DNA of 64,000 bases, from assembly GCA_013112585.1 (NCBI GenBank), contig JABFGH010000001.1, positions 62,001-126,000 of the forward strand. The letters are read 5' to 3'. Each line of letters starts with the position of its first letter. Position 1 is the first letter of the stretch. A program made the translations under genes and the position numbers. The DNA comes from Ignavibacteriota bacterium (GTDB taxonomy: Bacteria; Bacteroidota; Ignavibacteria; Ignavibacteriales; Melioribacteraceae). Under the pieces are notes generated by a model. That model searched no databases. It saw nothing but the letters and a program-made list of their open reading frames with translations, and was not told the DNA's origin. Below, piece by piece: positions 1 through 64,000 of this stretch.

Positions 1-211
1 AAATTTTTCTTCCAGCAGCCCAATATGTTGAGGTATCTTTTGCACGATTAAAAATTCCCACCATTACAAAAGTTATTAGAAGACAAATTAGAATAATTGC
101 GGGACCAATTTTAAATTCTCCCTCAAGCTGAGTTGCTGATTGAGCGAATAATGAATTAGAAACAAAAAACAGCAATGAAAAGTAGAGTAAAAATTTTACA
201 TATCTATTCAC
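1..211 (-). CDS. Sodium/solute symporter large subunit (N-terminal part)
   Basis: Partial gene that runs off the left edge; only the first 70 codons are present. It starts at a GTG (209-211) preceded by a strong GGGAGGAAATC ribosome binding site. The translation begins with a hydrophobic signal-like segment ending in FAQS, then a membrane helix (about residues 34-51) and the stretch RAKDTSTYWAAGRKI. A conserved YxxAGR/GG stretch after helix 1 is typical of the solute:sodium symporter (SSS) family, such as acetate/cation symporters. The upstream gene is a DUF4212-like small subunit, the usual partner of this class. The substrate cannot be told from this fragment; monocarboxylates such as acetate are the common choice. 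Confidence 0.7.
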   Translation of the reverse strand, partial: MNRYVKFLLYFSLLFFVSNSLFAQSATQLEGEFKIGPAIILICLLITFVMVGIFNRAKDTSTYWAAGRKI

Positions 212-244
212 GATTTCCTCCCGGAAAAATTTAGTTTTTAATTT

Positions 245-952
245 TTAAGCTTCTTCAATAAAGTTGAATTTTTTACTGGTTCGGTCAATTATTACTGCAT
301 AGATGAGGCATAGCACAACAAACAGAATCAATAAAAATTGAGATGTGTACCAGTAGTGAAAGGGAAATCCTAAAAAGTTAAAATCTGTTAATACATTTTG
401 ATTATGGACAAGATATAATTCCATAATGCCGGGCAGTGCTTCTTTAACTTCAGCACTTAGCTGATCTGATTCTACTTTAACTAATGAGAAAGGGAGGAGG
501 TCAATCATTATTTTGTCGAACCCTTCATCAGCTAATCCAATTGATTTTATGGCTGCATCAATAAATTCTTCATTTGCACCGGATTGAATAATTTGATTTT
601 CCGATTGAGGCAGCATTGAAACTACAGTTGACGACAACGCTTGTTTAAAGACAGCTTTGTGATCATCCGAAACTGCAATATTTTTACCGAGCACAGAAAG
701 CAGTGATCTGGAAAACTGCTGTTTAGTTTCTAAACTTGCTTCCTGATTATCTACAATTTCAGGGTAAACAGTTTGGAAAGTTGTAAATGCCGGTTCGGGT
801 GTGGGTTCATTCAGTATAATTAATAATGCTTGAAAACCAAAAACTGCACAGAACCAAATTGCAGCTAGTGTAGCAATTAGCTTTTTGTTCGTCCGTGCGT
901 GATCGGACATAGGTTTGAAGAAATTAACATTGTACTCTTCGGTGTTAGCCAT
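245..952 (-). CDS. DUF4212-like symporter small subunit with a large insert
   Basis: The 235-residue protein has two membrane helices, at about residues 24-46 and 203-222. The flanks of these helices (N-terminal AAIWFCAVFGFQ; C-terminal GFPFHYWYTSQF followed by a long helix) match the two halves of DUF4212, the small subunit of sodium/solute symporters. Family members are normally about 85 residues with a short loop between the helices. Here about 150 residues are inserted, probably facing the periplasm, and the insert matches no fold I recognise. The gene lies 33 bp upstream of the symporter large subunit and is surely co-transcribed with it. The family call rests on the helix flanks and the gene pairing. 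Confidence 0.65.
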   Translation of the reverse strand: MANTEEYNVNFFKPMSDHARTNKKLIATLAAIWFCAVFGFQALLIILNEPTPEPAFTTFQTVYPEIVDNQEASLETKQQFSRSLLSVLGKNIAVSDDHKAVFKQALSSTVVSMLPQSENQIIQSGANEEFIDAAIKSIGLADEGFDKIMIDLLPFSLVKVESDQLSAEVKEALPGIMELYLVHNQNVLTDFNFLGFPFHYWYTSQFLLILFVVLCLIYAVIIDRTSKKFNFIEEA

Positions 953-1532
953 TTGTGTACCTGTGATTTGTTTTATGTAAGAGTGAATTCAATGAATGCA
1001 GATGAATTGAAGTGAAACCAGAGAGGGCGGATGAAATAGGGAAATTTATTTTTTTCATAAACCGAACAATTGCTGAACTTAGTTATTAATAACAGTTAGT
1101 ACTAATTGTCGATAAATATTTTCAAGAGACAATTAAAATTAAAAAATTTAATGGATAAAAGCATCCTTAACTTTTTTGGGATGAATTAAAAATGTTTTTA
1201 CGTTTAGTAATATTGGCTTAGTTCCCTTAATGAAAGTAAAAAAAATTATACTTTAACAGTTCCGTAGTTTATTCTGGCATTGTCATCTTTTACTACGGAT
1301 TTTGAGGCTGTATGAAAAGTAAGTTTTCCTGTCAAACTGAGTTTGCCTGCGGCAAGCAGGTTCATCGAATTTTGTTTTTAGCAATTATTCAAAGATTTTG
1401 ACAAGTCCGGCTTCCGTCAGGCAGGCTCAATCTGACACTTATTCAATATATTCAATAAATATTTATTGCAATTAACCAATTTATTGTTAAATTCATTACT
1501 GTAATAAAAAATTTAACGGTAAATATTAAATT
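953..1532. other. Intergenic region without a gene
   Basis: This 580-bp AT-rich gap separates the leftward symporter genes from the rightward ATPase gene, so both promoters should lie here. I find no ORF with coding character. The only structure is the inverted repeat pair at 1330-1437. Confidence 0.6.
1330..1437. repeat. BIME-like pair of inverted REP elements
   Basis: Two imperfect copies of one short GC-richer element face each other. The first (1330-1374) starts TGTCAAACTGAG and has a small internal palindrome, CCTGC-GGCAA-GCAGG. The second (1390-1437), read on the minus strand, starts TGTCAGATTGAG and has the same order of blocks. The TGTCANNCTGAG opening is typical of dispersed intergenic repeats in this group. 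It is non-coding. Confidence 0.55.
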
Positions 1533-2666
1533 ATGATTAAAAGAATTCACCAAATAAATATTGAAAAAAGCCTTTTTAAGGGCAAAACAATAATATTGTA
1601 TGGAGCAAGGCAGGTTGGTAAAACAACACTTGTTAAAAAAATATTAAACCATTATGGTACGGAAGGGCGCTATCTAAATTGTGAAATATTTTCAGTTGAA
1701 CAGAATTTAACTGTTGCAGAGCCGGAAAAATTAAAAGCATTTTTTGGTGATTATAAATTAATTGTACTTGATGAAGCGCAAAATTTAATTAATACCGGAA
1801 AAATATTGAAAGTTATTTCAGATTCCCTCACTGATATTCAAATAATAGCAACGGGCTCATCAAGTTTTGACCTTGCTAATAAAACAGCAGAACCGATGAC
1901 CGGACGAATTTCCACTTTTACACTTTTTCCATTATCAATTTTAGAGATTAAAGATAATAGTGATTGGCTTTCAGTTGATGCTCAATTGGAAAAATTACTT
2001 CGTTTTGGTTCTTACCCTGAGGTATTTGTATCAAATGATGAGTCTGCAATTAGCCACTTGGAGGAACTGGCATCAAGCTATTTATTTAAAGATATATTAA
2101 AATTTGAGGGAATTAAAAAATCAAGTCTATTAAAAAATCTTCTAATCTCCTTAGCATTACAATTGGGCAACGAAGTTACCTATAATGAATTAGCATCTAA
2201 ATTTGGTGTCAGTAGTTTAACAATTCAAAAATATATTGATTTATTAGAGCAGAGCTTTGTAATATTTAAGTTAAATTCCTTCTCAAGAAATATTCGTAAA
2301 GAGTTAACCAAGGCATTTAAAATTTACTTTTATGATAATGGCATAAGAAACGCGCTGATAAATAATTTCAATCCAATAGCATTAAGAACAGATGTTGGTG
2401 CTTTATGGGAAAATTTTTGCATCTCAGAAAGGATTAAATCAAACTCATATAGCAGCCGAAAGGTAAACTGTTATTTTTGGAGAACTTATGATCAAAAAGA
2501 GATTGATTATATAGAGGAAAGGAATGGTAATATATTTGGCTACGAAATGAAATATTCTGAAAAATCAAAACTGAAAATTCCAAAAGGATTTGAGGATGCT
2601 TATAATGCCAAAGTATTCAAAATTGATAAAAGCAACTATTGGAAATTTTTTGATCTGCAAGTATAA
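1533..2666 (+). CDS. AAA ATPase with C-terminal DUF4143 domain
   Basis: The 377-residue protein has a P-loop GARQVGKTT (about residues 24-32), a Walker B strand LIVLDEAQ (about 76-83) and a sensor-like ATGSSS. The second half is a DUF4143-type winged-helix and nuclease-like region containing YFYDNGIRNAL and YFWRTYDQKEIDY, which resembles the D...ExK arrangement of PD-(D/E)xK folds. Such proteins are widespread, often strain-variable, cytoplasmic and of unknown function. The gene stands alone with no good ribosome binding site, and its presence by lateral transfer is plausible but not proven. Confidence 0.85.
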   Translation: MIKRIHQINIEKSLFKGKTIILYGARQVGKTTLVKKILNHYGTEGRYLNCEIFSVEQNLTVAEPEKLKAFFGDYKLIVLDEAQNLINTGKILKVISDSLTDIQIIATGSSSFDLANKTAEPMTGRISTFTLFPLSILEIKDNSDWLSVDAQLEKLLRFGSYPEVFVSNDESAISHLEELASSYLFKDILKFEGIKKSSLLKNLLISLALQLGNEVTYNELASKFGVSSLTIQKYIDLLEQSFVIFKLNSFSRNIRKELTKAFKIYFYDNGIRNALINNFNPIALRTDVGALWENFCISERIKSNSYSSRKVNCYFWRTYDQKEIDYIEERNGNIFGYEMKYSEKSKLKIPKGFEDAYNAKVFKIDKSNYWKFFDLQV

Positions 2667-2835
2667 TTTATAATTATTGAAAAAAGTTATTCCATGAAGA
2701 ATGATAGAAGGAGAAAGGATAAAAAAACCGTAGCATTAGCTACCCCTTTTCTAATCTTCAAAAATGAATATTTAAGTAGCTAACAGGAAACATATTGGCT
2801 ATCTTGTGGGTAAATAAGCAAAAACGGAAATTATT

Positions 2836-3213
2836 ATGGAATACACAATAGACCATTTATCGGATAAAAATATTGTCAGTATTAAGATAAAAGGAAGATT
2901 AAACTTTCAATTAGCTGATCAGTATTCGAAAGAGGCATTAAAACTTGCCCGAAAAAATAATTGCAATAAATTTTTAATTGACCATACGGAAACCGACTTG
3001 GAAGGTACTTCGAGCAAACTGCATACTAATGGTGATGTTTTGCAGCAATTTGGATTTAAGAATACCGACAGTATTGCCATTGTAGTTGCAAAAAAGGTGG
3101 ATGTATCAAACTTTCCGGTATCGGAACATGGTAATGCAAAATTAAGCAGCTCTAAATATTTTGGTAACACAAAAATTGAGGATGCGGTCAATTGGCTCTT
3201 AACTGATAATTAG
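2836..3213 (+). CDS. STAS/SpoIIAA-like small protein
   Basis: This 125-residue soluble protein has no signal peptide. Its alternating strands and helices (a strand VSIKIKGRLNF, a helix QLADQYSKEALKLARKNN, then FLIDHTETDLEG, later IAIVVAKK) look like the SpoIIAA/STAS-like fold of Bacteroidota proteins that bind lipids or act as regulators. There is no phosphorylatable Ser of the anti-sigma-antagonist type that I can identify with confidence. It is not clearly in an operon. A small hairpin, GTAGC-ATTA-GCTAC at 2730-2743, lies between it and the preceding ATPase gene and may end that transcript. Confidence 0.45.
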   Translation: MEYTIDHLSDKNIVSIKIKGRLNFQLADQYSKEALKLARKNNCNKFLIDHTETDLEGTSSKLHTNGDVLQQFGFKNTDSIAIVVAKKVDVSNFPVSEHGNAKLSSSKYFGNTKIEDAVNWLLTDN

Positions 3214-3469
3214 ATTTTAGTTAGACTATTTTTTCACCCTCCGGCTGCTAACTAAAAAACTATCTTAACTTCAAAAAGAAGTCCCCATTATTGCATGTAA
3301 AAAGATAAAAGAATATTTTAATAGTGATTGTTAAATAATTAACGCATTGGGCAGGTGATTAGGTGCAGCAAGTTACCAAAAATTTTTTTCATTATGGATT
3401 CGTGTTCTACTCTTATATAGGATATTCATATTTATTTACTCAAATAAATTAATATTATTTCGAAAAAAA

Positions 3470-4023
3470 ATGAAAACACTATTAACCACTTCAATATTAA
3501 TTTTATTCATTTCACTCAGCTTTGCACAGGGACCAATAACAAAAGGCACTATTATTTGGATGGGACTATTTCGTTTAGATCAACAACTTATGAAGATCGA
3601 GATGCTACTTATGCAACAATTCAATTCAATCCACAAATTGGATTGTTTATAACTGATAATTTTTCAATTGGATTATCAATTAATTATCTGAATAATTCTG
3701 TTCACAACAATGAAACATACGAGTGGGGCATAGGTCCTAATTCAAGATATTATTTTAATCTTGATAAAATATATCCTTTTATAGGTGTCGGGTATTTATT
3801 TTCTCTACTCGGTTTGAGTAGAGAAGATGAAAATATAAAGTCAAATCAACTTATATTTACTGGAGGTATTGATGTTTTTGTAACTAAGAGTGTTGCCATT
3901 GAAACTTTAATAAGTTATATGATGAAAACTCAAACTTATCCGAAAGGATTTATTTCCAGTAGAGAATAAGATATAAAAAGTAAAACAATATTTTTTGGGG
4001 TTGGAATAAATATTTTTATTTGA
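3470..4023 (+). pseudogene. Outer-membrane beta-barrel protein gene, frameshifted and with an internal stop
   Basis: Translation from ATG 3470 gives a signal peptide ending LSFAQGPITKGT. At 3550 the frame must change by one base: adding one T after ACT would give GTYYLDGTISF and join the following frame, which continues as a porin-like barrel to a TAA at 3967-3969. Beyond that TAA the same frame continues for 17 codons ending FFGVGINIFI and a TGA at 4021-4023, exactly the kind of last beta-strand with an aromatic/hydrophobic end expected of an outer-membrane barrel. Two separate lesions point to a decayed gene. A sequencing error could explain one but less easily both. Confidence 0.7.
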
Positions 4024-4159
4024 ACCAATCGTGATTATTAATGCGATTAAAGCGATTGGTAATGATTGATACAATTTAAGCGCAATTTGATATAGCTTTT
4101 ATTTGAGCAATGAAATTATATATTATTGCAATACAATTTCAATTTAGTTTGGAGCGGCT

Positions 4160-4906
4160 ATGAAAAAGTTTATAATATTTTTAAATATGTTAATCACTCT
4201 TTCCGTTTTCGGTCAAAACATTTCTGTCTCCAAAGATACCGTTACCTTTTTAGACTTTTGGATTTCTCAAGAAGCAAGCGACAGCATTCATGTTTATAAT
4301 AACGATAGTAATGTACTTAGCATAGATTCAATATATTCGCAAAACTATATGTATTATTTGAAGATATCTCATAATGATAGTTTAGTAAATGAGTTTTTAA
4401 TGCATAGTCAAAATATGATTCCATTATTTGTAGATATTCCTGCCCACGATTCTGCCAAAATTGTATTCTATTTATTCATACCAATAATTAAAGAATCATC
4501 TTCTCCAACAATCTATACTGATACGATTTCTATCTTAAATAATTCCATTAATAATCCAATAAAAAGAATTACAGCTTTAACTGACATTACGCTTGGCATT
4601 TTGGATGAAAATTATTTGCCACACAAGTTTGTATTATCTCAAAACTACCCAAACCCATTTAATCCCTCAACAACAATAAAATTTACAATCCCTAAATATA
4701 ATTTTGTTACACTTAAAATTTTCGATCTGCTCGGAAGAGAAGTCGCTACACTTTTAAATGAAGAAAAACCACCCGGAGTTCACGAAGTAGTATTCGATAC
4801 TCGACTGCAGAACGGGCAGGGTATCAGTCTTGCAAGCGGTGTTTATATATATCAAATAAAAAGCGGCAATTTTACCGCGAGCAAAAAATTTGTCTTGATG
4901 AAATAA
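4160..4906 (+). CDS. Secreted protein with T9SS type A C-terminal sorting domain
   Basis: The 248-residue protein has a signal peptide (cleavage near SVFGQ, residue 19). A central region of about 120 residues looks like an immunoglobulin-like or ASPM-type beta domain. The C-terminal 85 residues are a sorting domain: SQNYPNPFNPSTTIKF, then FDLLGREVATLL, then SGVYIYQIKSG and a basic end, KKFVLMK. This pattern is the signal by which the type IX secretion system exports and anchors proteins at the cell surface in this phylum. The rest of the protein gives no hint of catalysis. A GGAGCGGCT sequence serves as a weak ribosome binding site. Confidence 0.85.
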   Translation: MKKFIIFLNMLITLSVFGQNISVSKDTVTFLDFWISQEASDSIHVYNNDSNVLSIDSIYSQNYMYYLKISHNDSLVNEFLMHSQNMIPLFVDIPAHDSAKIVFYLFIPIIKESSSPTIYTDTISILNNSINNPIKRITALTDITLGILDENYLPHKFVLSQNYPNPFNPSTTIKFTIPKYNFVTLKIFDLLGREVATLLNEEKPPGVHEVVFDTRLQNGQGISLASGVYIYQIKSGNFTASKKFVLMK

Positions 4907-4937
4907 AATATTGAAAATTAATTAAGTAGAATGCTTT

Positions 4938-5582
4938 ATGGGAAGATTTGCAAGTATTGTAGTTTTGTCTTTTATATTTATTAATTCAGTCTATTCGCAG
5001 GGAATGTATCTTTCGAAAGAATATGGTCTATCCGCCGGTTTTTTATATGGCGGGGGCAGCGAGTATAATAAAATAGGCTTCTCTGCTGCATTCACTTTGT
5101 ATGGATTACTTGATTTCCAATATAATCACTCAAAATTTAAAGATGATAACTCGAATAACAGTTTTCAAAATGAATATTTTATTCGCGCTTATTTACTTAA
5201 GGGTAAACCTTATTTTTTCTCCGCCGCAGTTGGGTATGTTACTCACAATACTGAAATAGAATTGTGGAGAGGTTTTCCGCTTAAACTTACAAATAAAGGT
5301 CTCGCCCTGGAAGCAGGTTTGCATTTAACTTCTTCAAATAAAGAAAAAAATCCAAAAATAATTTCTTCAATTTATTATAGGTACTACAATCCGGAAGAGG
5401 TAATGAATTTTCCGAATGGCAGAACTAAAGAGATGAAACAAGTTCGTTCAATAATGTTTGAGTTAGCTGTTGTTTTTTATTATTCAAAATTTTGTTTTGT
5501 AATTGGACCAAGATTCAGTGTAGAGAATAACTTTAAGGATAGATTTTACGGTGTAAATTTAAGTGTTAATTTTAAGCATTAA
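4938..5582 (+). CDS. Outer-membrane beta-barrel protein, unknown function
   Basis: The 214-residue protein has a signal peptide ending VYSQG and then alternating amphipathic strands rich in Tyr, Phe and Gly. The last strand ends VNLSVNFKH, consistent with a small outer-membrane barrel of eight or so strands. It follows the T9SS cargo gene by 31 bp in the same direction and may be co-transcribed with it. It is not a copy of the broken barrel gene at 3470. No function can be assigned. Confidence 0.6.
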   Translation: MGRFASIVVLSFIFINSVYSQGMYLSKEYGLSAGFLYGGGSEYNKIGFSAAFTLYGLLDFQYNHSKFKDDNSNNSFQNEYFIRAYLLKGKPYFFSAAVGYVTHNTEIELWRGFPLKLTNKGLALEAGLHLTSSNKEKNPKIISSIYYRYYNPEEVMNFPNGRTKEMKQVRSIMFELAVVFYYSKFCFVIGPRFSVENNFKDRFYGVNLSVNFKH

Positions 5583-5780
5583 AAATTTTTAAGTTTACTA
5601 ATAACCGGAAGTAAATTTGTTTATACTTCTGCCGACCTTTCTTAATATTTCAAAAAATCATTATAATGATGAAAAAAATATCAGCCTGCCGTTCTGGTAT
5701 TTTATTTTTGTTTAGAGTAAATTATTTTTGAAGCGGTTTATATATAAATTCAATATCGCTTAAGATTCTAATAATTAAAA

Positions 5781-8327
5781 ATGGATATCCCTTTGAGAGA
5801 AAAAGAATTTGAGAAATTAGTAAAGAATAAATTTAATGTTTACAACAGCTTATTTTTAAGCCTGCCCTTTAGAAAAATTACAAATACCGGAATGATCATT
5901 CCTTTGATGCATCATGTTTGCAAACAGGGACTTGAATCAGGGAAAGACCCTCTCGAAATTCTCGATTCATTTTTCGACACAAATGTAAACATTCATTCTG
6001 AAGAAGAAAAAATCGATTTTATGTTCAGAGTTATTCAGTACATCGAAAGACAAGTTGTGCTATACGACAGTGTTGAAGATGCCGCTTTTCCTCACCTTCT
6101 GAATCTTGATGATGATTTATCACTAAAAGATTATATCCATTTGGCTGCTAATAAAAAAGACGCTGCCGGCGTAAGGGAAAAACTTTCTAAATTCAGTGCA
6201 AGGATAGTTTTCACAGCACATCCTACACAGTTTTATTCTTCTTCCGTTCTTGATATCATCGCAAAATTAAGGGGACTGATAAATGAAAATGATATTGATG
6301 AAATTGATATAACACTTCATCAACTTGGACTCACATCATTAATAAATTCCCAAAAACCAACACCGTTTGATGAAGCAAAAAATATTATCTACTTTTTACG
6401 CAATGTTTTTTATGATGCAGTAGGTGAACTCTATTCCAATATCAAAAAAAATATTAATGATATAAGTTTCGATAACTCTAAAATAATTGAACTCGGATTT
6501 TGGCCCGGCGGAGATAGAGACGGAAATCCTTTCGTTAAATCTGACACAACAAATGCTGTTGCAGATGAATTGCGTATGACGTTAATGAAATGCTATTACA
6601 AAGACGTTAAAAATTTATCACAAAAACTAACGTTCAGCGAAGTGGAAGATGTTGTCGCGAATCTTAGGGAAAACCTTTACGCCGCCATGTTTGATGCTGC
6701 AAAAATATTAAGCCTCAAAGAAATTATTGAACCGCTTTATTCAGTACAAGAGTCACTTATAAAAAATTATAACAGTTTATATTTAGATGAGCTAAACACA
6801 CTAATTGATAAAGTTAAAATCTTTAAAATACATTTTGCAGCACTTGATATAAGACAGAACCACAGTGTTCATAAGCGAACAATTGAAGAAATTCTTAAAA
6901 AGAAAAAGCTGATTAATGATAGTTTGAATGAGTTGAATAGGGAAGAATTAATTTCAATTCTTATTCAAAAAAAAATAAGTGTTTTGCCCGAAGATTTTGA
7001 TGATGAGTTATTAAGCGATACAATACAATCAATAATTCAATTAAGAGATATTCAAAATAAAAATGGAGAGGAAGGCTGCAGCCGTTATATTATAAGCCAT
7101 TCGGAAGATATCTTCTCTATTTTATTTGTCTTTGCATTGTTTAGATGGTGCGGCTGGAATGATGAGCTAATTCCTTTCGACTTCATACCGTTATTCGAGT
7201 CGATGGAAGGAATGGAAAACTCTGAAACAATAATGCGTGAGTTATTTGACATTACCGAGTACAAAGCACATTTAAAACAACGTAATAATAAACAGACAAT
7301 AATGCTCGGATTTTCCGATGGGACAAAAGACGGCGGCTACTTGAAAGCCAACTGGTCAATTTTCAAAACAAAGGAAAATCTTTCCGCCTTGTGTGAACGG
7401 CATAATATTAAAGCAATATTTTTTGATGGACGCGGAGGACCCCCTGCACGCGGCGGGGGTAAAACTCATCGCTTTTATGCTGCCCAAAGTGAAAGAATTG
7501 CTAATCATGCTATTCAGTTAACTATTCAAGGTCAAACGATCACAAGCAAATATGGAACTAAAGAGCATTTCATTCATAACTGCGAGCAATTATTAACTGC
7601 CGGTTTATCCAATAGTCTGCATGAAAAAGAAAATAATATTCCGGATAAATCAAGAAAATTAATTGAGGAACTAGCACGCATTAGTTTTAATAAATACAGC
7701 GATCTTAAAAACCATAAAATGTTTTTACCCTATTTGGAGAATAAGAGCACACTTAAATATTATGGTGAAACAAATATCGGAAGCCGCCCCGCAAAAAGAG
7801 GTGATAAAGAAAAACTGGATTTTAATGATTTGCGCGCCATACCATTTGTAGGTTCCTGGAGCCAGCTGAGGCAAAATGTTCCCGGTTATTTTGGGATTGG
7901 TACGGCATTAAAGGAATTAATTAATGAAGGGAAACTTGAAGAACTAAAAAATCTATTTAATGATGTTCCGTTCTTTAAAGCCATGCTGCTTAATAGTATG
8001 ATGTCGTTATCCAAATGTTACTTTGAACTGACAGCATATATTGCAAAGGATAATGAGTATAAAGATTTTTGGAATATTCTATTTGAAGAATATAAATTGG
8101 CTAAAGAAATGGTACTTCAAATCTCAGGTTACAACAGATTGATGGAAGAGGAGCCAATTTCAAGAAAGTCAATAGCAATAAGGGAAAGCATCGTTTTGCC
8201 TTTGCTGGTTATTCAGCAGTATGCATTGCAGAAGATTGAACAGAACTCTGACAAAAAAGAAACTTATGAAAAAATAGTAAAGCGGTCGCTGTATGGTAAT
8301 ATTAATGCAAGCAGAAATTCTGCCTGA
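5781..8327 (+). CDS. ppc: Phosphoenolpyruvate carboxylase
   Basis: It catalyses PEP + bicarbonate to oxaloacetate, refilling the TCA cycle in the cytoplasm. At 848 residues it is close to the family length (about 880). Visible signatures are VFTAHPTQ (143-150, catalytic His147), GFWPGGDRDGNPF, LGFSDGTKDGGYL, FFDGRGGPPARGGG (the mobile glycine loop), QTITSKYG, and IGSRPAKR followed by RAIPFVGSWSQ. The protein ends NSA, where many members end NTG. The form SDGTKDGG instead of SDSAKDAG matches the divergent Bacteroidota-type enzyme. The gene is monocistronic, and ATG 5781 is the only good start. Confidence 0.95.
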   Translation: MDIPLREKEFEKLVKNKFNVYNSLFLSLPFRKITNTGMIIPLMHHVCKQGLESGKDPLEILDSFFDTNVNIHSEEEKIDFMFRVIQYIERQVVLYDSVEDAAFPHLLNLDDDLSLKDYIHLAANKKDAAGVREKLSKFSARIVFTAHPTQFYSSSVLDIIAKLRGLINENDIDEIDITLHQLGLTSLINSQKPTPFDEAKNIIYFLRNVFYDAVGELYSNIKKNINDISFDNSKIIELGFWPGGDRDGNPFVKSDTTNAVADELRMTLMKCYYKDVKNLSQKLTFSEVEDVVANLRENLYAAMFDAAKILSLKEIIEPLYSVQESLIKNYNSLYLDELNTLIDKVKIFKIHFAALDIRQNHSVHKRTIEEILKKKKLINDSLNELNREELISILIQKKISVLPEDFDDELLSDTIQSIIQLRDIQNKNGEEGCSRYIISHSEDIFSILFVFALFRWCGWNDELIPFDFIPLFESMEGMENSETIMRELFDITEYKAHLKQRNNKQTIMLGFSDGTKDGGYLKANWSIFKTKENLSALCERHNIKAIFFDGRGGPPARGGGKTHRFYAAQSERIANHAIQLTIQGQTITSKYGTKEHFIHNCEQLLTAGLSNSLHEKENNIPDKSRKLIEELARISFNKYSDLKNHKMFLPYLENKSTLKYYGETNIGSRPAKRGDKEKLDFNDLRAIPFVGSWSQLRQNVPGYFGIGTALKELINEGKLEELKNLFNDVPFFKAMLLNSMMSLSKCYFELTAYIAKDNEYKDFWNILFEEYKLAKEMVLQISGYNRLMEEEPISRKSIAIRESIVLPLLVIQQYALQKIEQNSDKKETYEKIVKRSLYGNINASRNSA

Positions 8328-8372
8328 TACTTTATTAGAAACCTTGAATAACCTCTGAATAAACTGGTTCGG

Positions 8373-8489
8373 GTCATTGCGATTCCGATGTTGTTTATCG
8401 GGAGAAGCAATCTGTCAAAAAGTGAGAGATTGCCACACTCCGATAAAAGCATCGGAGTTCTCCCAAAGGACTCCTTTGGAAGCAATGAC
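8373..8489. repeat. Composite REP-like palindromic element
   Basis: The element begins GTCATTGC (8373-8380) and ends GCAATGAC (8482-8489), so its ends are inverted repeats. Inside are perfect hairpins ACTCCGAT-AAAAGC-ATCGGAGT (8437-8458) and CCAAAGGA-C-TCCTTTGG (8463-8479). The left part (8373-8413), read on the minus strand, matches 48665-48700 closely. It is a non-coding dispersed repeat, perhaps mobilised by a RAYT-type transposase elsewhere. Confidence 0.7.
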
Positions 8490-8610
8490 AAAACATATGT
8501 TATTCAAAGGATTCTATTATTTTTAAATGCATTTTGCAGCAGGTTAAATAACTCGTGAATATTTTGATACCCGGATTATTCTTATTCAACTTGAGCAATA
8601 GAATAAATAG

Positions 8611-8682
8611 CACGGTGCTTTAGCGCCGTGATATTAGAAAACCCCGCATTCCGGGCTTTAGCCCTCCTTTGCAGATAGGAGG
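8611..8682. repeat. Cluster of three GCTTTAGC-type hairpins
   Basis: Three consecutive palindromes are present: CACGGTGC-TTTA-GCGCCGTG (8611-8630), GGGC-TTTA-GCCC (8653-8664) and CCTCCT...AGGAGG (8663-8682). The shared GCTTTAGC core shows they are related. The whole gap 8328-8777 holds only this cluster and the element at 8373-8489. Confidence 0.55.
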
Positions 8683-8777
8683 TCCAAAATGTATTTATTA
8701 CTATAATTAAAACAATAAAGTTTGACATGCGAAATTAATAACCACATATTAATATTAAAACAAAATTGAGTATCTAC

Positions 8778-8981
8778 ATGACTGCGTTAAAAATATTACC
8801 GAGGTTCCAAGTTGTTATTCCAAAAGCAATACGTAAAAGGTTAAAACTGAAACCCGGACAACAACTGCAAATAGTTGAACTTGGTGATAGGATTGAATTT
8901 TTAATTATGAAAAATATTAAAGAAGCCCGCGGATATTTAAAGGAAATGGATACTGCAATTGCACGGGAGGATAGAATATGA
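8778..8981 (+). CDS. VapB-like antitoxin (AbrB/MazE/SpoVT fold)
   Basis: The 67-residue protein has the swapped-hairpin DNA-binding motif ILPRFQVVIPKAIRKRLKLK at its N-terminus, followed by a toxin-binding tail, GYLKEMDTAIAREDRI. This tail is characteristic of a VapB family whose genes overlap a vapC PIN-ribonuclease gene by ATGA. That overlap is present (8978-8981), but the downstream toxin has been lost except for its first codons. ATG 8778 is chosen over TTG 8766 because it gives the usual family N-terminus. The protein may still bind DNA, and it is now an orphan. Confidence 0.75.
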   Translation: MTALKILPRFQVVIPKAIRKRLKLKPGQQLQIVELGDRIEFLIMKNIKEARGYLKEMDTAIAREDRI

Positions 8982-9028
8982 ATTTAGTTAAGTCCTTAAA
9001 TTGGATAGAGTATTTGACTGGTAAAAAG
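8978..9028 (+). pseudogene. Remnant of a VapC (PIN toxin) N-terminus
   Basis: The codons after the ATGA overlap read MNLVKSLNWIEYLTGKK. VapC partners of this VapB family begin with a closely similar MNLVDSSGWxEYxxxG motif, in which the Asp is a catalytic metal ligand. Here that Asp is Lys and the PIN domain ends after about 17 codons, where the reading frame runs straight into a lipoprotein signal peptide. This looks like a deletion scar. The match is from memory of the family, not from an alignment. Confidence 0.55.
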
Positions 9029-9802
9029 AGTTTACTTTATTTGCTTTTTATTTTATTACTAACTTTTTCATGTACTCAATCTAATGACGAAAATGCAATC
9101 CCGGATTCATCCCATCAAATGGTATTAGTTTTAACAGATGCATCAAGAGACACAACCGGTTCATTATATTATTTTGAAAGAGTCAGCAAAGATTCCGGGT
9201 GGATACTATCAAGTCAGCAAATACCTGTTGTGCTTGGAAGATCCGGTCTCGGATGGGGAAAAGGATTACATACTCCACAAAATACTTTTGACTTTCCAAT
9301 TAAGGAAGAGGGCGATGGGAGAAGTCCCGCCGGAGTATTTAGTTTAAGTGCTGTGTTCGGCTATAAATCTTCTGATGAAATGAGTCATCTAAAAATGCCG
9401 TACATTCACATAACCGAAATGATTGAATGCATTGATGATCCCGACTCAAAATACTACAATCGTATAATTGCACGAGATGAAGTTTCAAGAGAAGATAGTG
9501 TTGATTGGCAATCCTCTGAAAAAATGAGATTTGCAGATATCTACTATGAATTAGGAGTTGTTGTCGATCATAATTCCGATCCGATTGAGAGTGGAGCAGG
9601 CTCATGTATATTTTTGCATAATTGGATTGATGAAAATGAAACAATGGCAGGCTGCACGGCAATGGATCCCCCAAACATGCAAGAGATTGCAGAATGGTTG
9701 GATGCAGCAAAAAATCCGGTTTTAGTTCAATTAACAAAGCAATTGTATTTTGAATTACTGGAACAATGGCAATTACCAAAATTGAATTTAGGCGATAATT
9801 GA
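8978..9802 (+). CDS. L,D-transpeptidase (YkuD-type) lipoprotein
   Basis: The protein crosslinks or anchors peptidoglycan through an active-site Cys. A lipobox, LLLTFSC, at residues 27-33 predicts a lipoprotein. The catalytic region holds RSPAGVFSL, HITEMIE, then CIFLHNW and, 12 residues on, MAGCTAMD, matching the His...GC pattern of YkuD-like enzymes. The first 13-17 residues look like a VapC remnant, so the original start may be TTG 9014, giving MTGKKSLLYLLF as a normal signal peptide. Translation from ATG 8978 would put a charged 12-residue extension ahead of the signal. It is coupled to the antitoxin gene by the ATGA overlap. Confidence 0.8.
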   Translation: MNLVKSLNWIEYLTGKKSLLYLLFILLLTFSCTQSNDENAIPDSSHQMVLVLTDASRDTTGSLYYFERVSKDSGWILSSQQIPVVLGRSGLGWGKGLHTPQNTFDFPIKEEGDGRSPAGVFSLSAVFGYKSSDEMSHLKMPYIHITEMIECIDDPDSKYYNRIIARDEVSREDSVDWQSSEKMRFADIYYELGVVVDHNSDPIESGAGSCIFLHNWIDENETMAGCTAMDPPNMQEIAEWLDAAKNPVLVQLTKQLYFELLEQWQLPKLNLGDN

Positions 9803-9891
9803 AGCTAACATAAAATAGATTAGTTTTTTTTAATTCATTTTAATTTTTATTTGCACACCTCATTACCTTTACCCATTTTAAAACTTATAAA

Positions 9892-9994
9892 TTTTAAAGT
9901 CTTTACATATTTACATTTTTAACGTCTTTACATCTTTACGTTTTAACGTTTCTACGTCTTTACGTTTCTACGTTTCTACGTCTTAACGTTTCAA
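9892..9994. repeat. Degenerate tandem array of TTTCTACG/TTTACGTC units
   Basis: About ten loose copies of an 8-10-bp unit (ACGTTTCT, ACGTCTTT, ACGTTTTA) fill the gap between the transpeptidase gene and pgeF, ending just before the ATG of pgeF. The composition changes abruptly from the flanking genes. No ORF is present. It resembles the TTTCAATC array at 34425-34512. Confidence 0.55.
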
Positions 9995-10003
9995 CAATTC
10001 AAC

Positions 10004-10744
10004 ATGATAATAATCCGTTCACAAATATTAGAACAATTCAGCAGCATAACTTTCGGGTTCAGCACAAAAATTGGTTTGGATCGAAAAGCTCCATTCAATT
10101 TCAACATGTCTCACTCGGTAGGGGATGATGAAGAAATTGTTGAAGAAAACAGAGCTGCATTCGTTAAAAAATTAGGACTTGCACCGCAGAATATAGCTTA
10201 CCAAAAACAAGTTCATGGTGATACAATATTAATAGTTGAAAGCGGGGGAATAAACGGCGAAAGTGACGCAATGATAACAAACAAGCCCGATATCGGCTTA
10301 GCTATTTCATCTGCTGACTGCTGCGCAATTTTTATTTATGATCCTATCAAAAAAGTTATTGGTGCGGTTCATTCCGGCTGGCGGGGAACAGAGAAAAAAA
10401 TACTACTTAAAACATTAAAAAAAATGCGTGAAAAATTCGGATGCAGTTACAAAGATTTCTATTTCTACATTTCACCCTCAATTTCACAAACAAATTATGA
10501 GGTTGGTGAAGAGGTTGCTAAATTATTTAGAAAAAAACATAGAAAGAAAAACGGCGAAAAGTATTTACTGGATGTTGCCGGAGCCAATAAAAGAATGCTG
10601 ATAAAAAAAGGAATTCAGGAAAATAGAATACAATGTTCATCACTCTGCTCATTCGAACTCGAAAATTTGCTGCACTCTTATCGGAGGGAGGGACAAAAAT
10701 CGGGCAGGGCATTCGGCATTATTGCAATGAAGGATAATAATTGA
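10004..10744 (+). CDS. pgeF: Peptidoglycan-editing factor / multicopper polyphenol oxidase family (YfiH)
   Basis: The 246-residue cytoplasmic protein is of the YfiH/LACC1 family, whose members act as purine nucleoside phosphorylases/deaminases and, in E. coli, prevent wrong amino acids entering peptidoglycan. The metal ligands and signatures QKQVHGDT, ISSADCCAI, GAVHSGWRG and FYISPSISQTNYEVG are present in family order. Its stop codon overlaps the TTG start of the next gene, and it begins a long head-to-tail run to 16075. The start follows the repeat array directly and no clear ribosome binding site is visible. Confidence 0.9.
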   Translation: MIIIRSQILEQFSSITFGFSTKIGLDRKAPFNFNMSHSVGDDEEIVEENRAAFVKKLGLAPQNIAYQKQVHGDTILIVESGGINGESDAMITNKPDIGLAISSADCCAIFIYDPIKKVIGAVHSGWRGTEKKILLKTLKKMREKFGCSYKDFYFYISPSISQTNYEVGEEVAKLFRKKHRKKNGEKYLLDVAGANKRMLIKKGIQENRIQCSSLCSFELENLLHSYRREGQKSGRAFGIIAMKDNN

Positions 10745-11664
10745 AAACCGAATCAATAAAAATTGCGATTGGATTCACCGCTATTTGCTTGCTTTGGGGT
10801 TCTACCTGGCTGGTTATAAAAATTGGACTCGGTCCGCTTACCCCTTTATTTTCTGCGGGTTTTCGGTTCACCGTTGCTTCAGTATTTATTTTTGCTTTAA
10901 TGAAGTTTAGAAAAATTTCAGTTCAAACAGATTCTGTTTCAATAAAACTTTATATAATCTTAGCGCTATTTTCCTATGTTATTCCCTTCGGTTTAGTTTA
11001 TTGGGCAGAACAGTTTATTGAATCGGGTTTGACTTCAGTATTATTTGCCGTCTTCCCATTTTTTGTAATTATCTTTTCACGCCTTGCAATTCCGGGTGAA
11101 AGCGTTGGAGTTTATAAAGTGCTTGGAGTTACTCTTGGGTTTACCGGCATCTTATTTATCTTTGCCGAAAATTTATCATTCGATATTGAAAAAGATTTTT
11201 GGGGTTCCCTTGCAGTATTCGGAAGCGGTGTTATGCAGGCTGCTGTTGCAGTTGCAATAAAAAAATTCGGCAAGCATCTCAACCCGCTTTCAATGAATCT
11301 TGTTCCTGTATTTGCGGCGGGAATAATATTAGTCGGCATATCATTCCTTTTTGAAGACTCATCAACCTGGCAGTTTAATTCGATTGCAATATTTTCAATT
11401 TTATATCTCGCAATCTTCGGTACACTATTTACATTTACAACCTATTATTGGCTGCTGAAAAGAATGAATGTTGTAATACTTTCACTCTCGGCATTTATTA
11501 CCCCAATTGTTGCTTTGGTATTGGGCTGGTTTGTATTGAATGAAAAACTTTCATTCCAGGCAATGTTAGGAAGTTCATTAGTGCTAATTGGAATTTTATT
11601 TGCTAATTTTAGAGGCTTATTGAACTACTATAAAGAAAGGTTTAACAGAAATAAAAATGATTAA
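10741..11664 (+). CDS. EamA/DMT-family transporter
   Basis: The 307-residue protein has about ten membrane helices in two EamA repeats of five; LLWGSTWLVIKIGL marks the first helix and FGTLFTFTTYYWLLKRMN the second repeat. EamA members export amino acids or other metabolites, and the substrate here is unknown. Translation begins at TTG 10741, which overlaps the pgeF stop (TTGA), indicating coupled translation. The end overlaps the folB start by eight bases. Confidence 0.85.
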   Translation: MKTESIKIAIGFTAICLLWGSTWLVIKIGLGPLTPLFSAGFRFTVASVFIFALMKFRKISVQTDSVSIKLYIILALFSYVIPFGLVYWAEQFIESGLTSVLFAVFPFFVIIFSRLAIPGESVGVYKVLGVTLGFTGILFIFAENLSFDIEKDFWGSLAVFGSGVMQAAVAVAIKKFGKHLNPLSMNLVPVFAAGIILVGISFLFEDSSTWQFNSIAIFSILYLAIFGTLFTFTTYYWLLKRMNVVILSLSAFITPIVALVLGWFVLNEKLSFQAMLGSSLVLIGILFANFRGLLNYYKERFNRNKND

Positions 11665-12025
11665 TATTATTCGAATAAAGAACGCAACTTTTTATGCATA
11701 TCACGGAGCAATGAAAGAGGAACAGCATATTGGCGGTAAGTTTGAAGCTGATGTAGATATGTACACCGATTTTACAAGAGCCGCGGAAAAGGACGATTTA
11801 GAATTAACGATAAACTATCACGATGTTTATCAATACATAAATAAAATTGTACATGATAAAAATTATTATTTGATTGAAACTCTTGCCACGGTTATTGCCG
11901 ATGGACTAATATCAGAATTTCCTACAGTGAAAAAAGTTGCTGTTCGTGTTCGTAAAAATAGTGTTCCAGTAGGCGGAGTAATTGACCATGTTGAAGCTGA
12001 AGTGATTAAAGAAAATGGAAAGTAA
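11657..12025 (+). CDS. folB: Dihydroneopterin aldolase
   Basis: It cleaves 7,8-dihydroneopterin to 6-hydroxymethyl-dihydropterin plus glycolaldehyde in folate synthesis. The 122 residues are the family length. The conserved start ATFYAYHGAMKEEQ (FxxxHGxxxxE), the NYHDVY segment, the VIADGL helix and the VRVRKNSVPVGGVIDHVEAEV end match FolB, with a Lys (KNS/KPxAP position) near the active site. It overlaps the preceding gene by eight bases and folK by eleven. The next enzyme of the pathway, HPPK, follows, so the two steps are co-expressed. Confidence 0.93.
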   Translation: MINIIRIKNATFYAYHGAMKEEQHIGGKFEADVDMYTDFTRAAEKDDLELTINYHDVYQYINKIVHDKNYYLIETLATVIADGLISEFPTVKKVAVRVRKNSVPVGGVIDHVEAEVIKENGK

Positions 12026-12539
12026 GGTCTATTTAAGCGCGGGCTCAAATGTTGGGGATAGAATTTCATACCTAAAATCTGCATTAAGTAAAGCAAATAG
12101 TAAAAATGATATTTCAGTTCAAAATATTTCTTCCATTTATGAAACACTCCCATTCGGAAAAACCGATCAGAATAATTTTAAAAATATAGTGATCAGCCTT
12201 CGTACAACTTTATCGTACCTAGAATTGTTTAAGGAGATAAAAAATATTGAAAAGGAAATTGGGCGAAGTAAAACAGAGCGATGGGGACCGCGTGAAATTG
12301 ATATCGATATTCTGCTCTTTGATGATAAAATTATTGATACGGATAAATTAACAATTCCCCATAAAGGAATTTTAGAACGAGATTTTGTTGTAAAGCCGCT
12401 TTTAGAAATTGAACCGGAAATAAGTCACCCGGTGAAGCAAAAAAAAATTAAAGATTTATTATATTTGTTAGCTAGTAAAACTATTATTAATAAAACGCCA
12501 AATTCAATTTTAGGAATAACTGAAATAACTGATGAGTGA
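12015..12539 (+). CDS. folK: HPPK (2-amino-4-hydroxy-6-hydroxymethyldihydropteridine pyrophosphokinase)
   Basis: It transfers pyrophosphate from ATP to the product of FolB. The 174-residue protein begins VYLSAGSNVGDR and carries the signature RSKTERWGPREIDIDILLFDD (residues about 86-106), in which the two Asp of DIDIL bind magnesium, plus IPHKGILERDFVVKPL. It overlaps folB by eleven bases and the kinase gene by eight. No folP or folE is present in this window. Confidence 0.95.
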   Translation: MESKVYLSAGSNVGDRISYLKSALSKANSKNDISVQNISSIYETLPFGKTDQNNFKNIVISLRTTLSYLELFKEIKNIEKEIGRSKTERWGPREIDIDILLFDDKIIDTDKLTIPHKGILERDFVVKPLLEIEPEISHPVKQKKIKDLLYLLASKTIINKTPNSILGITEITDE

Positions 12540-13185
12540 AGTAAAATACATTGCAATTGAAGGAGTTATAGGAGCTGGAAAAACATCCCTTTCTCGTAAA
12601 CTATCCGAAAAATTAAATTCAAAATTAATTTTAGAAGAATTTGAAGTAAATCCGTTTTTAGAAAAATTTTATTCGAACAGAAAAAGATTTGCGTTTCAAA
12701 CACAAATGTTTTTCTTAGTAAATAGATTTAAGCAGCAGCAGGAACTAATGCAGGAAGATTTGTTCACCGAATATATTGTATCGGATTACATTTTTGAAAA
12801 AGATAAAATATTTGCTTACATGAATCTTTCGGGAGAAGAATTAAAATTATACGAAAGTATTTTTCCACTGCTTGAGCGCGACCTGCGGAAAATTGATCTG
12901 GTGGTTTATCTGCAATCGAGTGTTGATCGGATAATGTATAATATTAAAAAACGCTCCCGTAAAATTGAAAGGGATTTAACGCGCAGCTATATTGAAGAAT
13001 TAAGCGAAGCCTATAATAATTTTTTCTTTAAGTATAATAGTACACCTTTGCTGATTGTAAACACAACCGAAATTGATTTTGTAAATAAGCAAAGTGATTT
13101 TGATGAGTTATACAAAGAAATATTTCGTGAGGACAGGGGAGTGGTTGAATACTTTAGTCCCGAAAGACGAGGAGTTGGTGAATGA
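12532..13185 (+). CDS. Deoxynucleoside kinase
   Basis: The 217-residue salvage enzyme phosphorylates deoxynucleosides with ATP. It has a P-loop EGVIGAGKTSL (about residues 9-19), the substrate Glu in LEEFEVNPFLEKFY, QTQMFFLVNRFKQ, the DRS-like SDYIFEKDKIFA and the lid motif KKRSRKIERDL. These match the dNK/dGK family (deoxyadenosine/deoxyguanosine kinases of Bacteroidota and Firmicutes). Base preference cannot be told. It is translationally coupled on both sides (ATGA-type overlaps). Confidence 0.88.
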   Translation: MSEVKYIAIEGVIGAGKTSLSRKLSEKLNSKLILEEFEVNPFLEKFYSNRKRFAFQTQMFFLVNRFKQQQELMQEDLFTEYIVSDYIFEKDKIFAYMNLSGEELKLYESIFPLLERDLRKIDLVVYLQSSVDRIMYNIKKRSRKIERDLTRSYIEELSEAYNNFFFKYNSTPLLIVNTTEIDFVNKQSDFDELYKEIFREDRGVVEYFSPERRGVGE

Positions 13186-13409
13186 TACGATTGATGATTT
13201 TTATTCTTATTGCAATATTTGCATACATAGCATTTAAGATGTTCAGGTTTTTGAAAAAAATAAGCAAAGCCGCAGATAACACCCAGCGCGAAAGTAAATT
13301 TAGACGAAATCCTAATTCTAAAATTAATATTAAAAAAGAAGATATTATAGAAGCGGATTTTGAAGAAATTGAACCCGATAAATCCGAAAGTAAAACCAGT
13401 AAGCAATAA
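13182..13409 (+). CDS. Small single-helix membrane protein
   Basis: The 75-residue protein has an N-terminal membrane helix (residues 4-22) and a highly charged cytoplasmic tail containing KKEDIIEADFEEIEPD. Short proteins of this shape, with a DIIEADFEEIE-like acidic tail, are common in this phylum and have no known function (they resemble DUF4834). It overlaps the kinase stop by four bases and lies 17 bp before the glycosyltransferase gene, so it belongs to the operon. Confidence 0.6.
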   Translation: MIRLMIFILIAIFAYIAFKMFRFLKKISKAADNTQRESKFRRNPNSKINIKKEDIIEADFEEIEPDKSESKTSKQ

Positions 13410-13426
13410 AAGCATTTCAAATATTA

Positions 13427-14515
13427 ATGTCAGGTCAAAATATCTTTTCAAAACTTTTTTCAAATACACTAAAACTTTTTCTTTCGGTTGATGAAAATAA
13501 AAGCAGGACAATTGATCCGCCCCAAAAAGTGTTAGTGGTGCGGCAGCATAATCAATTTGGAGACCTTCTTGCAAGCGTTTCACTATTCCGAGCTATTAAA
13601 GAAACTTACCCGGAAACTGAATTAACTGTTATTGTTAGCCCGGAAAATTATTACGCCATCTCAAAAAATGATTTTATTGATAGATATTTTGTGTTTGATA
13701 AAAAGAAGGTTTTTAATCCCGAATACTATCAAGAGTTTAGAAATCTTTTAAAAGAGGGATATGATTTAGCAATAGTACCCGCAACGGTATCAATTTCCTT
13801 CACAAGCTGTTTAATCAGTCGATTCGCAAAATCCAAAACTCGAATTGGACCGAACTCACTTAACGGAAAACCGAACAAAGCCGCATTCATGTTCGATAGA
13901 CGTGTTGACTTGAACTGGAATAAGTTTCCTGATTGCCACGTTTCCGATTTTATTTTAGAAGTAGTTCGACCGTTTAGCATTGCTGCTAAAGTTTATACTT
14001 CAAATGTAAAAGTTGAAGAAGCCGATTTAGATGAAGCGAAAAAATTTATTAAAACTTTAAGTGGAATTGATGATGAAAAATTAATTGGATTCCATATTGG
14101 CGCAGGTAAACCATATAATAAATGGTCGATGACAAAATTTGCCGAAACAATTGAGAAACTGAACGAAAAATATAAATGCAGGTTTTATATAACCGGAAGC
14201 AAAAGTGATCATGAAGAAATAAAATATGCTAAAGAAAATATTCCGCATATCGGTGGATTCTATTTAGATAAATCAATACCGGAATTAGCCGCGGTTATTT
14301 CACTGAGTGATTTATTTATAACCAACGATACAGGAGTAATGCATGTAGCAGGCGCAACTGAAACTCCGCAGATTTCAATTTTTGGTCCTACAAACCCTTT
14401 TAACTGGGCGCCTGTCGGTAAAAATAAATTTTTCTTAAAAAAACAAGAAAATATTGAAAGCATTCAAGTAGATGATGTTTTGTATCTTGCACAAAAAATA
14501 TTAGAGAAAGAATAA
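13427..14515 (+). CDS. Glycosyltransferase family 9 (heptosyltransferase-like)
   Basis: The 362-residue enzyme has the two Rossmann-like halves of GT-B fold GT9 proteins. The N-terminal segment has VLVVRQHNQFGDLLAS and the C-terminal half has IGFHIGAGKPYNKW, FYITGSKSDHEE, then SLSDLFITNDTGVMHVAGA and ISIFGPTNPFNWAP. These are the nucleotide-sugar-binding signatures of heptosyltransferases that extend the lipopolysaccharide core. The donor and acceptor are unknown. It sits between a small membrane protein and ppx in one operon. Confidence 0.88.
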   Translation: MSGQNIFSKLFSNTLKLFLSVDENKSRTIDPPQKVLVVRQHNQFGDLLASVSLFRAIKETYPETELTVIVSPENYYAISKNDFIDRYFVFDKKKVFNPEYYQEFRNLLKEGYDLAIVPATVSISFTSCLISRFAKSKTRIGPNSLNGKPNKAAFMFDRRVDLNWNKFPDCHVSDFILEVVRPFSIAAKVYTSNVKVEEADLDEAKKFIKTLSGIDDEKLIGFHIGAGKPYNKWSMTKFAETIEKLNEKYKCRFYITGSKSDHEEIKYAKENIPHIGGFYLDKSIPELAAVISLSDLFITNDTGVMHVAGATETPQISIFGPTNPFNWAPVGKNKFFLKKQENIESIQVDDVLYLAQKILEKE

Positions 14516-14518
14516 ACA

Positions 14519-16075
14519 ATGAACAAAACTTTAGCCGCTGTGGATATCGGTACAAACTCATTTCATTTAATTGTAACAGGGTACGACACAAAAGGCAACT
14601 TTGAAATCATTGATAAAGAAAAAGAAGTTATACGTTTAGGTGAAGGGTGTACCGGCGATATTAAAAACATCTCCGACTCTGAAATGGAACGCGGGGTGAA
14701 CACACTTCATAAATTTAAAGGTATTGCCGATTCACACAACGCACCCCTGCGCGCGGTTGCAACAAGTGCCGTGCGGGAAGCATTAAATAAAAATGAGTTT
14801 ATTAAAAAAGTTAAACGTGAAACTAATTTAGATGTAGAAGTTATTTCAGGCGATGAAGAGGCGCGCTTAATTTATTTGGGAATCCTAAAATCTGTTCCAA
14901 TTTATAACAAGAGCGCACTGTGCATTGATATTGGCGGCGGAAGCACTGAATTTGTTTTAGGTAAAAAAGGTAAAATCAATTACTCGATGAGTTTAAAACT
15001 TGGTGCGGTTAGATTGACTCAAATGTTTTTTCCCGGTAATAAAATTACGAAGGAAAGCATTGAAGCATGCCGCAACTGGATTGAGGGAGTGTTGTTCCCG
15101 GTTTATCGCCACTTAAAAAATAAAACTTTTGAATTAGCAGTCGGCTCATCAGGTACAATTATGGCTGCCGGTGTTATGATCGCAGCACGCAAAAATGAAG
15201 GTGATTACAAATCAATTCACTTTAATAATTTTGTTTTTACAATTGATGAATTAAAAAAATTAGAAGCTGACCTACTCAAAAAAACAACGGTGAAAGAGAG
15301 AAAGAGTATTGAAGGATTAGAACCAAGACGCGCAGATATTATTCCTGCGGGTATAATTTTACTTTCAACAATAATGAGTAGATTAAATATAAAAGAATTG
15401 ACTATCTCTGAATATGCACTTAGGGAAGGAATAATTTTAGACTCGCTAAGCAAAATTAAAAAAGAGGATATTGCTCATAATTTAAGCGACATACGTTACG
15501 AAAGTATTCATCAATTAGCAGATTCATGTAAGTACGATAAAGCACATTGCATGCATGTAGCAAATTTATCGCTGCAAATATTTGATCAGCTAAATGAGAT
15601 TCATAAACTTAATGTTGATACGAGAGAATACCTTGAAGCCGCTGCAATACTGCATGATATCGGCTTCCATATTTCTCATGCACAGCATCATAAGCATGGT
15701 TACTATATTATAAGCAACAGCCAGCTAATGGGCTTTAACGAAAACGAAATTAAAATTATTGCCAATGTTGCAAGATATCATCGCAAAAGTCATCCTAAAA
15801 ACACCCACAAAGAATTTGAAAGTTTACCCGAAGAAAGTAAAAATATAGTGCAGAAACTTTCAGGAATTTTAAGAATTGCAGATTCACTAGATAGAACACA
15901 CTCCAACAAAATTAAAAAAGTTAATGTTGAAGTGAATGAAAAATCAATATCCGTAATGCCCGAGGTGAAAACTAATTTGCCCGAAATTGAACTTTGGAAT
16001 TTTGAGAGGCGAAAAGGATTATTTGAAGAAGTATTCGGTAAGCAGTTAGTCCTGGAATTTCAAGAAGCAGTTTAA
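14519..16075 (+). CDS. Ppx/GppA phosphatase with HD domain
   Basis: The 518-residue protein has the ASKHA fold of exopolyphosphatase/pppGpp phosphatase at residues 1-300 (AAVDIGTNSFHLIV; catalytic Glu in TSAVREALN; DIGGGSTEF; GSSGTI) and a C-terminal HD domain (HCMHVANLSLQIFDQL, then AAILHDIGFHISHAQHH). This is the long form that hydrolyses polyphosphate or the pppGpp alarmone. It follows the glycosyltransferase by three bases. It is the last gene of the run that starts at pgeF. Confidence 0.92.
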   Translation: MNKTLAAVDIGTNSFHLIVTGYDTKGNFEIIDKEKEVIRLGEGCTGDIKNISDSEMERGVNTLHKFKGIADSHNAPLRAVATSAVREALNKNEFIKKVKRETNLDVEVISGDEEARLIYLGILKSVPIYNKSALCIDIGGGSTEFVLGKKGKINYSMSLKLGAVRLTQMFFPGNKITKESIEACRNWIEGVLFPVYRHLKNKTFELAVGSSGTIMAAGVMIAARKNEGDYKSIHFNNFVFTIDELKKLEADLLKKTTVKERKSIEGLEPRRADIIPAGIILLSTIMSRLNIKELTISEYALREGIILDSLSKIKKEDIAHNLSDIRYESIHQLADSCKYDKAHCMHVANLSLQIFDQLNEIHKLNVDTREYLEAAAILHDIGFHISHAQHHKHGYYIISNSQLMGFNENEIKIIANVARYHRKSHPKNTHKEFESLPEESKNIVQKLSGILRIADSLDRTHSNKIKKVNVEVNEKSISVMPEVKTNLPEIELWNFERRKGLFEEVFGKQLVLEFQEAV

Positions 16076-16251
16076 TCAGCGGCTATAATGCGCACGGCGG
16101 GGCTTATGGTTTTTAATCAACTAGATTAGTTATCCTTTATAATGATTTAGTTTATTAAAGATTAGCTTTTTGATTTTGTACACCACTGTATATATATTTC
16201 AAAGTTTGAAAAAAATAAATATTGCATTAACAATTAAACCAAGTAAGGATT

Positions 16252-17550
16252 ATGGCACAAAAAGTTTACATTAAAGATTTGGCAGAATATGTAGGAAAAG
16301 AAGTAACACTTAAAGGATGGCTTCATAATAAACGATCCAGCGGAAAAGTAAAATTTTTAATTTTGCGCGATGGGTCGGGTTTGCTTCAGTGCATTGTATT
16401 TAAGGGCAATGTAACAGAAGAAGTTTTTGATACTGCCGATAAGTTAACACAGGAAAGTTCTTTTGAAGTTACAGGATTAGTAAAAGAAGAACCGCGTGCA
16501 GTAGGCGGATACGAACTTGATGCTACAGATGTGAAATTAATTGCACCTTCGGTTGATTATCCTATCACACCCAAAGAGCATGGTATTGAGTTTTTAATTG
16601 ATCACCGGCACTTGTGGCTTCGGTCCCAAAGACAAGCTGCAATACTCCGTATTCGTCACAGAACAATTAAAGCAATAAGGGACTTTTTTGATGATAGAGG
16701 CTTCGTACTATTTGATCCGCCGATATTAACGCCGAATGCGTGCGAAGGCACTTCCACACTTTTTGAAACCGAGTATTTTGATTTAGGTCCAGCATATCTT
16801 ACACAATCGGGACAGTTATATGCAGAAGCAGGTGCCATGGCACTTGGCAAGGTTTATACTTTTGGTCCAACTTTCCGTGCGGAAAAATCAAAGACCAGGA
16901 GACATTTAACTGAATTTTGGATGGTTGAACCGGAAGTTGCATTCAATGATTTGGATGACAATATGGATCTTGCGGAAGAATTTTTAGAATATGTAGTTCA
17001 AACAGTAATAAAAGAAAAAGCTGATGACCTAAAGATATTAGAACGCGATGTTACAAAACTTGAAAATGTAAAACACCCCTTCCCAAGAATAAGTTACGAT
17101 GAAGGTTTAGAAATTCTTAAGAAAAACGGAGTAGATTTTGAATGGGGTAATGACCTTGGCGGAGCGGATGAAACTATTATTTCGAGCCAGTATGATAGAC
17201 CGGTTATGGTTCATAGATATCCCGCAGAAGTAAAAGCATTTTACATGAAACGAGATCCTAAAAATGAAAAACTCGCTTTAGCAGTTGATGTGCTTGCACC
17301 CGAAGGCTACGGCGAAATTATCGGAGGCAGCCAGCGTGAAGATGATTTAGATTTGCTGATAAGCAGAATTAAAGAACACAATCTTCCGCAGGAGTTTTTT
17401 GATTGGTATCTCGATCTCCGAAGATACGGCTCGGTTCCTCATTCCGGTTTTGGTTTGGGATTAGAAAGAACCGTGTCATGGATCTGCGGTTTGGATCACT
17501 TACGTGAAGCAATTCCATTCCCGCGGATGATTTATAGAAATACACCTTAA
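16252..17550 (+). CDS. asnS: Asparaginyl-tRNA synthetase
   Basis: The 432-residue class II synthetase charges tRNA-Asn. The N-terminal OB fold ([21 protein letters not shown]) reads the anticodon. The catalytic core has motif 2 ([22 protein letters not shown]) and motif 3 ([15 protein letters not shown]). The segment [21 protein letters not shown] is typical of AsnRS rather than AspRS. The gene is preceded by a 176-bp gap and its own likely promoter, and the ATG follows AAGTAAGGATT. Confidence 0.93.
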
Positions 17551-17594
17551 GTAATAATCAAACTATTCTTAAAATAATTTTGTTGTTAAAATTT

Positions 17595-19016
17595 ATGAAA
17601 ATTATAAAAACATTATCGCTGCTTTTGCTGTTGCTTACGGCGGCATCGTTAGAAATTAAAGCTGAAACAATTCCCGCTGAAATTACTCCAGCCGCTGTTT
17701 CAGAAACTGCCGGGGAGCATGAACTGCCTTCAGCAATAATGGTTTTACCATTTATTATTTTACTCGGAATGATTGCAACAGGACCATTATTTTATCATCA
17801 CTTCTGGGAGAAAAATTATCCTAAAATTGCAATTGTGCTCGGACTTATTACAGCAAGTTATTACCTGTTCTCACTTGGCGATACACATGTGCTGCTTCAT
17901 ACTGGTGCAGAGTATATCTCATTTATTGCGCTGCTTGCCTCATTGTTTGTTGCCTCCGGTTCAATATTAATCAAAGTCGATAAAAAATCAACGCCGATGC
18001 TTAATACCGGACTATTACTATTTGGTTCAGTAATAGCAAATGTGATTGGAACAACCGGTGCATCAATGCTTCTTATACGCCCATTTATAATGATAAATCG
18101 TGATCGTATAAAGGCTTATCATGTGATATTTTTTATTTTTATGGTGAGCAACATAGGCGGTGCATTAACCCCTATCGGAGATCCGCCGCTATTCCTTGGT
18201 TTCTTAAGAGGTGTTAGTTTTTTCTGGTTCGTCGAGCATATCTGGTATATCTGGCTTCCAACAATTCTATTAGTTGCCGTTATATTTTATTTTTTGGATT
18301 CAAAAGATAAAAGCGGAAGTGATACTGAAAAAGAGTACACTGGTAAAATTGAAATTAAAGGATTAAAAAATTTATTTTACCTCGGTGCAATTTTAATTGC
18401 CGTATTTATTGATCCTGCCGTTATGCCTTGGGTGCCAAGTCTTGCACCGCTTCCATTTGGTATTAGAGAAATAATTCAGCTTAGTATTGTTTACCTGGCA
18501 TACAAAACAGCCGATCGTGAAATATTAAAGGATAATGAATTTGACTTTGAACCGATTAAGGAGGTTGCATATTTATTCGTCGGTATTTTTGCAACTATGA
18601 TTCCTGCACTGCAGCTAATTGCGCATGAAGCCAAAGTGTTCGGCGAAAGTTTAGATGCAGGAATATTTTACTGGTCAACCGGGTTACTTTCCGGCTTCTT
18701 AGATAATGCCCCGACATTCCTAAACTTCTTTAGCGCTGAAATGGGTAAATTTTCATTGGATGTAAACAAAGTTGAAGATGTTAGAATTTTTCAGGATTTG
18801 CATCCCTTATACTTACAAGCTATTTCAGTAGCCGCTGTATTTTTTGGTGCTATGACCTACATCGGTAATGGTCCTAACTTTATGGTTAAATCAATTTGCG
18901 AAAGAGCAGGAATAAAAATGCCGAGCTTTTTTGCTTATATGGTAAAATATTCTATCCCTATTTTAATACCGATTTTTACAGTAGTATGGTTAGTTTTCTA
19001 TTTTGGAAAAGGATAA
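17595..19016 (+). CDS. NhaD-like sodium:proton antiporter
   Basis: From ATG 17595 the 473-residue protein starts with a cleavable signal-like helix and then has about 12 membrane helices of the ion transporter superfamily. The segment SNIGGALTPIGDPPLFLGFL is the hallmark loop of NhaD antiporters, and a second half contains GLLSGFLDNAPTFLNFF and AMTYIGNGPNFMVKS, the other re-entrant motif. The likely role is sodium extrusion coupled to proton uptake. A TTG at 17580 is an alternative start but has no ribosome binding site and no family support. Confidence 0.8.
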   Translation: MKIIKTLSLLLLLLTAASLEIKAETIPAEITPAAVSETAGEHELPSAIMVLPFIILLGMIATGPLFYHHFWEKNYPKIAIVLGLITASYYLFSLGDTHVLLHTGAEYISFIALLASLFVASGSILIKVDKKSTPMLNTGLLLFGSVIANVIGTTGASMLLIRPFIMINRDRIKAYHVIFFIFMVSNIGGALTPIGDPPLFLGFLRGVSFFWFVEHIWYIWLPTILLVAVIFYFLDSKDKSGSDTEKEYTGKIEIKGLKNLFYLGAILIAVFIDPAVMPWVPSLAPLPFGIREIIQLSIVYLAYKTADREILKDNEFDFEPIKEVAYLFVGIFATMIPALQLIAHEAKVFGESLDAGIFYWSTGLLSGFLDNAPTFLNFFSAEMGKFSLDVNKVEDVRIFQDLHPLYLQAISVAAVFFGAMTYIGNGPNFMVKSICERAGIKMPSFFAYMVKYSIPILIPIFTVVWLVFYFGKG

Positions 19017-19019
19017 AAA

Positions 19020-19388
19020 ATGATAAAAAAAATTGATGAAGTTATTAATGAAAATGTAAACGGATTGCATTATGGAAGGAGATTACTACTTCCGTTTGTT
19101 GCAGATATTTTAAAGATTGTAATTGATGACGATATTTTAACCGATTTTAATTTTGAAAAATCGAGAGCCGATTACAACAAAGAGGAATATTTTACTGAAA
19201 TAAATTTTATGGATTATGATAATCTGCAGACAGTAGTTTCGGAGTTTGAACAAATTAAAATGATTGTTGTTGAAGAAGGTGAAAACATTTTTGATTTTTC
19301 TACACACCGAAAAATTGGACTTCAGGTGCTTGATGATCATAAAATTATTATTAAAGAGGTTGATGAGGATATACCATTTATTGAATAA
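19020..19388 (+). CDS. Conserved acidic small protein, function unknown
   Basis: The 122-residue soluble protein has no membrane segment or recognised motif. It is acidic (many Asp/Glu: DDDILTDFNFEK, VVEEGENIFDF). It lies three bases after the antiporter and 27 bp before nnr, so it is in the same operon. Nothing in the sequence gives a function. Confidence 0.6.
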   Translation: MIKKIDEVINENVNGLHYGRRLLLPFVADILKIVIDDDILTDFNFEKSRADYNKEEYFTEINFMDYDNLQTVVSEFEQIKMIVVEEGENIFDFSTHRKIGLQVLDDHKIIIKEVDEDIPFIE

Positions 19389-19415
19389 AATATTTATTAA
19401 CAGAAATTTAATATT

Positions 19416-20981
19416 ATGATACCACTATTTACATCAGAGCAAGTTCGTGCAGCGGATAACTATGCTATAAAAAAACTTGGTATACCAAGTATTGTTTTAA
19501 TGGAGAATGCATCATTAAGTATTTTTCATTCAATATTGGAATATGTGCCTGACTTAAATTTTAATGATACCGTTGGAATTATTGCCGGTAAAGGAAATAA
19601 CGGCGGCGATGGCTTTGCTCTTGCGCGTCAGCTTTTCAATGCGGGTATTCCCGTTAAAGTTATTTCTATGGGTAAAGAAAACCAATTAAAGGGTGATGCT
19701 TTAACAAACTACCGCATACTTAAAAAACTGATTGCAGACAGTAGAATTTCATCATTAAAAACATTTACCTCTTTGCGGGATCTGAATCAATTCTCATCAT
19801 GCTTAATAATTGTAGATGCACTGCTCGGCACCGGCGCTAAAGGTGAATTGAAGAAGCCCTACGCCGGCATAGTAGAAAAGTTAAATAAATTTGATGCAAT
19901 AAGAGTTGCAGTTGATATACCTACCGGATTAGATATTGATACCGCGTTTACAAAGCTCTGTTTTGATGCTGATTTAACTGTATCATTAGCAGAATTGAAA
20001 AGGGGATTGTTTTATAACAGCGGATATGCTTACAGCGGAGAAGTCGTTCAAGGCTCAATCGGATTAGGCGATGAGTATTTTGATTCACTTAATGTTAATG
20101 ATTATTTGATCGAACCGGAAGATTGCGAAAATAATTTGCCCGTAAAAGAAATTGACGCCCATAAATATTCCGGCGGAAAAGTATTAACAATAGCAGGATC
20201 GGGAGATTTACCCGGAGCTGCATTTTTTACTGCTAACACTGTTTTAGCTTCCGGCGGCGGCGCATCTGTATTGGCTTTCCCTAATTCAATGAAACAAATG
20301 GCGCAGCAAATGCTCGATGGAGTAACGGTTATATCGTATGAAGACAACAATTCTGCGATATTTAAAAATCAAAATATTGCTGAGTTGGAAGAAAAAATTA
20401 AATGGGCAGATGTTATTGCTCTCGGTCCCGGTTTGGGCAGGGAAGAGGATACAAGGAATGCTGTAATTCAATTACTGAAAAATTATAAAAATAAAAAATT
20501 TGTTATTGATGCCGATGCCATTTATGCATTGAGAAATAAAGCCTATAAAAAAGTTGATCTTACAAATAAAGTTTTAACACCTCATCATAAAGAATTTTCC
20601 GATTTACTCGGAATTGAATTATTTGATCTCAAAAAAAATATTTTAGAAATAGGCAGAAAATTTACTCGCGAAACAAAAGCATATTTAGTTTTAAAAGGTG
20701 CACCGACAATAATATTTAATCCCGAAGGAGAAGCATTCATAAATTCATCCGGAAATGAAGGAATGGCAAAGTTCGGAACCGGCGATGTGCTGACCGGATT
20801 AATTGCTTCGATGATTGCACAATCGGGAGAAATTGAAAATGCAGTAATTGCATCTATTTATTTGCACGGTTTATCTGCCGACTTACTTCTCGATAAATTA
20901 ACCGAGTTTGGTGTTTCCGCTTCCGGTATTATGAATAATATTCCACGCGCAATTAAATTTTTAAGGAAGTCTGTTGTATAA
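19416..20981 (+). CDS. nnr: Bifunctional NAD(P)H-hydrate epimerase / ADP-dependent dehydratase
   Basis: The enzyme repairs damaged NADHX and NADPHX. The N-terminal domain (1-215, YjeF_N) has MENAS, GIIAGKGNNGGDGFALARQL and VDALLGTGAKGEL. The C-terminal domain (225-521, ribokinase-like) has GGKVLTIAGSGDLPGAAFF, ALGPGLGREEDT, VIDADAIYAL, TPHHKEF and GMAKFGTGDVLTGLIA, where the Asp is the catalytic residue. The full fused form is present at normal length. Its end overlaps the vanZ start by eight bases. Confidence 0.94.
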   Translation: MIPLFTSEQVRAADNYAIKKLGIPSIVLMENASLSIFHSILEYVPDLNFNDTVGIIAGKGNNGGDGFALARQLFNAGIPVKVISMGKENQLKGDALTNYRILKKLIADSRISSLKTFTSLRDLNQFSSCLIIVDALLGTGAKGELKKPYAGIVEKLNKFDAIRVAVDIPTGLDIDTAFTKLCFDADLTVSLAELKRGLFYNSGYAYSGEVVQGSIGLGDEYFDSLNVNDYLIEPEDCENNLPVKEIDAHKYSGGKVLTIAGSGDLPGAAFFTANTVLASGGGASVLAFPNSMKQMAQQMLDGVTVISYEDNNSAIFKNQNIAELEEKIKWADVIALGPGLGREEDTRNAVIQLLKNYKNKKFVIDADAIYALRNKAYKKVDLTNKVLTPHHKEFSDLLGIELFDLKKNILEIGRKFTRETKAYLVLKGAPTIIFNPEGEAFINSSGNEGMAKFGTGDVLTGLIASMIAQSGEIENAVIASIYLHGLSADLLLDKLTEFGVSASGIMNNIPRAIKFLRKSVV

Positions 20982-21378
20982 TTACCTAAAAGAAAATAGA
21001 CGTAAAGTTGTATATTTTCCTTTGATCGTTTACTGGATAATTTTACTTATCGCAACCAGTATTCCAACCGATGATTTTCCCAGAGTATTAATGACTGTTG
21101 GGGATAAGATTAAACATTTTTCTGCTTATTTAATACTTGGCGGATATTTATCTTTAGCATTTTCTCTGCAGGAACGGTTTCCGAAACTTCAAGAATATTT
21201 TATTATTGGCGGAATTGTTGTAGCAAGTGTATATGGATTATTGGATGAATTTCATCAAGCATTTATACCGGGAAGATTTTTTGAGTGGTATGATTGGATT
21301 GCTGATATCTTAGGAGCGGTTGCCGGAAGTTCGATTATTGGATATATCTTGAACAAAAAGGTTTTTCAAAAAAAATAG
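20974..21378 (+). CDS. VanZ-like membrane protein
   Basis: The 134-residue protein has four membrane helices with the VanZ signatures SIPTDDFP, GDKIKHFSAYLILGGYLSL and YGLLDEFHQAFIPGRFFEWYDWIADILGAVAG. VanZ-like proteins are common and mostly uncharacterised; the name comes from teicoplanin resistance and does not imply resistance here. It starts at a TTG that overlaps nnr. Confidence 0.85.
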   Translation: MYNYLKENRRKVVYFPLIVYWIILLIATSIPTDDFPRVLMTVGDKIKHFSAYLILGGYLSLAFSLQERFPKLQEYFIIGGIVVASVYGLLDEFHQAFIPGRFFEWYDWIADILGAVAGSSIIGYILNKKVFQKK

Positions 21379-21404
21379 TTAAATATTTGTGGAACCTTTT
21401 TTTT
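21355..21404 (+). terminator. Possible terminator after vanZ
   Basis: The inverted repeat AAAAAGGTT (21355-21363) / AACCTTTTT (21393-21401) is followed by more T residues. The left arm lies inside the last codons of vanZ, and the loop is long (29 bases), so it is weaker than the TonB terminators. Confidence 0.4.
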
Positions 21405-21497
21405 TGCAAAATGTAAAAAAAACTGTAAGAATGAATTGACTATAACGGAATCATTTTTTAAGTTTTAACACAAATTTCTATACATTAGGAGGAAAAA

Positions 21498-22154
21498 TTG
21501 GCTCTTAAAAAGAATCCGAAAGTGGATTTAAAACTGCACTACAGAAGAGTGTTTAAAATTTCTTTGATCATAGCTTTAGCATTTCTAATAATAGCTTTTA
21601 AATACTTTCCAAAAGTAGAGAAAGAAAAAGTGGTTCTTGAAGGTCCTCAGGAATTAGTAGAAGTTGAAGATATAGAACAGACCAAACAAGAAGCAGCGCC
21701 TCCTCCTCCACCAAAACCGCCAATTCCTATTGAAGCGCCGACAGATGATGTGCTTGAGGATATTGAAATTAGTGATACAGAACTTGATGTAGAGGCAGAG
21801 GTAACCGCTCCGCCGCCTCCTCCGGAAGTTGAGGAAGAGGAAGAAGAAGAACCCGCATTTTTTGTTGCTGTTGAACAAATGCCGGAACCTATTGGCGGTA
21901 TCGCAAAAATTCAATCACGCATTGTTTACCCCGAAATAGCAAAACGTGCCGGTGTACAGGGCAGGGTATTTGTTAAAGCTTTTGTAAACAAAAATGGTGA
22001 AGTTCATAAAGTTGAATTAATAAAAGGTATTGGCGCCGGTTGTGATGAAGCTGCACTTGAAGCTGTTCGTCAAACAAAATTTAAACCGGGCAAGCAAAGA
22101 GGTAAACCTGTAAACGTTCAGGTTTCAATTCCGATACTTTTCAAATTACAATAA
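21498..22154 (+). CDS. TonB energy-transducing protein, copy 1
   Basis: The 218-residue inner-membrane protein carries proton-motive energy to outer-membrane receptors. It has a cytoplasmic basic start, one membrane helix (about 17-34), a Pro/Glu-rich periplasmic linker (residues 65-115 with PPPPPKPP and PPPPPEVEEEEEEE) and a C-terminal TonB domain (130-218: IVYPEIAKRAGVQGRVFVKAFV ending in strands). It uses a TTG start after a strong AGGAGG. The next gene is a paralogue with the same layout. No exbB or exbD is near. Confidence 0.9.
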   Translation: MALKKNPKVDLKLHYRRVFKISLIIALAFLIIAFKYFPKVEKEKVVLEGPQELVEVEDIEQTKQEAAPPPPPKPPIPIEAPTDDVLEDIEISDTELDVEAEVTAPPPPPEVEEEEEEEPAFFVAVEQMPEPIGGIAKIQSRIVYPEIAKRAGVQGRVFVKAFVNKNGEVHKVELIKGIGAGCDEAALEAVRQTKFKPGKQRGKPVNVQVSIPILFKLQ

Positions 22155-22160
22155 TTTTAA

Positions 22161-22189
22161 GCGTCTCTTAGAGGCGCTTTTTTTTTTTG
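22161..22189 (+). terminator. Rho-independent terminator after TonB copy 1
   Basis: The stem GCGTCTC-TTA-GAGGCGC (one G-T pair) is followed by about eleven T residues. It separates the two tonB genes, so each is probably transcribed on its own. Confidence 0.85.
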
Positions 22190-22294
22190 TCCTACCTTTT
22201 CCTATTTGGGAACCTGAGAAAATTTTTAATGTAGAAAGATTTAGGAGCTCCGTTTTACTAAAAAATTACTACCACTAATTTAGCAGGAGGTTCT

Positions 22295-22954
22295 ATGTCC
22301 CTTCCTAAGAATCCTCGTTTTGATCTAAAACGTAAAAGAAGTCGTGTGCTCGAAACCGGGATGATACTTTCTTTAGCATTTCTAATTGTTGCTTTCAAAT
22401 TTTTCCCTGAAATTGAAAAAGCAGAACAAATAGAAAAAGATGACCCGGATATTTTTATTTCCGAGAAAATTGATCCCACAACTCAGCCCCCCGATATTCC
22501 ACCCCCTCCGGAACCTAAAATTGTAGTTGAGTCGCCCGATGATGAATTTATTGATGATGTACCACTTGAAGATACCGGTCTCGACATAACAGTAGACGTT
22601 CCCGATACCCCGCCACCATTTGATAATAATAAGGGTGAGGATGCTGATGATAGACCCCCTTACAAATGGGTTGAAACCATGCCTGAACCAATTGGTGGAA
22701 TTGCAGGAATTCAGAAACGAATTGCTTATCCTGATTTTGCAGTAAGAGTTGGATTAGAAGGGAGAGTAATTTTGAGGGCTTATGTAGATACGAGAGGCAA
22801 TGTTTATAAAGTAGATGTGATAAAAAGTTTAGGCGGAGGCTGTGATGAAGCAGCAGTTAAAGCAGTAATGGAAACAAAATTTACACCGGGCAAGCAGCGA
22901 GGTAAGCCCGTAAAAGTTATGGTTGCAATTCCAATTTCATTTGATCTTAGATAA
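22295..22954 (+). CDS. TonB energy-transducing protein, copy 2
   Basis: The 219-residue paralogue of the preceding gene has the same N-terminus pattern (LPKNPRFDLKRKRSRV against LKKNPKVDLKLHYRRV), one membrane helix, an acidic Pro-rich linker that differs from copy 1, and a near-identical C-terminal core (PEPIGGIA, GGGCDEAAVKAV, FTPGKQRGKPVKV). It has an ATG start after GGAGG. It looks like a tandem duplication in which the linker has diverged, which may suit different receptors. Confidence 0.9.
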   Translation: MSLPKNPRFDLKRKRSRVLETGMILSLAFLIVAFKFFPEIEKAEQIEKDDPDIFISEKIDPTTQPPDIPPPPEPKIVVESPDDEFIDDVPLEDTGLDITVDVPDTPPPFDNNKGEDADDRPPYKWVETMPEPIGGIAGIQKRIAYPDFAVRVGLEGRVILRAYVDTRGNVYKVDVIKSLGGGCDEAAVKAVMETKFTPGKQRGKPVKVMVAIPISFDLR

Positions 22955-22976
22955 CTAAAACTATTACCCTAATTTT

Positions 22977-23004
22977 AAGGCGCCAATTCCGGCGTCTTTT
23001 TTTT
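22977..23004 (+). terminator. Rho-independent terminator after TonB copy 2
   Basis: The stem AAGGCGCC (22977-22984) pairs with GGCGTCTT (22991-22998) across a six-base loop and is followed by a T run. Confidence 0.8.
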
Positions 23005-23052
23005 ATTCATTTTAAAACTTTTGCGGAACTTTTGCGTCATAATATTACTTTA

Positions 23053-23104
23053 GACTCATAAGTCAAAACAATGACTTGTAATTCGCAAACTAAACTTATA
23101 AGTT
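23053..23104. promoter_or_regulatory. Palindrome cluster, candidate TetR operators
   Basis: Three short palindromes lie just upstream of the TetR gene: GACTCATAAGTC (23053-23064), AAGTCA-AAACAA-TGACTT (23060-23077) and the perfect AACTTATAAGTT (23093-23104). The first and third share the core ACTNATAAGT. Clustered related palindromes before a repressor gene suggest autoregulation of the efflux operon. Confidence 0.5.
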
Positions 23105-23127
23105 CAACCCTTAAAAAAAATGGATTT

Positions 23128-23766
23128 ATGCAAACAGTAAATGAAAATAAAAAAATAGGCAGAAAAGAACGTGAGCGGTTATTTAAGCGGAGAGAAATCC
23201 TTTTAGCTGCTGTTGATTTATTTGCGCGTAATGGTTTTGAGAATACAAAGTTAGATGATATTGCCGAAGCCTCCGAATTCGGCAAGGGTACTTTGTATAA
23301 TTATTTTCATAATAAAGAGGAAATTTATTTCGCAAGCATTAAACAAATTTTTGATGATTACTGTGAAATGCATGAAAGGATCTTAAATAATACTGAAACT
23401 CTTAAAGAATATTTTGAAGAAACTACAAAGTCTTTGATTCAGTACTGCGTTAATAATAAATCATCATTTATAATGCTTGTTCGTTTTAGAACTAGAATAA
23501 TGGATAGACAAAAATTAGAGGGATTTAATTTACTTACAGGGTTTTATGAACAAGTGAACCAAATGCTGACAAAGCGAATTAAGCAGGCAATAAAAAATAA
23601 TGAAATCAGGAAAGTCGATTCGGAGTCGTTAATTCTGCTTTATAAAAGTATGATCATTCCTTACCTGCATTTGAATTTTATTGCAAATGACAATTTAGAA
23701 ATTGACGTAGAAAAAGAAACAAAATTTATTTTATCCGTTCTGTTTAACGGAATACTAATTAAATAA
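23128..23766 (+). CDS. TetR-family transcriptional regulator
   Basis: From ATG 23128 the protein has 212 residues. The N-terminal helix-turn-helix region is RREILLAAVDLFARNGFENTKLDDIAEASEFGKGTLYNYFHNKEEIY in outline, split here by function: helix 1 to NGFENT, recognition part GKGTLYNYF. The C-terminal ligand domain is all helical. I prefer ATG 23128 to ATG 23071 because the extra 19 residues would overlap the palindromes and have no ribosome binding site. It heads a TolC-adaptor-RND operon and probably represses it until an efflux substrate binds. Confidence 0.88.
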   Translation: MQTVNENKKIGRKERERLFKRREILLAAVDLFARNGFENTKLDDIAEASEFGKGTLYNYFHNKEEIYFASIKQIFDDYCEMHERILNNTETLKEYFEETTKSLIQYCVNNKSSFIMLVRFRTRIMDRQKLEGFNLLTGFYEQVNQMLTKRIKQAIKNNEIRKVDSESLILLYKSMIIPYLHLNFIANDNLEIDVEKETKFILSVLFNGILIK

Positions 23767-23781
23767 CATAAAGGAGTTAAT

Positions 23782-25104
23782 GTGAAGAAAGTATTCTTCT
23801 TAGTTTTATTTACTTTTTTATTAACAACACTTAATGCTCAATCAAGCAAATTGCAGCTTGATCTTGAAGAAAGTATTGAAATTGCTTTAGAGAATAATAA
23901 CAGTTACAAGCAGGCTTTATATAAAAAGCAAATTGCCGAAGAACAAGTTAGGGAAGCCTATGGAACTTCACTATTCCCAAGTATCGACGGAAACGTAAGC
24001 TATATAAGAGCTTTAGAGATTGGCGAGACATTTATTGAAGGTTTTGGTACAATAAAATTTGGTACCGATAATACTTTAAATGCCGGCTTAACTTTGGAAC
24101 AGCCTCTATTTACCGGTGCAATGTTTCTTGCGGTTAAAATTGCTAAAACTTTTGAGGACATTCAAAATAGAAATGTTCAATATTCAAAATCGGAATTGAT
24201 TGTTAATGTTACCGAAGCCTACTACAACATTTTATTAGCCGAAGAGTTAGTAAGTTTAACCGAACTTAATCTTGAACTTGCCGATCAAAATTTAAAGAAT
24301 GCTCAGACAATGTATAAAGCCGGGTTAGTTTCAGAATACGACGAATTGAAAGCAAAAGTTCAATATCAAAATATTACTCCGGCATTAACCGAAACTAAAA
24401 ACCAGCTTCGTTTAGCAAAAAACAATTTAAGACTTTTACTTGGTATTGAACTCGATACCGAAATTGATGTAAAAGAAAAATTGAATTATGCTCCCGGTGA
24501 GGAGTTGTCGTTTGAATTAGGTAAACAGATGCTCGAAGAAAACAACCAGCTATTAAAACAAATTGAATTGGACGTAAACTTAAAAGACCTTACAAAGTCT
24601 TATCGGTTTTCTGAACATTTCCCAAAGCTGAATTTGACAGGGAGTTTACAGGCACAAGCGTTAGGAAATGGTCCTGTTGATGTATTGGGTTGGAAGTATT
24701 CACGCTCTATCAATATCGGTCTGAATTTATCGGTTCCAATTTTCAAAGGGTTTTCAATCGATTCGCAAGTTGAACAAGCGGATATAGATTTGAAAATATC
24801 CAAAGAAGAATTAACTAAGGTAAAAAGACAGCTTCAAAGTCAATTGGAAAACAGTTTGCTTGGTATTAAAAAAACTAAAGAGCAGGTATCAGCTTATGAA
24901 CTTGCTGTTACCGAAGCTGAAAGAGGATATGAAATTTCTCAGAAAAGGTATGGTACCGGCTTAGCCTCACAACTTGAAGTTACAAGTGCACTGCTTGATT
25001 TTACGCAAGCAAAGGTAAATTATTTAACATCTGTGCGTGACTACTATGTTTTTTCCGCCAGGTTAGATCATTTACTAGGAAATTATTCAAATCAAATAAA
25101 CTAA
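23782..25104 (+). CDS. TolC-family outer-membrane efflux protein
   Basis: The 440-residue protein starts at GTG 23782 after AAAGGAG. A signal peptide ends TLNAQ (residue 20). Two repeats of long coiled-coil helices follow (for example ESIEIALENNNSYKQALYKKQIAEEQV and, in the second half, TEAERGYEISQKRYGTGLASQLEV), as in TolC/OprM channels. The trimer would form the outer-membrane duct for the RND pump encoded downstream. It follows the regulator by 15 bp. Confidence 0.92.
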   Translation: MKKVFFLVLFTFLLTTLNAQSSKLQLDLEESIEIALENNNSYKQALYKKQIAEEQVREAYGTSLFPSIDGNVSYIRALEIGETFIEGFGTIKFGTDNTLNAGLTLEQPLFTGAMFLAVKIAKTFEDIQNRNVQYSKSELIVNVTEAYYNILLAEELVSLTELNLELADQNLKNAQTMYKAGLVSEYDELKAKVQYQNITPALTETKNQLRLAKNNLRLLLGIELDTEIDVKEKLNYAPGEELSFELGKQMLEENNQLLKQIELDVNLKDLTKSYRFSEHFPKLNLTGSLQAQALGNGPVDVLGWKYSRSINIGLNLSVPIFKGFSIDSQVEQADIDLKISKEELTKVKRQLQSQLENSLLGIKKTKEQVSAYELAVTEAERGYEISQKRYGTGLASQLEVTSALLDFTQAKVNYLTSVRDYYVFSARLDHLLGNYSNQIN

Positions 25105-25126
25105 AAAATTAGAGATGGTGGATAGT

Positions 25127-26185
25127 ATGAAGTTCGATCATAAAAAAATATTTATGTTAATCTTTGCCCTGATGTTATTGGTAGTTTTAACCTCATGCGG
25201 TGAATCAGACGGAAGCGAAAAAGAGAAAGCCGAAGAGGATGAGAGCAGAGTAGTACGTGTAGAAACTGAAGAACTAAAAGGTTCACAATACACAGATTTT
25301 ATAAAAATAATTGGTCAGCTTAAACCGATTGAAAAAGCGAGTTTGAGTCACCCAACCGGGGGAATAATTAAAACCTTTAATAAAGATAAAGGCGATTATG
25401 TGAATAAGGGTGATACAATTGCTGTTATTGATAATGATGTTCTTAAAGCAAATCTTGCATCAGCAAAAGCAAAATATGATTTAGCAGAAATTACTTATGA
25501 TAAGCAGGAAGAAATATTTAAACAAAAAGTAAATAGCGAAATTCAAGTGCTGGAAGCAAAGGCTAATAGGGATGCAGCTAAAGCTAATTACGAGTTAATC
25601 AAGGCTCAGTTGGAAGATTCGTATATCACTGCTGCTTTTCCCGGAATTGTTGATGCAAAGTATTATGAAGAAGGAGAACTTGCCGGACCGGGAATGCCGA
25701 TAGTTAATCTAATTAATATTAGCAGAATAAAGGTTGAAGCCGGATTACCCGAAAGATATGTAGGGCAAGTCAGCAAAGGTGCTCCCGTTAAAATATTGGT
25801 TAAAAATTTAACTGATAAAATGATTAACGGTCGTGTAAGCTTTATTGGAAATTCGGTTACGACGAACAATAGAACATTTCCTATTGAAATTATGGTCAGT
25901 ACTTCTACCACAAAACTTAAGCCTGAATTAGTAGCAGAGCTATTCATTGAGAATGAGCACTATGATGATGTGATTACAATTCCGCAGGAAGTTGCAGAAA
26001 GGGTTGATGACGGATACGAGGTATTTATCGTTGACAGCGGTAAAGCTGTTTCGCGGAATATAAAAATACTAAACAGGTTTGATGATAAAATAGCAGTAAA
26101 AAGCGGATTGAAAAAAGGTGAACAATTAATTGTTGTGGGTTATCAGAACCTTGTTCACGGTCAAAAAGTTAAAATTGTAAATTAA
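25127..26185 (+). CDS. RND efflux periplasmic adaptor lipoprotein
   Basis: The 352-residue protein from ATG 25127 has a lipobox, LTSC, near residue 21. It has the usual order: a half lipoyl domain (HPTGGIIKTFNKDKGDYVNKGDTIAVID), a helical hairpin (KAKYDLAEITYDKQEEIFKQ), the second half lipoyl domain (ITAAFPGIVDAKYYEEGELAG), a barrel, and a membrane-proximal domain. It joins the inner-membrane pump to TolC. ATG 25115 is an alternative start, but the GGTGG before 25127 and the signal length favour the later one. Confidence 0.9.
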   Translation: MKFDHKKIFMLIFALMLLVVLTSCGESDGSEKEKAEEDESRVVRVETEELKGSQYTDFIKIIGQLKPIEKASLSHPTGGIIKTFNKDKGDYVNKGDTIAVIDNDVLKANLASAKAKYDLAEITYDKQEEIFKQKVNSEIQVLEAKANRDAAKANYELIKAQLEDSYITAAFPGIVDAKYYEEGELAGPGMPIVNLINISRIKVEAGLPERYVGQVSKGAPVKILVKNLTDKMINGRVSFIGNSVTTNNRTFPIEIMVSTSTTKLKPELVAELFIENEHYDDVITIPQEVAERVDDGYEVFIVDSGKAVSRNIKILNRFDDKIAVKSGLKKGEQLIVVGYQNLVHGQKVKIVN

Positions 26186-26196
26186 GGATATCCATA

Positions 26197-29100
26197 ATGA
26201 AAATTACCGATATTAGTGTTGATAACAGAACAAGCGTACTTATACTTGTAGTGATAATAATTATCATGGGTGTTTCCTCTTATGTTTCTTTACCGAGAGA
26301 AGCATCGCCTGATGTACAGATTCCGCTGATTATTGTATCAACTCCGTATTTTGGAGTATCGCCCGAAGATATTGAATCGTTAATTACCCAGCCTATTGAA
26401 AAGGAACTGAATGCAATTACCGAGATAAAAGAAATTCGTTCCTCATCCTTTGAAGGCTACTCACTTGTGCAGGCTGAGTTTGAAAGCGGGTTTGATATTG
26501 ACGATGCTCTGCAGAAAGTAAGAGATAAAGTTAATAAAGCCGAATCGGAACTGCCTGACGATGTTGAGAAACCTGAAATTATTGAAATCAACTTTTCAGA
26601 GTTTCCGATAATGATATTTAATATCGGGGGTCCGCAAGGCTTAGTTAAACTAAAAGATATTGCAGAAGATGTTAAAGATGAATTAGAAAATATTGACGGT
26701 GTTTTAGATGTTAAGATTAGCGGGGGACTTGAACGCGAGGTTCAAGTTAATGTTGATATTGATAAGCTGATTCATTTTAATATTAGATTTGACGATGTAA
26801 TAAATACTATACGTGATGAAAATAGAACTATACCCGGCGGTTTGATTGATGTAAACAATTCAAGTTTCCTCGTGCGTATCCCGGGTGAGTTTAATAAGCC
26901 CTACATTATTGAGGACTTGATTGTAAAAACTGAAGAGGACAAACCGATTTACATACGCGATGTTGCAGAAGTAGTTTACGGTTTTGAAGAAAGAAATACT
27001 TATGCAAGATTAAATGGTGAGGATGTTGTTTCAATTTCAATATCAAAAAGACTTGGTGCAAATATCATTTCTATTGCCGAGCAAGTTAAAGCTGTAATTG
27101 CAGAGTTTGAGGAAAAACTACCCGAAAGTGTAAACTTCAGTTTAACTGTTGATTTTTCAGATGATATATACCGCCAGGTAAGGAGTTTAGAGAATAATAT
27201 ATTTACCGGGTTAGTGCTTGTTCTGCTCGTCCTTTTCTCTTTGCTTGGTATGCGTAATGCAGGCTTCGTTGCTTTGGCAATTCCGCTTAGTATGCTTATA
27301 TCATTTATTATTCTATCGGCATTGAATATTACACTCAACTTTATTGTACTATTCTCACTTATACTTGCACTCGGAATGCTTGTAGATAATGCAATAGTGA
27401 TAATCGAAAATATCTATAAGTTTTTGGAAGATGGTCACGATTTAGCTTCAGCGGCAAAGTTGGGATCGAAGGAAGTAGCATGGCCCATTACCACTTCAAC
27501 TCTTACAACATTGATGGCTTTTAGTCCGCTGCTTATTTGGCCCGGCGTAGTAGGTGATTTTATGGTGTATCTACCCATCACTTTAATTGTAACCTTGTCC
27601 TCATCCTTGTTTGTAGCATTAGTCATCAATCCGGTTTTTGCTTCCAAATTTATGAAGCTGGAACAAAATAATAACAAACCAAAAACATTTTTCGGAAAAA
27701 TGCTTCAGCCAATTAATAAACTGACTAATTATTTTAACCTTGAACTGCTGCCCAGAACATTAAGGTTCTATGAAAGATTTTTGAAAAGAGCTTTGGCTGC
27801 AAAATTTAAAATATTGGGCGGTGCGCTGGCAGCATTAATTTTAATTATTATTGTTTACGGTGCATTCGGATTAGGAATAGAATTTTTTCCTGATACTGAT
27901 CCCGAAAGAATTTTTGTTAATGTTGAAAGCCCTACCGGAACTAACATTGAGATGTCGAATAAAATTGCTAAGCAGTTAGAATCAAAACTTGGACCTTTTC
28001 TAGACGGAGATGTTAAAGAGTATGTTTCAAACGTGGGCAGTTCAAATAATCCGTTTGACGGCGGTGCAGGCGGAACACCGAATAAAAGTACAATCACTGT
28101 TCAGTATATTGATTTCAATGATAGAGCACAGCCCTCAAGTAAAACAACAGAGGAAATTAGGAAAGCACTGGTAAACGTTGCCGGTGCTGATATTGAGGTT
28201 AAAAAAGAAGATAATGGTCCGCCCGTGGGTGCGCCCGTTAATATTGAAATAATCGGTGATGACTTTGAAAAATTGGGAGAGATTGCTGAAAGTATTAGAA
28301 ATACAATTATTGATACTGAAGGGCTTGTTGACCTAAAAGATGATTATGATGCCGGAAGACCTGAAGTAACAGTTATTATTGATAGGGAAAAAGCTGCTTT
28401 ATATTCAATGAATACAGCACTCATTGCAAACAGTATTCGTACTGCTATCAATGGTTTTGAAGCATCTAAGTATAGAATTAATGAAGAAGAATATGATATT
28501 ACAGTAAGGCTGAAAAAGGATCAGAGAGAAAGTATAGATGCGTTACAAACTATGCGCATCAATTACAACAATAACAAAGGTAAAACATTAAGTGTTCCGC
28601 TTATTACTGTAGCTGATGTAAATTTTGATACAGGTCCAGGCGCTATTAAAAGAAAAGACTTAAAACGCGTTGTAACAGTATCTGGTAATGTTGATAGTGA
28701 GTTTAACGCTAATGAGGTGCTTGCAAATGTTCAGAAGAAACTTGAAGATTTTGCCCTGCCGCCGAGTTATAGAATTGAATATACAGGACAAAGTGAAGAG
28801 CAGGAAAAAGCACAGGCATTTTTAGGCAAAGCTTTTATGACTGCATTGCTTGGAATTTTCTTAATACTCGTAATTCAATTTAATTCTTTAAGTCAGCCCC
28901 TTATGATTATGGCTGCAGTTTTGTTTTCATTGGTAGGTGTTTTTATCGGCTTAATCGTTTTTCAATTACCGTTTGGTATAATAATGACAATGCTTGGAGT
29001 AATAAGTTTAGCGGGGGTTGTTGTTAATAATAATATTGTTTTAATTGATTACATTAACATTTTAAGAAAAAGGGGACTTTCGGTACGTGAAGCTGTTATT

Positions 29101-29415
29101 AAAGCCGGTGTACGGAGGTTCAGACCTGTAACATTAACTGCCCTTACAACAATGCTCGGTCTTATTCCGTTAACATTCGGTTTCGGTTTCGACATATATT
29201 CATTTTCATTTGAAGGCGGGGGAGCCGAAGCTCAGTTTTGGAAATCGATGGGTATTGCAGTTATATTTGGACTTATGTTTGGAACTGTGTTAACTTTAAT
29301 CATTGTTCCCGTAATGTATTCATCTATTGCAGATGCTACGGACTGGGTTAATGCTAAATTCAGCAGAGCTAAAAAGGATCCGGAGCTTAAACCTGCTGAA
29401 GAATCAAATGCTTAA
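26197..29415 (+). CDS. RND efflux pump permease (HAE-type)
   Basis: The 1072-residue inner-membrane protein has twelve membrane helices and two large periplasmic loops (about residues 35-330 and 570-870). N-terminal helix 1 is followed by LPREASPDVQIPLIIVSTPYFGVSPEDIE, a standard RND start. Helix 4 reads GMLVDNAIVIIEN; AcrB has two Asp here and this pump has Asp-Asn, a variant seen in other HAE subgroups. The C-terminal half has GVISLAGVVVNNNIVLIDY. It would use proton or sodium flow to expel drugs, solvents or lipids. It lies eleven bases after the adaptor and ends the operon. Confidence 0.93.
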   Translation: MKITDISVDNRTSVLILVVIIIIMGVSSYVSLPREASPDVQIPLIIVSTPYFGVSPEDIESLITQPIEKELNAITEIKEIRSSSFEGYSLVQAEFESGFDIDDALQKVRDKVNKAESELPDDVEKPEIIEINFSEFPIMIFNIGGPQGLVKLKDIAEDVKDELENIDGVLDVKISGGLEREVQVNVDIDKLIHFNIRFDDVINTIRDENRTIPGGLIDVNNSSFLVRIPGEFNKPYIIEDLIVKTEEDKPIYIRDVAEVVYGFEERNTYARLNGEDVVSISISKRLGANIISIAEQVKAVIAEFEEKLPESVNFSLTVDFSDDIYRQVRSLENNIFTGLVLVLLVLFSLLGMRNAGFVALAIPLSMLISFIILSALNITLNFIVLFSLILALGMLVDNAIVIIENIYKFLEDGHDLASAAKLGSKEVAWPITTSTLTTLMAFSPLLIWPGVVGDFMVYLPITLIVTLSSSLFVALVINPVFASKFMKLEQNNNKPKTFFGKMLQPINKLTNYFNLELLPRTLRFYERFLKRALAAKFKILGGALAALILIIIVYGAFGLGIEFFPDTDPERIFVNVESPTGTNIEMSNKIAKQLESKLGPFLDGDVKEYVSNVGSSNNPFDGGAGGTPNKSTITVQYIDFNDRAQPSSKTTEEIRKALVNVAGADIEVKKEDNGPPVGAPVNIEIIGDDFEKLGEIAESIRNTIIDTEGLVDLKDDYDAGRPEVTVIIDREKAALYSMNTALIANSIRTAINGFEASKYRINEEEYDITVRLKKDQRESIDALQTMRINYNNNKGKTLSVPLITVADVNFDTGPGAIKRKDLKRVVTVSGNVDSEFNANEVLANVQKKLEDFALPPSYRIEYTGQSEEQEKAQAFLGKAFMTALLGIFLILVIQFNSLSQPLMIMAAVLFSLVGVFIGLIVFQLPFGIIMTMLGVISLAGVVVNNNIVLIDYINILRKRGLSVREAVIKAGVRRFRPVTLTALTTMLGLIPLTFGFGFDIYSFSFEGGGAEAQFWKSMGIAVIFGLMFGTVLTLIIVPVMYSSIADATDWVNAKFSRAKKDPELKPAEESNA

Positions 29416-29430
29416 TAAATAGGTTTTAAT

Positions 29431-30219
29431 TTGTTCGAACTTAAAAACATAAATTTTAAATATAGTTTATCAACAAACGGAAATGAATTCTCCTTGAGCA
29501 ATGTTGATTTAAGTATTGCAAAGGGAGAATTTATATCTATAATCGGTCCAAATGGATCCGGTAAATCCACTCTGCTTAAAATAATTGCAGGACTTCTTAA
29601 ACCGGTATCGGGTGATATAAATTTTAACAACAAACCATTATCATCATATAAGCCTAAACAATTAGCAAAAATAATTGGCTATGTCCCTCAAAACACTTCC
29701 TCGGTTTATCCATTTTCAGTTTATGAAATTGTAATGATGGGAAGAACGCCGCATCTAAATTTTTCCGGTTACGAAAAAGAAACTGATAGAGAAATTGTAA
29801 ATGAAGCACTTGAGTACGTAGGTATTTATAATTTGCGCAGTAAAGGTATTAACGAAGTAAGCGGCGGTGAAGCCCAGCGGGCTTTTATTGCACGTGCTTT
29901 TGTTCAGCAGCCTGAAATTATTTTACTTGATGAACCAAACGCCCATCTCGATATAAAGCATCAAATTTCAATATTCGATTTGCTTAAAAGTTTTAATAAT
30001 GATAAAGAGCTTACCATTATTGCCGTTTCGCACGATTTGAATTTAACCGGACATTACGGAAGACGCGGTCTTCTGCTAGATAATGGCAGTATTGTAATGG
30101 ATGATACAATCAGTAATATCCTGTCAGAGAAAAATATTTACGAAAATTTCGGTGTCAATTCTAAAGTAAATTTGAATAAATTGACCGGTGAAATTTCTGT
30201 GACTATTATTCCACACTAA
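29431..30219 (+). CDS. ABC transporter ATP-binding protein (FecE/BtuD type)
   Basis: The 262-residue ATPase has Walker A GPNGSGKST (about 40-48), a Q-loop GYVPQNT, signature EVSGGEAQRAFIARA, Walker B IILLDEPNAHLD and switch His in AVSHDLN. MMGRTPHLNFSGYEKETDRE is characteristic of the iron-siderophore/heme/B12 importer subfamily. No permease or binding-protein gene is in the window, so the partner must be encoded elsewhere. It starts at TTG 29431, 15 bp after the RND gene. Confidence 0.88.
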   Translation: MFELKNINFKYSLSTNGNEFSLSNVDLSIAKGEFISIIGPNGSGKSTLLKIIAGLLKPVSGDINFNNKPLSSYKPKQLAKIIGYVPQNTSSVYPFSVYEIVMMGRTPHLNFSGYEKETDREIVNEALEYVGIYNLRSKGINEVSGGEAQRAFIARAFVQQPEIILLDEPNAHLDIKHQISIFDLLKSFNNDKELTIIAVSHDLNLTGHYGRRGLLLDNGSIVMDDTISNILSEKNIYENFGVNSKVNLNKLTGEISVTIIPH

Positions 30220-30244
30220 AAAAATTAACTACTGACGTTTATAA

Positions 30245-31261
30245 GTGAAATCAAATTCTAAAAGTATTCTTAAATTTGTTCTTATAACAGTGCTTCATTT
30301 AATATTATTATATTACTTGAAGTATTCGCTAAATAATATTTCCATCACTGAATTTAACCTATTTAATTTTGGAAACTTTATAAATTTAACTTCATCAGCA
30401 CTCTTAATAATAAGCCTGCTGATACTTTTTATTTTACCTTCCAGGCAGAACCAATCAAACTTCAAGCTGCTTTCATTTTTGTTTTATTTAATGCTTATAC
30501 CTGTTACCCTTATGTTTGCAGCACATATTGTTGGTATTTCTGTTCCCCGTGGTTACATTTTCGGTTTTCAGCAGCGCAAAATTATTTTTGGTTTACTTTA
30601 TCTAACCAGTTTATCTGTTCAAATATATTTACTTCAAATTGTGTGGGGTTATATTGTAGCGAGTAAGTCAATTATATTTGCCCGTTCAATTGTTTGGGTA
30701 ATTGCATTTATGATCTCAACTATTCTACTTACATTTGTCTATTCATTGATATATTCATCCAACGGAAATTTAGAATCATCAAATAAAAAATACGATGTAT
30801 GTGTAGTATTGGGTGCGGCAGTTTGGAGCAACAATCAACCGAGTCCTATATTTAAAGCGCGTATTGAAAAAGCAAATGATCTATTCAGAGCCGGCATAGT
30901 AAATAAGATTCAGCTTACGGGCAGTAATGCTCCCGGTGAGATAAGTGAAGCTGGAGCGGCTTTTAATATGCTGCGTGATTTTGGAATTAATAAATCAAAC
31001 CTCGCTATTGAAGAGAAGACATCTACTACATCCGAACAGATTAAATTTATTAAGGATAACTTAGTTAATGATAACAAAGAGGCGAGTGTTATCATTATTT
31101 CGGATGCATTTCATTTAATTAGAATAAAAGAGATGTGCAAATTTTACAGAGTTGAAGCGGATGTAATTGCATCGGAGTATGAGTTAAGCTGGGAAAAGTT
31201 TCTTTTTTACAGTTTTAGAGATAGTATTAGTTTACTTTTATTCTGGATTTTTGCAATATAA
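30245..31261 (+). CDS. YdcF/SanA-like DUF218 membrane protein
   Basis: The 338-residue protein has about four N-terminal membrane helices (residues 8-170) and a C-terminal DUF218 domain: YDVCVVLGAAVWSNNQPSPIFKARIEKA, then IQLTGSNAPGEISEAGAA and IIISDAFHLIRIKEMC. The domain binds nucleotide-like ligands in YdcF and is linked to envelope integrity in SanA. It starts at GTG and lies 25 bp after the ATPase gene. The actual role is unknown. Confidence 0.8.
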   Translation: MKSNSKSILKFVLITVLHLILLYYLKYSLNNISITEFNLFNFGNFINLTSSALLIISLLILFILPSRQNQSNFKLLSFLFYLMLIPVTLMFAAHIVGISVPRGYIFGFQQRKIIFGLLYLTSLSVQIYLLQIVWGYIVASKSIIFARSIVWVIAFMISTILLTFVYSLIYSSNGNLESSNKKYDVCVVLGAAVWSNNQPSPIFKARIEKANDLFRAGIVNKIQLTGSNAPGEISEAGAAFNMLRDFGINKSNLAIEEKTSTTSEQIKFIKDNLVNDNKEASVIIISDAFHLIRIKEMCKFYRVEADVIASEYELSWEKFLFYSFRDSISLLLFWIFAI

Positions 31262-31297
31262 TTATCAAAAATTTATTTTATTCGCAGGAGAAGCTTG

Positions 31298-32404
31298 ATG
31301 CAATCTTTTGAGATTATCGAAAAATATGGTCACGAGCAAATAATTTACTGTTCAAATAAAGAATCAGGGTTAAAGGCAATAATTGCAATTCACGATACAA
31401 CGTTAGGTCCGGCAATCGGCGGTACAAGAATGTTGAATTATTCAAGTGATGAAGATGCACTAAAAGATGTATTGAGATTATCGAGAGGTATGACTTACAA
31501 GGCTGCAGTTGCCGGTTTAAATTTAGGCGGAGGCAATTCAGTAATTATCGGCGATCCTAATTTGAAAAAGCGTGAACTCCTTTTTAGAACTTTTGGAAAA
31601 TTTGTTGACGGATTAGCAGGCAGATACATAACTGCTGAAGATGTGGGTACAGATGTTAGGGATATGGAATATGTTAAAATGGAAACTAAATATGCTACCG
31701 GTATTTCAAAGTCGCTCGGCGGTTCAGGCGATCCTTCACCGGTAACAGCATACGGTGTTTATATTGGAATGAAAGCATGTGCAAACCACACATGGGGCAG
31801 CGATTCATTACGAGGAAGAAAAATTGCAGTGCAGGGTGCCGGTCAGTTAGCAAGATTTTTATGTGAACACCTCTACAACGAAGGCGCTGAAATTTTTATT
31901 ACCGATATGAATGAAGATAAGGTTAAACGAGTTTTAGAATCTGTAAAGGCTGCTGTAGTTAAGCCGGAAGAAATTTATGATTTAGATGTTGATATATTTT
32001 CGCCAAGTGCATTAGGCGGAATTATTAACGATGAAACGATTGAAAAATTTAAGTGCAAAATTATTGCCGGCGGCGCAAATAATCAGCTTGAAGATGAAGA
32101 CAAACACGGTAAATTATTAATGGAAAAGGAAATTTTATATGCACCGGATTATGTTATTAATTCGGGCGGACTTATAAATGTAGCCAATGAGCTTGAAGGT
32201 TACAGACAGGACAGAGCTATGAAACAAGCCGAAACAATCTACGACATAGTTCGCAACATTTTAAATATTTCCAAAGATCAAAATATACCTACCCATGCTG
32301 CATCTAATAAAAGAGCCGAAGAAAGATTACAAAGAATTGGCGGTATTAGTAAAATTTATTCCGGTTCCGGTTTAAACAAATTCCATGATCTATTGAAAAG
32401 ATAA
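31298..32404 (+). CDS. Leucine-dehydrogenase-like Glu/Leu/Phe/Val dehydrogenase with altered catalytic Lys
   Basis: The 368-residue protein matches leucine dehydrogenases in length and colinearity: GPAIGGTRML, then RGMTYKAAVAGLNLGGG, TAEDVGTDVRDM and a Rossmann core VQGAGQLARFLCE. With ATG 31298 as residue 1, numbering coincides with the Bacillus enzyme: Lys68 and Asp115 are kept, but the catalytic Lys80 is Asn (codon 31535-31537, GGGNSVI instead of GGGKxVI). NAD-dependent deamination of branched-chain amino acids would normally be the role. Activity is doubtful or changed here. The start has AGGAG seven bases upstream. Confidence 0.82.
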   Translation: MQSFEIIEKYGHEQIIYCSNKESGLKAIIAIHDTTLGPAIGGTRMLNYSSDEDALKDVLRLSRGMTYKAAVAGLNLGGGNSVIIGDPNLKKRELLFRTFGKFVDGLAGRYITAEDVGTDVRDMEYVKMETKYATGISKSLGGSGDPSPVTAYGVYIGMKACANHTWGSDSLRGRKIAVQGAGQLARFLCEHLYNEGAEIFITDMNEDKVKRVLESVKAAVVKPEEIYDLDVDIFSPSALGGIINDETIEKFKCKIIAGGANNQLEDEDKHGKLLMEKEILYAPDYVINSGGLINVANELEGYRQDRAMKQAETIYDIVRNILNISKDQNIPTHAASNKRAEERLQRIGGISKIYSGSGLNKFHDLLKR

Positions 32405-32489
32405 TTCAATTGTTTTAATCTATTTTCATTTTCCGCATTGTATTGTTTACTTAATCAACGCACTATTTATTATTTAGTATTTATTATTT

Positions 32490-32975
32490 ATGGCAGCAAA
32501 AAAAATAAACAGGCGAGACTTACGAGAAAAAAGTCTTCAAATATTATACGCTTATGAATTACGCGGCGAAGGTTTGACCGATATTAGTAATGATGTTTTA
32601 ATTGATATTACAAATGAAAATGCCAGGGAATTTAGTATTGGTTTAGTAAATAAAATTATTGCTAATAAAAATATACTTGATGATAAAATAAGTGAACGCG
32701 TGAATAACTGGGAAATGGATAGGATAGCTTTAATTGATAGACTACTGCTTAGAATTGGAATTGCTGAGCTGTTATTTTTCCCTGACATTCCTCCAAAAGT
32801 TACTATAAATGAAGTGATAGAAATAGCTAAAGATTTTAGTACATCCAACAGCGGTAAATTTATAAATGGCATACTCGATGCAATTTTAACACAACTTAAA
32901 AAAAGCGGAAAATTAGTTAAAACCGGCAGAGGATTAGTTGAAGAAAGCCTTCCAAAAAAATCCGGCAAAAAATAG
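32490..32975 (+). CDS. nusB: Transcription antitermination factor NusB
   Basis: The 161-residue all-helical protein has the NusB pattern: RRDLREKSLQILYAYELRG at the start, then NWEMDRIALIDRLLLRIGIAELLF, the segment IPPKVTINEVIEIAKDFSTSNSGKFINGILDAI. NusB binds boxA of rRNA transcripts with NusE. Its last 38 bases overlap the next gene. Confidence 0.94.
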   Translation: MAAKKINRRDLREKSLQILYAYELRGEGLTDISNDVLIDITNENAREFSIGLVNKIIANKNILDDKISERVNNWEMDRIALIDRLLLRIGIAELLFFPDIPPKVTINEVIEIAKDFSTSNSGKFINGILDAILTQLKKSGKLVKTGRGLVEESLPKKSGKK

Positions 32976-34230
32976 ATTTAAAATTTTTGTCTGGAGTCTT
33001 TTCGACTTTGCAAATACTTCATACTCAATTGTTGTTGTAACATTTATTTTTGCAGTTTATTTCAAAAAAGAAATTGCTCAAGGGCTGCCTGTTGGTGACT
33101 TATATTGGAGTATAGGCGTTAGCGCTTCAATGATTATTACTGCGTTAATTTCTCCGGTACTTGGAGCAATTGCAGATTATTCAGCCGGTAAAAAGAGATT
33201 TCTATTATTTTTCACGCTCCTGTGTGTTACCTCAACGGGACTGCTATATTTTTTAAATGCAGGTGATATTTTATGGGCTTTAATTTTATTCGTACTTGCC
33301 AACATTGGCTTTGAAGCTGGTATAGTTTTCTATGATGCATATTTACCCGAACTAACCGAACCAAAAAATTTCGGCAGAGTTAGCGGTTATGGTTTTGCAA
33401 TGGGTTACCTCGGCTCTTTAACAATTCTAGCAATCGTTTTACCTTTTATTCAAAATGAAATGATTAAAGAAACTTTTCCAATCTCCGCACTTTTCTTTTT
33501 GATTTTCGCGGTTCCGCTATTTGTATTTTTAAGAGATAGTAGAAAAGATGTTGTTAAATCGGGTACATATGTAAGTATTGGTTTTAAAAGAGTTCACAAT
33601 ACAATTACAAATTTAAGAAACTATAAAAACCTAGCTCTTTTTCTCTTAGCATTTTTCTTTTACATCGAAGGTGTAAATACAGTAATATTTTTTTCCGGTA
33701 ATTATGCAAGCACCACATTAAACTTCAGCATGGAAGAACTAATAATATTTTTTCTAATAGTTCAAACTACAGCAATATTCGGAGCCTTACTATTTGGTAT
33801 TTTAGCAGATTCAATAGGGCAGAAAAAGACAATTATCATTTCACTTTTTATTTGGCTGTTTACAGTTTTTCTAGCCTTTTTAACAAGCGATGCAGAATAT
33901 ATAACTGTAAAATATTTAGCCGGAGTATTTGAAACAACAGAAAAGAGCATACAATCGGGCAGCTTTTATTTTATAGGTTTACTAGCGGGAAGTGTAATGG
34001 GAGCAACGCAATCCACCAGCCGGAGTTTAATGGCAAGGCTTACACCATTTGCAAAGAAGACGGAATTTTTTGGATTCTTTTCCTTCTTCAATAAAAGTTC
34101 TGCTATTGTTGGACCGCTTACCTTCGGCTTTGTAAGTTTTTTAACCGGCAATCAAGGTTTTGCAATTCTAACACTTGCTATCTTTTTTATTGTTGGTTTG
34201 TTCATTCTAAGATTTGTAAAAGATGAGTAG
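32938..34230 (+). CDS. MFS transporter, UMF1/Atg22-like
   Basis: The 430-residue protein has 12 membrane helices. WSLFDFANTSYSIVVVTFIFAVYF and YDAYLPELTEPKNFGRVSGYGFAMGYLGS are hallmarks of the UMF1 family, related to the vacuolar amino acid exporter Atg22. The natural substrate is unknown, possibly amino acids. The TTG start lies inside nusB (38 bases overlap), so translation is coupled. There is no later start that keeps the first helix. Confidence 0.85.
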   Translation: MKKAFQKNPAKNRFKIFVWSLFDFANTSYSIVVVTFIFAVYFKKEIAQGLPVGDLYWSIGVSASMIITALISPVLGAIADYSAGKKRFLLFFTLLCVTSTGLLYFLNAGDILWALILFVLANIGFEAGIVFYDAYLPELTEPKNFGRVSGYGFAMGYLGSLTILAIVLPFIQNEMIKETFPISALFFLIFAVPLFVFLRDSRKDVVKSGTYVSIGFKRVHNTITNLRNYKNLALFLLAFFFYIEGVNTVIFFSGNYASTTLNFSMEELIIFFLIVQTTAIFGALLFGILADSIGQKKTIIISLFIWLFTVFLAFLTSDAEYITVKYLAGVFETTEKSIQSGSFYFIGLLAGSVMGATQSTSRSLMARLTPFAKKTEFFGFFSFFNKSSAIVGPLTFGFVSFLTGNQGFAILTLAIFFIVGLFILRFVKDE

Positions 34231-34275
34231 TCAAAGAATGAAAAATTAAAAAGGAAAAAGGAAAAAATAAACTTG

Positions 34276-34292
34276 CCTGCCGGACGGGCAGG
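34276..34292. repeat. REP-like palindrome CCTGCC-GGACG-GGCAGG
   Basis: A perfect GC-rich palindrome in an AT-rich gap. Related GCCTG/CAGGC blocks occur in the inverted pair at 1330-1437. It is the kind of short REP element scattered between genes in this group. Confidence 0.5.
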
Positions 34293-34424
34293 AAGGAAAA
34301 ATTAAAAATATATCTGTTTAACCTGCAACTTGAAACTTGCAAACCTGCCAACCAAAACACACACTTATCAGTAAAATCCTTTAATCCTACCTCCGGTGCT
34401 AGGGCATCCCTTTGGGGTAGGCAG

Positions 34425-34512
34425 GCTTTCAATCTTTCAATCTTTCAATTTTGTAATCTTTCAATTTTTCAATCTTGTAATCTTTCAATTTTTAACTTTC
34501 CAGCTTTCCAAC
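34425..34512. repeat. Degenerate tandem array of TTTCAATC units
   Basis: About eight loose copies of a TTTCAATC/TTGTAATC unit of 8-10 bp lie between the MFS gene and the leftward protease. The rest of the gap 34231-34562 has only the palindrome at 34276 and no ORF with coding character. Confidence 0.55.
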
Positions 34513-34562
34513 CCGTAACCTTTTAGCATACATCCATTCAATCAATCATGCACCCATGCACC

Positions 34563-35249
34563 TTAATAAGTCAACCCTTTCCTGTAGCTTGTCTTAATCA
34601 TTAAATAAATTACAGCAGCAGAAATAGCTAACCAAACAATAGCCCAAACAAAAGCCGGTATTCCTGTAATATTATGTAAAATTTCAGCATCTGTTCTGCG
34701 GTATTCTAACGTAAGTAAATCGGCTTTAATATCAACTAAAACATAAAGACAGCTAACTAATCCAAGTATTTTCATGATGTATGAATGTGCAGCTTTCGGC
34801 AGGTAGCGGGGAGAGATAAAAAGAATAATTGCGAGAACAAACGAGGCAATAATTCCAATTGAACTTGAAATAAAACTGATTGCAAAAAGAGATAACAAAA
34901 TTGCAATTATTGTGTTAGTCCATAAACTATTTTTTAAGTTGTAAGCAGAAGTAAAAAGAAACCAGCCGAAAACTAAACTGCCTAAATATCCCGCCGATGC
35001 AATCAAAAATGGTACACCGCCTATTGATTCGCACGACCCGCTAAGATTTGAATATATTTTCATTTCAATTATTTTTCCGCCGGTAATTATTGTAAAAATA
35101 CCATGACTTATTTCATGAAATAAAATAACCGAAAATTTTATCGGGTAGATAAAGATGGAATTCCAGAACAGAATAGTAAGCAGTACAATAGTAATTATAA
35201 CTGTGATTTCTAATTTTTGCTTTGCTTTACGTGATATTTTTTTTGACAT
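34563..35249 (-). CDS. M50-like membrane metalloprotease
   Basis: The 228-residue protein, read from ATG 35249, has about six membrane helices. HEISHGIFTIITGGKI carries the HExxH zinc site within a membrane segment, and a later Asp (YVLVDIKADLL region) could be the third ligand. This fits the M50B-like family (PF13398 type). The start at 35249 (MSKKISRK) is preferred to the upstream 35291, whose extra 14 residues are odd and lack a ribosome binding site. The gene is convergent with the MFS gene and divergent from the TPR gene. Confidence 0.7.
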   Translation of the reverse strand: MSKKISRKAKQKLEITVIITIVLLTILFWNSIFIYPIKFSVILFHEISHGIFTIITGGKIIEMKIYSNLSGSCESIGGVPFLIASAGYLGSLVFGWFLFTSAYNLKNSLWTNTIIAILLSLFAISFISSSIGIIASFVLAIILFISPRYLPKAAHSYIMKILGLVSCLYVLVDIKADLLTLEYRRTDAEILHNITGIPAFVWAIVWLAISAAVIYLMIKTSYRKGLTY

Positions 35250-35509
35250 AGAATAAAAAAAAAAATTTCGTTTGCAAAATATAACAAACAATTCTGAGAA
35301 CGGTATTCAATTTTATAAACATCAAAACTAAAAAAATATTTCGGGTATTAGATTTGCATTTAAATCTTTCATCTGCTTATGTTATATTTACATTAGTAAT
35401 ATTTACTTGTTGATTGTAAAAAATGTTCTGCTCTTAAAGAATTATAATAGAAGGATGAAAACATTTCATTTAAAATTTCTTATAAAGTAATTTTATAAAG
35501 GTGAAGGAA

Positions 35510-36190
35510 ATGGAAAAAGGCAGAGACCCTGTATCGATAAAAATTGAAGGTGAGCATTTAGCCGCTGCAACCACTAAATTCAAAAATCGTGATTTTCACG
35601 GAACGATAACTGAATGTGATAAAGTGCTTTCACTAAACCCTAAATCGGAACTTGCATTTCAGTGGAAAGGTACGGCAAAATTTAAACTGGGCGATTATTC
35701 GGGAGCAATATCAGAATTTAATAGTGCTGTAAATATAAAACCGGAATTTGCAAAAGCATATAACTTTAGAGCTTTGGCAAAAGTAGAATTGAAAGATTTT
35801 AATGGTGCATTAAATGATTTTAATAAAGCCATTGAACTTCAACCTAATTTGGTTAATATATATAATAATAGAGGTTTCATTTTCAGAAAATTAGGGTTGA
35901 ATAATGAAGCGAAAGCAGATTTTATAAAAGCATTATCATTTAATCCAAAGTCATCAGTAACATACTTTAACCTGGCTTTTGTAAATGAGAAACTAGATGA
36001 AAAAGAAGAGGCAATAACAAATTATAATAGAGCAATTTCATTCAATAATACTTTTGGGAGAGCCTATTATAGAAGAGCATTAGTTAAAATTGAACTTGGA
36101 AATAGTGAAAATGGATGTTTGGATTTAAGTAGAGCATTGGAATTAGGATATTCTCAAGCAGAAAAGGCTATAAATAAATATTGTAAATAA
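35510..36190 (+). CDS. Tetratricopeptide repeat protein
   Basis: The 226-residue protein has about five to six TPR units of 34 residues (for example YSGAISEFNSAVNIKPEFAKA, LNDFNKAIELQPNLVNIYNN, AITNYNRAISFNNTFGRAYY). There is no signal peptide, so it is cytoplasmic. It probably scaffolds protein contacts. The start is ATG 35510, with GGTGAAGG just upstream, rather than GTG 35501. It precedes a lone cNMP-binding protein by 16 bp. Confidence 0.85.
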   Translation: MEKGRDPVSIKIEGEHLAAATTKFKNRDFHGTITECDKVLSLNPKSELAFQWKGTAKFKLGDYSGAISEFNSAVNIKPEFAKAYNFRALAKVELKDFNGALNDFNKAIELQPNLVNIYNNRGFIFRKLGLNNEAKADFIKALSFNPKSSVTYFNLAFVNEKLDEKEEAITNYNRAISFNNTFGRAYYRRALVKIELGNSENGCLDLSRALELGYSQAEKAINKYCK

Positions 36191-36206
36191 ATAAATTGGA
36201 GCAATA

Positions 36207-36569
36207 ATGGAATCTTTTAAAAGTGGAGAAATAATAACCAAAGAGGGTAGTACGGAAAACCATATTTTTATTCTTCAAGAAGGGGTGATTGCAGTTTTCA
36301 AAGGAGATTTACAATTAGCAAAGTTTAGTAAAAAGGGAACTGTAGTAGGCGAGATGGGAACTATATTAAATCATGCGCGCACAGCAACAATAAAAGCATT
36401 ATCCGATGCAAAGGTAGAAGTGATAAAGTTTGATTTAGATAAAATGATTGAGGAACGTCCTGAATTAACAAAGCAAATATTAATTGGATTAGCCAGCCGC
36501 TTAATGGAAACAACCGAATACTATTGGCAGTTAGCAGAAATTACTCCAATTGATAATGAACTTTATTAG
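36207..36569 (+). CDS. Stand-alone cyclic-nucleotide-binding domain protein
   Basis: The 120-residue protein is almost only a CRP-like beta-roll: FKSGEIITKEGSTENHIFILQEG, then GTVVGEMGTILNHARTATIKALSDAKVEVI. There is no DNA-binding domain after it, only a short helix. Such single domains act by binding partners. The ligand-binding Glu and Arg (GEMG...ART) of the phosphate cassette are present, so it can plausibly bind cAMP or c-di-GMP. It is in an operon with the TPR and FUN14-like genes. Confidence 0.85.
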   Translation: MESFKSGEIITKEGSTENHIFILQEGVIAVFKGDLQLAKFSKKGTVVGEMGTILNHARTATIKALSDAKVEVIKFDLDKMIEERPELTKQILIGLASRLMETTEYYWQLAEITPIDNELY

Positions 36570-36613
36570 TTTTTACTAAAAAATAATTGCAAAAATAAAT
36601 TGGATAATAATTA

Positions 36614-36928
36614 ATGCCCGATTCACTTTTTACTTTTTCTATTAAGACTGCATTAATGGGTGCGGCAATTGGATTTATACTTGGCTACTTAGCAAAGAAG
36701 GTTTCAAAAATATTAATTATTGCATTAATCATAATTGTTATAGTTGTTCAGCTAGGAATTTATGACGGCATGATTCAAATTGATTGGCTAACCTACAAAC
36801 CTATGGTTGAAGGAGCAATTGAAGATGGCAAATCGGCAGTGCTCGGATATAAAGATTACCTGGTTGATAACTTAGCCTTTTTTGTTTCATTGGGAGTAGG
36901 GTTTATTTTAGGTTTTAGTAAGGGTTAA
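36614..36928 (+). CDS. FUN14-family small membrane protein
   Basis: The 104-residue protein has two N-terminal membrane helices (GAAIGFILGYLAKKVSKILIIALIIIVIVVQ) and a C-terminal one (FVSLGVGFILGFSKG). The Gly-rich FILGYxxKKxxK start is the FUN14 pattern. Bacterial members have no known function. It is 44 bp after the cNMP-binding gene. Confidence 0.7.
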   Translation: MPDSLFTFSIKTALMGAAIGFILGYLAKKVSKILIIALIIIVIVVQLGIYDGMIQIDWLTYKPMVEGAIEDGKSAVLGYKDYLVDNLAFFVSLGVGFILGFSKG

Positions 36929-37014
36929 AAAAATTGCAGAAAACAAAAATAAAACTTGCCAAGTTTAGGCTAATACACTATTTTTGAGTTCGTATTTTTT
37001 GAGAGAAATCAACC

Positions 37015-37089
37015 GGGGGTATAGCTCAGTTGGTTTAGAGCGTCTGCCTTACAAGCAGAAGGTCCTTGGTTCGAATCCATGTACCCCCA
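37015..37089 (+). tRNA. tRNA-Val (anticodon TAC)
   Basis: The acceptor stem GGGGGTA pairs with TACCCCC, with A as the discriminator base. A D arm (AGCTCAGTTGGTTTAGAGC), an anticodon stem TCTGC/GCAGA with loop CTTACAA, and a T arm with TTCGAAT are present. The loop gives anticodon TAC, that is valine. CCA is not encoded; the bases after the discriminator are CAAA. Confidence 0.97.
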
Positions 37090-37095
37090 CAAAAC

Positions 37096-37131
37096 AAAGC
37101 CTTGTAAATTATAATTTGCAGGGCTTTTTTG
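37096..37131 (+). terminator. Terminator after tRNA-Val
   Basis: The stem AAGCCTTGTAAATT pairs with AATTTGCAGGGCTT through G-T pairs and is followed by TTTTTGTTTT. It ends the tRNA transcript. Confidence 0.75.
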
Positions 37132-37375
37132 TTTTAAAGAGAATTTATTAGAATTACCTGTCCTTGGAATTAAATCGCCCACACTTATTCTTATTTTTGA
37201 TAATGTTTGCCTCTTCTTCATCTTACTCTTTTTTGTTCATTAAATATCTGATAGTTTTTATTGATATACTAATTACTTTAAAGCCATCAGGGCAAACTAA
37301 TCAATTGCAGTTTAACGACTAATTAAATATGTTATAAAAAGAATAATTTATCACTTTATGTCACCGGAGAATAAA

Positions 37376-38614
37376 ATGAAAATACTCTCAAACTTAACAT
37401 TAACACTATTTTTAATGGTACTAATTGTTTCATGCGAAAAGCCGGTTAAGGATACCGCCGAATTTAGAGAAAAGGAAAAAGGCTTTTATGATAATGTAAT
37501 AAAGTTGGATGCGGAAAAGAATGCTGAGGAAAATAGCAGTCAGAAAAGCGATGATGATAGTAAAGTATTCAAGGCAAATTTAGATAATTTTAATCTGCCT
37601 AAATCAATTGACGATTTCACTTATCAATGGCATAATGAACCTATCTCACAAGGTAATTCCGGTATGTGCTGGTCATTTTCTACAACCTCTTTTTTTGAAT
37701 CGGAAGTAAAAAGAATACATGATAAGGAAGTTAAACTATCGGAACTTTGGGTTGCATATTGGGAGTATGTTGAGAAGGCGAAGGAATATGTTAGAACAAA
37801 AGGTGAGTCGCTCTTTGCGCAAGGTTCAGAAGCCAATGCTCTGATAAGAATTTACGATGAGTATGGGGTTGTTCCATTAACATCGTTTACCGGATTAATT
37901 GACGGTCAAGAAATTCATCAGCATACCAAAATGTTTGAAGAGATGGAAAAGTATTTAGAATCACTTAAAGAAAAAAATAAGTGGAATGAGCAAAAAGCAA
38001 TTAAAAAAATTACATCAATTTTGAATAAGCATTTAGGAACTCCGCCAAACTCAGTTGTTGTAGATGGCAAAGAATTTACACCGAAAGAATATTTGACCGA
38101 CTATCTAAAAATAAATACAGCTGATTATGTTGATGTACTTTCCTACATGCAGCAGCCTTATTATGAACAAGTTGAGTATGAAGTGCCTGATAACTGGTGG
38201 GACAGTGAAGAGTATTATAACGTTCCCCTAAATGAGTTTATGGATATCATTAAAAAATCTGTAAGAGCCGGATATACAATGTCTATCGGCGGCGATGTAT
38301 CTGAGCCGGGAAAGGATGCAAAAAAAGATGTCTTTGTAATTCCTACTTTTGATATCCCTTCCGATTACATTGATGAGTATGCAAGACAATTTCGTTTCAG
38401 CAATAAAACTACGACCGATGATCATGGAATTCACTTAGTCGGTTATAAAGAAATGGATGGAATTGATTGGTATATGATTAAAGATTCAGGTGCCAGTTCC
38501 CGCGATGGTAATAATATTGGTTACTATTTTCTGCATGAAGATTATGTGAAATTAAAAATTATGGATTTTATGATTCACAAAGATGCAGTTGAAGAAATGC
38601 TGAAAAAGTTTTAG
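37376..38614 (+). CDS. C1-type cysteine peptidase lipoprotein (bleomycin hydrolase-like)
   Basis: The 412-residue protein from ATG 37376 (GGAG seven bases upstream) has a lipobox, LIVSC, at about residue 20, then a charged spacer. The catalytic Cys is in SQGNSGMCWSFSTTSFFESE, and the His in DDHGIHLVGYKE. The Asn position of C1 peptidases is Asp here (IKDSGASSRDG), a form seen in this bacterial subfamily. An insert of about 140 residues lies between the Cys and His halves. It is probably an envelope peptidase and stands alone. Confidence 0.85.
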   Translation: MKILSNLTLTLFLMVLIVSCEKPVKDTAEFREKEKGFYDNVIKLDAEKNAEENSSQKSDDDSKVFKANLDNFNLPKSIDDFTYQWHNEPISQGNSGMCWSFSTTSFFESEVKRIHDKEVKLSELWVAYWEYVEKAKEYVRTKGESLFAQGSEANALIRIYDEYGVVPLTSFTGLIDGQEIHQHTKMFEEMEKYLESLKEKNKWNEQKAIKKITSILNKHLGTPPNSVVVDGKEFTPKEYLTDYLKINTADYVDVLSYMQQPYYEQVEYEVPDNWWDSEEYYNVPLNEFMDIIKKSVRAGYTMSIGGDVSEPGKDAKKDVFVIPTFDIPSDYIDEYARQFRFSNKTTTDDHGIHLVGYKEMDGIDWYMIKDSGASSRDGNNIGYYFLHEDYVKLKIMDFMIHKDAVEEMLKKF

Positions 38615-38713
38615 TGAATTAAAGTTCAAATTTTAGTAAACTAAAACTACTTTTAGGTGATACTTAAAAGTATTGGTATCAAATTAAAAAAGTTTCATTA
38701 ATTGGGGGATTAT

Positions 38714-41035
38714 TTGAAAGCCTTTAAAAGTAAAATTGTTATAGTTTTACTATCGGCAATTTGTACTTTATCAAATGCTCAAGACCAAAAGGTTAATATC
38801 TCCGGCTGGGTTACCGATGCCGTAACCGGAGATTTTCTTATCGGTTCAAATATACTTCTCTACAAAGACAGCCTATCACTAAACTCCCAGCCGCTTAAAG
38901 GTGCGGCTTCTAACAATGTTGGTTTTTACGTGCTTTCAAAAATACCCAAAGGAAAGTATGTAATTGTTATCCGCAATATCGGCTACAAAACTCTTGCTGC
39001 TGAAATTAACAACACAATTGAACAAGGCTCATTAAGGTATAACGCTAAACTAATTCCCGAAGATGTTAAACTTGAAGAGATAGTAGTTGAAGATAAGAAA
39101 GCTGAAGAATCAAAAATCAGCACTATTGAAGTTTCACGGGAACTTTTGGATCAACTGCCTTCGTTAGGCGGAGAGACGCCAATATTTAAGGCTCTTGAAA
39201 TGCTGCCCGGAATTAAAACTGCAAGCGAATTATCAAGCGGGTTGTATGTTAGAGGAGGCTCACCCGATCAAACACTTACATTACTTGATGGCGTAATAAT
39301 ATATAACCCTGCACATCTCGGAAATTTTTCAAGTACGTTTAATTCATCTGCACTTCAAAGCGTTAAATTAATTAAGGGAGCATTTCCGGCTGAGTACGGG
39401 GGTCGTCTATCAAGCGTGCTCGATATTAAACTGCGTTCCGGCACTCAAGAAAAAGATAAAAGAAATCTCACCCTTGGTTCAATTAGTTCCAGTGTTATGC
39501 TTGAAGGACCTTTAAATGAAAACTTAACTTACATGATTTCCGGGCGGTCAATGTATTACGATTTTTATCAGAAGCAGTTTAACAAAAATAGTAATCTGCC
39601 AAGATATAATTATTATGATCTCAGCGGTAAAATGACTTTTAATATTTCTGAAAATAACATTTTATCAGTTGCCGGATTGTATAATAAAGATAACGTGTAC
39701 AGCCCCGGAACTTCGAGTGATATAAACTATGATATCGGCTGGCAGAATTCTGCACTTAGTTTTAACTGGTTTACAATAAATGAGAAATCATTGCTGATAA
39801 ATACGATAGTGAGTTTTGTTGATTACAAATCTAGCTCAATTCTTAATACTGAAAAAAATAGTGCGGCAAACTCAAATTATTATTCTTCATCAGTTTTAAA
39901 TGATATTATTATTAAAACTAATGTGGAATCGAACATTGAAGAAAATCATAAAATTAAAGCTGGAGTTGAGTTAGCAATTCATAACTATGATCTAATCTAT
40001 TCCGATTTTTATAGCGAATTGATTGAGAACAATCCTAATGTTGAACAGTACAGTGCAGCGTCCGAGTTCGCATTATTTATACAAGATGAGTGGGAAATAT
40101 TTCCTTTTTGGAAAGCAAACATCGGCGGAAGATTCTATTATTTTAAGTCAAAGGAATTTTTTCGATTTGAACCGCGGGTTTCAACCTCGTTCTATCCAAC
40201 CGAATATTTACAATTGAATTTGGCATACGCAAAGGCTCATCAATTTCTTCATTTAATTGTTAGGAATGATATATCATTACCCACTGATTTATGGTATCCC
40301 TCCTCAGAAAAAATTACACCGAGTGAATCAGATCAAGTTGTTGCCGGTATTGATGCTTATCTCAATAATAGAATGTATAAGGTTTCGGTTGAGGCGTATT
40401 ATAAAAGAATGAATAGCATATATGAGTTTAAAAATTCTTCCACTATTCAGATTGGGGAATCTCTCGATAATCAATTTACCGAAGGTAAAGGTGAATCCTA
40501 CGGGATGGAAATTTTTCTAAATAAAAAAGATGGTCAGTTAACGGGATGGATTGGATATACTTTATCATGGACCCGAAGACAGTTTGATGAATTAAATACA
40601 GGCAGAGTATTTTACCCCCGGTATGATAGAAGACACGATATTTCGTTAGTGCTCGGGTATTCTTTTTCACCTAAGCTTTCATTTGGTATTACCTGGAAAT
40701 TTGCAAGCGGGCAGGGGTTAACTTTGCCGACCGGTCAATATCAACTTTACGGCGATAATTTAATTTCAAATAGTGGTCTGCAATTTAATTATACCAACAG
40801 AAATGATTTCAGGCTTTCCTCATATCATAAAATGGATGTGAACATTGCTTATAATTTTGAATTATTAAATTTACCCGGCACCCTATATCTAAATGTATTT
40901 AATGTTTATAATAAGTCTAATCCCTTTGCTGTATATATAAATCTCAAAGAAGAAAACGGAAAAAAATTTCCTGTGCTTAAACAATTAACATTATTTCCTA
41001 TAATTCCAACAGTAGGAATTAAATTACAATTTTAA
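38714..41035 (+). CDS. TonB-dependent receptor with carboxypeptidase-regulatory-like N-domain
   Basis: From TTG 38714 (GGGGGA upstream) the protein has 773 residues. A signal peptide ends LSNAQ; residues 25-110 form a transthyretin-like domain (ISGWVTDAVTGDFLIGSNILLY); then comes the plug (FKALEMLPGIKTASELSSGLYVRGGSP, LIKGAFPAEYGGRLSSVL) and a 22-strand barrel ending in GIKLQF. No SusD-like gene follows. Instead there is a DUF4249-like lipoprotein, a common pairing. The substrate is unknown. The two TonB copies earlier in the window may energise it. Confidence 0.9.
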   Translation: MKAFKSKIVIVLLSAICTLSNAQDQKVNISGWVTDAVTGDFLIGSNILLYKDSLSLNSQPLKGAASNNVGFYVLSKIPKGKYVIVIRNIGYKTLAAEINNTIEQGSLRYNAKLIPEDVKLEEIVVEDKKAEESKISTIEVSRELLDQLPSLGGETPIFKALEMLPGIKTASELSSGLYVRGGSPDQTLTLLDGVIIYNPAHLGNFSSTFNSSALQSVKLIKGAFPAEYGGRLSSVLDIKLRSGTQEKDKRNLTLGSISSSVMLEGPLNENLTYMISGRSMYYDFYQKQFNKNSNLPRYNYYDLSGKMTFNISENNILSVAGLYNKDNVYSPGTSSDINYDIGWQNSALSFNWFTINEKSLLINTIVSFVDYKSSSILNTEKNSAANSNYYSSSVLNDIIIKTNVESNIEENHKIKAGVELAIHNYDLIYSDFYSELIENNPNVEQYSAASEFALFIQDEWEIFPFWKANIGGRFYYFKSKEFFRFEPRVSTSFYPTEYLQLNLAYAKAHQFLHLIVRNDISLPTDLWYPSSEKITPSESDQVVAGIDAYLNNRMYKVSVEAYYKRMNSIYEFKNSSTIQIGESLDNQFTEGKGESYGMEIFLNKKDGQLTGWIGYTLSWTRRQFDELNTGRVFYPRYDRRHDISLVLGYSFSPKLSFGITWKFASGQGLTLPTGQYQLYGDNLISNSGLQFNYTNRNDFRLSSYHKMDVNIAYNFELLNLPGTLYLNVFNVYNKSNPFAVYINLKEENGKKFPVLKQLTLFPIIPTVGIKLQF

Positions 41036-41042
41036 GGTTAAA

Positions 41043-41846
41043 ATGAGAAAAGGTTCAGCTTTAATATTTATACTTTCATTTTTAATTGCATGCGAAAACA
41101 TCGACCTAATTGAAATTGAAATTGATTTTGTTGAACAAGTTGTTGTTCGAGCTGATTTAGTAAAAGATTCACTTTTTCAGGGAGTTGCTTTTACCAAAAC
41201 CTTACCGTTAAAAGAAGAGTATCAAATTGAAAAAGCAGAATTAACAAATGTTATTGCGTATTTAAAAGTAAACTATACTCAGATTATTCCACTGCATTAT
41301 AGTTCAGATGGAATTTATAAACCATACTATGATCTAAATGTTACCGGAGGAAATACTTATGAATTGTTCGCGGAGGTTAATGGAAAGGTAATCTATAGTA
41401 TAACTCGTGTTCCCAATGAACCGGAAGTAACTGCAATAAATAATGCAAATTATAATTTTCTTGAAGCAAATATAAAAGCACATCCGGATGAAGTTTATGG
41501 TAGTTTTTGGTTTATCAAAACCTCCCCAAATTCTGAACCATCCTTTAAATCTTTAGATTATCACTCTATTGTAGGTGCATCAAACTTAAATCAAAATTTA
41601 GCGTTTACACGAACAACCGACATTCCGGATGAATTAAAAACTTCATACTTCTTAGAACGTTTATATATTCAAGTTGCTGCATTTGATAAAGCATATAAAG
41701 AATTCTTTAAAACAAAAGATAATAATCAGCCAATTGATGATGTTTTTGCGCAAGGCGGCGGACCAATAAATTGGAATATACAAGGAGAGAATGTTATAGG
41801 ATTATTTATTGGACGTGCAAATAGTAAAATATTTAAATCAAATTAG
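41043..41846 (+). CDS. DUF4249-like lipoprotein
   Basis: The 267-residue protein has a lipobox, LIAC, at about residue 17, then ENIDLIEIEIDFVEQVVVRADL, as in DUF4249 proteins, which start ACE...I and a beta-rich region. It is seven bases after the receptor gene. In Bacteroidota these pairs are thought to form surface transport or sensing units, but no biochemical role is proven. Confidence 0.7.
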   Translation: MRKGSALIFILSFLIACENIDLIEIEIDFVEQVVVRADLVKDSLFQGVAFTKTLPLKEEYQIEKAELTNVIAYLKVNYTQIIPLHYSSDGIYKPYYDLNVTGGNTYELFAEVNGKVIYSITRVPNEPEVTAINNANYNFLEANIKAHPDEVYGSFWFIKTSPNSEPSFKSLDYHSIVGASNLNQNLAFTRTTDIPDELKTSYFLERLYIQVAAFDKAYKEFFKTKDNNQPIDDVFAQGGGPINWNIQGENVIGLFIGRANSKIFKSN

Positions 41847-41849
41847 ATA

Positions 41850-42980
41850 ATGAAAAAAAATATAAAAATAATATCTGTTATAATCCTGCTTCACTTCTTC
41901 TCTTTATCCTGTTTAGAAGACTCGGTACAACCTGAATTGAACATTGAATTGGAAAATGGTGCAGAATTATTAAGGTTAATTGAATCGAGAGGAGATTATT
42001 TAAATTCGGATGAATCGCCTGCATTAATTACCGCGAGCGAATTATTCAACAACCTAAATAATTATTTAATAATTGATGTTAGGGATAGTACAAATTATTT
42101 AACAGGGTTTATTGAAGGTTCAGTTAATTTAAATCCCAAAGATATTTTATCATATTTCGATTCCATCAATACTAATGCGTTTGAAAAAATAATTCTTGTA
42201 AGCAGCACAGGTGAAGCAGCAGCATATTGCAATGCCTGTTTGAGGTATGCCGGTTTTAACAATACGTTCACCTTAAGATTCGGTATGGCATCTTGGAATC
42301 AAAATTTTTCCAATATTTGGAAAAACTCGCTTGGCAGCATTAATACTAATTGGGAATTTACACGTAGGAACTATGAAAAAAGTGAATTCTCATCTTTACC
42401 TATATTAGAATTTCAACAGAGTGATTTACCAATCACAGATAAGTTGCGTGAGAGAGTTCAAGCTCTTTTGAATAATGGTTTTCAAGAAAGGCAAGTTAAT
42501 GGCGGTATCCTTCTTCCGAAGAGTTTTAATTCCGGGCTTTCATCTGAATATGATCCAACTATAACAATGAAAGATTTATATAGTAATTTCAATAAAATTG
42601 ACAGCACATTCGGAGAATATTTTATTATATGTTTCGGAAGAGAACAAGTTTACTATCCTGCTGTGGGTTCTAATATTGAATCTCCTTCACATCCGCCAAA
42701 TTCAGTATGGTATAGATTTCCTATCATACCGGAAACAAGAACTATTTCAATGCTGCAGACAATTCCCAATGATAAAACAATAGCTATTTACAGTGCGGCA
42801 GGATATAATAGTGCCTCACTAACAGCGTTATTAAGAATTCTTGGTTATAATGCAAAATCAATTCTATTTGGCGCACATAACTTCCATTATTATTTTATTT
42901 CAACAGGAGAAGATTTTGGAATGGTATACTTCAGAGATCAATATATTGAAGACTATCCTTATGTGCTTGGAGGAGATTAA
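41850..42980 (+). CDS. Lipoprotein with two inactive rhodanese-like domains
   Basis: The 376-residue protein has a lipobox LSC near residue 20. A first rhodanese fold lies at about residues 58-150 (NNLNNYLIIDVRDSTNYLTGFIEGSVNL, then ILVSSTGEAAAYCNACLRYAGF). A second, less clear, is at about 250-370 (NDKTIAIYSAAGYNSASLTALLRILGYNA). In both, the catalytic Cys of the usual CxxGxRS loop is replaced by Ser or missing. It follows the DUF4249-like gene by three bases and precedes the polyferredoxin fusion. It may bind rather than transfer sulfur. Confidence 0.7.
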   Translation: MKKNIKIISVIILLHFFSLSCLEDSVQPELNIELENGAELLRLIESRGDYLNSDESPALITASELFNNLNNYLIIDVRDSTNYLTGFIEGSVNLNPKDILSYFDSINTNAFEKIILVSSTGEAAAYCNACLRYAGFNNTFTLRFGMASWNQNFSNIWKNSLGSINTNWEFTRRNYEKSEFSSLPILEFQQSDLPITDKLRERVQALLNNGFQERQVNGGILLPKSFNSGLSSEYDPTITMKDLYSNFNKIDSTFGEYFIICFGREQVYYPAVGSNIESPSHPPNSVWYRFPIIPETRTISMLQTIPNDKTIAIYSAAGYNSASLTALLRILGYNAKSILFGAHNFHYYFISTGEDFGMVYFRDQYIEDYPYVLGGD

Positions 42981-43089
42981 AACTATATTTTATTCTAGTT
43001 GTCGTGCAGATGATAAATAATTAACTTTCCTCAAATTAAATTTCTACAGATATTTTACTGCGATCATTCAAACATTGGTAATCTCTAAT

Positions 43090-45573
43090 ATGAATATTAT
43101 TTCAAAGTATCTTTCATGGCTTCAAAAAGATAATCCAACCGGAGAAGTCGAACGTTATCCGGAGATTGATGAATTTGGTCAAACATCTGTAAAAGGTATT
43201 TACATTGCCGGTGACTTAACTGGAATACCTTTACTAAAACTTGCTGCCGAAAGCGGTAAAGAGACTATTCAAACAATTATTAAAAGTGATGAATTTAAAA
43301 AACAAAAAAATAAAATCAATGATTCATCTATTTATGATGTTGTAATTGTTGGTGCCGGTCCTGCAGGTATAGCCGCCGGTATTGAAGCCGAAAAGGAAAA
43401 ATTAAATTTTACAATTCTTGAATCCGCGCAAAAGTTTAACACAATAATAAATTTTCCCAAGGGAAAGCCAATTTATGCCGAGCCGGAAGATTACGAACAG
43501 AAGTCCGAAATTAAAATTACGGATGGTACAAAAGAATCACTTTTAGATGATTTAGTCGAGCAGACAAAAGAATATCCACTGCCGATAAAAGAGGGAGTTG
43601 CTGTTGAAGAAATAAATAAAAATGGCGACATATTTGAAATTCATACTAATGAAAATAAGATATATGCATTAAGAATTTTACTTGCAATCGGTAAATCGGG
43701 TAATGCCCGCATGCTTAATGTTGAAGGGGAAAATTTACCCAAGGTTTACAACAGGTTGTTTGATCCCCAAGATGCTGAAGGGCATGATGTTTTGGTTGTT
43801 GGCGGCGGAGACTCTGCGCTTGAAACAGCAATTGCCACTGCGGAATGTGCAAACTCAGTTACTATTTCATACAGGAAGAAAGAATTCTCACGACCTAAGG
43901 AAGGTAATGAAGAAAAGTTAAAACAATTAGAGGGTGAAGGAAAAGTAAAATTCAAGCTGGGTACTGAAGTAAAAAAGATAATGGAAAATTCAGTTATTCT
44001 AATTGATGAAAATAAAAATGAAGAAGAAATAAAAAACACAATGGTGTTCACAATGATCGGCAAGGAACTGCCGGTTGATTTCTTTAAACGAAGTAAAATC
44101 AAAATGGAGGGAGAGTTATCAACTACTGCAAAACTTCAATTTGCTTTGCTGCTCCTTGTTTCCGGTGTTATTTATTTTGGTAAAAGCAGTGCAGATTTTT
44201 ACAAAAGTTTCTTCGGTAAGATGGAAGGTTGGGGTGATGCAGCCGCTAGTTTATTTTCAGGTGAGTTTTGGTATAAATTTATAACACTGCCTGCTGTGCT
44301 TTTCGGTTCATTATTTTCCGACAGTGTAAGAATTTGGAATGTTACTAAATATGTTAATGCAAGTATTGCTTACTTTGCATTTACAGCCGCGGTTATTCTG
44401 GGTGTGTATCTTTTGGTAAAATTTATTAAGGATTATTACAGTTCTTTTGCATTTGATTGGAAAACATTTAAGTATTTATATTTTATTTTTATCGGGTTAT
44501 TCTTTTCGGTTATATTTTTCGGCGGCAGGTATTTTGGATTAGAGTTATTCGGCAAATCGCAAGGTTTTTACTACACGGCACTTTACTCGGTTACAATTTT
44601 AATATTTGGTTTACGCAGAATAAAAATGAAACCGACCAGATATATCAAACTTCAAACATGGTCATTAATTCTAATTCAAGTGCTGCCGTTATTTATTCTT
44701 CCGGAAATAATTTTCCCATGGCTCGGCAGTATTGGTGCGCTTGGCGGTGCAGATGGATTTGTTTTCACACAAGTATTTCCAAAAGAAAGCTACTGGCGTT
44801 CGTATGGTTTTATTTTAGCCTGGCCATTAAATTTTAGTAATCTTTACAACGGAAACATCACCGCATTTTGGCTGATCTTCAGCATCGTTCAAACATTTGT
44901 CTTCATACCATTTATAGTTTACAAATGGGGCAAGGGTGCGTACTGCGGCTGGATATGCTCATGCGGTGCAATGGCTGAAACCCTTGGCGATGAATACAGA
45001 ACGCTTGCTCCCCATGGTCCTAAAGCAAAAAAATGGGAAAACTTTGGTCAATGGGCATTGCTTGCCGCATTTATTATTACAGGAGTAAAATTACTCAGCA
45101 TTCTTTACAATGTCGAAATTCCAATTATCAATGAAAAAGTTTCATACGCGGCGGATTTCTTTCATAAATTTTATTATATCGGTATCGATGTTATTTTTGC
45201 CGGTGTACTTGGTGTTGGTGTTTACTTCTTTTTAAGCGGAAGAGTTTGGTGCCGATTCGGATGTCCGCTTGCTGCGTTAATGCACATCTATGCTAGGTTT
45301 ACTAAATACAGAATTTTATCCGAGAAGAAGAAATGTATCTCATGCAACATCTGCACAAAGGTCTGCCACATGGGTATTGATGTTATGAGCTTTGCAAATA
45401 AAGGAGTTCCTATGAATGATGTGCAATGTGTGAGATGTTCAGCATGTGTTGTAAATTGTCCCACTGAAGTACTATCATTCGGAACACAACCGAAAGCCGA
45501 TACTGATAATGAATTTTACAAAAATAACGAACAGCCTTTTATGGAGGTGGGGGATTGGCGAAGAGGGTTGTAA
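43090..45573 (+). CDS. Fusion of thioredoxin-reductase-like flavoprotein and NapH-like polyferredoxin
   Basis: From ATG 43090 the protein has 827 residues. An N-terminal piece resembles the end of thioredoxin reductase (TSVKGIYIAGDLTG), then a FAD site YDVVIVGAGPAGIAAGIEAE and an NAD(P) site DVLVVGGGDSALE. The redox CxxC of thioredoxin reductase is absent. After residue 345 come six or more membrane helices with CGWICSCGAMAETLG and WCRFGCPLAALMHIY, then two 4Fe-4S motifs, CISCNICTKVCHMGI and CVRCSACVVNCPTEV. It would pass electrons between NAD(P)H, iron-sulfur clusters and quinones or a periplasmic acceptor. The direction is unknown. Confidence 0.82.
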   Translation: MNIISKYLSWLQKDNPTGEVERYPEIDEFGQTSVKGIYIAGDLTGIPLLKLAAESGKETIQTIIKSDEFKKQKNKINDSSIYDVVIVGAGPAGIAAGIEAEKEKLNFTILESAQKFNTIINFPKGKPIYAEPEDYEQKSEIKITDGTKESLLDDLVEQTKEYPLPIKEGVAVEEINKNGDIFEIHTNENKIYALRILLAIGKSGNARMLNVEGENLPKVYNRLFDPQDAEGHDVLVVGGGDSALETAIATAECANSVTISYRKKEFSRPKEGNEEKLKQLEGEGKVKFKLGTEVKKIMENSVILIDENKNEEEIKNTMVFTMIGKELPVDFFKRSKIKMEGELSTTAKLQFALLLLVSGVIYFGKSSADFYKSFFGKMEGWGDAAASLFSGEFWYKFITLPAVLFGSLFSDSVRIWNVTKYVNASIAYFAFTAAVILGVYLLVKFIKDYYSSFAFDWKTFKYLYFIFIGLFFSVIFFGGRYFGLELFGKSQGFYYTALYSVTILIFGLRRIKMKPTRYIKLQTWSLILIQVLPLFILPEIIFPWLGSIGALGGADGFVFTQVFPKESYWRSYGFILAWPLNFSNLYNGNITAFWLIFSIVQTFVFIPFIVYKWGKGAYCGWICSCGAMAETLGDEYRTLAPHGPKAKKWENFGQWALLAAFIITGVKLLSILYNVEIPIINEKVSYAADFFHKFYYIGIDVIFAGVLGVGVYFFLSGRVWCRFGCPLAALMHIYARFTKYRILSEKKKCISCNICTKVCHMGIDVMSFANKGVPMNDVQCVRCSACVVNCPTEVLSFGTQPKADTDNEFYKNNEQPFMEVGDWRRGL

Positions 45574-45683
45574 TAGTTATTACCTTAACCCTTATTCGAT
45601 TAGAGTTTCATCAACGTGTAAATTTGATAATCTTTAATTAAATTTAAGTTCATAAAAACAAAGGTATTTTAAAAGGAAATTAT

Positions 45684-47360
45684 ATGAGCAGCTTCAAAAT
45701 TTATTTTAGCGATGAATTAAATAAGAGTCTTAATGAAACAATTACCAGAATTGACAATAATAATTTTATAGAAAGAATATGGAATAGAGATCATACAGTT
45801 TGGAATGATGATCCAACAGAAATATCAAACAGGCTTGGCTGGCTTGACTGTCCTGAAGAATCGAAAAAATCTATTGATGAAATAATTGAATTCACATACA
45901 GCATTTTAAAAGCCGGATTCAAAAAAGCATTGCTGCTTGGAATGGGCGGATCAAGTTTAGCGCCGGAAGTTTTTCGATTAACATTTGGAACTAAACCAGG
46001 TTATCTCGAATTAGGTGTGCTTGACAGTACTCATCCCGATGCAGTTTTAGAATATGCGAATAAATTTAAGCCCGAAGAAACTTTATACATTATTTCCACA
46101 AAGTCCGGCGGAACAATTGAAACAATTTCTCTAATGAAATATTTCTACAATTTGGCAGAGAGCAATTTGGGTAAGGGAAATGCCGGGCAGCATTTTATTG
46201 CAATAACTGATCCCGGAAGCGGTTTGCAGAAGATGGCAGAGGAATTGAAATATCGAAAAACATTTTTGAATGATCCGAATATAGGCGGCAGGTTTTCCGC
46301 ACTCTCTTTATTTGGATTAGTTCCCGCTGCATTGATTGGAATTGATATTGATAAAATACTTGATGTAAGCAGCAAAGCAGTTGAGAAGTCCAAGCTTAAA
46401 ATATACGAATCAAAATCTGATAATCATGCGGTATTGCTTGGTGCGGCAATGAGTGCTTTAGTAAACCATGGCAGGGATAAACTGACTTTAATTCTATCCG
46501 ATAAATTAAAACACATTGGGGTTTGGCTTGAACAATTAATTGCAGAAAGCACAGGGAAAAACGGCAAGGGCATTTTACCTGTAGATGGAGAAAATATTCT
46601 TGATGCTGATCTTTATGGAAGTGATAGAGTTTTTGTTGAAATGAGATTAGCGGATGAACATGAAAATCAAAGTATTTCAAAGTTAATTTCTGCAGGAAAG
46701 CCGGTTGTTCAAATTACACTAAGTGATATTTACGAATTAGCAGAACAATTTTTTAACTGGGAATTTGCAACAGCACTTTCCGGTGCGCTCATGGGTATCC
46801 ATCCATTCGATCAGCCTGATGTTGAATCTGCAAAAATCCGTGCACGCGAAATGATAACGGCTTATGAATCTGAAGGACAACTGCCGGATTTGAAACCGGT
46901 ATTTACTGATGGCGATGCTGCTGTTTATGGAAATGTAAAATCGGAAAATTTAAAAGATGCTCTCGATGAATTTTTATCACAGGCAAAAGAGAACAGCTAC
47001 GTTTCAATTCAAGCATTTGTTAAACCTGATGAGAAAACTGAAGCACATTTACAAAAATTTAGAACCGGGATACTGAGTAAATATAATGTGGCAACTACCC
47101 TAGGATACGGACCAAGATTTTTACATTCCACAGGTCAACTGCATAAAGGTGATAGCGGGAATGGCTTGTTCATTCAAATTGTAGATCAACCGGTTGGAGA
47201 TGCCGATATTCCTTTGAATGCAGGAGAGGAGGGCTCTGAATTTACATTTGGCGTGCTGGTAAAAGCGCAGGCATTAGGCGATAGACAAGCACTTCTTGAT
47301 AAGGGGAGAGATATTTTGAGGATTGAAATTAAAAACTTGCAAAAAAATTTTTTGTTGTAA
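45684..47360 (+). CDS. pgi: Glucose-6-phosphate isomerase
   Basis: It interconverts glucose 6-phosphate and fructose 6-phosphate. At 558 residues it has LLGMGGSSLAPEVFR, STKSGGTIETISLMKYFY, NIGGRFSALSLFGLVPA and the C-terminal catalytic stretch YGPRFLHSTGQLHKGDSGNG, with the Glu/His/Lys region QLIAESTGKNGKGILPV. These are closest to the isomerase half of fused transaldolase-isomerase proteins, but no transaldolase half is present. ATG 45684 follows AAAGGAAATT. Confidence 0.92.
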   Translation: MSSFKIYFSDELNKSLNETITRIDNNNFIERIWNRDHTVWNDDPTEISNRLGWLDCPEESKKSIDEIIEFTYSILKAGFKKALLLGMGGSSLAPEVFRLTFGTKPGYLELGVLDSTHPDAVLEYANKFKPEETLYIISTKSGGTIETISLMKYFYNLAESNLGKGNAGQHFIAITDPGSGLQKMAEELKYRKTFLNDPNIGGRFSALSLFGLVPAALIGIDIDKILDVSSKAVEKSKLKIYESKSDNHAVLLGAAMSALVNHGRDKLTLILSDKLKHIGVWLEQLIAESTGKNGKGILPVDGENILDADLYGSDRVFVEMRLADEHENQSISKLISAGKPVVQITLSDIYELAEQFFNWEFATALSGALMGIHPFDQPDVESAKIRAREMITAYESEGQLPDLKPVFTDGDAAVYGNVKSENLKDALDEFLSQAKENSYVSIQAFVKPDEKTEAHLQKFRTGILSKYNVATTLGYGPRFLHSTGQLHKGDSGNGLFIQIVDQPVGDADIPLNAGEEGSEFTFGVLVKAQALGDRQALLDKGRDILRIEIKNLQKNFLL

Positions 47361-47366
47361 CATTTT

Positions 47367-47399
47367 AAAAGCCCAACTTCTTTGAGAAGTTGGGCTTTT
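47367..47399. terminator. Bidirectional terminator between pgi and the DUF2459-like gene
   Basis: A perfect 15-bp stem (AAAAGCCCAACTTCT with its complement, loop TTG) has A runs on one side and T runs on the other. It lies between two convergent genes and can stop both. Confidence 0.9.
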
Positions 47400-47430
47400 G
47401 GCTATCCGAATTATTAAGAAACAAAAATAA

Positions 47431-48102
47431 TTATTCAACCTTCAATACTTTACCAATTTCCATTAACTCATCCAAAAGCTGTTCCGCGGTTATTAACCCG
47501 CCGGTATCAATATCAAATCCTATCTGTTCTAACCCTTTGCCAACCCACGTATTACAAGTGTTAAAAAGATGATACTTTAATTTTGATTTATAAAATATTA
47601 CCGCCCCGCTTGGTCTCTTTGATGTGATGATTAAATTATCATTTTCATCAAACTTAAAGGATTCATTTATAAACCGGCAAAGTTCAATGAACTGAGTTTT
47701 TGAGATTGTGAGTTCAACACAATAATCAACCCATCGTAAAATGCTTTCAATTTTTGAAATCATACCTGCAATTCTGATAACGCTTGGAGTAGGGTAGAGG
47801 ATTGCTTTAGCTCCAAGATAAATATCATCACTTGGATTTTGAAAAAACTCCTCATCACCCCAGCCGATATCAACAAAATTAAAATTCTTTAGTTCATCAA
47901 ATGCCGGTATTTGTTTTATCAATGAATCATTTTGTTCAAACAAAAAAGCCGTATGCCATTCAGCTTTAATAACATAAATTTTAACCGAATCATCGTTATA
48001 AAAATTATTACGGTCTGATTTAGCTATTTTAGTACTGCTTGAGTATAAATAGCCATTCAGTAAGGTTAGTGCAAGTATCAAATATTTTATTCTAAAAAAC
48101 AT
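47431..48102 (-). CDS. DUF2459-like protein (TIGR02117 type)
   Basis: The 223-residue protein has an N-terminal signal/anchor (FRIKYLILALTLLNGYLYSS). The conserved EWHTAFLF, FVDIGWGDEEFF, GAKAILYPTPS and NTCNTWVGKGLEQIGF segments match the DUF2459 family, which resembles papain-like fold proteins (Cys in NTCNTW, His in EWH). It is probably in the periplasm. No function is known. It is convergent with pgi. Confidence 0.75.
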   Translation of the reverse strand: MFFRIKYLILALTLLNGYLYSSSTKIAKSDRNNFYNDDSVKIYVIKAEWHTAFLFEQNDSLIKQIPAFDELKNFNFVDIGWGDEEFFQNPSDDIYLGAKAILYPTPSVIRIAGMISKIESILRWVDYCVELTISKTQFIELCRFINESFKFDENDNLIITSKRPSGAVIFYKSKLKYHLFNTCNTWVGKGLEQIGFDIDTGGLITAEQLLDELMEIGKVLKVE

Positions 48103-48135
48103 TGAAAGTAATTAAGTTGTTTGTTATTTTATTAT

Positions 48136-48151
48136 CAGAATAATAAATCTG
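48136..48151 (+). promoter_or_regulatory. CAGA-N8-TCTG palindrome before the Rrf2 gene
   Basis: The site CAGAATAATAAATCTG ends seven bases before the ATG of the Rrf2 regulator and is followed by AATAA. The same pattern is found at 51496, 54432 (weaker) and 54793, before nitrogen-oxide genes. The position suggests autoregulation. Confidence 0.6.
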
Positions 48152-48157
48152 AATAAC

Positions 48158-48589
48158 ATGACAGTAATATTTTCCAAAAAATGCGAGCTTGGACTCCAGG
48201 CGGTATTATTCCTTTCTATAAAGAAAGATAAAATGATTTTAAATGCAACGGTTATCTCGGAGGAATTAAAAGTTCCAAAAGAATTTGTTTCTAAGGTATT
48301 GCAGATTTTAACCGAAAGCGGGATTGTAGGTTCGAAGAAAGGGAAGAGCGGCGGATTTTATTTAGCTAAACGACCAAGTCAAATTAAGCTTATAGATATT
48401 GTTAATGCAATTGACGGAACAAGCATATTCGAAAATTGCGTTCTCGGTTTCCCCGGCTGCTCAAATGATAAACCTTGTCCGGTGCATGATAAATGGGGCA
48501 AACTTAGGGATGATGCATACAAAATGATGAGTGAAGAAACGCTAGAGCAATTAAAAGAAAAGACTCTTCAGAAAATTCTAAATTTATAA
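48158..48589 (+). CDS. Rrf2-family iron-sulfur regulator (NsrR-like)
   Basis: The 143-residue protein has an N-terminal winged helix (FSKKCELGLQAVLFLSIKK, LKVPKEFVSKVLQILTESGIVGSKKGKSGGFYLAK) and the C-terminal three-Cys motif CVLGFPGCSNDKPCPVHDKW, which would bind an Fe-S cluster as in NsrR, IscR and RirA. The location beside nitrite and hemerythrin genes, and the shared palindromes, suggest an NO- or nitrite-responsive repressor. NsrR from other phyla uses different operators, so I call it NsrR-like only. Confidence 0.85.
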   Translation: MTVIFSKKCELGLQAVLFLSIKKDKMILNATVISEELKVPKEFVSKVLQILTESGIVGSKKGKSGGFYLAKRPSQIKLIDIVNAIDGTSIFENCVLGFPGCSNDKPCPVHDKWGKLRDDAYKMMSEETLEQLKEKTLQKILNL

Positions 48590-48664
48590 AAACGATTTAT
48601 AAAACTTCTCATCTTTCATTATGAATCAGTAGGCTGGCGGATGTGGTATCCTCGTTATTTATTC

Positions 48665-48700
48665 AGATTGCTTCTCCCTGAAGATCGGGATCGCAATGAC
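48665..48700. repeat. REP-like element, second copy
   Basis: AGATTGCTTCTCCC followed by a short variable loop and ATCGGGATCGCAATGAC matches the reverse complement of 8373-8413. It lies in the 159-bp gap between the Rrf2 gene and the leftward hemerythrin gene. Confidence 0.7.
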
Positions 48701-48748
48701 AAATTATAGTTTACATTAATTATGATTTGTTGGTTTGAACAGACTGAA

Positions 48749-49204
48749 TTACTCTTTAGGTTTTACGGGTTCTATTTTTCCTTCAAGTACATCCAATTCA
48801 TCGCTGCTAAAAACTTCTTGAATTTTCCGGAATAATTCTCTTTCCTCAAGCCGGATGTGGCTTTCCAGTGCTAGACCAATTTTATCTAAGTGTTCAATCT
48901 TATTATCCGCATTTTCTATATTAACAAATAAGTTTTCCAGAGTTCTATGTTCGGAAATTATTTTAACAATCAGTTCATCCAAAATATCATCTCTGCCTTT
49001 TATAAAAGGGAAAAGTATTTCTTCTTCATTGATGAAATGTTTTTCAAGCTCGTGCGTCCACGCATTTAGTGCATACTCAATTTTACCTTCAGTCGTTTGC
49101 GGAAGCGTTTTATATGGAGGAGCATCTTTTTTTAATAACTGCGCTAACAATAATCCGTGGTGATGATCATGTGAAAGTGCAATTAAACAAGGGTGTCGTC
49201 TCAT
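48749..49204 (-). CDS. Hemerythrin-like HHE domain protein
   Basis: The 151-residue soluble four-helix protein binds a di-iron centre through ligands visible as LSHDHHHGLLLAQLL, HELEKHFINEEEILFPFI, EHRTLENLF and ESHIRLEERELFRKIQE. Such domains bind oxygen or NO. It is ten bases downstream of a methyltransferase gene on the same strand. Its place in a nitrogen-oxide region suggests a role in NO or oxygen sensing or repair. Confidence 0.88.
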   Translation of the reverse strand: MRRHPCLIALSHDHHHGLLLAQLLKKDAPPYKTLPQTTEGKIEYALNAWTHELEKHFINEEEILFPFIKGRDDILDELIVKIISEHRTLENLFVNIENADNKIEHLDKIGLALESHIRLEERELFRKIQEVFSSDELDVLEGKIEPVKPKE

Positions 49205-49214
49205 AATTCTCTTT

Positions 49215-49946
49215 CTACTTTTTTGTTGCTAAAATAACCAAATCCTTACTTTCGTTTAGATCGAATTCAGATTTATTTAACCCGCCGAAGAATTCAACAT
49301 TAAATTTGTTTGGATCAAAAATTCTTTGAAACAATTCTTTTGTATGAGGAAAAATCTCAGTCTTGATCGACCCTTTCTTGCTATTAATTTTATCTTCAAA
49401 ATCTATTATAAAATTTATTATTCCATTTTCAATTTCATAATATCGATTGATGAATAGTGAATCACTTTCCTTCTTATTAACCGAAAAATGTCCTGACTCC
49501 GGCAATAATTTAAAATTTAGTATTTGAATGAGGAGTGAACCTTTGGAAGTTAAATGTTGACTAATTGAATTTAGGATTTCCTTCAATTCACTTTCACTGT
49601 TATTTGCCAGACTGTTTCCAAGAGAAAGAATTAAATCATATTTCTTCTTATCAGGATTAAACTCTTTTATTCCCGAGACAGAAAAATTTATCTTGGCATT
49701 AAATTTTTCCCCATTCAATTTTGCTCTTTCAACCATTCCTTCGGATTGATCGACTGCATCAACGATAAGACCAAGTTTGCTTAAAGAAATTGAGTCAATC
49801 CCTGTTCCGCATCCTAAATCCAATGCTGTGGTTTTATCAGCCGTAAATGGTTTAAGTAAATCTTTCCTTCTTTCAATTGCAGATTCAAAGTCGATCATTG
49901 AATCGTAAAAATCTGCAAGGCGGTTATAAAATTCTTTGTTTGTCAT
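49215..49946 (-). CDS. SAM-dependent methyltransferase
   Basis: The 243-residue class I methyltransferase has motif I TALDLGCGTGIDSISL (residues about 39-54), the acidic residue after strand 2 (DAVDQSEGMVERA) and motif LILSLGNSLAN. The substrate is unknown. It is upstream of the hemerythrin gene and probably co-transcribed with it. It starts at ATG 49946, and a 281-bp gap holds the repeat cluster at 49988-50051. Confidence 0.82.
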   Translation of the reverse strand: MTNKEFYNRLADFYDSMIDFESAIERRKDLLKPFTADKTTALDLGCGTGIDSISLSKLGLIVDAVDQSEGMVERAKLNGEKFNAKINFSVSGIKEFNPDKKKYDLILSLGNSLANNSESELKEILNSISQHLTSKGSLLIQILNFKLLPESGHFSVNKKESDSLFINRYYEIENGIINFIIDFEDKINSKKGSIKTEIFPHTKELFQRIFDPNKFNVEFFGGLNKSEFDLNESKDLVILATKK

Positions 49947-49987
49947 AATTGTGGTAAAATATAATTAAAATTCTGCCATCTTTTATA

Positions 49988-50051
49988 AACCGTTAAAACG
50001 GTTATGTAGATTATTTGCTTTTACTTCTATTCCCACGATTGAAATCGTGGG
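49988..50051. repeat. Pair of perfect short palindromes
   Basis: AACCGTT-AA-AACGGTT (49988-50003) and CCCACGATT-GA-AATCGTGGG (50032-50051) lie 28 bp apart. Both are perfect stems with two-base loops. Short palindromes of this kind are common dispersed intergenic repeats in this group and do not look like terminators because no T run follows. Confidence 0.55.
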
Positions 50052-50195
50052 TTAATAAGTTTTTCAACCTTTCATATAAACTCTAAAGTCATAGGCTAAT
50101 TCAACAAGGTTATTAACTCCTTAATTGTTTAAGCGTATTTTTCAATGCCAATCATAAAAAAAACTGAGTTGCAAATTAAGTAAAAAGTTATTGCA

Positions 50196-50222
50196 TAAAA
50201 AGAAGGCTGCCGTAACAGCCTT
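50196..50222 (-). terminator. Terminator of the octaheme cytochrome gene
   Basis: On the minus strand the stem AAGGCTG-TTACGG-CAGCCTT is followed by CTTTTTATG, just after the stop codon. Confidence 0.8.
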
Positions 50223-50227
50223 TTATT

Positions 50228-51469
50228 TTATTTAATTTTATGATGAATTCTCATTTCTTCAGCCATATCTCTAATTTCACCAAGTGACTGCTGCATTGCA
50301 CTCCAGCCGTACCAAAGAGCATAATCGGGATTAGCATGGAAAGTGCCCTGGAATGTTCTGTTGCGTTCTTCTAAAAACATTTTAAATAATTTTTGTTCGA
50401 TCGAAGTCGGCGCATCATGGAAAGTTAATAAGAGTGGATATGCGTATGGATATGATTCAGGCTTCTCGATAATTCCGTCCTTGTAAAGATCGGCAACAAT
50501 GTTTATTGCTTCAGCCATAAGTCTATCTGCATTTCTGATCATGTCGTCGCCTTTCTCTAATTCAGCTTTAGCAAAATTTTCTGAATGACAATCGCTGCAG
50601 ACAGCTAACATTTTATCTCTTTCTGCTTGCCATGCTTCCTGAGTTAATCGAGCAACATCTGCACCCTTTACAACATCAAGCAAACCGGTTGGATTTCCTT
50701 CAGGATCTAAAACGCCAATTCCCTTTAGTACAGTAGCTCTGTCTGCTGCCCATTGTTCATCTTCCGGCATTGGTAAGCGTACTGCTAAAAATCCCCATGC
50801 CGTTCTAACTTCGTGATTTCCATTAGGCATGTGGCAAGTTTGGCAGGTTGGCGCAGGTGTACCTTCGGGCAAAGTTCCATTTTGCTTTAGTAAATATCTT
50901 ACACCATGTTTCGAGCCGGAATACATTTCCCATTGAGGATGATCGAAACCGGTATGGCAAGTTTGACATGCTTGAGGCTGCTGAGCTTCTTTTACGGAAA
51001 ATGTATGTCTGGTATGACATGCATCGCAGGAAGCATGACCGAATCCCGATCCTTCAGCTTTTAACTTTTTAATTTCTTCTTCTGTTTTAATACCCAGCTT
51101 GTGGCATCCGCCGCATCCTTTCATACCTTCTGTCATTGCAATCGGCTGTGCGTGAATTGTAGGCATTGCTTTCATTGCTGCCCAGGCTAAAGCATGTTTA
51201 CCTTTTTTGAATTGTGTAACTTGAGTATCATGACACATATTGCAAGTTTCATAAGTAGGTAATTCAGCTTTTGCAAAATCTGCGGATGTGTTATGTTCGG
51301 AACCGTGACAAGTTTCGCAATCAACATCATTATCGGAGTGTTTGCTTAACTGCCAATCTACCACTGCTTGCGGTGTAACTTCTTTATGACAATCGATACA
51401 AGTTTGAGCATTTACAGTATATATTGTCATCAAAAGAAAAGTAAATAATAGTGCGGCTTTTTTAGTCAT
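50228..51469 (-). CDS. Octaheme c-type cytochrome, hydroxylamine oxidoreductase-like
   Basis: The 413-residue periplasmic protein has a signal peptide ending VNAQ and eight CxxCH heme sites: residues 24-28, 51-55, 76-80, 119-123, 148-152, 168-172, 209-213 and 291-295. The segment HPQWEMYSGSKHG after heme 6 and the spacing match the HAO family. Without ammonia-oxidation genes, such proteins in DNRA bacteria are thought to reduce nitrite, NO or hydroxylamine. I cannot tell from sequence alone whether the HAO crosslinking Tyr is present. It is monocistronic with its own terminator, and the palindrome at 51496 lies 27 bp upstream of its start. Confidence 0.9.
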   Translation of the reverse strand: MTKKAALLFTFLLMTIYTVNAQTCIDCHKEVTPQAVVDWQLSKHSDNDVDCETCHGSEHNTSADFAKAELPTYETCNMCHDTQVTQFKKGKHALAWAAMKAMPTIHAQPIAMTEGMKGCGGCHKLGIKTEEEIKKLKAEGSGFGHASCDACHTRHTFSVKEAQQPQACQTCHTGFDHPQWEMYSGSKHGVRYLLKQNGTLPEGTPAPTCQTCHMPNGNHEVRTAWGFLAVRLPMPEDEQWAADRATVLKGIGVLDPEGNPTGLLDVVKGADVARLTQEAWQAERDKMLAVCSDCHSENFAKAELEKGDDMIRNADRLMAEAINIVADLYKDGIIEKPESYPYAYPLLLTFHDAPTSIEQKLFKMFLEERNRTFQGTFHANPDYALWYGWSAMQQSLGEIRDMAEEMRIHHKIK

Positions 51470-51495
51470 AAGTCCTCTCAGTTATTATTTATAAA

Positions 51496-51511
51496 GAGAA
51501 TTATAAATCCG
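51496..51511. promoter_or_regulatory. CAGA-N8-TCTG-like site before the octaheme gene
   Basis: GAGAATTATAAATCCG differs from the Rrf2-gene site in three of 16 positions, and the following AATAA is also shared. It lies 27 bp upstream of the leftward octaheme gene start. Confidence 0.55.
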
Positions 51512-51563
51512 AATAAAATTTAAAATCTTTAATCTTCACTTGCAATCAGCAAATTATTTTGAG

Positions 51564-52076
51564 TTACTTTTTTCTGATGTAGGTATGAAACAGGTTAGCT
51601 GATTCTTGATCGGAAAAAGTCTCAAATCCTTTTTCTTCAATAATATTTATTAATGGTGCAGGCACAAAAGGAGTAGTAAGTACATACGATTCATTTTCTG
51701 CAAGTGTCATTATTTCTCTACTCACTTTATCAGAAGGGTGCTTGCCCGACTGAATATCCATCGTTGCATCATAGTTTATTTTAATTTTATTTTCTGTTAC
51801 CCAGTTTGGTTTTGTCATGTTAGAATTTTCCTTGTTCACTTTTATTTCGTTCATGCCGGCTTGCTTTCTTAATCCGTTTATTAAATCGGCAAGCGGCACA
51901 TTTGCAATTGTAGAAGCCTGTTTAAGATTTGTAACTTTTGCTATTGTTTTTCTAAGTGCAGGGTTTTTAAGCTTTATGAACAGCGGCGCAAGTTCAATAA
52001 ATTTATCCTCAAGTTCCGGATAAGCATCAAGCAGTTCATTTAAATTTGTATGCGGGGAAATCTCGGGTTTATTCAT
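51564..52076 (-). CDS. DUF1858-DUF2249 protein (ScdA_N-like)
   Basis: The 170-residue protein has an N-terminal DUF1858 domain (SPHTNLNELLDAYPELEDKFIELAPLFIKLKNPALRKTIAK in outline, residues 6-75), the piece found at the start of the NO-stress repair protein ScdA/YtfE. The C-terminal half (ENESYVLTTPFVPAPLINIIEEKGFETF) resembles DUF2249, a TusA-like fold. It is 94 bp upstream of the octaheme gene on the same strand. It probably helps in NO detoxification or Fe-S repair. Confidence 0.75.
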   Translation of the reverse strand: MNKPEISPHTNLNELLDAYPELEDKFIELAPLFIKLKNPALRKTIAKVTNLKQASTIANVPLADLINGLRKQAGMNEIKVNKENSNMTKPNWVTENKIKINYDATMDIQSGKHPSDKVSREIMTLAENESYVLTTPFVPAPLINIIEEKGFETFSDQESANLFHTYIRKK

Positions 52077-52298
52077 TTTAACAATCTCTCAGCTAAATTA
52101 GTATCATTTATTTTAGTTTCTATTATCAGTACTAGGCGTTATTTTTTCTCCTAGATAATGTAAGGTTGGAAATTGCTCCATTCCGATTAAAGGGTTCGGA
52201 ATTTGCAAAGACATTTATATGTTGCCTCATTGTTCCACTTGAAATATTCTTTATGATTCTCTTAAACATCTGATGACAATTATGAGTGAAAATTTTAA

Positions 52299-53534
52299 TT
52301 ACTTCTCATCATATTGTAAAATTCGTCTTTCACCTTCAAGTTCACGGTATTCGCCAATCTCCTGCGACATTTCAACAGTTCCAAGATATTCGCCATTTTC
52401 ATCTCTTACAGCATAGTATGCTATATGCACAAACTTACCCTGAACGTTGATCCAAAATTTTGCCGAATCTTGCCTGCCGCTTTTGAAGTCATCAACAATT
52501 TCATTTACAATATGTACACTTGAAGGGGGATGGCAAAATTTAACTTCTCTGCCGAGTATAGTTTTTGGACGATCAAATATTCTTTCCTTTCCGTGTGAAA
52601 AATATCTTACTCTATCATCCTTATCAACAAAAGTTAGATCAATGGGAAGGGAATTGATCATTGATTCAAGCTCATTCAATTTCAATGCTCCAGTTGAAAA
52701 CTTTACCTTGCTCTCATCTGCAACTGAATCTTTCTTTTCAATTTTTATATTTGGTTCCCATTTTATTTCCGGGTAAAAAAGGCAATAACCTGTTTCATCA
52801 CTCTGCTCGTAAATTTCATACCAGTCAATTTCGGTAAGGGTATCCATGCTCATCGGAAAAAGTATTTCTTCTTCCTTGTAAATCATATCTTCAATTGCTT
52901 TAACCGTTGGCGCAAACATCATTTCAATAAAGCCGTTAACCGTTTCGGCTGTTGCTTCATCCTGCTCTTTGAAAAGTGAGAAACATGATTTTAGCAATCC
53001 CCGTATCTCATCATCCTTACCCCACATTACCATTGGCGGACCTGTGATTTCATACTTTTCCAAATAGGGAAACAACTGATTTTCCTTTCGCATATAATGT
53101 TTATCAATATCCATCAACTGATTGAACATTGAATTTAAGGAAGCTAGAATATCTTTAGAATCTGCATTTGGGTCCCGCTTAGAATTTTCCTCAAACAATT
53201 CTTTTATGCCTTTTAATAGCTTTGTGATTTCTAAATTTTCCTTTCGGAAAGTATCAACCGGGTGACCTGCCGGAACTTCCTTTGCATGTGAAGTATCAAT
53301 TTTACCGCGTAAAGCTTCGGAGTGGATATCGCAAAATTTCAATACTTCTTCGCGATCTAATCCTTCTTGAATTAGTTCTTCTTCTGCCTGCACAACATCG
53401 CCATAAGGAACACTGCCCATCAACTCAGTTAATTTTGATTTTGTTTCTTCAACGGAATATCCTTCATGCAGTTGAAGAATTAATTTCTTTAACTCTTCAA
53501 CTCGCTTTTTACTATTATTTATTAATTCACTCAT
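52299..53534 (-). CDS. DUF438-hemerythrin-PAS protein
   Basis: The 411-residue protein has a DUF438 domain (1-90: LILQLHEGYSVEETKSKLTELMGSVPYGDV), an HHE hemerythrin domain (about 95-240, with DKHYMRKENQLFPYLEKY and YKEEEILFPMS) and a C-terminal PAS domain (about 280-400: DLTFVDKDDRVRYFSHGKERIF, then GREVKFCHPPSSVHIVNEIV). This architecture is common in anaerobes. It is thought to sense or scavenge NO or oxygen. It is co-directional with, and 24 bp after, the ferredoxin gene. Confidence 0.88.
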   Translation of the reverse strand: MSELINNSKKRVEELKKLILQLHEGYSVEETKSKLTELMGSVPYGDVVQAEEELIQEGLDREEVLKFCDIHSEALRGKIDTSHAKEVPAGHPVDTFRKENLEITKLLKGIKELFEENSKRDPNADSKDILASLNSMFNQLMDIDKHYMRKENQLFPYLEKYEITGPPMVMWGKDDEIRGLLKSCFSLFKEQDEATAETVNGFIEMMFAPTVKAIEDMIYKEEEILFPMSMDTLTEIDWYEIYEQSDETGYCLFYPEIKWEPNIKIEKKDSVADESKVKFSTGALKLNELESMINSLPIDLTFVDKDDRVRYFSHGKERIFDRPKTILGREVKFCHPPSSVHIVNEIVDDFKSGRQDSAKFWINVQGKFVHIAYYAVRDENGEYLGTVEMSQEIGEYRELEGERRILQYDEK

Positions 53535-53558
53535 CGTAATCCTTTCTTTTAATATATT

Positions 53559-54404
53559 TTATGCAAGTGGAACTTCTTTTAATATTTCGCCATTGATTCC
53601 AAGAACAACAGCGTTTACAGGAATTTGTCTCTCTGCATCCATCACCGCCTGTTGTGCCATTTGCGCTAATCCGCTGCAGCAGGGCACCTGCATTATTAAC
53701 ACAGTTATTGACTTAAGATTTGATTCATTTATCATTGTTGTTATTTTTTCTAAATAAATTTCTGTATTAGAATCAAGTTTTGGGCAGGCTATTGCGATAC
53801 TTTTTCCTTTCATATAATCTCTATGTAAATCAGGCGCTGCAAAGCCGCAGCAGTCCGCTGCAAGCAGCAAATCAGAATTACGATAATACTGAGCATTTGG
53901 AGAAATTAAATGTAATTGAATCGGCCATTGAGTTAATTGCGAAGGTCGCTTTCCCGATTCATCTTCAGCCGGTTCTTCTGCATCAAAACTAATTGATTGC
54001 GAACCCGGACAGCCGCTGAACTTCTGCTGCGGCGCTTGTGTCTCATTTTCAGTTAATGGATTCGGAATTCCTTTTTCAATTAAATATTCCAAAGCAATTG
54101 TGGCATATTCAAATTCCTCGTGATCTCTTAAGTGTTCGAGATGAGCTTTAATAACATTTTTACCACCCTTAACAATATAATCCATAACCTTTCTTTCATC
54201 ATAAGGTTCGGCTTCCCGTTCTTCAATTGTTAAGGCACCGGTAGGGCAGTGTCCCAAACAGGCTCCAAGCCCGTCGCAAAAAAGATCGCTGACTAATCTC
54301 GCTTTTCCGTCAATTATTTGTAATGCGCCTTCGTGGCATTCCGGTACGCAATCGCCGCATCCGTCGCATTTTTCTTCATTTATTGATATTATTTTTCGTT
54401 TCAT
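53559..54404 (-). CDS. 4Fe-4S ferredoxin-type protein with extra Cys pairs
   Basis: The 281-residue protein has two N-terminal cluster motifs: CDGCGDCVPECHEGAL (Cys at 13, 16, 19 and 23) and CDGLGACLGHCPTGAL, in which the second Cys of the usual motif is Leu. The C-terminal 120 residues contain LAADCCGFAAPD, IAIACPKLDSN and QVPCCSGLAQMAQ, Cys-rich pairs that suggest a further metal or disulfide site. Such proteins occur next to hybrid-cluster or NO-stress genes. It heads a two-gene operon with DUF438, and a weaker copy of the palindrome lies 28 bp upstream. Confidence 0.8.
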   Translation of the reverse strand: MKRKIISINEEKCDGCGDCVPECHEGALQIIDGKARLVSDLFCDGLGACLGHCPTGALTIEEREAEPYDERKVMDYIVKGGKNVIKAHLEHLRDHEEFEYATIALEYLIEKGIPNPLTENETQAPQQKFSGCPGSQSISFDAEEPAEDESGKRPSQLTQWPIQLHLISPNAQYYRNSDLLLAADCCGFAAPDLHRDYMKGKSIAIACPKLDSNTEIYLEKITTMINESNLKSITVLIMQVPCCSGLAQMAQQAVMDAERQIPVNAVVLGINGEILKEVPLA

Positions 54405-54431
54405 TGCATTCCTAAGTGATTTATTGTTAAA

Positions 54432-54447
54432 CAGAAAAAAAAGTCCG
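54432..54447. promoter_or_regulatory. Weak CAGA-N8-TCCG site before the ferredoxin/DUF438 genes
   Basis: CAGAAAAAAAAGTCCG matches the motif with several mismatches in the A-rich middle and keeps the outer blocks. It is 28 bp from the leftward ferredoxin start. Confidence 0.4.
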
Positions 54448-54711
54448 ATTAAAATTATAAAAAAAATGGAAAATATACAAACTATTTCAAATAGGATAAA
54501 AGGTTGGTTTCAAGTTTGTAATTGTAAACTGTTGAAATGGCTGAAAATGTATTTAGAGTGGTTGTTAATGAAGCACTTAACTTCTTAGATAATTATAATA
54601 AAACATGATTATTAACTGTTTTAAGAGTTTCTTGTTGAGGAGGAGTAAAACATTTGTTTCATTAAATATAGCAAAATCATGTTTTGTTTATCATTTGTAT
54701 AGATTTAGTTA

Positions 54712-54723
54712 ATCAAATTTGAT
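54712..54723. promoter_or_regulatory. Perfect palindrome ATCAAATTTGAT
   Basis: A 12-bp perfect palindrome lies in the 426-bp divergent gap between the ferredoxin and nrf operons. The half-sites look like FNR/CRP half-sites in reversed order. The rest of the gap (54405-54830) holds the two CAGA sites and AT-rich sequence with no ORF. Confidence 0.35.
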
Positions 54724-54792
54724 GATTGTAATAATCCTAATATTTAGCCCGATTTTTATTGCATAAAAGATTTTCAGATGTTATTTTGTAAT

Positions 54793-54808
54793 CAGAATTA
54801 AAAATCTG
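54793..54808 (+). promoter_or_regulatory. CAGA-N8-TCTG palindrome before the nrf operon
   Basis: CAGAATTAAAAATCTG differs from the Rrf2-gene site at three central positions. It ends 22 bases before the TTG of the first gene of the nrf operon. Confidence 0.6.
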
Positions 54809-54830
54809 TTTAAGAGAAAGGATTTAGGTT

Positions 54831-55934
54831 TTGAAAAAAGCTGCAAAAATTATTAAAAACACCGAAAAACCAATACAGAAATATAGATTTATAATTCAGA
54901 TACTATTTGCACTTATTTGCATCTGGATTGGAGTTGAATTTTATTTATTCACAACCTACCTCGAATCGGGAGGAACGACTACATTTTTTGAACGTCCGCC
55001 CGGAGCGGAAGCATTTTTACCTATCAGCTCGATGATGAGCGTTTATTATTTCTTCTTAACAGGAGATATTCATTCGGCACATCCCGCCGGTTTCTTCATT
55101 TTCATTGCAATTATAGTTGTCTCACTTTTAGTAGGAAAATCCTTCTGCAGTTGGATTTGCCCTGTCGGACTCCTTTCTGAGTTAGTAGGGGATTTCGGGG
55201 AAAAGGTTCAGAAAAAATTATTTAAGCGAAAACTTCGTATGCCGAAATTATTGGACTATCCACTTAGAAGCATTAAATATTTGCTGCTGGGATTTTTCGT
55301 CTTCTCAATTTTCTTTGCGATGACAAACGCGGCTTTAAAATATTTTTTAGATAGTTCATATAATATTATCTCCGATGTAAAGATGTACTACTTTTTTGCA
55401 GATATTTCCCGAACATCGATTATTGTAATTTCTGTTTTATTTCTTCTTTCAATAATTATTAGAAATTTTTGGTGCCGCTATTTATGTCCTTATGGTGCAT
55501 TGCTTGGATTCATTTCATTTTTTAGTCCGACAAAAATAAAGCGTGATGCAGATAAATGTATCGACTGCTCACTTTGTACAAAAGCTTGTCCGTCAAACAT
55601 TAATGTTGAAAAAGTAAATGTTGTATTTTCAGATGAATGCTCTTCCTGCCTTAGCTGTGTTGATGCATGCCCGGTAGAGGATACTTTGTACTTAAAATCA
55701 TATATTACGAAAGAGAAAATAAATAAAAAGGTAATAGCATTTGGAATTGTTGCCGTTTATTTTATAATACTTGGTATAGGAATGGTGACCGGAAATTGGC
55801 AAGCGCCAACTACGAAAGAAGAATATTTAATGCACTTCAAAAATAAAAATTCTATTGGTCATCCCAGAAGCACAAAAGACATAAACAAATTAAATAAACT
55901 TACAGAAGGAAATGCTAATGAGTTCAACAAGTAA
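54831..55934 (+). CDS. NapH-like membrane polyferredoxin
   Basis: The 367-residue protein has about five membrane helices, with CSWICPVGLLSE and WCRYLCPYGALLG on cytoplasmic loops and two C-terminal 4Fe-4S motifs: CIDCSLCTKACPSNI and CSSCLSCVDACPVED. This matches NapH/CcoG-type proteins that move electrons from quinol or handle maturation. Its place before nrfH and nrfA suggests it feeds the nitrite reductase or its maturation. The start is TTG 54831 after AAAGGATTTAGG, and its end overlaps nrfH. Confidence 0.88.
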   Translation: MKKAAKIIKNTEKPIQKYRFIIQILFALICIWIGVEFYLFTTYLESGGTTTFFERPPGAEAFLPISSMMSVYYFFLTGDIHSAHPAGFFIFIAIIVVSLLVGKSFCSWICPVGLLSELVGDFGEKVQKKLFKRKLRMPKLLDYPLRSIKYLLLGFFVFSIFFAMTNAALKYFLDSSYNIISDVKMYYFFADISRTSIIVISVLFLLSIIIRNFWCRYLCPYGALLGFISFFSPTKIKRDADKCIDCSLCTKACPSNINVEKVNVVFSDECSSCLSCVDACPVEDTLYLKSYITKEKINKKVIAFGIVAVYFIILGIGMVTGNWQAPTTKEEYLMHFKNKNSIGHPRSTKDINKLNKLTEGNANEFNK

Positions 55935-56529
55935 TTCCGAAAACAATTATATCAAAAAACTTGTTCCGCCCCCAAATTGGCAATTGCCGGTTCTAATTTT
56001 ATTTGGAATTATGGTAGGATTAGGAATGTACATATTGTATATCTCTAACGCTGTATCATACTTATCTGATAAACCGGAAGCATGTGTAAATTGCCACGTT
56101 ATGGCGCCTCAGTTTGCTACATGGGAACGCAGTAGTCACGGCAGAGTAACAAATTGTAATGATTGTCACGTTCCGCATGATAATTTTGTGCGTAAATATG
56201 CGTTCAAAGCTATGGATGGATTACGACACGCGACGATGTTTACGTTAAGATTGGAACCTCAGGTAATTCGAATTAAACAAGCCGGTAAAGACGCTGTGCA
56301 GGAAAATTGTATTAGGTGTCATAGCAATAACATTCATCCCATTTCACTTAGGGCAGTCAGCAATGCAAGTATTATTGATGAAGGAGATAGGTATTGCTGG
56401 GACTGCCATAGAACAGTGCCGCACGGAAGAGTTAATAGTCTCTCTTCAGCGCCTTACGCAAGGGTACCGATTTCGGCTGCACCTGCACCGAAATGGATTG
56501 ATGATTTTATTAAAATGAAAAAAAATTAA
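55918..56529 (+). CDS. nrfH: Tetraheme quinol dehydrogenase of nitrite reductase
   Basis: The 203-residue protein is of the NapC/NirT type, with one N-terminal membrane helix (about 22-43) and four CxxCH sites (CVNCH, CNDCH, CIRCH, CWDCH). The first reads CVNCHVM, the Met-ligated heme typical of NrfH. It takes electrons from menaquinol and passes them to NrfA. ATG 55918 is chosen because AAGGA lies seven bases upstream; ATG 55912 would touch it. It overlaps the preceding gene by 17 bases. Confidence 0.93.
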   Translation: MSSTSNSENNYIKKLVPPPNWQLPVLILFGIMVGLGMYILYISNAVSYLSDKPEACVNCHVMAPQFATWERSSHGRVTNCNDCHVPHDNFVRKYAFKAMDGLRHATMFTLRLEPQVIRIKQAGKDAVQENCIRCHSNNIHPISLRAVSNASIIDEGDRYCWDCHRTVPHGRVNSLSSAPYARVPISAAPAPKWIDDFIKMKKN

Positions 56530-56554
56530 ATAATAATTAAACAAAGGAAGAATC

Positions 56555-58054
56555 ATGAGTTCAACAAATGACGGAGCTAAAAGAAAACCCATAACAAACT
56601 GGTTTCTATTTATTGTTACGGTTGTTGTAGTTTTTTTAATTGGTATGTTTGCTTCATCTATTATTGAAAGAAAAGCCGAAGGAGTTTATACCTTACAAAT
56701 GGTTAAACCAATTCCTGAAGATGAAACACGAAATGAGGTTTGGGGAGCTAATTTTCCGCGAGAGTATGAAACCTATATGCAGACCTTAGAAACAGATTTT
56801 GCAAGTGAACATGGCGGTTCAAAAAAAATTGATTATTTGGAAACATATCCCGAGTTAGTTGTCTTGTGGGCGGGCTATGGTTTTTCTAAAGATTATAATC
56901 AAGGTAGAGGTCATGCTTACGCTATTGAAGATCTTAGAAATACTTTAAGAACAGGGGGTGAAAGCAACGATCCTATGCCGGCAACCTGCTGGGCATGTAA
57001 AGGTCCTGATGTTCCAAGAGTAATGAAAAAAGTTGGCGTTACAGAATTTTATGCAGCAACCTGGAAAGAAAGAGGTGATCAAATTGTTAATCCAATTGGC
57101 TGCGCCGACTGCCACGATAATGAAACAATGAATTTAAAAATTACCCGTCCGGCACTTGCTGAAGCATTTGAACGACAAGGTGTTGACATGAGTAAATTTA
57201 CCAGAAATGAAATGCGTTCCTTAGTTTGCGCACAATGCCACGTTGAATACTACTTTAATACAGCCGGGCATGACGGCGTGCCTTACTTAACTTTTCCGTG
57301 GGATAATGGATTCAGTGCCGATGATATGGAAAAATATTATGATGATTTAGATTTTTCAGATTGGACACATCAACTAAGTAAAGCCCCAATGTTAAAAGCT
57401 CAGCATCCTGATTATGAATTATATATGACAGGTATTCATGCCAAGCGCGGAGTTTCGTGCGCTGACTGTCACATGCCCTATAAAAGTGAAGGCGGGGTTA
57501 AGTTTACTGATCATCATGTGCAGAGCCCTTTAAATAATGTAGCAAACTCATGCCAGGTATGCCACAGAGAGAAAACAGAAGATTTAGTTCGCGATGTTTA
57601 TGAAAGACAGGAGAGGTTAGGAGAACTAAGAAGAATTGCGGAAGTGAATTTAGCTGCTGCTCATTTAGAGGCAAAAATTGCATGGGATAATGGAGCAACT
57701 AAAAAAGAAATGAAAGATGTTCTAACCTTACTTCGTCATTCCCAGTGGAGATGGGATTGGGTTGCCGCAGCGAACGGTTTCGGTTTCCATTCACCGGTTG
57801 AAGCACTTCGAGTACTTGGAACTTCAATTGACAAAGCGCAGCAAGCACGTAAAGAGCTTGCATTAATATTAGTGGGGAAAGGTGTTGGCTATCCGGTTAA
57901 ACTTCCTGATATATCAACCAAAGCTAAAGCTCAAAAGGTTATCGGCTTGGATGTGGATTTAATGATTAAGGATAAGGAAGAGTTTTTACAGACCACTGCT
58001 AAAGAATGGGATAGAAAAGCTAAAGAGCGGCAAGGTACTTTAGTAAAATATTAA
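56555..58054 (+). CDS. nrfA: Ammonia-forming cytochrome c nitrite reductase
   Basis: The 499-residue pentaheme enzyme reduces nitrite to ammonium with six electrons in the periplasm. The catalytic heme site is CWACK (residues 145-149, Lys149 as ligand). Four CxxCH sites are at 183, 225, 302 and 333. AQHPDYELYMTGIHAKRGVSCADCHMPY contains the conserved calcium/active-site stretch. The N-terminus is an uncleaved membrane anchor or signal (residues 15-34). It follows nrfH by 25 bp and ends at a strong terminator. Confidence 0.97.
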   Translation: MSSTNDGAKRKPITNWFLFIVTVVVVFLIGMFASSIIERKAEGVYTLQMVKPIPEDETRNEVWGANFPREYETYMQTLETDFASEHGGSKKIDYLETYPELVVLWAGYGFSKDYNQGRGHAYAIEDLRNTLRTGGESNDPMPATCWACKGPDVPRVMKKVGVTEFYAATWKERGDQIVNPIGCADCHDNETMNLKITRPALAEAFERQGVDMSKFTRNEMRSLVCAQCHVEYYFNTAGHDGVPYLTFPWDNGFSADDMEKYYDDLDFSDWTHQLSKAPMLKAQHPDYELYMTGIHAKRGVSCADCHMPYKSEGGVKFTDHHVQSPLNNVANSCQVCHREKTEDLVRDVYERQERLGELRRIAEVNLAAAHLEAKIAWDNGATKKEMKDVLTLLRHSQWRWDWVAAANGFGFHSPVEALRVLGTSIDKAQQARKELALILVGKGVGYPVKLPDISTKAKAQKVIGLDVDLMIKDKEEFLQTTAKEWDRKAKERQGTLVKY

Positions 58055-58086
58055 TTTTAGTTTTTCTATTTAAGTTTCATTTTATT

Positions 58087-58126
58087 AAAGCAGTTCTTCA
58101 GTTATTTGATGAACTGCTTTTTTTAT
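58087..58126 (+). terminator. Terminator of the nrf operon
   Basis: AAAGCAGTTC (58087-58096) pairs with GAACTGCTTT (58111-58120) and is followed by TTTTATTT. Confidence 0.85.
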
Positions 58127-58233
58127 TTCTCCGCTCACTGAGAGCAAAAGCTTTTAACGCAAGGAACGCTATGCAGAAACACGCGAAGTACGCAAAGAAA
58201 GAACAGCTCTCCGCCTGCGAGTAAATCTATAGA

Positions 58234-58491
58234 GGCTCAAAGTTTATAGAATTTTTCCAGATGATACTATCCAGTGTGGTTAAATGTTTGTAGAGAATTT
58301 CCTGATGATATTATTAAAAACTACAGCTTGGCTCAAAGTTTATAAAATCTTTCCAGATGATACTATCCAGTGTGGTTAAATGTTTGTGGAGAATTTCCTT
58401 ATGATATTATTAAAAACCACAGCGTGGTTCAATGTTTGTAGAAATTATCCTGAGGTATTTTTTAGAACCACAGCGTGGTTCAATATCTATT
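58234..58491. repeat. Tandem repeat array, 96-bp period made of two ~48-bp halves
   Basis: Units begin at 58234, 58330 and 58426 (exact 96-bp steps); a third shorter copy runs to 58476 and a fourth starts at 58477. Each 96-bp unit consists of two related halves that begin GG(T/C)TNAA(A/T)GTTT(G/A)TAGA. Some junctions form the hairpin AACCAC-AGC-GTGGTT. The rest of the 58127-58683 gap has a short GCGAAG/CGCAAG-type repeat stretch near 58160-58200 and no convincing gene. Confidence 0.75.
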
Positions 58492-58683
58492 CGTAACTAT
58501 AATACTCTCAAAACAATTGACAAGACTATAAAAAAAACAGCCGATAAACATTTAAGAGTGGTGTCCCGAATATATAAACAAAAATTGCTTAAAATCTTAA
58601 CACAATATTTTTAAGAAGGAACTGTTTAAATATCATTGCAGCATGACAAACTTTTCCAATAAAAATAATCCTCAGCAAAATTT

Positions 58684-59181
58684 CTAATTTGAATTTATTT
58701 TTTCAGGTTCTAAAACATATCCTTCATCTTTAGCTGTTTCAAATTTAGTCTGATAGTCCATTGATGTTTTATTGATATCAGTTTTAAAGAAACCGATAAA
58801 AAGATTTAACTCATTAGAAGTTTTATTCAGTGAAGAAATAAAGTCGGTTATTTCTTCAAATTGATTTTGCAGCTCATCGTTTGATGAACTTCTCAGAAGA
58901 ACATTATCATTATTATTACGGCTCACGTTTGAAATACTTTCAATATTTTTATTGATCTCATTTGTGTTAACCGCAATTTGCTGTGCAGCCGTTGAGTTTT
59001 CTTCAACAACTGTTGAAACTTGTTCAATTTTACCTGCGTTTCCCTCTAGTTTAAGTTCAGAACTTTCAGCCGTAACATCAAGGTTTACTCGTAAATCTCC
59101 ATCGGATAAAATTTTTGGAATTAAATACTTAATAAAAAAATGACGGTATTCCGTTGAGTGACGAAATTTAATCACCTTCAT
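58684..59181 (-). pseudogene. Remnant of a methyl-accepting chemotaxis protein
   Basis: The 165-residue reading frame has a HAMP-like stretch (DGDLRVNLDVTAESSEL) joined to a segment that looks like the last coiled coil of a chemoreceptor (IEQVSTVVEENSTAAQQIAVNTNEINKNIESIS). The ligand domain, membrane helices and the conserved signalling tip are missing. It looks like a receptor gene with large internal deletions. There are no chemotaxis genes nearby. Confidence 0.55.
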
Positions 59182-59312
59182 TTAGCTCTTATTTATTTTT
59201 AATGTTGAATAAACAGCTAAAACCAAATAAATCAGCCAAAAAATCCAATGGCATAAATTTAGATAATTAACTCCATTATGCACTAATATCTATCATTATC
59301 GGAGGTATTAAG

Positions 59313-59771
59313 TTGGAAAAAGAAAAAAAACAGGGTAGAAGAGAGTTTATGATCAATGGCTTAATGGGCGGGGGATTGCTTGTCAGCATTGGGCTTTTTA
59401 TCAGTCACGGACTCTCATTTATTTTTCCCGGTAAAGATGAAAAAAAACAAAGGAAATTATTAGTTGGTAAAGTTGATGAATTGAAGGAAGGCGAAGCGAA
59501 GGAAGTTACTTACGGAGAGAATGATTTATTTCTTGTTAGAACTGCCGACGGCTTCAAAGTATTTTCTGCAATCTGTACTCATCTCGGCTGTAAAATAAAA
59601 TGGCAGGATTACCGGAATCAATTTTATTGTGCTTGCCACAAAGGATTTTTCAGTGCTAATGGTGATGTAATAAGCGGACCGCCGCCCAGAGCTCTGGATC
59701 AATTTAAGGTAGAAGTTGATAAAAATCTGGTTTACATGTGGATTGATGAAAGCAATAAGGGATTAGCATAA
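59313..59771 (+). CDS. Rieske iron-sulfur protein of a bc-type complex
   Basis: The 152-residue protein has a Tat-like start, GRREFM, a membrane anchor (about 18-38) and the Rieske domain with CTHLGCKIKW and CACHKGFFS binding the 2Fe-2S cluster. In high-potential Rieske proteins the second motif reads CPCHGSxY; here the hydrogen-bonding Ser and Tyr are Gly and Phe, which fits a low-potential, menaquinol-linked form. TTG 59313 follows GGAGG. It overlaps the cytochrome b gene by one base. Confidence 0.9.
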   Translation: MEKEKKQGRREFMINGLMGGGLLVSIGLFISHGLSFIFPGKDEKKQRKLLVGKVDELKEGEAKEVTYGENDLFLVRTADGFKVFSAICTHLGCKIKWQDYRNQFYCACHKGFFSANGDVISGPPPRALDQFKVEVDKNLVYMWIDESNKGLA

Positions 59772-60826
59772 TGAAAAAAAATATTAAAGAATGGTTTCTT
59801 AAAAGAGTTCCTGTTGATGTAGAAAACACTTCAAAGGTGATGTCGGAAATAATGTTGAAAGAACCGATACCCAGCCACATGAAGCACTGGTATTATGCTT
59901 TAGGGGCTGCGCCCCTCATTCTGTTTATCATTCAAGTAGTTACAGGTATTTTACTAACGTTCTACTACATCCCTTCAACAGAAATGGCATTTGAAAGTGT
60001 TAGATATATTACAGAAGAAGTTAGAATGGGATTCTACATTCGAGGGCTTCACCGCTGGGGAAGCAACCTTATGGTAATTACTATTTTCCTTCATATGCTC
60101 CGTGTATTTTTTACAAGAGGATATAGAAAACCGCGAGAACTTAACTGGGTGCTGGGTGTTGTTATTTTGTTTGTTACTCTTACATTATGTTTTACCGGCT
60201 ACTCCATGGTTTATAATCAATTATCATACTGGGCTGCTACAGTTGGTACAAATATGATCAAAGAAATACCCCTTATCGGATTACCGATGCTCGAACTTCT
60301 GCGGGGAGGTACTGAAGTTACCGGCAACACTTTAACAAGATTTTTTAATTTGCACATCGGGTTTCTGCCTACAATACTGCTGGTGCTGCTTGCTCTCCAT
60401 ATAATTATGGTTCGTGTTCACGGTGTATCGAAATTAGAGGGGAGGGAGGATGATGAAAAAACTTACCCCTTTTACCCCGAACATTTTTATCACACACTTA
60501 TTATAGGGTTGTTTATTTTATCAGTGTTAAGTGCCTTAACAGTTATTCTGCCGCCCGGCTTAGGCGAAGCTGCAAATCCTTCGGTTACACCAAATCATAT
60601 TAAACCTGAATGGTACTTCTATGGTATCTATTCACTGCTGAAATTCATACCTATTAAATTAGGAATTTACTTGATAACAATATTTGTACTAATCGGTACT
60701 TTTTTTCCTTTTATAGATGATTATTTACGAACAAAACTACCAAAGGTAAAAGTGCATTATATATTCGGAATTTTATCGGCAGTTTTATTCTTGTTCTTCA
60801 CAGTTTTCGAAATGTTTTCTAATTAA
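59771..60826 (+). CDS. Cytochrome b of a b6f/bc-type complex
   Basis: The 351-residue protein has a core with the four heme-b His: HRWGSNLMVITIFLH (14 apart) and HIGFLPTILLVLLALH (15 apart). The 15-residue spacing is that of b6-type cytochromes. The C-terminal third has the PEWY quinol loop (IKPEWYFYGIYSLLKFIP) and three helices, so the protein is a fusion of b6 and subunit IV. The Cys that tethers heme c_n in b6 appears to be Ala (YYALGAA). It transfers menaquinol electrons to the Rieske protein and the octaheme cytochrome downstream. Confidence 0.92.
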   Translation: MKKNIKEWFLKRVPVDVENTSKVMSEIMLKEPIPSHMKHWYYALGAAPLILFIIQVVTGILLTFYYIPSTEMAFESVRYITEEVRMGFYIRGLHRWGSNLMVITIFLHMLRVFFTRGYRKPRELNWVLGVVILFVTLTLCFTGYSMVYNQLSYWAATVGTNMIKEIPLIGLPMLELLRGGTEVTGNTLTRFFNLHIGFLPTILLVLLALHIIMVRVHGVSKLEGREDDEKTYPFYPEHFYHTLIIGLFILSVLSALTVILPPGLGEAANPSVTPNHIKPEWYFYGIYSLLKFIPIKLGIYLITIFVLIGTFFPFIDDYLRTKLPKVKVHYIFGILSAVLFLFFTVFEMFSN

Positions 60827-60850
60827 TAAAATAATTAATGGAGTTCTTAA

Positions 60851-62467
60851 ATGACGGATAAAGATTCTTTAAAAACACAAAAATTGATTGTAGGTGTATT
60901 TAGTGTTCTCTTTGTAGTAATACTAATGATTATTGCCGGGGTAGAAATGAAACAATCGGTTAGCCCAAGTCCTATTATTGAGATAAGCGGATTAAATAAA
61001 AGATGCGTGGATTGCCATACAAGTAAAGGGATAGCGGTAAAAGCAATCGATCACTGGAAACAAAGCATGCATGCAGAACAGAACATTTCCTGTATTGATT
61101 GCCACACTGCCGAAGAGACAGATTTTGATGCTTTTTTCTGTCCCGAAAGTGATATTAGAGTTGCAAAACATCCTACCCCAAAAGATTGTGCCGAATGCCA
61201 TGAAAAGGAAGTTGTTGAATTTACAGAGAGCAAACATGCCCATCAATTTTGGCTGATTAAAAATGCAGACCGTTCTGTTTTTGAATTTCCAATTGGAACA
61301 AGACATGGCTGCGAACAATGTCATAGTGTCAGCACTATGTGGCCCGACGGCAGCGTTGGTGAATGCGATGCTTGTCATGCTAAGCATTCATTTAGTAAAG
61401 CTGTGGCACGCCAGCCGGAAACTTGCGGTGAGTGTCATCTTGGTCCAGACCACCCTCATATTGAAATTTATCTTGAATCGAAACATGGAAATATTTTTAG
61501 AGCAACTGAAAAAGATATTGACTTAAATTTTAAGTCGGATGACCATGACCAAATACCAATTGATATTCCAGTATGCACCACCTGTCATATGGACTCTGAT
61601 GGGCAGCAGCCGATGACGCATAATGTAAGTGCACGCTTGGCTTGGGAATCACAAGCACCCTGGAGTTTTAGAACTGTTTGGGAAGAAGAAAAACTTGGCG
61701 ATTGGAAAATGAAAAGAGGACGAATGGAATCAGTTTGTAAAAGCTGCCATTCACCCGATTTTGTTGGTGTTTACCTTCTTACTGCAGATTTAGTGAACCT
61801 GCAATACAATGAGATGAGAAGACAATTTGTTTATTGGACAAAAAAACTTACAGCCTCGGGAATCATAAGCCGATTAGAATTAGATGGTAAATATTATTCT
61901 GACCCGGTGCTTAACGGCTGGGATGAAGTTCCCGAAGATATGATGTACAAAGCTTGGCATCACGAAGGAAGAAGATTTAGACACGGCGCTATAATGATGG
62001 GTGCTGATTACACGCAATGGCATGGCGTGTGGGAACTTCAGGAAGACCTTGGCAAAATGATTACCTGGGCTGCCGAAAAAGGAGATGCCGAAGCTAAAAG
62101 ATGGGTTGATTCCAATCATCCCGGCAAATGGATTCCGTTTGCACTTTATGATATACCCGGTAATGCTTGGGGAATTAACTCACACATAAATACAACACCT
62201 TTTGTTTATAATAATTACCCGGACTATTGGGAACGTGTTTACAAAAATGTTGAGAAAGCCCACAAGGAAGGACTGCTTACCGACGATCAATGGGAACTTT
62301 GGTTAGGCAGATACAATAATAAAGATCATTATCTCGGTACAAAATACACAGAACAGAATGATTCTTTGTATAAGCATTATCAGGATCTTGATAAGAAAGA
62401 TACTGAAGCATTTAAAAAACAAGCTGTTGAGTTAGAATTACCGGGTGAAAGTTTTTGGAAATATTAA
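60851..62467 (+). CDS. Membrane-anchored octaheme cytochrome, HAO-like
   Basis: The 538-residue protein has one N-terminal membrane helix (11-30) and eight CxxCH sites at residues 52, 81, 113, 154, 172, 192, 242 and 296. The layout matches the octaheme protein at 50228-51469 (HIEIYLESKHG against QWEMYSGSKHG; GADYTQWHGVWELQ against NPDYALWYGWSAMQ) but it is longer and anchored. It follows cytochrome b by 24 bp, so it is most likely the electron acceptor of the bc complex and a terminal reductase for nitrite, NO or hydroxylamine. The substrate is not proven. Confidence 0.9.
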   Translation: MTDKDSLKTQKLIVGVFSVLFVVILMIIAGVEMKQSVSPSPIIEISGLNKRCVDCHTSKGIAVKAIDHWKQSMHAEQNISCIDCHTAEETDFDAFFCPESDIRVAKHPTPKDCAECHEKEVVEFTESKHAHQFWLIKNADRSVFEFPIGTRHGCEQCHSVSTMWPDGSVGECDACHAKHSFSKAVARQPETCGECHLGPDHPHIEIYLESKHGNIFRATEKDIDLNFKSDDHDQIPIDIPVCTTCHMDSDGQQPMTHNVSARLAWESQAPWSFRTVWEEEKLGDWKMKRGRMESVCKSCHSPDFVGVYLLTADLVNLQYNEMRRQFVYWTKKLTASGIISRLELDGKYYSDPVLNGWDEVPEDMMYKAWHHEGRRFRHGAIMMGADYTQWHGVWELQEDLGKMITWAAEKGDAEAKRWVDSNHPGKWIPFALYDIPGNAWGINSHINTTPFVYNNYPDYWERVYKNVEKAHKEGLLTDDQWELWLGRYNNKDHYLGTKYTEQNDSLYKHYQDLDKKDTEAFKKQAVELELPGESFWKY

Positions 62468-62775
62468 CCGGAAGGAATACATGTAAAATTACTAATGTCT
62501 CTTTTTTTGTTACAGTTTGTTCTTCAAGTTAATTGTTCGAGTAAATAGATTTATGGGAAAAGCATTTTTAAAGATTGCTTTCTCAAAATAAAATATACTG
62601 CGGGGCGGCGGAATAATTATCCCTGCCCCAAGGGAAAACCCGCAATTATATAGGCTGTTTAGCAAATTATTGTCCGTAAATACTAAAAGGCTCTGCATAT
62701 AAAAAATGACACATTAAAAAATATTTACCTACTCTTTCAAACCGGAGAGTTTATATTCACGTGAGGAAAACAAAT
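62468..62775. other. Intergenic region without a gene
   Basis: The 308-bp gap contains a GC-richer patch near 62599-62644, with GCGGG and CCCGC arms 40 bp apart, which may be a weak terminator or a repeat. I see no coding ORF. Confidence 0.5.
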
Positions 62776-63351
62776 ATGAATAGAAATCAAAAAATAGTTA
62801 CTGTAGTTTCCTTGGGAATACTTTGGGGAATCTCGGAGAATATTATTGGCGATTTAGTTCAATCATTTTCACTTCCTATTAGAGGAATGGTTCTTACAAT
62901 TTTCACTATTTTCTTTTTAATTAATACAAAAAAACTTGCACCATTCAATGGCTCTATAATAATAACCGGACTAATAGCAGTTTTATTAAAGGCTGTATAT
63001 TATCAAACTATTTTCCATACCGCACTAATTGCCGTAATACTTATGGCTGTTTTTGCCGAATTGTTTTTTATCCTTATCAAAGATTTCAAAAAGGCATCTA
63101 TCTCAGCAAGTATATTTTTAATGATTTACACTTATGTACATGCTATAATAGCTCACAATTATTTTTACGGAAGAAACATTTTTACCCAGTATAAAAATTT
63201 AGTTTATGGGTCTTGGGGGTTAAACCTATCGATTGAATTAATCCTACTATTATTCCTTTTAATAAATGTGATAATAGGCGCAGCAGCCGGCTATTTTTTC
63301 TACAAAGCATCAATAGTAATAAAAAAATATACCAATACGTTTTACGAGTAA
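62776..63351 (+). CDS. Polytopic membrane protein, function unknown
   Basis: From ATG 62776 (GAGG upstream, TGAGGAAAACAAAT) the 191-residue protein has about five to six membrane helices. The start WGISENIIGDLVQSFSLPIRG is a conserved-looking motif of small membrane proteins in this group. The fold could be that of a substrate-binding S component of energy-coupling transporters, but that is only a suggestion. Two other downstream partners of such transporters are absent. Confidence 0.55.
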   Translation: MNRNQKIVTVVSLGILWGISENIIGDLVQSFSLPIRGMVLTIFTIFFLINTKKLAPFNGSIIITGLIAVLLKAVYYQTIFHTALIAVILMAVFAELFFILIKDFKKASISASIFLMIYTYVHAIIAHNYFYGRNIFTQYKNLVYGSWGLNLSIELILLLFLLINVIIGAAAGYFFYKASIVIKKYTNTFYE

Positions 63352-63507
63352 CCCTACTTTCTCATACTAAGTAATAAATTATCAAAGTATAGAAATTTAT
63401 TTGAAATTTTAAGTTGTTTTAAGTTAATTTGAGTGAATTTTGCTGGCTTAGATATTGCATAAAGTATATATTATAATCAGACTTTTTTATGCGAAAAAGG
63501 AGATCAA

Positions 63508-64000
63508 ATGCCCAATTCTGAATTATTAAATAAAGAAGATTTAGTTGCAATTATTGATAGTGTTGATATTGGTATTATCTTCGTCGATAAAGAGAGCAGA
63601 TTTGCCTTTGTTAACAAGGTTGGCGAAAAAATTAGAAGTATTGAGAGCAAAGAGAGAATCGGTACATCTGTTCTAGATTGCCACCATCACAAAGTGCGAG
63701 AAAAAGTTACACAAGACATGAATTCATTTAAGCAAGGGGATTACGCAAGCAGGCACAAAATAATAAAAACTAATGGGCATTATTTTGATAATACATACAA
63801 TGTTGTTAAAGACGAAGATGGTAATTTTCTCGGTGTAGCATTACTAAGCCAGGATATAACTGAAAAAAAATATTTGGAAGACGAGTTAAAAAAGGCAAAT
63901 GCTAAACTTGAATGGAAGATAAAGGAGAGAACAAAAGAAATAAATCAAGCCTGCGAAAAATTAAAGGTTGCTGAAAAGCAGCTTTTGCAGTCAGAAAAAA
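63508..64000 (+). CDS. PAS-domain sensor protein, probably histidine kinase (partial)
   Basis: The gene starts at ATG 63508 after AAAAAGGAG and runs off the right edge (164 codons seen). Residues 10-115 are a PAS domain with LDCHHHKVREKVTQDM and YFDNTYNVVKDEDGNFLGVALLSQDIT, the same subtype as the PAS in the DUF438 protein (FCHPPSSVHIVNEIV). Residues 120-160 are a coiled coil (LEDELKKANAKLEWKIKERTKEIN), the usual linker to a histidine kinase. The His-rich position suggests a metal or heme ligand. An inverted repeat, GCATAAA (63457) / TTTATGC (63486), lies upstream. Confidence 0.8.
   Translation, partial: MPNSELLNKEDLVAIIDSVDIGIIFVDKESRFAFVNKVGEKIRSIESKERIGTSVLDCHHHKVREKVTQDMNSFKQGDYASRHKIIKTNGHYFDNTYNVVKDEDGNFLGVALLSQDITEKKYLEDELKKANAKLEWKIKERTKEINQACEKLKVAEKQLLQSEK

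Follow-up and report, generated by a model that had tools for sequence, protein, structure and literature searches.

Palindromic sites before nitrogen-oxide genes of an Ignavibacteriota bacterium: probable operators for a repressor, most likely of the Rrf2 family, that controls its own gene

In the genome of an Ignavibacteriota bacterium, an rrf2 gene lies close to genes for nitrite ammonification, and similar short palindromes stand in front of several genes of this neighbourhood. Are these palindromes the operators of one regulon, and is the Rrf2 protein its regulator? The stretch of DNA that we analysed (64,000 nucleotides, the window) had been described as holding four such sites, at positions 48136, 51496, 54432 and 54793, and all four are indeed present there. 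We consider it likely that they are the operators through which a repressor controls these genes and its own, and the most likely candidate for it is the Rrf2 protein encoded at 48158.

The 16-bp sequences of the sites are CAGAATAATAAATCTG (48136), GAGAATTATAAATCCG (51496), CAGAAAAAAAAGTCCG (54432) and CAGAATTAAAAATCTG (54793). The layout given for them in the preliminary description, CAGAAT-N4-AAATCTG, counts 17 letters and is one base too long, as the real sites read CAGAAT-N4-AATCTG. A search with the 17-letter spacing returned 44 places, and because none of these coincides with a site of the window we discarded this layout. The core CAGA-N8-TCTG, said to be common to all four sites, is found at 48136 and 54793 but not at 51496 and 54432. 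Taken literally as the motif it is not significant, since two occurrences in the window against 0.55 expected are reached by 12 of 100 shuffles; genome-wide it counts 27 against 9 for the reversed control. The operator consensus is instead a 24-bp palindrome, TAATCRGA-N8-TCYGATTA, and thus has a longer footprint than the 16 bp described before. With up to three mismatches it occurs at eight places in the window (1.79 expected), a number reached by none of 100 shuffles. We also built a matrix (PWM) from 72 sites of other genomes, with the window's own sites excluded. Its four best places in the window are the four sites (26.7, 24.7, 24.4 and 16.6), and the next place scores 13.2. When the window was simulated 200 times with a first-order Markov model, no simulation reached 24.4; four had any place of at least 20 and 11 any of at least 16.6. 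All four sites, and not two as described before, have a start codon less than 30 bp away, with gaps of 6 bp (48136), 26 bp (51496), 27 bp (54432) and 22 bp (54793).

The first operator, O1 (48131..48156; PWM 24.4, rank 3 in the window), is the 26-mer ATTATCAGAATAATAAATCTGAATAA and, like the other three, is listed without a strand. It ends 1 bp before the ATG of rrf2 (48158..48589, + strand; PF02082, 1.3e-27), which codes for a candidate winged-HTH repressor of 143 aa, here Rrf2a. With a site in front of rrf2 itself, the proposed autoregulation holds as far as sequence can tell, and a position like that of O1 recurs before rrf2 in other genomes. O2 (51491..51516; PWM 16.6) is the weakest of the four. 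Its presumed target is an octaheme cytochrome c (50228..51469, − strand), an HAO/HDH-like multihaem protein with eight CxxCH motifs (PF13447, 1.7e-27; NF052343, E = 2.9e-26, far under the cut-off of this model). O3 (54427..54452; PWM 24.7) stands upstream of three genes on the − strand. The first encodes a 281-aa 4Fe-4S ferredoxin protein with Fer4 domains (53559..54404), a target in every part of the order examined. Presumably in the same operon are a gene for a DUF438-hemerythrin-PAS protein (52299..53534; PF04282, PF01814, PF13596) and, beyond a gap of 222 bp, one for a DUF1858 protein (51564..52076; PF08984). Genes resembling the former have a site directly 5′ in genomes G010, G319 and G231, and in relatives a DUF1858-like gene is found 3′ of DUF438 behind a site. 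O4 (54788..54813; PWM 26.7, the best of the window) is directly abutted by a promoter-like sequence, TTGCAT-N17-TATTTT (54759..54787, + strand, read from the sequence). It is followed on the + strand by genes for a NapH-like polyferredoxin with a TTG start (54831..55934; Fer4_5; TIGR02163, 1.6e-26, under cut-off), nrfH (55912..56529; TIGR03153, over cut-off) and nrfA, the ammonia-forming cytochrome c nitrite reductase (56555..58054; PF02335, 5.8e-174; NF008339, over cut-off).

We scanned the whole host genome with a profile, R1, made from 50 building sequences including three sites of the window. The four best places lie before the polyferredoxin, nar, rrf2 and ferredoxin genes (E ≤ 0.0067). 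O4 is at the top (E = 6.5e-4) and O1 has E = 0.0066, both being among the building sequences; O2, with 11.5 bits, does not stand out. The nar site is not among the building sequences and is new; it precedes a cytochrome c-nar operon in which narG and narH were identified. Sites had been expected to be confined to nitrite and NO genes and conserved beside orthologous rrf2 genes. The former is largely what we see, as the best places are at nitrogen-oxide genes, and the latter is the case in relatives. There, a site of at least 16 lies upstream of 51 of 56 polyferredoxin and 27 of 30 ferredoxin genes, many of these sites being training data, and upstream of 13 of the 30 octaheme orthologues examined and 23 of 64 rrf2 genes. 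Further targets behind a site in relatives are RIC-norB, nosZ, nar, nrfHA and ferredoxin-DUF438. The hcp gene is absent from the training data, and all four hcp genomes with rrf2 carry an upstream site (22.0–25.7); the upstream region of hcp in the one hcp genome without rrf2 has no site. Judged by sequence, the proposed regulon appears real but broader than first thought, as nar, nos, nor and hcp also belong to it. The suggested tie between ammonification and NO defence is likewise supported, with nrf as well as RIC, norB and hcp behind the site.

What kind of protein is Rrf2a? It scores well above the superfamily cut-offs (PF02082, 96.9 bits against 30; TIGR00738, 105.5 against 73.3), and its structure model has the Rrf2 fold, matching the structures of RsrR, CymR, IscR and NsrR with E ≤ 0.001; the first three rank among the best matches. 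It does not fall into a named group: the equivalog models of NsrR (NF008240, 36.6 bits against 182) and IscR (TIGR02010, 52.9 against 207.55) reject it, it is under the cut-off for the SUF regulator (61.3 against 110.65) and far under those of the RirA and CymR equivalog models. Cys94, Cys101, Cys107 and His110 are invariant across 25 aligned sequences, Rrf2a included, and form a candidate ligand pattern C-X6-C-X5-C-X2-H.

Rrf2a probably binds TAATCRGA-N8-TCYGATTA, as judged from position, neighbourhood and partial co-occurrence. Of 29 rrf2-bearing genomes of families f2 and f3 with places listed, 21 have the site next to the rrf2 start codon, at a distance of −1 to 12 bp. Nine family genomes have rrf2 directly 5′ of the polyferredoxin gene, eight of them with a site before rrf2. 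Where rrf2 is present, 48 of 49 genomes have the polyferredoxin site; where it is absent, three of seven do. Counter-examples exist, and naming the Rrf2 protein as the binder, as was done before, goes further than the sequences show. In the window's family 41 of 64 rrf2 genes have no upstream site of at least 16, and one genome (G076) has an Rrf2 protein with 50% identity and no site. Conversely, sites occur in G015, G037 and G038 (82–87% complete) and, before ferredoxin, in G390 (92% complete), where rrf2 was not found. Seven of 14 family genomes without rrf2 have at least one place with up to one mismatch (11 places, control 2). Three such places in G042, a genome without rrf2, were dismissed as regulon sites, because matrix scores stay at or below 15 in two of the three fetched stretches, and the third stretch, with 18.6, lies beside a gene without an evident nitrogen role.

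The few genomes that carry sites without a detectable rrf2a could mean that regulon and operator are real but that another protein binds, either a second, nos-linked Rrf2 or an unrecognised regulator, rrf2a being merely a target. A second Rrf2 gene ahead of the nos genes is in fact preceded by the same operator in G046, G044, G017, G051, G021 and G041. We regard this explanation as improbable. Among the matches listed (to about E = 3.5e-21) the nos-type paralogue is found in a minority of 79 genomes, and none is found among them for the window's genome with its strong sites, although one nos-type paralogue is only 31% identical and a divergent copy could fall outside the matches listed. Moreover, the near-complete genomes G036, G072 and G074 have the polyferredoxin gene, and all three lack both rrf2a and the site.

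At most targets the operator abuts a TTGACA-like promoter, with TTGA or TTGC commonly found 28–30 bp ahead of it; in front of rrf2 the −35-like box is poorly placed (5 of 20). As promoter and operator abut, repression is likely. This geometry also bears on a CRP/FNR-type regulator (FNR, DNR or HcpR) as binder, the type that acts on nrf and hcp genes of other phyla. The HcpR regulon of delta-proteobacteria, clostridia and Bacteroides resembles the present one in its hcp, ferredoxin, nrfHA, nar and hemerythrin-like genes, and for delta-proteobacteria HcpR control is predicted for nrfHA, nar, hcp and ferredoxin genes (PMC1274295). Both main types of nrf operon are ascribed to Crp-FNR in the relevant part of a 2025 review (PMC12285233). 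Still, we hold such a binder to be very unlikely. The half-site TAATCRGA with its 8-bp spacer is unlike the HcpR sites given in that account, wTGTGAnnnnnnTCACAw, TTGACnnnnGTCAA or GTAACnnnnGTTAC (PMC1274295). The operator overlaps the promoter, whereas the usual activator site does not, and the regulator gene adjoining the site is Rrf2, not CRP/FNR. A CRP/FNR study including two Ignavibacteria MAGs gives, in the portion concerned, no evidence of denitrification control by CRP/FNR there (PMC8510549). Finally, that AT-rich palindromes were picked by eye in one neighbourhood has next to no probability and is already contradicted. In its favour, CAGA-N8-TCTG by itself is only weakly enriched, the longer pattern with up to three mismatches is matched 121 times genome-wide and its reversed control 67 times, and outside the order there is a background of palindromes. 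Against it, the matrix ranks the held-out sites first, 1.19 Mb of rrf2 neighbourhoods hold 83 sites of at least 16 (some of them training sites) against 0 reversed and 0.4 shuffled, and in two families or more the distance from site to orthologous gene is fixed.

For Rrf2a as the repressor we suggest the following steps. The repressor would be a dimer with an iron-sulphur cluster, held by three Cys and one His, and its binding site would be TAATCRGA-N8-TCYGATTA. This operator directly follows the −10 element of a promoter of the TTGACA type, where the bound repressor would block RNA polymerase. We infer that the signal is NO or a similar nitrogen oxide; it would damage the cluster and the repressor would release the DNA. 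Nitrate reductase, nrf ammonification and the octaheme cytochrome would then be switched on together, along with NO reductase, N2O reductase, hcp and the di-iron and ferredoxin repair proteins. In every species the targets would be the subset of these genes that it owns.

NsrR is the NO-sensing Rrf2-family repressor of proteobacteria, bacilli and streptomycetes. Rrf2a resembles it in its Rrf2 fold with putative cluster-ligand cysteines, in an operator placed on the promoter and in NO-detoxification targets, as in relatives the site precedes the genes hcp, norB, nrf and that of the di-iron repair protein (RIC). It differs in the putative ligand pattern C-X6-C-X5-C-X2-H and in sites at the respiration operons nar and nos. 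The operator differs as well, as had been noted: the NsrR operator is given as gATGyAT-N5-ATrCATc (PMC1274295). Its core is found in none of 180 upstream regions and nowhere in the window, the best fits having four to five mismatches in 152 of the 180. IscR binds its cluster with three Cys and one His, with X5 between the first two Cys. The Cys3-His set of Rrf2a (C94, C101, C107, H110) is similar but has X6 there, and the targets found for its site are nitrogen-oxide genes, an apparent difference from IscR, RsrR and the SUF regulator. From HcpR the proposed system differs in regulator family, in operator and in a geometry that suggests repression. The reading that we favour is an NsrR-like system of a variant type, in which an Rrf2 Fe-S repressor governs the nitrogen-oxide regulon of Ignavibacteriales. 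In Melioribacter roseus the Rrf2 gene Mros1101, beside nosZ, was suggested to regulate nosZ; the passage on this gene names no motif and no wider regulon (PMC3534657). Mros1101 appears to be of the paralogue type beside nos and not the window's rrf2.

An Ignavibacteria MAG made up about one third of the DNA in the partial-nitritation anammox reactor to which the CRP/FNR study cited above belongs (PMC8510549). With a defined operator and a candidate repressor, the choice of such bacteria among nitrate reduction, ammonification and N2O reduction could be tested, and the operator matrix can be used for reading transcriptomes. If true, our proposal would extend the Rrf2 family by a subfamily that recognises a new DNA sequence and would explain the joint switching-on of nitrogen-oxide respiration and defence in Ignavibacteriales. 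An extension to the whole class was rejected: outside the order we find 46 places in 108 genomes with rrf2-like proteins, a density little above that of 63 places in 192 genomes (control 6) without. Even without a close rrf2 there are thus about 0.33 palindrome places per genome, and the reversed control therefore understates the background. Family f8 has at least 22 places in 24 genomes without a close rrf2.

We give an even chance to the fullest form of the proposal. A single Fe-S repressor of the Rrf2 family, recognising an operator of its own (TAATCRGA-N8-TCYGATTA) and carrying the C-X6-C-X5-C-X2-H cluster motif, would be the master switch of nar, nrf, octaheme cytochrome, nor, nos, hcp, RIC and ferredoxin throughout Ignavibacteriales, in the role that FNR, NarL, DNR and HcpR have elsewhere, and its operator would have changed with residues 44–45 in sister groups. 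That these residues of the recognition helix track the operator is at most suggested by the homologues, which are few and related. A variant palindrome was searched for upstream in the T44 group, with no clear result. Loci of homologues with T44-S45, V44-A45, L44-A45 or L44-G45 have a site in none of seven cases, and one homologue with A44-A45 has a weak site (17.2). Among 72 homologues with [V/I]44-S45, one of which (L388) is misaligned, 49 have a site at some point of the fetched locus.

The four candidate operators lie where the preliminary description had placed them (48136, 51496, 54432 and 54793), before rrf2a, the octaheme cytochrome gene, the gene of a 281-aa 4Fe-4S protein (the ferredoxin) and the operon of a NapH-like polyferredoxin with nrfHA. 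The layout written there, CAGAAT-N4-AAATCTG, is one base too long for the actual sites, and the CAGA-N8-TCTG palindrome matches 48136 and 54793 but not the other two. As this core is common on its own and fits only two sites, we turned to the orthologous promoters. Rrf2a, the octaheme cytochrome, the polyferredoxin and the 281-aa ferredoxin were used as queries against 79 genomes of the window's family; many named records of close rrf2 relatives carry the label Melioribacteraceae or Melioribacter. The upstream regions of the orthologues have a longer palindrome in common, TAATCRGA-N8-TCYGATTA. From 72 distinct training sites upstream of polyferredoxin and ferredoxin genes of other genomes, with the window's own sites left out, we built a symmetric matrix of 26 columns with an information content of 22 bits.

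In the window this matrix ranks 54788 (26.7), 54427 (24.7), 48131 (24.4) and 51491 (16.6) first to fourth, and the next-best place scores 13.2. None of 200 Markov simulations of the window reaches 24.4. Because 11 of them hold a place of at least 16.6, we regard the octaheme site as credible only together with its orthologues, 13 of 30 of which, among those examined, have a site of at least 16 upstream. A second, distant octaheme cytochrome homologue is found at 60998-62074 (G000:C1:122998-124074; open frame of 538 aa). It is 36% identical over part of the sequence, and the only palindrome upstream (60690) is weak, with 3 mismatches.

A genome-wide scan, as the preliminary description had proposed, gives mostly nitrogen-oxide genes at its best places, but the looser matches are mostly noise, since with up to three mismatches there are 121 places versus 67 for the reversed pattern. 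With at most one mismatch there are four (ferredoxin, polyferredoxin, a nar operon and C7:149541) versus none. The operator profile R1 finds the polyferredoxin, nar, rrf2 and ferredoxin sites at E ≤ 0.0067, followed by C8:66182 (E = 0.068); of the first four, all except the nar site are among the 50 sequences from which it was built. The nar operon lies outside the window and comprises a cytochrome c gene, then narG, narH and two more. NarG and narH score over their NCBIfam cut-offs, and the other two are taken for narJ and narI from gene order and length. The place C7:149541-149564 (locus L228, matrix score 16.6) is 6 bp upstream of a gene encoding a 125-aa protein, whose 129-aa relative (34% identical, E = 8e-18) is encoded directly behind a site of 27.9 in G227 (L413:4426), a genome of another family of Ignavibacteriales. 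Neither protein matches a Pfam family; the gene is a probable further member of the regulon. The fifth-ranked place, C8:66182-66201 (L294), has a matrix score of 19.9, and the gene about 300 bp downstream reads like a radical-SAM protein. In G041, a Radical_SAM-matching gene with a similar start (L287:4071-5288) is found close downstream of polyferredoxin, and for this reason the radical-SAM-like protein may belong to the regulon.

In the window's family, the palindrome is found upstream of polyferredoxin-nrfHA, ferredoxin and octaheme cytochrome genes. Sites also precede DUF438-DUF1858-RIC-norB in G010 (RIC being the di-iron repair protein), RIC-norB in G031, hcp in G048, cytochrome c-narG-like genes in G055 and a cupin gene in G038, also of this family; in G040 a site lies between hcp and nrfHA. 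Further sites are found upstream of nosZ clusters, which a second Rrf2 gene heads in G046, G044, G017, G051 and G021. Profile searches identified RIC, norB, hcp, nrfH, nrfA and, in G046 and G017, nosZ; the other names were given by sequence resemblance. The hcp gene, which was outside the matrix training, is present in 5 of the 79 genomes, and all four that also have rrf2 carry a site scoring 22.0-25.7 no more than 180 bp upstream of it. In G010 and G040 a divergent gene, for polyferredoxin or nrfH, uses the same upstream region, and the operator copy closest to hcp in G010 scores just 13.1. In G036, which has ferredoxin-hcp and lacks rrf2, no score in the region fetched exceeds 3.9. In two further families of the order, f2 and f3 (by its coordinates one f2 genome matches an Ignavibacteriaceae record, L389), 15 of 17 stretches around listed sites have the site at a gene of nitrogen-oxide metabolism or one of its companions: nosZ cluster, cytochrome c-narG, ferredoxin, DUF438, nrfHA or, in G242, rrf2 with polyferredoxin-RIC-nrfH-nrfA behind it. 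The remaining two sites are at the small-protein gene of L413 and inside the end of an unrelated gene (L402).

The usual order is TTGACA-N17-TAATTT with the operator immediately after. Among 109 distinct proximal sites of at least 18, TTGA or TTGC is located 29 bp upstream of the 26-mer at 42 sites and 28 bp upstream at 17, and a T-A-rich hexamer directly abuts the operator. For polyferredoxin the offset is -29 or -30 in 32 of 51; for rrf2 it is -28 in only 5 of 20. With this arrangement the operator covers the likely transcription start, which is the geometry of a repressor, unlike that of an ordinary activator. The operator at rrf2 reaches the ATG or stops a few bases short of it in most genomes having a site there, and in the window (48131..48156) it ends 1 bp before the ATG.

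Rrf2a (48158..48589, + strand) is an Rrf2 protein by Pfam and TIGR00738. NsrR, IscR, RirA and CymR were rejected as its identity, with scores far below the cut-offs. All 25 aligned sequences (Rrf2a plus 24 homologues with identities down to 44%) have Cys94, Cys101, Cys107 and His110, and the AlphaFold2 model (pLDDT 87.6) matches the structures of RsrR, CymR, IscR and NsrR. The palindrome differs from the published NsrR operator, as had been noticed at first. Given family, score and operator, we suggest that Rrf2a works like NsrR, without assigning it to NsrR itself.

Rrf2a is the likely binder of the palindrome. The expected conservation beside orthologous rrf2 genes was found in part: 23 of 64 family genes (65 orthologues minus a fragment in G016) have a site of at least 16 upstream, in 18 of them with the 16-mer starting 16-23 bp before the ATG, but 41 do not. 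In f2 and f3, 22 of the 29 rrf2-bearing genomes with places listed have one within 100 bp of rrf2, in 21 of the 29 at -1 to 12 bp from the start codon; nine more rrf2-bearing genomes, with places not listed or none, are outside this count. Among 80 named rrf2 loci, many of them in genomes already counted, a site within 130 bp is present at 32. Of 66 polyferredoxin orthologues, nine lie directly behind rrf2 (eight with a site before rrf2), one is cut by a contig end (G024) and 56 were counted. The site precedes polyferredoxin in 48 of 49 genomes with rrf2, the miss being a 64-bp contig end, and in three of seven without, all three 82-87% complete assemblies. Neither rrf2 nor site is found in G036, G072, G074 (96-100% complete) and G078 (85%). 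In f2 and f3, 89 places at ≤1 mismatch fall in the 38 genomes with rrf2 (control 3) and three in the six without (control 1). As the genomes are related, these counts do not represent independent events. In the 92% complete assembly of G390 a ferredoxin site is present, but no rrf2 was found. Outside Ignavibacteriales the palindrome occurs about 0.33 times per genome without rrf2 and 0.43 times with rrf2-like proteins; we therefore claim the link for this order only. In one family of the class-level set (f8), 24 genomes that lack a close rrf2 contain 22 near-perfect palindromes (reversed pattern 0).

In seven homologues an altered recognition helix coincides with a missing site. Judged by how the alignment ranges are offset, residue 45 of Rrf2a should correspond to Glu43 of IscR, described as DNA-contacting in the available text of PMC9338935. 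These changes give only a hint that Rrf2a is tied to the site. Homologues with Thr44 (L359, L365, L367, L372) lack the site and have a different AT-rich stretch in common upstream of rrf2, which may be an altered operator.

Rrf2a could share the operator with the nos-linked second Rrf2, as the same operator precedes second Rrf2 genes heading nos genes (L272:5877-6287, L279:8179-8574, L280:4236-4637, L284:76-561). In the L280 protein the last ligand position aligns with Cys, not His. In the literature searched, which included few subscription journals, we found no paper on the palindrome, nor one on a nitrogen-oxide regulon under an Rrf2 protein in Ignavibacteriales. Nearest are a remark on Melioribacter roseus, where an Rrf2 gene was suggested as a possible nos regulator (PMC3534657, available text), and a CRP/FNR survey whose available text reports no evidence of denitrification control by CRP/FNR in Ignavibacteria (PMC8510549). 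The HcpR regulon, as far as described in the accessible part of PMC1274295, has a similar target list but is run by another regulator family.

Between rrf2a and the octaheme gene lies a hemerythrin-domain gene (48749-49204, - strand), and in several relatives (L273, L276, L277, L287) genes with similar starts are found close to those for polyferredoxin, octaheme cytochrome or norB.
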